Shown piece after piece: positions 1 through 25,387 of a DNA stretch of 25,387 nt (its first letter is position 1; every line of letters begins with the position of its first letter). The notes under the pieces are model-generated. The model saw only the letters and a program-made list of their open reading frames with translations, searched no databases and was not told the DNA's origin. Position numbers and translations under genes: made by a program. Origin of the DNA: a virus; the IMG/VR virus record IMGVR_UViG_3300046008_000790, positions 1-25,387 of that record, one strand, 5' to 3'.

Positions 1-259
1 CTGTATTGTCTGCTGTTGTATCGGATTTCGATGCTGGTGTTGTTAATGTCCTAGCATTGCCACTTGTGCCAACGGTGAAATCTGATGATGCAAAGTTTGA
101 CGCCGCCGTTGTAATGCTTGCTAAAACGTTTGAACCATCTAAAACAGTCGCTCTCGAATCTCCAGCCGTGTAACTTGCGACTACGACAATTTGATTGCAG
201 TTGGTTTTAACGTAGTTTAATTCTGCCTCTAAAGCGAGTGGGTTTATATAAGTTGCCAT
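1..259 (-). CDS. Partial phage structural protein, unknown function
   Basis: The open frame starts with ATG at 259 on the minus strand and runs off the left edge, so only about 86 N-terminal residues are seen. The protein begins MATYINPLALEAELNYVKTN and continues with a Ser/Thr/Ala-rich stretch without cysteine-rich or enzymatic motifs. It lies 6 bases downstream of the propeller-like protein gene, in the same direction, at the end of the virion gene block, so a particle component is likely. Similar short proteins occur in other short-tailed phages as conserved hypotheticals. I cannot assign a biochemical role, and the C terminus is missing. Confidence 0.7.
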   Translation of the reverse strand, partial: MATYINPLALEAELNYVKTNCNQIVVVASYTAGDSRATVLDGSNVLASITTAASNFASSDFTVGTSGNARTLTTPASKSDTTADNT

Positions 260-265
260 TTTTAA

Positions 266-1816
266 TTACCATGTTGCAGTTTGTTGAACGTCGAACTCAA
301 ACGAATCTAATCGCCATTGATACGCCGTACCTGTTGAAAATCGGATTGCAATATAGCGACCACTAACTAGACAATCATTTGCAATCGTTTGACCAATAAC
401 GTGATTCATAACATTACCCCATTCGGGTTCTGTGAACGGGTCAGTTTGCGAGCCGATTTGAATTTGAACCGTGTTACCTGTGTTGCCTTGTATTCGCGGT
501 CTAATACCCCTGACTAATTTCATTGTTTCGGGTGAATCAAACGATAATCCGCGCCGTTCCAAATATGCGTTTGCAATAACACCGTCGAATGATGATGAAG
601 CATCGAGCATATAGAGTTTAGTGTTTGCACTTCCTGCAATGACTCGAGCCGCCGACGGAACAAAATCGCCACCATCCCACAAACTTAAATCAGAATCCCA
701 AGGGGATGAATCTTGCGACCAATTGCCTGTCAGTCCATTATCAACACTGCCATACGCGGCATGGTTTAGGTTTGGCAAGTCACGAGCTGAAACGGTTTTG
801 TCTTTGTAATTATAAACGATTGCCTTGTCACATGACGATGAACCTATAGACGGATAGCAAATATAAACTTCATTAAAAAACGGATTTGTAAATACAAAAC
901 ATTTTCCGTAATTATTCACGTCGATATTTTGGAATAACCAACGGCGCGTCACTTTATCAAGTACTGAATCAGCCTGATTTCCATCGTGAATGATGATGTC
1001 ATTATTGGTTAAGACAACATGATAACCGTCAATATCAGCAATGCAGTTCCGATTCATTGCGCCCGATTTGCCCAAGACTTTTGAGAATTTAAAGACGTAG
1101 TTTCCGCCTGTAAAATCCATGCGCCAAACGGACTGCTCTTTGTAAATAATGAACGAATCGCGCAATTGCATTCCGTCAACAATCGGGTCGTAACCTTCAG
1201 CAATATCGGCTTCACCTGCTTGTTTTGTCGCGTCCGCTTCATTCCATGATGACGGCAATCCGCCAGGGTCAGCAGGATGCGACCACTTAACCATGTAAGG
1301 ATAGGACACGCCTGATTTTGTGACGTTTAGCGCGATTAAGAAATTCTTGAATGCGCGTAATGATTTACATGAAACGCCCGCTTGCCAGTTTGCCAAATCA
1401 ACAAACTTTGAACCGAGCGACAAATTCCAAGCCATTGGTGGTGTTGTATCACCAGCATTTACAATCGGTACGCCTGACAACAATGTGCTTGTCCATTGAT
1501 TTGTTACACCTGTTCGTGGCGTTAAATGCGTGATGTCTGTGTGCGTTGAAACACCGCTATTATTTGTCACAGCAAACGCTTTTGTCGGTGTTAAATAAAC
1601 CCAATAACGACCACCAGCAACATTGCACGGCAAAACGTGTTGTGGCTCATAAGCAGGGGAGTTGTAGACTTCGCCATGACCTAAGAACTGATAAGCGTAT
1701 CCGTCAAGGAATCGGATGTTTTGGCAATCTGTCCACGCGCCTAGTGGCAATTCATGGTTAGATAAATCACGATTTAACCCGATTGCACCAGCGTTTTGAA
1801 TTTTAACGAGTGGCAT
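266..1816 (-). CDS. Beta-propeller-like tail/DNA-stabilisation protein
   Basis: A virion protein of about 516 residues. It begins MPLVKIQNAGAIGLNRDLSN and contains repeated strand-turn segments rich in W, D and G (for example WSHPADPGGLPSSWNEADA, DSFIIYKEQSVWRMD and DIDGYHVVLTNNDIIIHDG), the look of blade repeats in phage head-closure or tail-hub propellers. In P22 the comparable position is taken by the packaged-DNA stabilisation protein gp10 (about 470 residues). Equating the two is inference from size, fold impression and location. An in-frame GTG at 1852 would add 12 residues. I prefer ATG 1816 because the conserved-looking N terminus starts there and it overlaps the preceding gene's stop by 14 bases. 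Neither start has a good Shine-Dalgarno, so translational coupling is likely. Confidence 0.72.
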   Translation of the reverse strand: MPLVKIQNAGAIGLNRDLSNHELPLGAWTDCQNIRFLDGYAYQFLGHGEVYNSPAYEPQHVLPCNVAGGRYWVYLTPTKAFAVTNNSGVSTHTDITHLTPRTGVTNQWTSTLLSGVPIVNAGDTTPPMAWNLSLGSKFVDLANWQAGVSCKSLRAFKNFLIALNVTKSGVSYPYMVKWSHPADPGGLPSSWNEADATKQAGEADIAEGYDPIVDGMQLRDSFIIYKEQSVWRMDFTGGNYVFKFSKVLGKSGAMNRNCIADIDGYHVVLTNNDIIIHDGNQADSVLDKVTRRWLFQNIDVNNYGKCFVFTNPFFNEVYICYPSIGSSSCDKAIVYNYKDKTVSARDLPNLNHAAYGSVDNGLTGNWSQDSSPWDSDLSLWDGGDFVPSAARVIAGSANTKLYMLDASSSFDGVIANAYLERRGLSFDSPETMKLVRGIRPRIQGNTGNTVQIQIGSQTDPFTEPEWGNVMNHVIGQTIANDCLVSGRYIAIRFSTGTAYQWRLDSFEFDVQQTATW

Positions 1817-2111
1817 AAGCAATAATCCGAATGGGTAAGTAGAGTAAGGCACAGCCTAAAGTTGAAATAATTACAACTCTATAGAAATTATCGCTGTAGT
1901 CGTTGTCGTTATCTGTTAGCCACGATTCAATGCAATGATCTTGTTCAATTGGTGCAAACGTTAAATCAATCATCTTTTTAACGTTATCCCAACGTTGATT
2001 TAGTTCCGACATAATGCCAACATGACCACTAATCGTACAATCAGGATTACCGCCAGCAAGTGTATTAAAAAATTGGTCGATACTAACTAAAAGATTAAGC
2101 CAGAATTGCAT
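1803..2111 (-). CDS. Small phage protein with C-terminal membrane segment
   Basis: About 102 residues starting MQFWLNLLVSIDQFFNTLAG. The middle carries DQTFAP-like and DHCIESW-like features (here IDLTFAPIEQDHCIESW), a pattern familiar from small uncharacterised proteins in the structural blocks of many phages. A hydrophobic C-terminal stretch (VVIISTLGCALLYLPIRIIA) could be a transmembrane helix. The frame is open further upstream to 2165, but the upstream part overlaps the neighbour extensively and is implausible, so ATG 2111 is chosen; it overlaps the preceding stop by 17 bases. A membrane-associated lysis or ejection role is possible but unproven. Confidence 0.65.
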   Translation of the reverse strand: MQFWLNLLVSIDQFFNTLAGGNPDCTISGHVGIMSELNQRWDNVKKMIDLTFAPIEQDHCIESWLTDNDNDYSDNFYRVVIISTLGCALLYLPIRIIAYATR

Positions 2112-2481
2112 CTTTGCGGCTCGATTCAAGCAAAGTAAGCGAAACCAAATAATCAATAGCATCAATCGTGGTTGGTAACATCACGTCAACATTTTGCAAT
2201 CTTGGGTCATCGAGTAATTGCCTAAAATCAATCACAAAATCGTCAGTGCTTGCATAAATTGCAATACGCTCTTGCGCGGCAAATCTAAGTTTAAAGTCAA
2301 TTGCAGGGACTAATTTGGTAGGTACGATTATCGGCGGATTAAAATGAGTGCCATCATAAGTGTGTCCGATTAGCGATGTGTCATAAGAACTAATCGCAAT
2401 TAAATTGGCTGATTCTGGTAATTCACCCGATGTTTCTGTGACACTCGTCACGATGCCGTTTGTAAGTTGTGCATAATACAT
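2095..2481 (-). CDS. Phage protein, tail-fibre-assembly-like, unknown
   Basis: 128 residues starting MYYAQLTNGIVTSVTETSGE. The N-terminal half follows a common phage layout: a short beta strand of the type 'variable-V-x-N-G-x-V', then IGHTYDGTHFNPP, an aspartate- and glycine-containing turn seen in accessory proteins beside tail fibre genes. The C-terminal half is helical and contains RFAAQERIAIYA. ATG 2481 has a CGGAG ribosome site 11-12 bases upstream. It lies within a run of small virion genes. A fibre-assembly or decoration role is inference from position and this weak resemblance. Confidence 0.62.
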   Translation of the reverse strand: MYYAQLTNGIVTSVTETSGELPESANLIAISSYDTSLIGHTYDGTHFNPPIIVPTKLVPAIDFKLRFAAQERIAIYASTDDFVIDFRQLLDDPRLQNVDVMLPTTIDAIDYLVSLTLLESSRKDAILA

Positions 2482-2482
2482 T

Positions 2483-2740
2483 TTAATAAAACTCCGTTAG
2501 TTCCCAATTTACCACCGCTGTACTTCCAGTGAATATAGTTGCGGTGATTGTTGTTGAATTTGTTAGTTCAATTCTCGCGTAAGCCCCGCTCATATTTGAT
2601 GTCACGCCTAAAAATCGCAACTCTGTTTTACTTGTATTTACAGATGAAATTGTCGCTGTAAATGTTGAATTTGACGAACCACTGATAACCCCTCGCTGAA
2701 TGGACTTGATTCCTGTTTGAGCTGTTAAATTCTGCCCCAT
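2483..2740 (-). CDS. Small beta-rich virion-associated protein
   Basis: 85 residues, almost entirely beta-prone and Ser/Thr-rich, with the segments IKSIQRGVISG, TELRFLGVTSN and VVNWELTEFY. The pattern 'IQRG-x-I ... T-x-x-L-x-FLG ... V-x-WE(L/V)-x-E' is one I associate with small surface or tail-associated proteins in phages of many hosts. No function is established that I can name. ATG 2740 has a GAGGAG ribosome site at good spacing. It sits between two other small beta proteins, and the three could be trimeric decoration or fibre subunits. Confidence 0.65.
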   Translation of the reverse strand: MGQNLTAQTGIKSIQRGVISGSSNSTFTATISSVNTSKTELRFLGVTSNMSGAYARIELTNSTTITATIFTGSTAVVNWELTEFY

Positions 2741-2743
2741 AAA

Positions 2744-3055
2744 CTACTCCTCGAACCCATAAACATTAACGCTAATACCCGTTGCGCTCGCATAAGCAAC
2801 AATGTTTTTAGTGGCAGCTGCGAGCAATCCAGTAAGCTCTAACGCTGAGTTCGCCGCTAACGAATAGTCATATAATCGCCATTCTGCATTTGAAGGCGTT
2901 GTGGTTGTTGTCGCATGAGCTAATCGGATATTGATTGCAGATGCAGTACGATTCGCAAAACTAACAGAAAAGGTTGCCTCTTTTCCTGTCGTGATTGTTC
3001 GTAAAGTTGTGTTTGTTGTCGCCGCTAAATCGGCAGAATTGTTGAAAATTGCCAT
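2744..3055 (-). CDS. Small beta-rich virion-associated protein
   Basis: 103 residues starting MAIFNNSADLAATTNTTLRT. Beta-strand-rich and Thr/Ala-rich, with no cysteine and no membrane segment. The middle (SFANRTASAINIRLAHATT) and end (VAYASATGISVNVYGFEE) look like a compact sandwich domain. It is preceded by a clear GAGGT ribosome site and separated from both neighbours by only a few bases, so it belongs to the virion operon. A head-decoration or tail-surface role is plausible; I do not recognise a named family. Confidence 0.62.
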   Translation of the reverse strand: MAIFNNSADLAATTNTTLRTITTGKEATFSVSFANRTASAINIRLAHATTTTTPSNAEWRLYDYSLAANSALELTGLLAAATKNIVAYASATGISVNVYGFEE

Positions 3056-3058
3056 TTA

Positions 3059-3529
3059 TTAACCTCGCAAGTAATAAAGTTTTAAATTTGATGTGACGGG
3101 TGGCGTTCCCCAGATTGCGTTAGTGCCGTTCGTTGTTACAAACTTACCTGCATTGCCAGTTTGCGCGGGTAGTGCCGCTGAAAATGCTGTACTCATTACA
3201 AACTCCGTTGAAGCCGCTTTATTTGTCGCATCACCAACTGTTTGCGTAGCGACGTTGATTGTTGCACTGGTGAAATCGTGAATTCCAGCCCATACCTGAC
3301 CCAATGTCGATGCCTTGGAGTTTAGTTGCGTTTGAATGTCGCTTGTAACATTTGCAACATAATTTAATGCTGTATGCGTTACCGTAACCGCGCCTGTAAT
3401 CGCTGTAAATGTATTTTTGATTACTGACTTAATCAGTCGTAAATGGTCGTCGCCTTGCGATTTTGCATCCGCAGATGTTGGATTTGTCGCAACCAAATCG
3501 CTGATATAAGTACCTGTTTCGAGTGCCAT
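3059..3529 (-). CDS. Tail fibre-like / receptor-side structural protein
   Basis: 156 residues. The N terminus (ALETGTYISDLVATNPTSAD, then KSQGDDHLRLIKSVIKNTF) is a widespread phage motif at the start of tail fibre or fibre-like proteins. The middle contains GDATNKAASTEFV, a repeat unit common in tail fibres, and TGNAGKFVTTNGTNAIWG, another frequent fibre segment near the C terminus. The protein is short for a full fibre. It may be a fibre-base or adaptor subunit whose receptor-binding part is elsewhere, or the fibre may be outside the window. It is read just after the adaptor gene. Confidence 0.7.
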   Translation of the reverse strand: MALETGTYISDLVATNPTSADAKSQGDDHLRLIKSVIKNTFTAITGAVTVTHTALNYVANVTSDIQTQLNSKASTLGQVWAGIHDFTSATINVATQTVGDATNKAASTEFVMSTAFSAALPAQTGNAGKFVTTNGTNAIWGTPPVTSNLKLYYLRG

Positions 3530-3531
3530 TT

Positions 3532-4158
3532 CTACCCCGCGATAATACTAAAACGCGAATTCGTCACGTTTTCAGATGTTAATAATGAGTTTTTCGCCGT
3601 GTTTTCACTGCTTTGTGCTTCAACCATTGCCGCATCAAACTTTTGTTGCCATACCTGCATCTGTTCCATATCACGAATAAACACAGCCGCCTCAACCAAT
3701 GCGCCAAATAAGTAAATGTCTGGATAACTGGTCAAAAGGTAGTTGGTGTCGGTTGTTGAAATGTCTAGGTTTTGAACATAGCGTAAGCGCAATGGATAAC
3801 TGTCCCCCGCAATTCTATCGAACTGAATTTGATTTGATTTAATCGCCCAAAAGTTCGGATAGGATTCGATTGGTGAGTAATCCAATTCGCTTGCTTGCTT
3901 TAATATCAATTCTTGTCGTGGCGTAAAGGATTCAAGCCACAATACAATCGGCGTGCCAAAATCGGCAGGTAAATCAACAAACGCGCTCGACGGAGTGGCA
4001 GTTAATACCGCTTCGACTTCTGTTCCTCTTGCTGAAAGGACACGGTTAATTCGTGATTCAGCAAGGCGAACAAAATCGGGAATCGTTGCAGTTAAGTCGC
4101 TACGATGCAACCAATTCGCTATTGCCGATTGAAGTGTTGAGTAATTTGTTATTGCCAT
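3532..4158 (-). CDS. Head-tail adaptor protein (gp4/SU10-type)
   Basis: 208 residues beginning MAITNYSTLQSAIANWLHRS, followed by a helix with FVRLAESRINRVL, the typical opening of phage portal-adaptor proteins that form a ring beneath the portal. The central part (YPNFWAIKSNQIQFDRIAGDSYPLRLRY) matches the family's beta-rich insertion. The C-terminal helices end in a flexible tail. It would attach to the portal encoded upstream and connect to tail components. ATG 4158 has a GGAG site. A strong terminator hairpin lies just ahead of that site, so expression of this and later genes may be reduced relative to the coat gene. Confidence 0.75.
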   Translation of the reverse strand: MAITNYSTLQSAIANWLHRSDLTATIPDFVRLAESRINRVLSARGTEVEAVLTATPSSAFVDLPADFGTPIVLWLESFTPRQELILKQASELDYSPIESYPNFWAIKSNQIQFDRIAGDSYPLRLRYVQNLDISTTDTNYLLTSYPDIYLFGALVEAAVFIRDMEQMQVWQQKFDAAMVEAQSSENTAKNSLLTSENVTNSRFSIIAG

Positions 4159-4168
4159 CTTTTACTCC

Positions 4169-4196
4169 AAAAAAGGGCGTGACCGAAACCACGCCC
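4169..4196 (-). terminator. Intrinsic terminator/attenuator after coat gene
   Basis: On the minus strand a perfect 7-bp GGGCGTG/CACGCCC stem (4190-4196 with 4175-4181) with an 8-base loop is followed at once by six T residues (4174-4169). This is a textbook rho-independent terminator placed 8 bases after the coat stop codon. The adaptor's ribosome site begins directly downstream, so readthrough must occur for the tail genes to be made unless another promoter exists. Confidence 0.88.
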
Positions 4197-4204
4197 AAAT
4201 TGAC

Positions 4205-5407
4205 TTAGTTAGTCACACGGCACGCAAGTTGCGGACGAATTGTTTTGTAGCCATAAAGAACATCAATACGGCAAGGCAAGTTGTCGTTGTTGATGTCATA
4301 CGCACGAACAATACGCATTGAAATCCCGTCGTAAACTTCACGGCGAGCGAAATCAACACCTTGTGGCAAAATTAAGTCAGCCGTTGCAAAGCTGAACGCA
4401 TCTTTATGGAATGCTAAGTTTTGACCGTAGCCCGTTGAAGCTGAACCAACGACTGTAATCGCCGCGCTGTTAGCAGGTGATGCACTTACGTTTTGTGTTG
4501 CACCTGATGTTACGATTGGCGGACTAATTGCCAAAGTTGCAGTTGTAGTGGTTGCCGTTACGTCAGCCGTGACAACAAACTGTTGCAATGATGCCATTAC
4601 CGCTTTGCTTTCTGGATGAACTTGATACACACCAGCAATAGTGAATACTGTACCTTGCTTGAATGTATCGTTGTTCGCTGTGCCGCCGATAAGCAACGAT
4701 GCACCAACTTGTGACGCGCCCGAAACGGTTAATGATGCTACTTTGTTACCGACTGTATGAGTTGGCAATAATGTGTTTTCGTACCAGTCAAAGCCAGCCG
4801 TTCTGCCCATTTCGCCTTCGCGGTATTGTTCGGTGATTGCTTTTGAATCTTGGAACAAACCTTTTAACGAGTTCACAATTTCAACCGTCGAAATAGGCAA
4901 CAAGTGCATAGTTCTGTTGTTGTCCATTGGCGTTAAATTTTCGTTTAACTTTTGACGTGCTTGTAAGTACGTTTTGAGTGCGTCCGTACCTGTTGGAACT
5001 GTACCAGCCGTACCAACTAAGTTGTAAACGTCTTTGTACATATTCAAAGCATCCGCTTCAATGTTAGCCGCCAAGACTGACATTGCAGGGTCAAGAATAC
5101 GTTTTGAGAAATCATCAAGTGACATCGTTAATTCAGCACTTGAGAAATTCACGTCTACACCTTTTTGCGTTGCAACTTGCAATGTGGTGTTTGTTTCGGT
5201 CGTGTCTTGCGTGCTTAACGTTTTTCCCGTGCGAACCGTGTATTGGTTAGGTAAACGGATTTTTAACGTATCACCGATTTTCGCGCCTGTTTTTGCGAAT
5301 GAACTGTCATAAGTTCTGTTCACATTACCAATAAACGTGAGCTTACTATGCAACACACGCAAAGCTTCTTTAGTAATAATGCTACTGGTTAAGACTGTAT
5401 TTGCCAT
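4205..5407 (-). CDS. Major capsid (coat) protein, P22 gp5-like
   Basis: 400 residues, close to the 430 of P22 coat. The N terminus (ANTVLTSSIITKEALRVLHS) and the following KLTFIGNVNRTYDSSFAKTGAKIGD strongly resemble the N-terminal arm and E-loop start of P22-type HK97-fold coat proteins. A further shared feature is the segment with TVEIVNSLKGLFQDSKAITEQYREG. A Thr/Ala/Val-rich middle (about residues 225-320) would correspond to the inserted telokin-like I-domain. The C terminus returns to the P-domain. It follows the scaffold gene as in P22. ATG 5407 has an AGGA-type ribosome site just downstream of a GTGAT-loop hairpin. The gene is followed by a strong terminator. Confidence 0.88.
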   Translation of the reverse strand: MANTVLTSSIITKEALRVLHSKLTFIGNVNRTYDSSFAKTGAKIGDTLKIRLPNQYTVRTGKTLSTQDTTETNTTLQVATQKGVDVNFSSAELTMSLDDFSKRILDPAMSVLAANIEADALNMYKDVYNLVGTAGTVPTGTDALKTYLQARQKLNENLTPMDNNRTMHLLPISTVEIVNSLKGLFQDSKAITEQYREGEMGRTAGFDWYENTLLPTHTVGNKVASLTVSGASQVGASLLIGGTANNDTFKQGTVFTIAGVYQVHPESKAVMASLQQFVVTADVTATTTTATLAISPPIVTSGATQNVSASPANSAAITVVGSASTGYGQNLAFHKDAFSFATADLILPQGVDFARREVYDGISMRIVRAYDINNDNLPCRIDVLYGYKTIRPQLACRVTN

Positions 5408-5419
5408 TTTAATATCCTG

Positions 5420-5434
5420 TCGCCATCACGGCGA
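5420..5434 (-). promoter_or_regulatory. GTGAT-loop hairpin upstream of coat gene
   Basis: On the coding (minus) strand the sequence reads TCGCC-GTGAT-GGCGA, a perfect 5-bp stem with a GTGAT loop, in the short scaffold-coat gap and 12 bases before the coat ATG. There is no T tract after it, so it is not an intrinsic terminator. The same loop with differently composed but still paired stems occurs before the scaffold and portal genes. Confidence 0.6.
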
Positions 5435-5443
5435 GAAAGTTGT

Positions 5444-6292
5444 TTAACGTTGTTTTTTTCGTAACTGCTGGTTTCTGCTTTTCATCCATTCATCCGTTGT
5501 CATTCTTTCGGGATTCTTGGTTGCTGGTGCAGATTTACCGACTGTTTTCACAGGTGTTGCTGGTGTTGTCGGTTTTTTAGCTGGTACTGCTTTTTTGTTT
5601 AACACTTGATGACCAATCATTGCCGCGTGCAATGTCTTTACAATTCGTGGGTCGGTAATGCCTTGCAAATCTTCAATTGCATAACCCAGCTCTTTGTGGG
5701 CAAATGACAAAATGTTTGTTGCCATTTCTTGCCCCCAGCCTGGTAATTCTTTCGCTAAAACTGCATTACCTTCTGCCGCCGCATTCGCTATGCGTTGTTG
5801 CGCTTCGGCTTGTTGGCGTGCATCGTTTTGCTGGATTTGCTGTAATGCCTGTCCGCGTGTTTCTTTTAAGTTTTGGAACTCAAAATAAAGTTGTTGCGCT
5901 TGCAATGGGTCTTCATTCGACAACGCTTGCCAGTTCACTTGCTGGAATTGCTGTAGGCGTTCATCTATTGCAACGACTTTCGCCACGTCACGAATGTTTT
6001 GCTGAATCGCTTGTTGTGTTTGAGCTTGTTCTGCTTCAAAAGATTTGCGTTGTTCAGCTAACGATTGCGTTTTTTGCGTATAGTCGGCTTGCATCATCAA
6101 AAGCGGTTTTAATGCCTTTGGGACTTTGTACTTCTGCCCGTCGTGTTCGAGTTCTTCCTCATCGTCTTCTTCGGGTTCTGAATCGTCCTCAGGTTGTTCG
6201 TCGTCCGAATCCAATTCTGATTCAATTTGTGTGTCGTCGTCTTCTTCGACTGCTTCTGGCTCGATGCCTTCGACTTGGTCGTTTTCTTCCAT
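5444..6292 (-). CDS. Capsid scaffolding protein
   Basis: 282 residues, close to P22 gp8 in size (303). The N-terminal 50 residues are extremely acidic (long Asp/Glu runs). Residues 65-185 are Gln/Glu/Ala-rich coiled coil (QAQTQQAIQQNIRD, ALQQIQQNDARQQAEAQQRI). The C terminus is basic and Pro/Lys-rich and ends ERMTTDEWMKSRNQQLRKKQ, the expected small helix-turn-helix that binds coat. It lies between portal and coat, exactly where P22-like phages keep the scaffold. ATG 6292 has an AGAGGA site 9 bases upstream. Scaffold would nucleate procapsid assembly and exit on packaging. Confidence 0.87.
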   Translation of the reverse strand: MEENDQVEGIEPEAVEEDDDTQIESELDSDDEQPEDDSEPEEDDEEELEHDGQKYKVPKALKPLLMMQADYTQKTQSLAEQRKSFEAEQAQTQQAIQQNIRDVAKVVAIDERLQQFQQVNWQALSNEDPLQAQQLYFEFQNLKETRGQALQQIQQNDARQQAEAQQRIANAAAEGNAVLAKELPGWGQEMATNILSFAHKELGYAIEDLQGITDPRIVKTLHAAMIGHQVLNKKAVPAKKPTTPATPVKTVGKSAPATKNPERMTTDEWMKSRNQQLRKKQR

Positions 6293-6319
6293 TTTGTAAA
6301 TCCTCTAAGGGAAAAGTTG

Positions 6320-6334
6320 CCGTCATCACGACGG
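6320..6334 (-). promoter_or_regulatory. GTGAT-loop hairpin upstream of scaffold gene
   Basis: The coding strand reads CCGTC-GTGAT-GACGG: 5 perfect pairs and the same GTGAT loop as at the coat and portal junctions. It lies between the portal stop and scaffold start, 27 bases before the ATG. The stem bases differ from the other copies while pairing is kept, which argues for selection on RNA structure. No T tract follows. Confidence 0.6.
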
Positions 6335-6344
6335 GTTAAAAAAT

Positions 6345-8396
6345 TTACCGCACTGGTGGATTCATGTTCACAGGTGGCGGTGGTTGATACGGTTGTATCG
6401 CTGGGACAATCGGTTGATTACCCAAAACATCGGGACTGCTTAAAACTTGCTGAACTGTTTGCAACACCAACGCTTGCAGTTGGTCGGGCGGCATAACAGG
6501 TTGCATGATTTTTAATCGGTCGGTTTCAGCCTTGAAGCCGTCGATTTTTAGCTTTTCAGCATCAATCATGTGGTCAAGCTGTAACGCTTGTAGCTGTTGG
6601 CTTGCTTGCGACAATTGCGCCTGTAACATCTGCATTTGTTGTTGGTGCTGTTGTTGCATCGCTTGCATTTTTGGGTTTTGCCCCTTAATTTCTGGCGGTA
6701 ACATCATCGCTAAACGTTCTGATATTTCTTCTGAGCCATTCCAATCAAGGTTTTTAACGAGTAAATCACTAATCAGCCCAGCCGCTTGTGGCATAACGCG
6801 GATTAGTTCGAGCATTTGATTTGCCGCTTCTTCGCGTTTAGTGCTAAATGACGCGCCTGTTTCAACGGTTACGTCATACTTGCCAACGGTTAAATCAAAG
6901 ATTTTTTCAACGCCTTTCGGTGTGACAGTTGGCGTGCCGAGTGGTACGTTTGTTGGTTTTTTATCTTCGCCCAAAATTCGCACGATACGTTGTCCGTTGT
7001 ACACGCTAGGGATTAGATCAACTAAGATTCTGCCTGTGTGACGAATGGCACGCGATAAGTTGTCAATGAAATGGAACGTTGATGTGTCACTTTCACGTTG
7101 ACGCGCTAGAATCGCTTTGCCGCTTGTTTCGTTACCTTGCGCTCCCATGCCAGCATCAAAAATGCCGATAATTGATTTAATATCGTCCGCCGCGTTCATA
7201 GCCTCTTGAATCATCCCGACAGGTGGTTGCGGGAACGGTTGACGCATTGGCGGCTCGATGCCGTCATATTCAATAAACGGATGATTCTTAACGTTAGCCG
7301 TATTCCATTTTTCAATGTCAGAATTAAACGCGCCCTTTTTGCCGATAAATGGCGTGCGAGGTGCGAGTGCCATCATTTCTGTGGCATTGGTACGCCAAAA
7401 ATTGAATTGTCTTTGACTGTCTTTTGCATCACGAATCAATGAACGAAAATAACGCTTGCCCTCGATGTTCACTTCATCGCCGTACACGGGAATAATCGGG
7501 ATGTAACGACCTGACCATTCTTTTGATTCAAGCACTTCTGCGCCTGTCAAAATGTGTTGCATAACTTTGTGTGATTCGACTTCGCGTGTGTTGGTAACAG
7601 TGATACCTAAAACGTCGTAGATTTCTTGATGTTCTTTGTATGCGTCTTCATCTAAAACTGTGCCATCCGATAATTGAACGATGGTTTTATTGCTGGGTTT
7701 GCGTTCCCAGTATTCACAGACAAGGATTTTTTCACTATCAATCCAAGGCTCAGATAGATGCTCGTATGAATCCCAATTAGTTTGTTCTTTATCTTTCCAT
7801 CGACGTTCAAATTCGTCTTTAGTGACTAATTCAGTCACAAACGCGCAATTCCAATCGCTTGAATCAGCGCAATCGCTGTCGGGGTCAGCATAAATAGAAA
7901 ATGGATTAGCTACACGCTCGATGCACAAATCCATATCAAACGTGTCATCGTGTGCGTGTTCGATGTTCACGCGCCAATAACCAAAGCCCATCGTCACAGC
8001 ATCTTCTAAAGCTGTATCGTAAGCAATGTCGGCGTTTGATGTGTATTCGATGTTGCGAATTAACCCGTTGAGAATCTCAGCCGTGTCCGTGTCAGATTCA
8101 GAATCAACAGGATGACATTTGATAGCGGGTTTGTTTTGACGCGAATCATTCACCACTTGACGAATGTAAGCGGGAAGTTTATTGATTGTTAAGCAAGGTC
8201 TACCGTCGATTTCACGCTGACGTTTAACTGAATCGTCCCATTGCTCGCCAAGACGCGCAAACCGTTTATCTTCAAGTCCTGCTTTGCGATTGTCAGCTTC
8301 AACTTCTGCGGCACGCTCAAAGAGTTCTTTGGCATCTTCGAGAATATCTTCGTCTTCGTTTTCACTTTCGTTTTCTTTAATTGCGATATTTGCCAT
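6345..8396 (-). CDS. Portal protein, P22 gp1-like
   Basis: 683 residues, near the 725 of P22 portal. After an acidic N terminus comes AGLEDKRFARLGEQWDDSVKRQREIDGRPCLTINKLPAYIRQVVNDSRQNKPAIKC, the characteristic opening of P22-type portals, with later landmarks VTMGFGYWRVNIEH, NPFSIYADPDSD and GIFDAGMGAQGNETSGKAILARQRESD. The C-terminal third (about 590-683) is Gln/Met-rich coiled coil ending in a Pro-rich tail, as expected for a long barrel region. Twelve copies would form the DNA-packaging vertex, binding large terminase outside and the adaptor below. The gene lies directly after terL. A GTGAT-loop hairpin precedes its ribosome site. Confidence 0.92.
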   Translation of the reverse strand: MANIAIKENESENEDEDILEDAKELFERAAEVEADNRKAGLEDKRFARLGEQWDDSVKRQREIDGRPCLTINKLPAYIRQVVNDSRQNKPAIKCHPVDSESDTDTAEILNGLIRNIEYTSNADIAYDTALEDAVTMGFGYWRVNIEHAHDDTFDMDLCIERVANPFSIYADPDSDCADSSDWNCAFVTELVTKDEFERRWKDKEQTNWDSYEHLSEPWIDSEKILVCEYWERKPSNKTIVQLSDGTVLDEDAYKEHQEIYDVLGITVTNTREVESHKVMQHILTGAEVLESKEWSGRYIPIIPVYGDEVNIEGKRYFRSLIRDAKDSQRQFNFWRTNATEMMALAPRTPFIGKKGAFNSDIEKWNTANVKNHPFIEYDGIEPPMRQPFPQPPVGMIQEAMNAADDIKSIIGIFDAGMGAQGNETSGKAILARQRESDTSTFHFIDNLSRAIRHTGRILVDLIPSVYNGQRIVRILGEDKKPTNVPLGTPTVTPKGVEKIFDLTVGKYDVTVETGASFSTKREEAANQMLELIRVMPQAAGLISDLLVKNLDWNGSEEISERLAMMLPPEIKGQNPKMQAMQQQHQQQMQMLQAQLSQASQQLQALQLDHMIDAEKLKIDGFKAETDRLKIMQPVMPPDQLQALVLQTVQQVLSSPDVLGNQPIVPAIQPYQPPPPVNMNPPVR

Positions 8397-8420
8397 TGCA
8401 TAAATCCGTAACGGAGTTTG

Positions 8421-8435
8421 CTGTCATCACGACAG
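8421..8435 (-). promoter_or_regulatory. GTGAT-loop hairpin upstream of portal gene
   Basis: The coding strand reads CTGTC-GTGAT-GACAG, again 5 perfect pairs with the GTGAT loop, 24 bases before the portal ATG and in the 77-base gap after large terminase. It shares the following CAA with the scaffold copy. No terminator-type T tract is present. Confidence 0.6.
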
Positions 8436-8473
8436 TAATTTTTTGTCCACGCACCGTGCAGTGTGTGTACAGA

Positions 8474-9889
8474 TTAACCCATCCATCCACCTGCGTGTGG
8501 AGAGTAATCAGTTGTTCTTTTCTTTGGTTCGGTTGTCGCTATATCAACGCCCGACATAATTAAATAGCGTGTTGCGTCCATGATATGGTCGTTCTCTTTC
8601 ACGATATTTCCTTTTTCGTCGCGTCGATATAAACGAAACTCACTTAACCAATTCGACATCGACTTAAAGACTTTTAACTTGCCAGCAGATAACCGTTGCC
8701 AAACTGCATACAAACCTGCTTCACGCGCATTCACGGCAGGTTGTAAAGACAAGCCGTGTTGAACGTACTGCTCAAACAACTGCATTCCATCAACTTGACT
8801 ACGACCGCGTGACGCTGGGTCGATAACGCCGTTTATCCATTCGCCGCGTGATTTAATTGAATCTGCGTGGATAACGGGTTCGGCTTGTCCACGATAATGC
8901 TCACTAAACAAGTAAACCGTGTCAGTGTCACGGTCAACTGCTCCCCATACTACCGCCGTGCGATTCCAGCCAACGTCCATGCCGTAGACTTTCGCCCAAT
9001 GCTCAGGAATAGGGAAGTCATCCACAACAATATCACTTTCTGGCACAGGATAAATTGCACCAGCTCCTAATTGCGGCACACCTTTTGAGCGTGCATCACG
9101 TTGAAATGGCGGGATAGATTCCAGTAGTTCAGCTTTTACTGCGTCACTTAAATGCGGCACGTCGTCCCATGTTGCCATGACCACGAACTTGTTGCCGTCA
9201 TTTTGTTCGGCGAGTTGACCGTTTGGCAAGAATGCTAAAACCACTTCTGAAATCCCCATCAACGGCGTAAATGTCAGCATCAACATTCCGTTGTTGGTCA
9301 TCGTTCTAAGCAAGCATTCCGTGTAAATGTCTAACGGTGGTTCTTCGTCCAATAAAATGACATCTTGTTCACTTCCTTGGAACGCTTCACGGCGTTGGTC
9401 GTAGGACTTAAGGTTTAGCGTCGATGTGCCACCGCTAACGTGCTTGACTAGAATAATCTCAACCGCGTCAGCAATACCAGACTTTGCCTTGGTATCAATC
9501 AAGTTATCATGCGGGATTAAGCCAGTGCCGTAGTTTCCTGTATTGCCTAACAACTTCTGTTGCAAAATATCACGCGCTGTTTTGCCAGTATCACCAGCCG
9601 CCCACGCCTTAATCGGATGGTCAAAACGACGACCAATCCACCAATCGGGGTAATTACCTGTTAGATGCAATGTGAGTTCATAACAACCAACGGATTCCGT
9701 TTTTCCTACGCGGTTTGCCGCGAGCATTAAGCGTTGACGATACGTCGCGCCAGCTTCAAAGAATGACGTGTGTTTAGTGTAAAGTTCGCGTCTTAGTTCG
9801 CCCGTGTCTGGGAAATACGTCAAAATCTTACGTCTTGACTTACGCAATTCACGTTCTTCAAGCAATGCTAAGATTTCGCGCTTGTTCAT
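8474..9889 (-). CDS. terL: Terminase large subunit
   Basis: 471 residues with all expected landmarks of the DNA-packaging motor. The ATPase Walker A is AANRVGKT (about 57-64), Walker B VILLDEE (177-183), and a coupling motif of the TFTP type lies near 206-209. The nuclease half has GMDVGW (Asp305), VIDPAS (Asp357) and HIMDATRY near the C terminus, consistent with three RNase H-like acidic residues. It would cut concatemers and drive DNA through the portal. ATG 9889 overlaps the endolysin stop as ATGA. Small terminase is not adjacent but two genes upstream, with the lysis genes inserted between, an uncommon order. Confidence 0.95.
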   Translation of the reverse strand: MNKREILALLEERELRKSRRKILTYFPDTGELRRELYTKHTSFFEAGATYRQRLMLAANRVGKTESVGCYELTLHLTGNYPDWWIGRRFDHPIKAWAAGDTGKTARDILQQKLLGNTGNYGTGLIPHDNLIDTKAKSGIADAVEIILVKHVSGGTSTLNLKSYDQRREAFQGSEQDVILLDEEPPLDIYTECLLRTMTNNGMLMLTFTPLMGISEVVLAFLPNGQLAEQNDGNKFVVMATWDDVPHLSDAVKAELLESIPPFQRDARSKGVPQLGAGAIYPVPESDIVVDDFPIPEHWAKVYGMDVGWNRTAVVWGAVDRDTDTVYLFSEHYRGQAEPVIHADSIKSRGEWINGVIDPASRGRSQVDGMQLFEQYVQHGLSLQPAVNAREAGLYAVWQRLSAGKLKVFKSMSNWLSEFRLYRRDEKGNIVKENDHIMDATRYLIMSGVDIATTEPKKRTTDYSPHAGGWMG

Positions 9890-10251
9890 GCTTCCCAGCG
9901 TGCTGTATTTCCAGCTCTAACATCAATGTGTGTAAAGTTAGGATATTTACCTAATCCCTTACATCTAACGCCAAAGTGTGAAGCCAAATAGTCGTGAACG
10001 TCATTTGCTGACATCCCTGCAACTTGAATATCAGCCGCATTACCTAAAACGTGCTGACTGTGTTTCGCGCCATCAACTTTTGCGTTATGTTTTTGGCAAC
10101 GATAGCCGCTAGTGATGGTGATTGATTTGCCGAGCTTTTCGCGGATTGCTTGCAGTAATTCAATTAAATGCGGATTCATGCCGTGTTCGGGTAATCCACC
10201 ACAGCATTTGCATTGAAATTCTTTTGAATCAAAATTTTCAGATAATTTCAT
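9886..10251 (-). CDS. Endolysin, M15-family D,D-peptidase
   Basis: 121 residues with the Peptidase_M15_3 layout. The opening FDSKEFQCKCCGG is a common start for this family, then ITSGYRCQKHNAKVDGAKHSQH, the zinc-site motif SQHVLGNAADI (His67 and Asp74) and the third ligand in FTHIDVR (His108). These enzymes hydrolyse D-Ala-containing cross-links in peptidoglycan. There is no signal peptide, so export through a holin is expected. The gene overlaps the holin-like gene upstream and terL downstream as ATGA, forming a tight lysis-packaging unit. Confidence 0.9.
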   Translation of the reverse strand: MKLSENFDSKEFQCKCCGGLPEHGMNPHLIELLQAIREKLGKSITITSGYRCQKHNAKVDGAKHSQHVLGNAADIQVAGMSANDVHDYLASHFGVRCKGLGKYPNFTHIDVRAGNTARWEA

Positions 10252-10529
10252 GGCTTTCTTCTTTCTGCGACCGATTCACCAACGCGAAAACGACCAACAG
10301 TCTGGCAAGGTTTCTCGAATAATCTTTCTACTGCGAGCGTCATGCGATTAACACTTTCGAGCCATTTCTCACGCTCAAGATTGTGGCGCGTTGCTTGTTC
10401 GTCGATACGTTTGTCTGTTGCGTCATTTAATGCGCGTAATTCTTTTATGAGTGCGTAATTTTGGTAGAACAATGCGCCAATGACCGCACCGCTTAGTCCG
10501 AACTGCTGAAATAGATTTAGTAATTCCAT
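10248..10529 (-). CDS. Holin-like small membrane protein
   Basis: 93 residues with one hydrophobic N-terminal segment (about 10-30, GLSGAVIGALFYQNYALI) followed by a charged helical region likely to form a coiled coil (ELRALNDATDKRIDEQATRHN). The single membrane segment, the small size and the direct ATGA overlap with the endolysin gene suggest a holin or other lysis accessory protein. A spanin or a non-lysis membrane anchor are alternatives. No Shine-Dalgarno is obvious; the region before ATG 10529 instead contains the hairpin at 10537-10551. Confidence 0.6.
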   Translation of the reverse strand: MELLNLFQQFGLSGAVIGALFYQNYALIKELRALNDATDKRIDEQATRHNLEREKWLESVNRMTLAVERLFEKPCQTVGRFRVGESVAERRKP

Positions 10530-10536
10530 TTTCTTG

Positions 10537-10551
10537 ACATCATCTCGACGT
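10537..10551 (-). promoter_or_regulatory. Variant GAGAT-loop hairpin before lysis genes
   Basis: On the coding strand ACGTC-GAGAT-GATGT forms a 5-bp stem that includes one G-U wobble, pairing only as RNA of this strand. Size, loop (GAGAT versus GTGAT) and the following CAA match the hairpins before portal, scaffold and coat. It ends 7 bases before the holin-like ATG, where a ribosome site would be. Confidence 0.42.
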
Positions 10552-10588
10552 TAGTTTTTTTTGATAATAACAAAATCGAAGCAATTTG

Positions 10589-10984
10589 TTAGCGTTTCTC
10601 TAAAAAAGCGTTAATTTTTGAATCGAGTTCTTCATCACTAAGATTTTCGAGCGTGACAACTGATTCAATTCGGTTAATGAAATCGCCTTGCGCCTTGCCT
10701 AAAATTTCACTTGTTTTAATCCGATAGTCCATTTTTTCGTTCTTATCTAACATGACGCTCGTCCAAAATCGTTGCCTGTCAATCGCAGTTGCGATGCGTT
10801 CATCGTCTTGTGCATTGGTTAGCGACTTCAAATACTCGATAATCAAAGGTTTTGAAAGGTTCTCGCTTGCCATTTGTTGCGCTGTATCTTCGCTATAACC
10901 TGCCCCAATTGCCGCCTTTGTTCCATTGCCGCCATTTGCCGCATACAACTCGCAAAAAACGCGCTGTTTTGTTGTTAAAGTCAT
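10589..10984 (-). CDS. terS: Terminase small subunit
   Basis: 131 residues of the Terminase_2 type. The N-terminal helix-turn-helix starts LTTKQRVFCELYAANGGNGT and continues KAAIGAGYSEDTAQQMASENLSKP, the typical DNA-binding segment ('A-A-x-x-AGYS-x-x-T-A'). The remainder is helical oligomerisation sequence (residues 60-115), with a C terminus rich in Glu/Lys that could contact large terminase. It recognises the packaging start site and feeds DNA to TerL. It is the first gene after a repeat-rich gap that could hold its binding site or a promoter. Confidence 0.88.
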   Translation of the reverse strand: MTLTTKQRVFCELYAANGGNGTKAAIGAGYSEDTAQQMASENLSKPLIIEYLKSLTNAQDDERIATAIDRQRFWTSVMLDKNEKMDYRIKTSEILGKAQGDFINRIESVVTLENLSDEELDSKINAFLEKR

Positions 10985-10997
10985 TTATTTGCCCTAG

Positions 10998-11222
10998 TTG
11001 TGATAGTTTTGTGATAGTTTTGTGATAGTTTTTGTGAGTGTTTTTTCTTTATAAATCATTCTCTTGTGATAGTTGTGATAGTTATTATTAAAAAACAGGT
11101 TTGTTTGTAATTTGAAATGAACTTAAAAAAAACTGTCACAACTATCACAACTATCACAAGTCCTTAATTCATAAAGAATTATTTTTGTGATAGTTGTGTT
11201 TTAACTGTGACAACTGTCACAA
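10998..11222. repeat. Iteron-like array of TTGTGATAGTT repeats
   Basis: This 247-base gap holds no gene but many copies of an 11-base unit. Three perfect tandem TTGTGATAGTT copies fill 10998-11030. Two more, overlapping by two bases, lie at 11064-11083, and one at 11185-11195. Inverted copies are at 11140-11150 and 11149-11159, with one-base variants (AACTGTCACAA) at 11131-11141 and 11212-11222. The 21 bases 11063-11083 are the exact reverse complement of 11140-11160. A 7-bp palindrome TGTGACA/TGTCACA spans 11206-11221. An origin with initiator-binding iterons, a terminase site or a regulatory hairpin are all possible. The position between the replicative helicase and terS favours the first two. 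Confidence 0.85.
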
Positions 11223-11231
11223 TTCATTGAT

Positions 11232-12566
11232 TTATAAGTGATACTTGCGTTTTTTATCATCGACAAGAATGTCGAATTGATTTAAAAACTCTTGTTCTAG
11301 CGTAGTGCTTACGGTATCAGCACCAACAAAATAGGCAGTTACTTTTTTAGTTGTAAACTTTATTGAACAGTAACTTTTGATGATTTTCTTCTCTGAGGCT
11401 ATTGCACGTCCGAACGTTGTCGAGCTACTTGGGAAGCGTTCGCCGTTTTCAGCACACCAGCATTGATAAGCCCAATATAATGACGATGCACCGACTGCTT
11501 GAACTGGGAAACCAGCTTCGCCAGCTAACCACTGCTTAATGAAATTCTGCTCAGTCGTTAAATTCGCGTCGATAATATCTTTTTTCGCGTCAGTCAAAAG
11601 TGGTTTGGTGTGTTCGTTGAAATCACCGCAATCATAATTTAACAAATAACCTAACAAATCCGATTCAACAATACTAGATTTCAATTCCGTGAAATAATCC
11701 ACATCCATGTCATCGGTTTTTTGGGTTTTGATAACCATGAATCGACGGTCGTCTTTATTGGTATCAATCGGCACGTCTTCATTGGATAGAAAAACAAAAT
11801 TAGCAAAATTCGCTTCAATGCGCTCAGGCATCGACTTTTGATTGATAGAAACAAAAGGCTCGGTGATTAACTGTTGTAGTTTTCCTTTGATATGACGACG
11901 TTCACGACGACTAATCACTTCGTTTGCAACAATGAATAATTTGCATGATGCCCAACCGTTGAACTGCGATTCGATTTGAGATTGACCAATTTGAATGCCG
12001 TAAATTCCGAAAATGTGTTGAATGGCATCAACAAGAATGTTTTTACCTGTTCCTTCGTCACCGTGAATCACAACCGACGAGCGCATTTTAGAACCAAGGT
12101 TTTGAAGTTGATACGCAAACCAACAAGTAATCCATTTCGCCGCCGCATTATCGTTTCCGCAAAGTTTCAACAAATGTAAATGCCATGCTTTCCAGCCACT
12201 GCCATTTGTTGCACGCATTGGCAAGCCTTTGAACATATTGATTTGACCTTTCTTACAGCCTTGCGGTGCGAATACCAAATCGTCCATTGGTACGATTTCA
12301 CGACCTGGGTTTGATTTCCAAATCTTGTACGACACTGGGAACGATAGTTCCATGTTGCCGCATTTAATCATTGTGTTGGTTGATTTGTCCCACGCGCAAT
12401 TTGTGCCGTGAATCATAACGAAATGTTCTTGTAGATAAGACGGGTCGTCGGATAGTTGCGTTGCACGCGCTTTAACTTCTGAATCGAATTTTTCTTGTAG
12501 TGCGGATAGTTTTTTGGGTGCTGTCATCACGATTTCCATGATTGCACCTTTTTTGGTGTGTTGCAT
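11232..12566 (-). CDS. Replicative helicase/primase-helicase (DUF5906, SF3-like)
   Basis: 444 residues. The ATPase core has a Walker A GDEGTGKN (169-176; the last residue is Asn where Ser/Thr is usual), a Walker B-like LFIVANE (210-216) and the sensor/arginine segment FVFLSNEDVPIDTNKDDRRF (258-276), matching phage and satellite DUF5906 primase-helicase proteins. The N-terminal 100 residues are not a complete primase domain that I recognise. It probably unwinds DNA at the phage origin, perhaps at the repeat array directly downstream. Two starts are possible: ATG 12566 with GGGGAC upstream, and ATG 12539 with AAGGTG. Its leader carries a promoter, a C4-like RNA and an overlapping small frame. 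Confidence 0.85.
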   Translation of the reverse strand: MQHTKKGAIMEIVMTAPKKLSALQEKFDSEVKARATQLSDDPSYLQEHFVMIHGTNCAWDKSTNTMIKCGNMELSFPVSYKIWKSNPGREIVPMDDLVFAPQGCKKGQINMFKGLPMRATNGSGWKAWHLHLLKLCGNDNAAAKWITCWFAYQLQNLGSKMRSSVVIHGDEGTGKNILVDAIQHIFGIYGIQIGQSQIESQFNGWASCKLFIVANEVISRRERRHIKGKLQQLITEPFVSINQKSMPERIEANFANFVFLSNEDVPIDTNKDDRRFMVIKTQKTDDMDVDYFTELKSSIVESDLLGYLLNYDCGDFNEHTKPLLTDAKKDIIDANLTTEQNFIKQWLAGEAGFPVQAVGASSLYWAYQCWCAENGERFPSSSTTFGRAIASEKKIIKSYCSIKFTTKKVTAYFVGADTVSTTLEQEFLNQFDILVDDKKRKYHL

Positions 12567-12673
12567 TTTTTGTCCCCAGATAGACAGCCAGAAAATAAAG
12601 GGATCGTGGCAGACACTTTTCTGGTGAGTGTTTTTCGACCGCTAAATCTAGCCACGGAGCTATTATACATCAT
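12527..12673 (-). CDS. Ash/Icd-like small ORF overlapping the helicase start
   Basis: An open frame of 48 residues from ATG 12673 (the frame is open to 12721), containing NSSVARFSGRKTLTRKVS and FSGCLSGDKK. This 'S-x-AR-x-SGR ... FS-x-x-LSGD' pattern resembles short phage proteins annotated Ash or host-division-inhibitor Icd-like, usually found ahead of primase or antirepressor genes. It overlaps the helicase start by 40 bases in another frame. Its first codons coincide with the TATAAT box and the predicted RNA stem, so conservation in such frames may reflect RNA and promoter constraints rather than a protein. Translation would need a transcript from further upstream. Confidence 0.33.
   Translation of the reverse strand: MMYNSSVARFSGRKTLTRKVSATIPLFSGCLSGDKKCNTPKKVQSWKS
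12588..12656 (-). ncRNA. Candidate C4/CI-type antisense RNA in helicase leader
   Basis: On the minus strand an outer stem CGTGGC (12656-12651) pairs with GCCACG (12610-12605) and encloses an inner stem ACACT/AGTGT (12631-12627 with 12617-12613). The inner loop region contains CCAGAAAA (12624-12617), exactly complementary to TTTTCTGG at 12595-12588 downstream in the same transcript, just before the helicase ribosome site. This is the logic of P1 C4 and P4 CI RNA, where a short leader RNA pairs with a downstream target and blocks a replication or antirepressor operon. The TATAAT box upstream would place the RNA's 5' end at the outer stem. Family membership is inference. Confidence 0.45.
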
Positions 12674-12690
12674 ATTTTTATTGTGTGTAA
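12662..12690 (-). promoter_or_regulatory. Promoter for C4-like RNA/helicase
   Basis: A perfect TATAAT -10 box occupies 12667-12662 on the minus strand. At 17-base spacing the -35 position is TTACAC (12690-12685), a poor match. The predicted start near 12655 coincides with the first base pairs of the C4-like stem. The promoter lies at the very end of the upstream gene (stop at 12678). Confidence 0.6.
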
Positions 12691-13058
12691 CGTTCATGTG
12701 CTGACACCATTTGAGTTGCAATTAAAGCCCCAATTTGAAATTCTTGCTGTTCTTTTGGGAGGATGAAAAGCACTTGCTTTGCGCCAGCGCGTAAAATATA
12801 AAATGCCGTGCGTTCACGGTATTCTAGGTCGATGTATCCCAACACATTTGCAATCACAGTTTGATTTGCCATAAATGTCCAATCGTAATCAGCAGGGTTT
12901 TCATTTGGCGGCAAGATGCAACCCGAGGGACTAATGGTTTTTTTCGCTGACCATGAATCTGAGCCGCAGTACAGGTGGCACAATCCGAAATCATCAGCAA
13001 GTTGGTAACTTTGAAAATCTTTGCTGTATGCAGGTTTTTTTAGTCTAGTTGGGCTCAT
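12678..13058 (-). CDS. Unknown early protein
   Basis: 126 residues starting MSPTRLKKPAYSKDFQSYQL. Mixed alpha/beta composition; the middle has CGSDSWSAKKTISPSGCILPPNENPADYDW, and the C terminus is helical. Two tryptophans and several cysteines stand out, but no metal-binding spacing is complete. ATG 13058 overlaps the nuclease stop as ATGA, so it is translated with the VRR-NUC gene and probably acts in replication or its control. Its 3' end overlaps the promoter for the helicase leader. I do not recognise a family. Confidence 0.72.
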   Translation of the reverse strand: MSPTRLKKPAYSKDFQSYQLADDFGLCHLYCGSDSWSAKKTISPSGCILPPNENPADYDWTFMANQTVIANVLGYIDLEYRERTAFYILRAGAKQVLFILPKEQQEFQIGALIATQMVSAHERYTQ

Positions 13059-13393
13059 TTCAACATCTCCTGTGCATCTTCAATTGAACGCGCTACGCCA
13101 GCCAATCCGCCTTTTGATTTAACCATATCAATGAACGCTTGTTGCGATTCGCTGATTTTGCCTTTCGGTGTTTTAATTTCAATGGCAGTGAATACCGCAA
13201 CAGTTTTTCCAATATCGTCAGCCGTGATGGTTTTTGATGTGAATCCGATTAAATCACTTGAACCATTGCAAAGCCCAAATGTGACGCGCTGTCCGTTTTC
13301 ATCTTTTAAACTGCCAACGTTATTGCGAAACATTTTTACGGTTGGTGAGCTGATTGCTAAACGGATTTCGTTTTGAATTACTTGTTCTCTCAT
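13055..13393 (-). CDS. VRR-NUC domain nuclease
   Basis: 112 residues comprising a stand-alone VRR-NUC domain of the PD-(D/E)XK superfamily. Catalytic landmarks are the early Glu9 in EQVIQNEIRLA, GSSDLIGF with Asp47, AIEIKTPKGKIS with Glu72-x-Lys74, and the downstream SQQAF helix. Family members cut branched or junction DNA; phage copies usually sit beside replication helicases, as here between two helicase genes. Overlaps with neighbours on both sides (ATGA type) place it in a single translational unit. Confidence 0.88.
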   Translation of the reverse strand: MREQVIQNEIRLAISSPTVKMFRNNVGSLKDENGQRVTFGLCNGSSDLIGFTSKTITADDIGKTVAVFTAIEIKTPKGKISESQQAFIDMVKSKGGLAGVARSIEDAQEMLK

Positions 13394-13860
13394 CGTGAAA
13401 ACTCCCCGTATTCGTGAGAAATTGAGATATAAACTAAGTCGAACTCCTCGCCGTTTGCGTATAACAAATCAATAAATCCTTCGCATAAATCTTTATTGTT
13501 TTTAAGCTCCCAGCTTATTTTCTTGTTGTCACAAGTTAAAATTAAATTCTGGTGGTGTTCGCACCAACCAACCGTCATCGAATCAATTAGTGTTCTGTAG
13601 AAATGATTAAATCCAATACTAGATAATAGTTTTTTCTTTATCTTTTCCCATTTTTCAGAATCAACCTTTTCAAAGTCGATATAGTCATTTACGTTTTCAG
13701 TGGCATCAAAAACAAGATTCATCAAATCACTTGCTAGTCTTTCAGCATTTTCAATTGACATCGAAACGCCATAACCCAATCCTTCTGTGAAGCAAAGGTC
13801 TCCGACAGTAAAAACAGATACTTTTCCATTGGTCATCTTTGCCGTTGATTCATTAGCCAT
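13390..13860 (-). CDS. Unknown early protein
   Basis: 156 residues from ATG 13860 (MANESTAKMTNGKVSVFTVG). A GGGGAG ribosome site precedes this ATG; the open frame continues upstream to 13989 but would run through the neighbouring gene, so the short form is preferred. The sequence is mixed alpha/beta with an acidic C terminus (FDLVYISISHEYGEFS) and the helical stretch KVDSEKWEKIKKKLLSSIGF. It has no signal or membrane segment. It overlaps the HNH-AP2 gene by 8 bases and the VRR-NUC gene by 4. I cannot assign a family; linkage suggests DNA metabolism or host takeover. Confidence 0.68.
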   Translation of the reverse strand: MANESTAKMTNGKVSVFTVGDLCFTEGLGYGVSMSIENAERLASDLMNLVFDATENVNDYIDFEKVDSEKWEKIKKKLLSSIGFNHFYRTLIDSMTVGWCEHHQNLILTCDNKKISWELKNNKDLCEGFIDLLYANGEEFDLVYISISHEYGEFSR

Positions 13861-14401
13861 AAACTGCCATCTCCCCAGAAACATCGTGAAAAAGCTCGAT
13901 TCTTGATTGATTGGCTTCTTCAGCGGTTTTAAAAGTCGGCGTTCTGTACTTGACACCACCCGATACAAAAGAACCTTGATACATTCCATTTGGGAGAAGA
14001 ATCACCGACCTAAATCCTGTTTTGTTATTTGAGTTTAATCCGCGTTTTTGCGTTAAATCCTGTCTTGAAACTGGCATTAAGTTACACAGCCTAATATCTT
14101 TATTGTTTTTATTTATAAACATAATTGGTGTGTCAGCTTTTCCGCCAGAAATCACATACGCTATGCGATGAGCAAGTAGTTTTAAATGATTACCATTAAA
14201 AACAAGGCGAACATAAATGCCGTCTTTTTGTATATTTCCAGCTTCTTTACCTGAGCATCTAGTTAAAAAGGCTTTGTGTGACGCATCACTAGAGAAGTGA
14301 TTTCGCGGTCTATCCTTCCATATTAAAACGCCGTTTATAGCATCATAATCAAAACACTCCATTAAAAATTTTCTTGGTGGTAACTCTAAAATCTTAGCCA
14401 T
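13853..14401 (-). CDS. HNH-AP2 endonuclease-like protein, catalytic site altered
   Basis: 182 residues from ATG 14401. It has the layout of phage HNH-AP2 proteins: an N-terminal part with YDAINGVLIWKDRP, the LAHRIAYVISGGKAD helix (His78), the HNH turn, then a C-terminal AP2-like DNA-binding domain (NNKTGFRSVILLPNGMYQG through TFKTAEEA). The active-site segment usually reads 'DHINxxxxDNRxxNL'; here it is MFINKNNKDIRLCNL, so the Asp-His pair is replaced by Met-Phe. The nuclease is therefore probably inactive, or the protein now acts only by DNA binding. A GTG at 14416 is a less likely start. It overlaps the helicase stop by 8 bases, as a freely inserted homing-type gene could. Confidence 0.78.
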   Translation of the reverse strand: MAKILELPPRKFLMECFDYDAINGVLIWKDRPRNHFSSDASHKAFLTRCSGKEAGNIQKDGIYVRLVFNGNHLKLLAHRIAYVISGGKADTPIMFINKNNKDIRLCNLMPVSRQDLTQKRGLNSNNKTGFRSVILLPNGMYQGSFVSGGVKYRTPTFKTAEEANQSRIELFHDVSGEMAVYG

Positions 14402-15821
14402 GAACCATGCCCCCACGTTTAGCCGCCCATTCGTGACGTTGCCCTAAGATTCTGTCAGCCCAAGCGTGCGGGAAGTTGTAGCCGCGTGATTTTCCAAGCG
14501 TGATGAGTTCGTCTTTTGTTCTAGCCGATTTCAACTCATCTTTTTTGCGTTGCTTAATGGCTTGCATCATTTCTGGTGTAAGCTCAATCAAGTTTTCGTC
14601 CGCATTGATTTCGATTTCACGACCTTTGCGCTCAGTAACTTTGCCGCACTCTGGACAGGCATCAGGCGATAAAACACGCGAATACGCACAAAAACAACTG
14701 TCACATACTGTTACAGATGGTGCTTTTTCTTGTTCGCCTTTGCGTGACTTTTTCTTTTTGCCTTCGAGCGACCATTCACGTTCCTCATCCACTAAACCAT
14801 GCGAATGAGTTAGCCCAGCATGGTCGAGAATAATGCAATTTGTTTTCCCTTTCGCTGGACGCATTGCACGACCAACAGCTTGCAAATAAATCGTCACCGA
14901 TTGCGTAGGTCTTGCCAAAATACAGCATGACACTTCTGGAACGTCTAAGCCTTCAATGAATAATCCCATGTTTGAAAGCACATGAAATTTACCCTCGCGC
15001 CATTCTTGCAATGTTTTGTCACGCAATGCGGCATTCGTTGTGCCGTCTAAATGTTTTGCAGAAATGCCAGCGGCGTTAAATTCGTCAACTATGTGTTGAG
15101 AATGTGCAATGCTAGACGCAAAGCAAATGGTTTTACGTTCAAAGGCGTGTGTTTGCCAATGCTTAACAATGTCACCAGTAATTGACGCTTTATCCATTTC
15201 CTCAGAGATTTGAGTTGCGTCATAATCGCCTCGAACGGTTTTGAATTTGCCTAAATCGGGCGTGAATGGTGCAAAAACTCGCGGTTGAACTAAATGACCG
15301 TCATCAATCAAACGGCGCATTGATACGACCTGCACCATGTCAGTGTAGATTTCACCCAATCCACGACCATCTAAACGAGTTGGCGTGGCAGTTAATCCGA
15401 TGATGATGCTACCCGAATAATGCTCGATGATTTTTTGAAATGACGCACTGCACGCTAAATGGGTTTCGTCTATGATGACTAAATCCGCGTGAGGTTTGTG
15501 TCGATTAGACAGCGTTTGAATGGATGCAAGTTGGACAGGTAGTGAAGGCGCATAACCGTTATGTCCTGCCATAATGACACCATGCTCGATACCAAACCCG
15601 TGTAGTTTTTCGCTGGTTTGAGTGATGATTTCTTTTCGGTGAGCAACAAACAGGCATTTATTACCTTTATTTACTGCACGCTGAATCATTGACGATGCAA
15701 TGATGGTTTTACCTGCTCCAGTGCTTGCTTGGAGCAGAATTTGTTTGTGACCGTTACGAATCGACGAAACCAAACCGCCAATTGCGCCTAAATCACCTTG
15801 ATATTCTCTGAGTTGTAGCAT
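14394..15821 (-). CDS. SF2 DEAD/DEAH-box helicase
   Basis: 475 residues. Motif I is ASTGAGKT (32-39), motif II DETH (118-121), motif III TATPTR (144-149), motif V around GLFIEGLDVPEV (286-297) and motif VI QAVGRAMRP (314-322). A C-terminal four-cysteine zinc site follows (Cys373/376 and Cys389/392), then a basic helical tail. This is the standard phage SF2 helicase found early in replication operons beside VRR-NUC nucleases. It likely remodels forks or recombination intermediates. It is the second gene of the leftward early operon, after the Cro-like gene. A TAGGT site precedes ATG 15821. Confidence 0.93.
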   Translation of the reverse strand: MLQLREYQGDLGAIGGLVSSIRNGHKQILLQASTGAGKTIIASSMIQRAVNKGNKCLFVAHRKEIITQTSEKLHGFGIEHGVIMAGHNGYAPSLPVQLASIQTLSNRHKPHADLVIIDETHLACSASFQKIIEHYSGSIIIGLTATPTRLDGRGLGEIYTDMVQVVSMRRLIDDGHLVQPRVFAPFTPDLGKFKTVRGDYDATQISEEMDKASITGDIVKHWQTHAFERKTICFASSIAHSQHIVDEFNAAGISAKHLDGTTNAALRDKTLQEWREGKFHVLSNMGLFIEGLDVPEVSCCILARPTQSVTIYLQAVGRAMRPAKGKTNCIILDHAGLTHSHGLVDEEREWSLEGKKKKSRKGEQEKAPSVTVCDSCFCAYSRVLSPDACPECGKVTERKGREIEINADENLIELTPEMMQAIKQRKKDELKSARTKDELITLGKSRGYNFPHAWADRILGQRHEWAAKRGGMVHG

Positions 15822-15865
15822 ATTATTTACCTAACTAATCAGTTGTTTGAAAAAACAGCGCAATG

Positions 15866-15890
15866 AACCAGCCTGACCGCTGGTTTTTTT
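15866..15890 (+). terminator. Intrinsic terminator, plus orientation
   Basis: AACCAGC (15866-15872) pairs with GCTGGTT (15879-15885) around a 6-base loop, followed by a run of seven T (15884-15890) on the plus strand. It faces against the leftward operon, in the 99-base gap between the Cro-like gene and the helicase. It could stop antisense transcripts. On the minus strand the hairpin lacks an adjacent T tract. Confidence 0.65.
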
Positions 15891-15920
15891 GTGCCTAAAA
15901 TTTGTGTAAGTCCTTTCACG

Positions 15921-16124
15921 TTACACTCCGAAAATGTCTGGGCGAATCTCAGCCCGTGTTAATGCGCCGTTTGTGGCTTTTTCTATTTTTGCAATAACAT
16001 GAACGCCAGCCTTTCTATGTCCTGTTGCAAGCTGTGACAAAAAGCCAAGTGTTACTTTCATTTTTTCTGAAAGTTCCTTCTTTTGTCCTGCTGATAAATC
16101 ATCGTAATAACTTTTAAAGCTCAT
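15921..16124 (-). CDS. Cro-like regulator, YdaS-type HTH
   Basis: 67 residues. MSFKSYYDDLSAGQKKELSE is followed by a helix-turn-helix (MKVTLGFLSQLATGHRKAGV) and AKIEKATNGALTRAEIRPDIF, the signature end of YdaS/Cro-like proteins. It is divergent from the CI-like gene, and its promoter is covered by the same operators, so it probably acts as Cro: it would repress the repressor promoter and permit lytic growth. An AAGGGG ribosome site precedes ATG 16124. The operator DNA likely recognised by both proteins is TTAAGCAAATGCTATA-like. Confidence 0.88.
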   Translation of the reverse strand: MSFKSYYDDLSAGQKKELSEKMKVTLGFLSQLATGHRKAGVHVIAKIEKATNGALTRAEIRPDIFGV

Positions 16125-16154
16125 TTTTTAACCCCTTTTTTATTTGCTGACCAT

Positions 16155-16183
16155 AATATAGCAAACGCTTAACTTTTAAGCAA
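16155..16183 (-). promoter_or_regulatory. Leftward early promoter (PL-like)
   Basis: On the minus strand TTGCTT (16183-16178), 17 bases and TATATT (16160-16155) form a promoter for the Cro-like gene and the leftward operon. The two boxes fall inside operator-like palindromes at 16176-16191 and 16157-16172, so repressor binding would exclude polymerase. Confidence 0.68.
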
Positions 16184-16233
16184 CAGCTATCGCGTGTATA
16201 TTTGTATAGCAAATGCTATAGAATAATGCTATA
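16157..16233. promoter_or_regulatory. Immunity operator cluster 1
   Basis: Three related palindromes of 7-2-7 form are seen: TATAGCAAACGCTTAA (16157-16172), TTAAGCAACAGCTATC (16176-16191) and the perfect TATAGCAAATGCTATA (16205-16220). A half site TGCTATA follows at 16227-16233, and a further GCTAT lies at the repressor start codon. The spacing covers both the leftward promoter and the region where a repressor promoter must lie. The same motif recurs at the rightward promoter. Confidence 0.75.
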
Positions 16234-16259
16234 AGAAACTAAAAACGGAGCGTTATGCT

Positions 16260-16676
16260 ATGAAAACAATTACTGAAATCAGATTAGAAAATTTCAAAAA
16301 AATAGCCGCTACTTATAAAACACAAAGAGAATTTTCTGACGTTCTTGGAGAATCAACTGGATATATCAACCAGTTGCTACATGGAAAACGTGGTATTGGC
16401 GAGAAAGTTGCGCGTAAATTTGAAGAAAAATTAAGAATGTCGCATCTTTCGCTTGATGTTGATAGCATTCAAACATCGTTAAACGATAGCGAATTAAAAA
16501 GCCCTGTTGAGGCGATTGAAGTTACACCAGAGGAGTTGGGATATATCAATTTATTGCGGGATTTAGCATCCAATCAAAGGAAGGTAATCATTGATGCCGC
16601 AAAGGAATTAAAAAGAAGCAATCAAAAGGTGTTCTTGGAATTAAGCAATAGATATAACAGCCATGCTCACGCATAA
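16260..16676 (+). CDS. CI-like repressor, HTH without protease domain
   Basis: 138 residues. An N-terminal XRE-type HTH is visible at about 15-60 (FKKIAATYKTQREFSDVLGE, then STGYINQLLHGKRGIGEKVARKFEEKL). The C-terminal half is helical (EELGYINLLRDLASNQRKVI) and probably mediates dimerisation. No LexA/S24 Ser-Lys protease domain is present, so RecA-driven self-cleavage is not expected. Induction would need an antirepressor, and a Rha-type candidate lies at the end of the rightward operon. The gene is divergent from the Cro-like gene and precedes the secreted-protein gene, with which it likely forms the lysogenic transcript. The ribosome site is GGAG, 8 bases before ATG 16260. Confidence 0.85.
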   Translation: MKTITEIRLENFKKIAATYKTQREFSDVLGESTGYINQLLHGKRGIGEKVARKFEEKLRMSHLSLDVDSIQTSLNDSELKSPVEAIEVTPEELGYINLLRDLASNQRKVIIDAAKELKRSNQKVFLELSNRYNSHAHA

Positions 16677-16689
16677 GGGAGGAAACAAA

Positions 16690-17064
16690 ATGAAAAAGCT
16701 AATCTTTGCTGTAATGATTCTGTTTTTCTGTATTTCTGCAAATGCGGCTTGCAATACAAAATCGCTGAAAGGTGAATATGGATTTGGCGTAATGAGTGGC
16801 GGCTCACAATCAACCTGTGCCGCAGTAGGTATGGTGCTATTTAAAAATGGCGTTGCCGTTGCAACCGCAATGCAAGGATGCGGAGGAAATGCGGGTTTTA
16901 CTAGCTTGAAAGGAGTATACACACTTGGTCAGTATTGCGTTGGCGAAATAGATTTTGACGACGGGTCAACTGCTCACTTCGTTTTAGACAAATCACTAAA
17001 GATTGGTCAGTTCTTTATGTCACAAAATAACGTAATCACTTACGGTTCGATATTTAGACAATAA
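16690..17064 (+). CDS. Secreted protein, lysogenic-conversion candidate
   Basis: 124 residues with a clear Sec signal peptide: MKKLIFAVMILFFCISANA, with AxA cleavage before ACN at about residue 20. The mature part (roughly 104 residues) has Cys at several positions (including CNTK, STCAA, QGCGG and QYCVG), suggesting periplasmic disulphides, and two related-looking halves around 'SLKGEYGFG' and 'SLKGVYTLG'. A strong GGGAGG site precedes ATG 16690; the upstream in-frame ATG 16663 overlaps the repressor end and is unlikely. It follows cI by 13 bases and is closed by a terminator, so it would be expressed in lysogens, like rex genes or morons. The function is unknown. Confidence 0.82.
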   Translation: MKKLIFAVMILFFCISANAACNTKSLKGEYGFGVMSGGSQSTCAAVGMVLFKNGVAVATAMQGCGGNAGFTSLKGVYTLGQYCVGEIDFDDGSTAHFVLDKSLKIGQFFMSQNNVITYGSIFRQ

Positions 17065-17084
17065 AAGCCACAAATCAACACAAC

Positions 17085-17108
17085 AACCCGCGCAACTGCG
17101 GGTTTTTT
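17085..17108 (+). terminator. Terminator of repressor operon
   Basis: AACCCGC (17085-17091) pairs with GCGGGTT (17098-17104), with a 6-base loop and T run to 17108. It closes the cI and secreted-protein transcript just before the rightward promoter region. Confidence 0.88.
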
Positions 17109-17150
17109 ATTGTCTGAAATTTTGGGCAGGGAATTTTTTTGCTTAAAAAA

Positions 17151-17193
17151 TTAAGCAAATGCTGTTGACAGGTATTTAAGCAAATGCTATATT
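17151..17193 (+). promoter_or_regulatory. Rightward early promoter with operator cluster 2
   Basis: TTGACA (17165-17170), exactly 17 bases, then TATATT (17188-17193) gives a near-consensus sigma-70 promoter. Two operator copies overlap it: TTAAGCAAATGCTGTT (17151-17166, touching -35) and TTAAGCAAATGCTATA (17176-17191, over spacer and -10), 25 bases apart. A 9-bp inverted repeat TTTGCTTAA/TTAAGCAAA (17138-17159) extends the first. This should be a strong promoter that is tightly repressed in lysogens, driving the recombination and antirepressor operon. Confidence 0.85.
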
Positions 17194-17253
17194 TTAACCA
17201 TCGAAACAACAACGGGTTTCGGTGCATCACAAAGCTCTTTAACAATCGAATCA

Positions 17254-17435
17254 CTCAAAAGCGGAACAAGGCATAACTAGCCAAACGTGACTTTTGAGAG
17301 CTTACAAGTTGTAAGCGGTGTAGCCAATCAAAAGATGCTGGTGTCGGCATTAGAAGTAGACACAAAACGAATGGAGATTCGTATGTATTTGGATGTTTAG
17401 GAAGATTGGCTACAACCGCTTGGAATTTTCAAGCG
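17254..17435 (+). ncRNA. Highly structured leader RNA of rightward operon
   Basis: The roughly 290-base gap between the rightward promoter and the first gene contains many perfect stems. CTCAAAAG (17254-17261) pairs with CTTTTGAG (17291-17298). GCTTACA/TGTAAGC forms a hairpin at 17300-17316. TGTAGCCAATC (17319-17329) pairs with GATTGGCTACA (17404-17414), extendable by AAGCGG/CCGCTT past one bulged A. Inside that stem are GTGTC/GACAC (17341-17363) and ACGAAT-GGAG-ATTCGT (17367-17382). CGCTTG/CAAGCG closes 17417-17435. The extension of the long stem competes with both flanking hairpins, so alternative folds exist. An amber-interrupted frame (GTG 17287, TAG 17398, stop at 17457) also crosses the region. 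An antitermination (put-like) or switch role is inference. Confidence 0.6.
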
Positions 17436-17440
17436 AACAC

Positions 17441-17464
17441 AAAAAAGCCCGCTGTGAACGGGCT
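17441..17464 (-). terminator. Hairpin with minus-strand T tract
   Basis: AGCCCG/CGGGCT (17446-17451 with 17459-17464), 7-base loop. On the minus strand it is followed by six T, making a good terminator in that direction. On the plus strand the following bases are AATTAT, so termination of the rightward transcript here would be weak. Confidence 0.6.
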
Positions 17465-17493
17465 AATTATAAAAAACAAAAACGAGGTGAATT

Positions 17494-17661
17494 ATGCCAC
17501 AACAACTAATAGATGCAATCGTGTTTTGTTCTAACGCGATGCACGGTTACAACACGCCAAAATCAAAACAAGCAACACTAAAACGCATTGCACCACAGCT
17601 AGGTATGACAACAGGTTTGCACTTAGCGGCGATTCAAAAAATTAAAAAAGGGAGTAACTAA
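17494..17661 (+). CDS. Small early protein, unknown
   Basis: 55 residues starting MPQQLIDAIVFCSNAMHGYN and ending in a basic helix (LAAIQKIKKGSN). A strong GAGGTG ribosome site lies 5 bases before ATG 17494, which is the main support for the gene. It is the first gene after the structured leader and abuts the acidic protein gene (1 base gap). Slightly basic, no membrane segment. As first product of a strong early promoter, a host-takeover or regulatory role is plausible; I do not recognise a family. Confidence 0.7.
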   Translation: MPQQLIDAIVFCSNAMHGYNTPKSKQATLKRIAPQLGMTTGLHLAAIQKIKKGSN

Positions 17662-17662
17662 C

Positions 17663-17929
17663 ATGGCTTATCTTTACGAATACTCACAAGGTTACGTCGA
17701 TGCCTACAATGACCGTTTTGGCGATGTAGACAGCGAAAACACAATCGTTTTGGAAATGTGCATCGTCGCCGCAGAAGAAGAACTCCTCGAAAACCTACCC
17801 GAGGAAATCAACTTCCAAACTATCAAAGACGGTTTCCAAAAATTCTACGAACAATTTGTAGATGCTTTCACCAGTGAATACTACTGGGACTTCTACGATG
17901 ATTGGGCGAAACACGAAGCCGCTTACTAA
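17663..17929 (+). CDS. Very acidic early protein, possible DNA mimic
   Basis: 88 residues with 21 Asp/Glu and only 4 Lys/Arg, rich in Tyr, Phe and Trp, predicted helical (IVLEMCIVAAEEELLENLPE; SEYYWDFYDDWAKHEAAY). No cysteine motif or membrane segment. The ribosome site is GGGAG, 8 bases before ATG. Small, strongly acidic proteins made first from an early phage promoter include anti-restriction DNA mimics such as T7 Ocr; similarity here is only in composition and position. It is followed by an intrinsic terminator, which would allow its expression before the rest of the operon. Confidence 0.75.
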   Translation: MAYLYEYSQGYVDAYNDRFGDVDSENTIVLEMCIVAAEEELLENLPEEINFQTIKDGFQKFYEQFVDAFTSEYYWDFYDDWAKHEAAY

Positions 17930-17963
17930 ATAAACCTCATTGGCACTCCTAGCCAAACCACTC

Positions 17964-17990
17964 GCCCCGAACACACGGGGCATCTTTTTT
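17964..17990 (+). terminator. Intrinsic terminator inside the rightward operon
   Basis: GCCCCG (17964-17969) pairs with CGGGGC (17976-17981) with a 6-base loop, then ATC and six T (17985-17990). It separates the first two early genes from the recombination genes, so full operon expression needs readthrough or antitermination. Confidence 0.82.
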
Positions 17991-18002
17991 AGGTGAAAGA
18001 TT

Positions 18003-18164
18003 ATGACGATATTAAATTTTTACTCGCTACTTATTGCGAGCATTGTTGTCGGGGTAGTAGCAATTTTCGCAGGATTCAAAAGCGAATCAAAACAAGAAGA
18101 GCGCGACGAAAAACGTGTTGAGCTCCTTGGAAAACTCTTTTTTGCAATGAAGGCGAACCCATGA
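18003..18164 (+). CDS. Small single-pass membrane protein
   Basis: 53 residues starting MTILNFYSLLIASIVVGVVA. One membrane helix is predicted at about 5-25, followed by a charged cytoplasmic tail (KSESKQEERDEKRVELLGKL) likely helical. AGGTG ribosome site 7-8 bases upstream; the stop overlaps the next ATG as ATGA. No recognised family. Its place just past an early terminator, paired with a coiled-coil protein gene, suggests the two products may work together at the membrane. Confidence 0.7.
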   Translation: MTILNFYSLLIASIVVGVVAIFAGFKSESKQEERDEKRVELLGKLFFAMKANP

Positions 18165-18322
18165 ACGCACTACGAAACCCATTAACTAAAAAGCAACGCG
18201 AACAATTAGAGCTAGAACGCGAAATTATCAACGCTGAAATCGAAGTTTGCATTGCGAAGAAAAATTTACTGGTCGCCAAGTTAATCGAGTTGACCGAATT
18301 ACTGGATGTTCCAAGCGTGTGA
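18161..18322 (+). CDS. Small coiled-coil protein
   Basis: 53 residues (MNALRNPLTKKQREQLELER and onward), nearly all helical with heptad-like spacing of Leu/Ile (LELEREIINAEIEVCIAKKN, LLVAKLIELTELL). It begins inside the stop of the membrane-protein gene (ATGA), implying coupled translation. No DNA-binding motif is obvious. Function unknown; oligomerisation or partner binding is likely. Confidence 0.68.
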   Translation: MNALRNPLTKKQREQLELEREIINAEIEVCIAKKNLLVAKLIELTELLDVPSV

Positions 18323-18349
18323 GTGGGACGCATTGAAAAACCGCACGCA

Positions 18350-18425
18350 GCACGGGCAGGATTAGCGGCTACTCTCCTTTGCTTCTGTCAGAAGGTCTAC
18401 CGCGGACTGTGACCGTGCAACTTTT
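18350..18425 (+). ncRNA. Compact nested hairpin RNA before annealing-protein gene
   Basis: The 126-base gap 18323-18448 has no gene. GCACGG (18350-18355) pairs with CCGTGC (18413-18418), enclosing GCGG/CCGC (18365-18368 with 18400-18403) and a terminal CTTCT-GTC-AGAAG hairpin (18382-18394). AAC and five T follow the outer stem. It could be a leader element for the annealing protein, an sRNA ending in a weak terminator, or chance. The stems are short, so confidence is modest. Confidence 0.4.
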
Positions 18426-18448
18426 TAACCATTTTTAGAGTAAAGACA

Positions 18449-19117
18449 ATGACACTTCCTACAATCGCTGATTTATACAGCGAAAACATCAAGCAAACGC
18501 AAGAGCTTGAAAAGTTCCAAATGCTAATGAATTGCCAGCCTGACCCGTCTTGGGTAAAGGTTCATCCTTATATTTCGGGATATAAATATCTCCCCATAGA
18601 CCGCGTGGAATACTTGCTAAAAATGATTTTCAAGCAGTTCCGAATTGAAATCACAGGGCAAGGCGAATCGTTCAATTCTGTATACGTCACGATAAGATTG
18701 CACTATTTCCACCCGATTACCCAAACATGGGAATTTCACGACGGAATTGGAGCGTCGCAAATTCAAACCAAAAAAGGCGCAAGTGCAACAGACTTTAGCG
18801 CAATCAATAACGGCGCACTTTCAATGGCATATCCACTTGCCAAAACGGTTGCTGTAAAAGATGCCGCAGACCATTTAGGGACACTTTTTGGAAGTGATTT
18901 AAACCGCCGCGACACAATCAACTATTTCGGCGAAACATCAATTTTAGCGACCATCAAAAAAGAAGTTACACCCCAAAACGCAAAGTTATGGGAGAACGCA
19001 AAACTGGCATACAAGCGCGACGGCAACTTAAACAAAGTGCTTGAAAAATGCGATATGTCAGCAGAAAACGCAGAGCGATTAAAACTAGAATGCCAAGTCG
19101 AGGACGTTGCGCCATGA
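18449..19117 (+). CDS. Single-strand annealing protein, Rad52/Sak-like
   Basis: 222 residues. The core YKYLPIDRVEYLLKMIFKQF, then NSVYVTIRLHYFHPITQTWEFHDGIGASQIQT and NGALSMAYPLAKTVAVKDAADHLGTLFGSDLNR, follows the Rad52-like phage annealing-protein pattern: a beta sheet, then a helix with conserved basic and Gly residues and the final DHLG-x-LFG-x-DLNR. It would coat and anneal resected single strands. The YqaJ exonuclease gene follows with ATGA overlap, giving the usual exonuclease-annealase pair. A weak AGAG ribosome site precedes ATG 18449. Exact SSAP subfamily not certain. Confidence 0.8.
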   Translation: MTLPTIADLYSENIKQTQELEKFQMLMNCQPDPSWVKVHPYISGYKYLPIDRVEYLLKMIFKQFRIEITGQGESFNSVYVTIRLHYFHPITQTWEFHDGIGASQIQTKKGASATDFSAINNGALSMAYPLAKTVAVKDAADHLGTLFGSDLNRRDTINYFGETSILATIKKEVTPQNAKLWENAKLAYKRDGNLNKVLEKCDMSAENAERLKLECQVEDVAP

Positions 19118-19734
19118 AATTTCATAACGTAGAACAAAACTCGCCCGAATGGTTTGATTTGCGACTAGGTAAATGCACCGCGTCAAACTTCCAAACGATT
19201 ATGGCAAATGAGGGTAAATCATTCGGCGAACCCGCTAAGAAATACGCAATCCAACTGGCACTTGAACAAATCACGGGCAAAAAATCAGGCGTAAGTTTTA
19301 GCAATGCACACACAGAGCGTGGACACGAACAAGAGCCAATTGCGCGAGAACTCTATGAATCTACTTATTTTTGTGATGTCAGCAATGGCGGTTTTTTCGA
19401 TTGTGGCTTGTATGGTGATTCACCTGATGGTCTTGTTGGTGATGACGGCATTATCGAAATTAAAAGCGTTATTGCGACAACCCACTTTGAAACGCTAAGA
19501 CGTGGCGATTTTGACCCGTCTTACAAATGGCAGTTAATTGGTCATCTTGATTGCACGGGTCGTGAATGGGTGGATTTTGTGAGTTATTGCGCGGATTTCC
19601 CCGAGGAAAAACAACTGATTGTCCACCGTTTGCACCGTGACGATTACAGCGACGAAATAGAACGGTTGCGCGAAAGACGTAACGTATTTTTAGAATTGGT
19701 TAAGCAAACGAAAGAGGTGATTTATGCAACATAA
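19114..19734 (+). CDS. YqaJ-type phage recombination exonuclease
   Basis: 206 residues from ATG 19114 (MKFHNVEQNSPEWFDLRLGK). The opening 'Q-x-S-x-EW-x-x-x-R-x-GK-x-TAS' is diagnostic of YqaJ/lambda-exonuclease family. Catalytic residues: Glu74 in GHEQEPIA, Asp105 in GDSPDGLV, and Glu115-x-Lys117 in IIEIKSV. Gln in KWQLIGHLDCTG belongs to the conserved helix after the active site. It resects dsDNA ends 5'-3' to give strands for the adjacent annealing protein. An upstream in-frame ATG at 19048 lies inside the preceding gene and is rejected in favour of the ATGA junction. Confidence 0.93.
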   Translation: MKFHNVEQNSPEWFDLRLGKCTASNFQTIMANEGKSFGEPAKKYAIQLALEQITGKKSGVSFSNAHTERGHEQEPIARELYESTYFCDVSNGGFFDCGLYGDSPDGLVGDDGIIEIKSVIATTHFETLRRGDFDPSYKWQLIGHLDCTGREWVDFVSYCADFPEEKQLIVHRLHRDDYSDEIERLRERRNVFLELVKQTKEVIYAT

Positions 19735-19810
19735 AACAAAGAAAGCGTATCGGAAATTAGCGTTGAAGTTGAAAAAACAACATTGGCGCAATATCAAACA
19801 ACTGTACTGA
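19724..19810 (+). CDS. 28-residue basic microprotein
   Basis: MQHKTKKAYRKLALKLKKQH followed by 8 more residues; 12 of 28 residues are Lys, Arg or His and there is no acidic residue. AGAGGTG sits 5 bases before ATG 19724, a stronger ribosome site than many neighbours have, and the start overlaps the exonuclease end. It may bind nucleic acid or be a coupling peptide. Evidence is only the ribosome site and the intact frame. Confidence 0.5.
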   Translation: MQHKTKKAYRKLALKLKKQHWRNIKQLY

Positions 19811-19817
19811 GGTTTTT

Positions 19818-20078
19818 ATGGCAATCAACCCAACGCTTAACTCGATGGTCAACAAACAGATTCGCCACTCACAAGCAATAAGTCACTACCAACGCGCTCA
19901 ACGCACGATGTTTGCACAAATCAAGCGCGTAGGTTTTGAGGATTTATCACCGCAAAGCGTCAGTGAATGGTTGTGCTGTATTGAAAGCACAATCAAAACG
20001 CTTAATGAAATGGCAATTGAAATTGATAAACGTTATGAACAAACAACAAGCCAACCATGTACTAATGAAATCGCTTGA
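19818..20078 (+). CDS. Unknown small helical protein
   Basis: 86 residues (MAINPTLNSMVNKQIRHSQA and onward), mostly helical, with two helices (QAISHYQRAQRTMFAQIKRV; VSEWLCCIESTIKTLNEMAI). A GAGG site precedes ATG 19818. It is basic in the first half and acidic in the second. It lies among small genes between recombination and regulation functions. No family recognised. Confidence 0.62.
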   Translation: MAINPTLNSMVNKQIRHSQAISHYQRAQRTMFAQIKRVGFEDLSPQSVSEWLCCIESTIKTLNEMAIEIDKRYEQTTSQPCTNEIA

Positions 20079-20349
20079 GTTGTCGAGGTTGGTGTTTGTC
20101 ATGTCACATGATGACAAGATGAAAACCGCCGACATTATCCGTGAAGCAGACATTTCCCGTTTGCTTCACGGCTCGACAATTCAGCGTGAACTTAAACACC
20201 GAGCGCGTGAAAACCATAAGGGAAAAATAAAGCGATTTCTGTCTGCTTTAGCAAAAAATCCCTATGCGTCAAACGGCGTTGATATTTTATTTGAACGATG
20301 GAATCAAAAAATTGAAGTGTCCAATTTGCAAACAGAATCGAACCCATAA
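20065..20349 (+). CDS. Unknown small basic protein
   Basis: 94 residues if begun at ATG 20065 (MKSLELSRLVFVMSHDDKMK); the frame is open upstream to 19936 and ATG 20035 is an alternative. No start has a clear ribosome site, and either overlaps the preceding gene, suggesting coupling. The body is helical and basic (STIQRELKHRARENHKGKIK) with AKNPYASNGVDILFERWNQK at the end. It could be a nucleic-acid-binding accessory factor. Family unknown, start uncertain. Confidence 0.55.
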   Translation: MKSLELSRLVFVMSHDDKMKTADIIREADISRLLHGSTIQRELKHRARENHKGKIKRFLSALAKNPYASNGVDILFERWNQKIEVSNLQTESNP

Positions 20350-20470
20350 ATTACACACGCCGCGTTGCAGTGAATTAGCTCGCGGCATTCCAGTTGAATC
20401 ATTCATTAGCGCGTACAAATCGAAATACAACGACAAAGACGTGCCTAAATACCGAGAAAGAAACCGATGA
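20264..20470 (+). CDS. Small Cys/His protein, possible zinc finger
   Basis: 68 residues at most. The core LKCPICKQNRTHKLHTPRCS has Cys-x2-Cys, His and a later Cys, a plausible zinc-binding arrangement, followed by a helical region (VESFISAYKSKYNDKDVPKY). The first ATG (20264) overlaps the previous gene by 86 bases, so a later non-ATG start is possible. The stop overlaps the next ATG as ATGA, supporting the 3' end. Function unknown; small ninG/ninH-like zinc proteins occupy similar places in lambdoid phages but no relation is shown. Confidence 0.55.
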   Translation: MRQTALIFYLNDGIKKLKCPICKQNRTHKLHTPRCSELARGIPVESFISAYKSKYNDKDVPKYRERNR

Positions 20471-20637
20471 TGACATTATTTTACTACTTAGCCGTTTTAG
20501 TTGCTGTTATTGCCCTGTTTTGTCAATTTTTAACGCGAAACTGTTGCAAGCATCCAAACTGGGTGAACTATCAATCAAAAAAATGCCGCGTTTGTATTGA
20601 TTGCGGGAAAGTTGAGAGCTTATCAGTTTTCTGGTGA
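20467..20637 (+). CDS. Small membrane protein with cysteine-rich tail
   Basis: 56 residues: an N-terminal membrane helix (MTLFYYLAVLVAVIALFCQF) and a tail with NCCKHPNWVNYQSKKCRVCIDCGK, in which Cys-Cys-x-His and Cys-x2-Cys-x2-Cys could bind zinc. ATG 20467 forms an ATGA junction with the preceding gene; a second ATG follows directly. Another frame over this stretch (20394-20600) has no such support. Function unknown. Confidence 0.62.
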   Translation: MMTLFYYLAVLVAVIALFCQFLTRNCCKHPNWVNYQSKKCRVCIDCGKVESLSVFW

Positions 20638-21170
20638 TTATGTCTGTTCTACATTACGCACAGCGATTGATGAGCATGGATAAACCGCGCCGAAGGATTG
20701 GCGAAGGTTTTTTAAGTGAAAGAGGTGTGGTTTTTATTAATGGCGACCTAAAACCCGAAAGACTTACTACACCAGAGCTGAAAAAAGAACGACAGCGAAA
20801 GACTTACTTGAAACACCGCGACTACATTTTAATGAAAGCGCGGGAATATCGAGCCACACGCCCAAAGCGTTATGACGCAAATTACTACGCGAAAAATAAA
20901 GAGCGACTTTGTGCAAAGCGTCGAGCGAAGTACGCGGAAAACATCGAAAAAGAACGACAGCGACAGCGTGATAAGTGGCAAAAAGACTTGGAACATAATC
21001 GCGCATTAAAACGAGAATCGACAAGACGATGGAGAGAGAAAAAGAAAAATGTTAGTCACAATTCAACAGATGGCGGCACGACACGGATTGAAGTACATCA
21101 CGCTGAAATCACGAGTGAACACAAAAAAACTAAAACCAGCTTGCCCGACAAAGCGACCAACTTTTTATAA
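20634..21170 (+). CDS. Very basic repeat-containing protein
   Basis: 178 residues. GTG 20634 overlaps the previous stop as GTGA; ATG 20640 is equally possible. The middle (about 45-140) is Arg/Lys/Tyr-rich with a loose repeat of the type 'Y-x4-N/R-x-E/K-x3-K-x-R-x-Y' (for example KAREYRATRPKRYDANYYAK and KNKERLCAKRRAKYAENIEK), seen in tails of phage HNH-associated proteins; no nuclease residues are visible. Binding to nucleic acid is likely. The last 40 residues overlap the next gene for 122 bases and look unlike a folded domain, so the C terminus may be a recent extension. Confidence 0.62.
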   Translation: MIMSVLHYAQRLMSMDKPRRRIGEGFLSERGVVFINGDLKPERLTTPELKKERQRKTYLKHRDYILMKAREYRATRPKRYDANYYAKNKERLCAKRRAKYAENIEKERQRQRDKWQKDLEHNRALKRESTRRWREKKKNVSHNSTDGGTTRIEVHHAEITSEHKKTKTSLPDKATNFL

Positions 21171-21369
21171 AGAAGAAGATTTTGAAGGTATTTTGTTTCC
21201 AGTTAATTCTGACCAACTTGGGAGAAAAGAAGCGTCAGCACGCATGAATGAAAGAAAACTAAAACCACTCGATAAACCCATTTACATCGAACCGCCCTCT
21301 ACTTTTTGCGATGAAGTAAGAATTAGAGAGCAAAACAAAACTATTAAGGCGTTGTCAGTTTATGGTTAA
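21049..21369 (+). CDS. HTH DNA-binding protein
   Basis: 106 residues. The first 45 form a MerR/homeodomain-like HTH: TIQQMAARHGLKYITLKSRV, then 'KKLKPA...PTFYKEEDFEGIL' as the wing and closing helix. The rest is polar and probably flexible, ending near DEVRIREQNKTIKALSVYG. ATG 21049 lies inside the preceding gene in another frame, with AGAGAG upstream. The conserved HTH indicates this frame is the one under selection in the overlap. A second protein of the same domain plan follows at 21362. Likely a local transcription regulator. Confidence 0.68.
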   Translation: MLVTIQQMAARHGLKYITLKSRVNTKKLKPACPTKRPTFYKEEDFEGILFPVNSDQLGRKEASARMNERKLKPLDKPIYIEPPSTFCDEVRIREQNKTIKALSVYG

Positions 21370-21556
21370 TACAACAGCAAAAAAACTAGCGTTAAAAACG
21401 GGACTATCTCCGAACACCATTCTAAAACGACTAAGTAAGGCAGGTTTGAAGCCTACCAAGTCGAATGAGTACAAACCGACTTTCGGTGATTCAAAAATGA
21501 AAGACAAACAATTTTATTACAACGAGCAACAAGCACTGGAGATTTTAAAACGATGA
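21362..21556 (+). CDS. Second small HTH protein
   Basis: 64 residues. TTAKKLALKTGLSPNTILKR and the following LSKAGLKP form an HTH of the same plan as the upstream protein, closing with FYYNEQQALEILKR. The start overlaps the upstream stop by 8 bases, and the stop overlaps the SSB ATG as ATGA. The pair of adjacent related HTH proteins may come from duplication and could bind neighbouring sites or form heterodimers; targets are unknown. Confidence 0.68.
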   Translation: MVNTTAKKLALKTGLSPNTILKRLSKAGLKPTKSNEYKPTFGDSKMKDKQFYYNEQQALEILKR

Positions 21557-21984
21557 GCAATTTATTTTCATTTGTCGGGCGTTTAGCTCGTGACGCAGAA
21601 GTTAGAACATTACAAAGCGGTCACACATTATTGAGCGCGACTTTAGCGCATGACGTGGGTTTTGGTGATGCAAAGAAAACGTTATGGGTTCGTGCGAACA
21701 TATGGGGAAAAAGGGCAGAAGGGAAATTAGCCGATTATCTCAAAAAAGGGCAACAGGTTTGGGTTTCGGGCGAATTATCACAAGGCGAATACACGGACAA
21801 AAAAACAAACGAAAAGAAAACGTCACTTGATTTGAATGTGCAGATTATTGAGTTAATCGGCTCAAAACGCGACGATGCCACACCAGCACCTGTACCAGTT
21901 CAAGCCTATACGCCACCGCCTGTGCAACATAGTGGCGCGGTATATCAAGCCGCACAAGATTATGAAGAAGACATCCCGTTCTAG
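21553..21984 (+). CDS. ssb: Single-stranded DNA-binding protein
   Basis: 143 residues. The N-terminal OB fold shows FVGRLARDAEVRTLQSGHTL, LWVRANIWGKRAEGKLADYL and KKGQQVWVSGELSQGEYTDK, then a Pro/Gln-rich linker and the acidic tip EEDIPF that binds partner proteins. This is shorter than host SSB (about 178) but complete. It would protect ssDNA made by the YqaJ exonuclease and at forks. It belongs to the rightward operon and has an ATGA start. Confidence 0.95.
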   Translation: MSNLFSFVGRLARDAEVRTLQSGHTLLSATLAHDVGFGDAKKTLWVRANIWGKRAEGKLADYLKKGQQVWVSGELSQGEYTDKKTNEKKTSLDLNVQIIELIGSKRDDATPAPVPVQAYTPPPVQHSGAVYQAAQDYEEDIPF

Positions 21985-21993
21985 GAGGTTCAA

Positions 21994-22332
21994 ATGGACA
22001 TGAAAAAAGCAATTCAGAGTTTTGATAAAAAAGGCAACACAGTTGAAAGGATTGATGAGATAGAAGGTTTTGAAACTCGCATCACACCAATCAATGAAAA
22101 GGCTGTCAACCAAATCAAACATCATGTGAATAACTCAACACCTGATTATTACAAAGGTAAATCCATGCAGGTTTTCGACTTGTTAGATGAGTTCTTAACG
22201 CCCGAGGCGGTTAATGGTTTTTATGTTGGCAACGTCATTAAATACGTTGTCAGATTTAGAGGGAAAAATGGACGCGAAGATTTACTAAAAGCATCACACT
22301 ACCTAAACAAATTGATTGAGGCAACGGCATGA
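21994..22332 (+). CDS. DUF3310-family protein
   Basis: 112 residues. The C-terminal two thirds match the DUF3310 pattern: PDYYKGKSMQVFDLLDEFLT, EAVNGFYVGNVIKYVVRFRG and KNGREDLLKASHYLNKLIEA ('GN-x-x-KY ... R-x-x-KN-G-x-x-DL-x-KA-x-YL'). Such proteins are common in phages and sometimes annotated as nucleotide-kinase-like, but their activity is not settled. A full AGGAGG ribosome site precedes ATG 21994, implying high expression. It probably influences nucleotide or replication metabolism. Confidence 0.85.
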   Translation: MDMKKAIQSFDKKGNTVERIDEIEGFETRITPINEKAVNQIKHHVNNSTPDYYKGKSMQVFDLLDEFLTPEAVNGFYVGNVIKYVVRFRGKNGREDLLKASHYLNKLIEATA

Positions 22333-22838
22333 TAAGCAAAGAAAAAGTGCGTGATTTATCCAATTTAATTAAGTGTTACATGAACACGCAATACTCGCCA
22401 GAAAATTCACTAGAGAATACATTATCGAATTGGCTAGAGCAAAACCCACAAGATCATATTTCTGTGGATGAAGAGCAGGAATTCTGGGTATCAGCACCTA
22501 AATGGGCAAATTGGTACGTTGAGGATTTGTATGGTTGCCACTACTGGTTTGAAAATGAGCCAGCTCCTTTTCATAACGAATGGATGTCGCAAGGCGGGAA
22601 TTCAAAGAAGGTTGCACCTGTTAAGCGATTCTGGCATAACACACTAAAGCAACGCCCCACCCCACCCGCACCGAAAGTTGAGGTTGGGCAGGTTTGGAGC
22701 TATGGCGTTTTTGATGTAAGGGTTATCGGAGTGAACGCTATTGTTGTCGCGTATCAAGGTATAAATAATAACGATATTGAAACAACAGATATTCGTGATT
22801 TTCTTGCTAAGTTCGAGCGCGTGGGAGGTTCGGAATGA
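22329..22838 (+). CDS. Unknown protein, possible C-terminal SH3-like domain
   Basis: 169 residues. The N-terminal half is Trp- and acid-rich (NTLSNWLEQNPQDHISVDEE; WANWYVEDLYGCHYWFENEP). After a Pro-rich linker near 105-115 (RPTPPAPKVEVGQVW) comes a small beta domain (VWSYGVFDVRVIGVNAIVVA). 'VGQVW' starting a beta barrel is frequent in small phage proteins. ATGA junctions on both sides. I cannot assign a function. Confidence 0.68.
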   Translation: MISKEKVRDLSNLIKCYMNTQYSPENSLENTLSNWLEQNPQDHISVDEEQEFWVSAPKWANWYVEDLYGCHYWFENEPAPFHNEWMSQGGNSKKVAPVKRFWHNTLKQRPTPPAPKVEVGQVWSYGVFDVRVIGVNAIVVAYQGINNNDIETTDIRDFLAKFERVGGSE

Positions 22839-22981
22839 AACACCTAACGCCCGAATACATTGCAGACTACGTTAAGAAATTAGTGTGGCTTGAACAAAAT
22901 CCCGTGAAACTAACACATATCAGTGACGCACTTGAAAGACATGATGCGTGGCGAATTGATAAACAAAAGGTAAAGAAATGA
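22835..22981 (+). CDS. Small unknown protein
   Basis: 48 residues (MKHLTPEYIADYVKKLVWLE and onward), helical and basic at the end. It fits exactly between two genes with ATGA junctions at both ends and has GGAGG upstream, so it is well supported as a coding unit despite its size. Function unknown. Confidence 0.65.
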   Translation: MKHLTPEYIADYVKKLVWLEQNPVKLTHISDALERHDAWRIDKQKVKK

Positions 22982-23235
22982 CAACACCAGCACCTTGGTT
23001 AATTGATGATACAAGCGATTCAGAGATAACAATCACCGCAGAAAATGGCGACACCATTGCAATTATTCCTGATGAAGATTTTGCAATCGACAACGCCAAC
23101 GCAAAACTAATCGCCGCCGCCCCAGATTTGCTTCAAGTTCTGCAAATGATGGCAGAAAAGGATTTTGAATTTTCAGATTACGAATGCCGATTAGCAAGAA
23201 TGGCAATCGCTAAAGCACTAGGAAACACAGAATGA
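22978..23235 (+). CDS. Conserved small phage protein
   Basis: 85 residues. The pattern TPAPWLIDD, ITAENGDTIAIIPDE, then NAKLIAAAPDLLQVLQMM and RMAIAKALG is one seen in many phage genomes ('NA-x-LIAAAPDLL ... AI-x-KA'). Function is not known; the second half is a helical hairpin. It is followed by another small phage protein gene with ATGA overlap. Confidence 0.78.
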   Translation: MTTPAPWLIDDTSDSEITITAENGDTIAIIPDEDFAIDNANAKLIAAAPDLLQVLQMMAEKDFEFSDYECRLARMAIAKALGNTE

Positions 23236-23456
23236 AAAACACACTCACCGATTTACACAATCACTTATTTGCACAAATGGAGCGATTGAGCGACGAGGAT
23301 TTAACGCAAGACAAATTAAGTTTTGAAGTTGAACGCTCGAAAAGTGTTAATAGCGTCGCACGCACTATTGTTGAAAATGCACGCTTAATGCTTGATGCTC
23401 AAACTAGAGTGAATGATTTGCCGCAAATGGTACAGGTTTCACCGCTTTTGAAATAG
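23232..23456 (+). CDS. Conserved small helical phage protein
   Basis: 74 residues. LTDLHNHLFAQMERLSDEDL followed by LSFEVERSKSVNSVARTIVENARLMLDA is a recurrent phage pattern ('L-x-x-HLF-x-Q-x-ERL ... E-x-x-R-x-K-x-x-x-x-VA-x-x-I'), often encoded just before an HNH nuclease as here. It is helical throughout. Role unknown; it may modulate the nuclease or bind DNA ends. Confidence 0.78.
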   Translation: MKNTLTDLHNHLFAQMERLSDEDLTQDKLSFEVERSKSVNSVARTIVENARLMLDAQTRVNDLPQMVQVSPLLK

Positions 23457-23463
23457 GTGCAGT

Positions 23464-24063
23464 ATGGGGAAAAGAACTTACACACAAGAACAAGACGCTT
23501 TTTTAAAGCGTCACCCCATTTTAGACCGAGTGATTCTTACAGCTCTTTTTAATCGTGAATTCAATGAAGACAGAAGTATTGAAGCAATCCGAAATCATTG
23601 CAGAAGACAACTCGGGCTAAAAATGGTTAATCGCACCAGATTTTCACATGGTTTAACACCTTGGAATACTGGATTAAAAGGTTATTGTGCGCCAGGCTGT
23701 GAAAAGGGCTGGTTTAAACCTAAAAGCGACCATCTAACAAAAGGCGTTGGTCACGAGCGAATGAAAGATGGTTTTATTGTTATCAAAGTAACAAATGAAA
23801 ACAAAATCGCACGGCACAACTTCAAATCAAAACACCGTTGGACGTGGGAACAGCATCACGGGAAAATTCCAGCAAGTATGATTGTTTCGTTCAAAGATAA
23901 CGATAAAACCAACTGTGATATTGATAATTTAGAGCTTATCCCACGCGGCGAATTTTCTCGATTGCATAGGGCTTATAATTGGAGAAATGAACATCCAGAC
24001 TTAAAACCGATTGTAAGAACTATCGCCGCGATTGATGAGAAATTGAAACACAATAACTTTTGA
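23464..24063 (+). CDS. HNH endonuclease with N-terminal HTH-like domain
   Basis: 199 residues. The N terminus (about 5-50; YTQEQDAFLKRHPILDRVIL and SIEAIRNHCRRQLGL) resembles a Myb/SANT-like DNA-binding helix bundle. The HNH site is WEQHHGKIPASMIVSFKDND followed by KTNCDIDNLELIPRGE, with His131-His132, Asn150 and Asn155 in family positions. Unlike the leftward HNH-AP2 protein this one keeps its catalytic histidines. Such phage HNH proteins may be homing nucleases or packaging/recombination helpers; at the end of the recombination operon either is possible. Confidence 0.85.
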   Translation: MGKRTYTQEQDAFLKRHPILDRVILTALFNREFNEDRSIEAIRNHCRRQLGLKMVNRTRFSHGLTPWNTGLKGYCAPGCEKGWFKPKSDHLTKGVGHERMKDGFIVIKVTNENKIARHNFKSKHRWTWEQHHGKIPASMIVSFKDNDKTNCDIDNLELIPRGEFSRLHRAYNWRNEHPDLKPIVRTIAAIDEKLKHNNF

Positions 24064-24077
24064 CAAATCTTTTTAGT

Positions 24078-24127
24078 GGCGGTATTCTGTTTGCGAGTCC
24101 TGAAAGGCTCGAAAAGCGGAATCCGCC
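24078..24127 (+). ncRNA. Hairpin RNA upstream of antirepressor leader
   Basis: GGCGG (24078-24082) and ATTC (24084-24087) pair with GAAT and CCGCC (24119-24127), one T bulged. Inside, CGAG-CCT pairs with AGG-CTCG around a GAA loop (24094-24111), again with one bulged T. The long bulged stem-loop lies just after the HNH stop and about 22 bases before the leader peptide start. No T tract follows immediately (TTTTTT comes at 24144), so a terminator role is doubtful. Confidence 0.5.
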
Positions 24128-24149
24128 CCGTTAGATAGTGGAATTTTTT

Positions 24150-24266
24150 ATGCCCAAAATAATTTTTGGGTTAATGGTTTGCCTTACCAGTAATGCTAGG
24201 CGCAACTACTTTTCGTTGTTTTCAGACTCCATTAACCCTTTAATTATTTTGGAGATAAAAACATGA
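24150..24266 (+). CDS. 38-residue leader peptide coupled to Rha gene
   Basis: The frame begins ATG 24150 (MPKIIFGLMVCLTSNARRNY) and ends with TGA that overlaps the antirepressor ATG as ATGA. It runs through the whole long hairpin 24154-24252. Ribosomes translating it would open that hairpin, whose 3' arm holds part of the GGAG site for the antirepressor. Shine-Dalgarno for the peptide itself is weak (GTGGA). Either a regulatory leader peptide or a fortuitous frame; the exact ATGA junction favours the former. Confidence 0.42.
   Translation: MPKIIFGLMVCLTSNARRNYFSLFSDSINPLIILEIKT
24154..24252 (+). promoter_or_regulatory. Long leader hairpin sequestering the Rha ribosome site
   Basis: CCAAAATAATT (24154-24164) pairs with AATTATTTTGG (24242-24252), and GGGTTAATGG (24168-24177) with CCATTAACCC (24229-24238), separated by a symmetric TTT/TTT internal loop: 21 perfect pairs. 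The 51-base apex has two small stems, GCCT/AGGC (24181-24200) and CAAC/GTTG (24203-24219), giving a branched tip. The last two paired G residues are the first two bases of the GGAG Shine-Dalgarno. This predicts translational control of the antirepressor. Confidence 0.68.
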
Positions 24267-25030
24267 ACCAAGCAGTATCCGCAGTAGAATTATCATCATT
24301 CGTCTTTGCATCAAACGACGACATCAAAACCACCTCGCTTTTAGTTGCTGAAAAATTCGGAAAACGTCACGGCGATATATTACGCACAATCGACAACATT
24401 CAAACGCAAGTATCTGATTTTTTCTATAAACGCAATTTTGCGCTGATAGAAAATGAAACAGTTTTGGCGGCTTCTGGTGGTGTTAGAAAAGACCGTGCAT
24501 TTGAAATGACTAAAAACGGCTTTATGTTCTTGGTTATGGGATTCACAGGAAAACAAGCGGCACAAATCAAAGAGGCTTACATCAATGCTTTTGATACAAT
24601 GCACGCCAAATTATTTCCAAAAACACCCTACGGCTTGAAAATCGGCGTGGATAAAATCAGTCCGTCACAATGTCAAGATATTCGCCACGCAGTCGCTAAA
24701 ATCGCAGGTAAGGATAAGGTTGTTTATCAAACAACGTACTGGAAATTACACGAACACTTCAACGTTAATTCCTACAAAGAATTAAACGCGAGTGATTTTG
24801 ATGAAGCCATGATGATTTTGGGACAACCAGAACAACAAAAAATGGTGTTGATTTCAGAAAGCGAGCTTGAAGCGTTACGCAACAAACCCGCCGAGCTGAC
24901 TTATGAAAAGTTTATTGAAGTTTTGGACAAATCAGAATCGTCGGGTTACAAATTAGTAAAGAAATCGGAACTTCAAGCGGCGGCATGGATGTTCACGCAA
25001 GGACTTAAAAATCTTGGCGTTTTAGATTAA
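24263..25030 (+). CDS. rha: Rha-family antirepressor/regulator
   Basis: 255 residues. N-terminal pRha domain at about 10-112: SLLVAEKFGKRHGDILRTID, FALIENETVLAASGGVRKDR and FEMTKNGFMFLVMGFTGKQA with KEAYINAFDTM ('GKRH-x-x-(I/V)LR-x-I ... RKDRAFEMTK-x-GF-x-FLVMGFTG' is diagnostic). The C-terminal region (115-190; ISPSQCQDIRHAVAKIAG, YWKLHEHFNVNSYKELNASD) resembles the P22AR/ORF6C antirepressor C-terminal domains. It probably inactivates the CI-like repressor, which has no protease domain, or controls lytic genes. Translation from ATG 24263 is likely controlled by the leader hairpin and peptide. The stop codon overlaps the convergent gene's stop. Confidence 0.88.
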   Translation: MNQAVSAVELSSFVFASNDDIKTTSLLVAEKFGKRHGDILRTIDNIQTQVSDFFYKRNFALIENETVLAASGGVRKDRAFEMTKNGFMFLVMGFTGKQAAQIKEAYINAFDTMHAKLFPKTPYGLKIGVDKISPSQCQDIRHAVAKIAGKDKVVYQTTYWKLHEHFNVNSYKELNASDFDEAMMILGQPEQQKMVLISESELEALRNKPAELTYEKFIEVLDKSESSGYKLVKKSELQAAAWMFTQGLKNLGVLD

Positions 25031-25387
25031 CGATTAGGGCGCATTCTGTCATTGACCGTGCGAGTGACCTCACGCAGTATTTTGAGTTGCTCGCCGTCTG
25101 ATAAATCTTTAAGAATGTCTAAAATTTGTTGTTCTTTAGATATTAGACATTCTTCCAATCCAGTTGGAATTATTTCAACTTCTTCTTCAATCGGTCTACC
25201 AGTAATCAAAGGCTTGTCCGTTGGAATAATTCGCACGGGTAGTGGCAAACTTTCGCCTTTTCGCATTGCAATTTGTTTTCTAACTTCTGCAAGCGGCAAA
25301 TTCTTTCCTTTTGCATATTCGTAGACTTCAACGGCAATATCAGCATTCACAGGCGCGGCGATTTCATAAGCGGCAGAAATGCCGATT
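25027..25387 (-). CDS. Partial gene, unknown, convergent with Rha
   Basis: The minus-strand frame is open from the right window edge to TAA at 25027, giving about 119 C-terminal residues; a GTG at 25350 is an internal candidate start, but the frame continues upstream without a stop (IGISAAYEIAAP precedes it), so the gene probably begins outside. Visible features: a helical part (ADIAVEVYEYAKGKNLPLAE), a Pro/Ile-rich linker and an acidic C-terminal helix (QQILDILKDLSDGEQLKILR). The stop shares a TTAA with the Rha stop and no terminator separates them. Function not recognised. Confidence 0.62.
   Translation of the reverse strand, partial: IGISAAYEIAAPVNADIAVEVYEYAKGKNLPLAEVRKQIAMRKGESLPLPVRIIPTDKPLITGRPIEEEVEIIPTGLEECLISKEQQILDILKDLSDGEQLKILREVTRTVNDRMRPNR

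Follow-up and report, generated by a model that had tools for sequence, protein, structure and literature searches.

The window, the whole 25,387-nt stretch of viral DNA analyzed here (IMG/VR record IMGVR_UViG_3300046008_000790), contains 2 divergent promoter regions with similar operator words. The rightward early promoter sits among TTAAGCAAATGCTATA-type repeated operator words, and similar words recur in the divergent leftward promoter region at approximately 16125-16262, which drives a YdaS/Cro-like gene and a helicase, with a primase also on the leftward side. Rightward RNA is predicted to start near 17200, and the approximately 290 nt between this promoter and the first gene at 17494 contain no convincing gene, as the initial annotation had proposed when it described a stretch of this length without a clear gene after a near-consensus promoter. 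Beyond the leader, the operon runs from small genes through an intrinsic terminator, correctly placed within the operon by that annotation, to a YqaJ exonuclease. The divergent operator-controlled promoters together with a YqaJ operon fit a lambda-like layout, with an operon order that fits the pL operon. The 55-aa product of the first early gene had no family match and no arginine-rich motif in our profile and motif scan, and a search of the window found no tRNA or tmRNA genes. The features of the leader and its surroundings are as follows, with perfect stems being Watson-Crick stems of at least 6 bp.

17165..17193, plus strand: early promoter TTGACA-17-TATATT, matching the consensus at 11/12 positions, with TG preceding the -10
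17202..17221, plus strand: 5' hairpin of the leader with a 6-bp perfect core (17202-17207/17216-17221), pair probability 0.99
17234..17246, plus strand: boxA GCTCTTTAACAAT, 0 mismatches to GYTCTTTAANA, starting at about +35
17254..17298, plus strand: hairpin in the boxB position, 7 nt after boxA, an 8-bp perfect stem (17254-17261/17291-17298) with inner pairs; not a lambda-type boxB
17300..17316, plus strand: small hairpin GCUUAC-AAGUU-GUAAGC (7-bp perfect stem 17300-17306/17310-17316) that forms first in prefix folds and competes with the long stem at its base
17313..17421, plus strand: long irregular stem of 7 + 11 bp with a 1-nt bulge (11-bp perfect stem 17319-17329/17404-17414, extended by 7-bp perfect stem 17313-17319/17415-17421), closing a two-hairpin multibranch loop
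17367-17372/17377-17382, plus strand: 6-bp perfect stem
17417..17435, plus strand: 3' hairpin, a second competitor for the long-stem base (6-bp perfect stem 17417-17422/17430-17435)
17446..17464, minus strand: leftward intrinsic terminator, a hairpin (6-bp perfect stem 17446-17451/17459-17464) followed by a minus-strand T-run; weak or none rightward
17494..17661, plus strand: first early gene, 55 aa, with Shine-Dalgarno GAGGTG at 17484-17489
17964..17990, plus strand: intrinsic terminator within the early operon, 3' of the second gene

The leader folds with an energy of about -88 to -89.8 kcal/mol (z -5.9 against dinucleotide shuffles, 0/200 shuffles as stable), while 296-nt tiles across the whole window average z -0.3 with a standard deviation of 1.1. 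Its most stable part is 17296-17440 (z -7.1), and the long-stem domain, 17311-17425, reaches z -6.9. The perfect stems noted in the initial annotation are there, as sets of 11, 8, 7, and 6 bp, and stems of at least 6 bp number 14 in the leader vs. a shuffle average of 9.2, with an 11-bp stem appearing in 1 of 100 shuffles. Single short perfect stems are thus unremarkable, and it is the leader as a whole that is remarkable. Competition between the extension of the long stem and the hairpins on either side, also foreseen in that annotation, is present in the folding model, with partition-function values of 0.83 for the long stem in its extended form and 0.17 for each of the 2 flanking hairpins. 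In prefix folds, 17254-17298 and 17300-17316 stand as 2 hairpins 1 nt apart, and the second is displaced in the full-length fold; the model suggests that 17300-17316 would form first and be displaced once 17415-17421 has been made. It also pairs 17227-17237 with the Shine-Dalgarno region at 17484-17490, with a probability of roughly 0.7. Two alternative 7-bp pairings are near zero at equilibrium in the model, one (17232-17238/17297-17303) that would mask boxA and another (17278-17284/17406-17412) in which a second TAGCCAA copy replaces the long stem. Because no homologue of the folded domain was found, the structure is drawn from thermodynamics alone. A terminator with a competing antiterminator, the layout of attenuators and riboswitches, was not found in the leader; the hairpin at 17446-17464 has its U-run on the minus strand and none on the plus strand, and Rfam returned no riboswitch.

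Strong folding also occurs elsewhere in the window. On the plus strand, 24064-24262 (z -6.2) lies directly before a Rha/antirepressor-like gene (24263-25030) whose Shine-Dalgarno sequence, TTTTGGAG, falls within a long predicted stem, suggesting that translation of the antirepressor may be controlled by this fold. Next to the primase gene (11232-12566), the region 10985-11231 (z -6.5) combines an array of CTATCACAA-type repeats, likely replication-origin iterons, with a very long inverted repeat.

In bacterial ribosomal RNA genes, boxA is the host signal that keeps RNA polymerase running; boxA alone, as in rRNA operons, is known mainly for acting against Rho and not against strong intrinsic terminators. 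The boxA of the leader was absent from the initial annotation and is the most informative element that we found. It matches the gamma-proteobacterial consensus GYTCTTTAANA (PMC5725501) perfectly. Both strands of the window together contain a single match to this consensus, at 17234-17246, and 20 of 20000 shuffled leaders (approximately 0.1%) contain one. In the folding model, the element is mostly unpaired and is flanked by 2 hairpins.

The partners of boxA in the lambda system were not recognized at this locus. A lambda-type boxB, that is, a hairpin of approximately 15 nt, 8-13 nt beyond boxA and capped by a purine-rich pentaloop, was not found in the leader. The hairpin at its place is 45 nt long with a different loop, and the 17-nt hairpin at 17300-17316, with AAGUU as its pentaloop, begins 53 nt beyond boxA. 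The small early genes gave no PHROGs or Pfam match to an N-like protein and contain no N-terminal arginine-rich motif, and the only arginine-rich stretches are in unlikely frames within other genes or far from the leader. N proteins diverge fast. The same family search had a positive control in contig L194, where a promoter, a boxA, and a folded leader are followed by a first gene of the N family (phrog_271, E 5.6e-10).

Homologues of the leader were sought at several levels. By blastn against phages, plasmids, and 369 gamma-proteobacterial genomes, the leader DNA matched nothing except short pieces that resemble terminators or are the size of boxA. R1, a covariance model of the folded core only, matched just the window among 53 leader contigs and nothing in the 369 genomes, and the Rfam search proposed with the initial annotation returned nothing above chance on the leader strand, either at the gathering threshold or at E up to 10. 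No relatives were found through the repressor or an 88-aa gene; the closest relatives through the helicase (L095-L098) are without the repressor-leader module, and relatives through YqaJ have other leaders. Two of these YqaJ relatives, L001 (206-290) and L002 (4774-4862), share a long stem directly before their first early genes, in which AUAAGACUGUCUAUC pairs with GGUAGGCAGUCUUAU (hairpin z about -5.5). In L002, this conserved hairpin is preceded by a terminator and by GCTCTTTGTACA, a boxA-like word. In L004 and L084, from Arsenophonus, boxA occurs together with a folded RNA.

The combination of promoter, boxA, and folded leader recurs in other viral contigs. We scanned IMG/VR with two exact boxA 14-mers and a reversed 14-mer as control, and removed leaders with tRNA genes before comparing the two. 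Among the matches listed, 33/205 boxA sites vs. 2/90 controls lay near a strong promoter, 67/205 vs. 4/90 were non-coding in the sense of falling outside long reading frames, and 28/205 vs. 2/90 were followed by RNA with z below -3. With looser cut-offs (promoter 9/12, no 100-aa frame, z below -2), all 3 conditions held at 16/205 boxA sites and 0/90 controls among the matches listed; because some of these contigs are related to one another, p-values are nominal. On the same measure, the window has z -7.2, more extreme than most boxA sites scanned. This recurrence in unrelated viral contigs suggests that the promoter-boxA-folded-leader layout is common and unannotated. In L149 and L137, boxA lies directly 5' of tRNA arrays and behind strong promoters, which makes boxA antitermination of phage tRNA operons possible.

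A covarying family (model R2) was found in early leaders of beta-proteobacterial prophages and consists of boxA, a stem-loop P1/P1b, a stem P2, and an H-type pseudoknot. Its members are L050 2623-2723, L052 1964-2064, L079 3201-3299, L085 1941-2039, L090 3517-3615, L281 6936-7033, L288 9130-9228, L298 8019-8116, and L478-L491. In the alignment, which was fitted to P1, P1b, and P2 and not to the pseudoknot, 94.3% of cells pair vs. 72.0% in shuffles (26 matches, 23 distinct rows), and all 18 of 18 pairs change on both sides, while slid controls collapse. The model is found in 12/251 genomes of one beta-proteobacterial family; the first downstream genes vary between phages, with none N-like by eye, and the members scanned had no Rfam match at the locus. 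R2 is a candidate for a new RNA family of phage early leaders, and it shows that large structured RNAs joined directly to boxA are conserved in phages. The window leader was rejected as a member, as it matches the model only over boxA (10.9 bits). The leaders of a set of 37 contigs (L223-L335) contain boxA and share blocks such as GACCGGCGATC and CCGGTTAGGTCACTCCCGGC; this set is possibly a distant cousin of the boxA-pseudoknot family, with L255 matching R2 at E 0.001. On the minus strand of L051 (1421-1495), a match to the Rfam family Burkholderiales-2 (RF02917) lies opposite a boxA leader and starts just after boxA, and the published orientation of RF02917 may deserve a second look.

The leader of the window is probably a nut-type, Nus-factor-dependent antitermination leader of an operator-controlled early promoter, in the position that lambda pL-N occupies. 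On the nascent RNA, boxA would be bound by NusB-NusE, which would load a Nus complex onto RNA polymerase, and this complex could protect the untranslated leader from Rho. Because boxA alone mainly opposes Rho, readthrough at 17964 needs more than boxA, and with help from structured RNA or an unrecognized phage protein, the terminator at 17964-17990 would be read through and the recombination genes expressed. Since neither a lambda-like boxB nor an N-like gene was found, the leader may act through a phage protein, through RNA alone, or through host Nus factors alone. Like the nutL-N stem of lambda, the long stem probably serves as an RNase III substrate and as a spacer through which translation of the first gene is coupled to the leader.

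The initial annotation had also read the leader as an antiterminator, a reading of which antitermination in a nut-like position is supported, by way of the boxA it did not see, and of which kinship with the HK022 put RNAs is not supported. If the leader were a put-like, protein-free antiterminator, the hairpins at 17254-17298 and 17300-17316 or the long-stem domain would bind RNA polymerase directly, and boxA would be accessory or serve against Rho only. The very stable fold, the failure to find an N-like gene, and the side-by-side placement of these 2 hairpins in prefix folds would all suit such an element, but the long stem displaces the second hairpin in the full-length fold, put has been described without boxA (PMC9378689), and the blastn matches listed for the leader, at E up to 10, include no HK022 record. 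We therefore consider this unlikely.

Distinctly unlikely is a role in Nus-mediated repression or timing, in which NusB-NusE at boxA would control translation of the first gene as in suhB, perhaps in competition with the pairing between the boxA-proximal region and the Shine-Dalgarno sequence. That suhB is repressed through boxA in E. coli (PMC5725501) provides a precedent, and the predicted 17227-17237/17484-17490 pairing would provide a means; however, this long-range pairing is short, split, and predicted only, 250 nt separate boxA from the start codon, and the terminator within the operon argues for a need for readthrough. We give still less credence, and only a slight chance, to the leader serving RNA processing or stability alone, through an RNase III stem or 5' protection, the match to boxA being coincidental. 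The long stem is of the kind cut by RNase III, and L001 and L002 share a different, conserved long stem in this position, but the boxA consensus has a chance of only about 0.001 of appearing in the leader, and its spacing from the promoter agrees with that of lambda and P22. Finally, the amber-interrupted small protein gene (GTG 17287 to 17457) offered as an alternative in the initial annotation has a codon score of 0.10 per codon, above off-frame stretches (-0.05, sd 0.10) but below the real genes of the phage (0.24, sd 0.08). This score, the stop within the frame, and the lack of a Shine-Dalgarno sequence disfavor it weakly; as it also has no homologue and the RNA there is extremely structured, we rate it highly improbable.

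Protein-based antitermination, as with lambda N, and protein-free antitermination, as with put, are usually treated as separate solutions. It is conceivable, if doubtful, that many temperate phages carry long boxA leaders without an N-like protein, in which an adjacent folded RNA joins host Nus factors to complete the antitermination complex. If so, this mechanism of RNA and host Nus factors would lie between rRNA antitermination and put, and the window leader would be one solitary architecture of this kind, with the beta-proteobacterial pseudoknot family another. Whether phages use RNA alone to borrow the host rRNA antitermination complex can be tested directly on such a leader, which combines a large folded domain with a perfect boxA of the rRNA type and has no recognizable boxB or N.

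Several known systems share parts of this arrangement. Like HK022 put, the leader is a structured RNA just 3' of an early phage promoter and possibly acts without a phage protein, whereas put is approximately 70 nt, consists of a pair of stem-loops, and is presented in the structure paper without mention of boxA (PMC9378689). The suhB leader likewise places boxA in a messenger leader, but there the gene is chromosomal and boxA is repressive (PMC5725501). Nus-dependent, non-lambdoid mEp immI coliphages have boxA nut sites in early operons outside the classical lambdoids but, unlike the window, possess a lambda-like boxB and the N-like protein Gp17 (PMC11893012). With rRNA operon leaders, the window shares a perfect GYTCTTTAANA boxA followed by untranslated structured RNA (PMC5725501), although here it is a phage messenger leader with no rRNA downstream. 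The pL leaders of lambda and P22 have z-scores of -3.2 and -2.2, respectively, when folded with the same program, and are shorter, at 222 and 226 nt vs. 294 nt in the window. They differ from the window, which has no 15-nt boxB with a GNRA-type loop and no recognizable N gene, and whose boxA is stronger and of the rRNA type. The leader is thus nut-like by anatomy without the marks of membership in the N/boxB system. Its boxA starts at about +35, compared with +35 in lambda and +37 in P22, and as in both of these phages, an operator-controlled promoter is followed by boxA, a hairpin, a long irregular stem, and a first gene, which is N in lambda and P22, with recombination genes farther downstream in the operon as in the pL operon of lambda.
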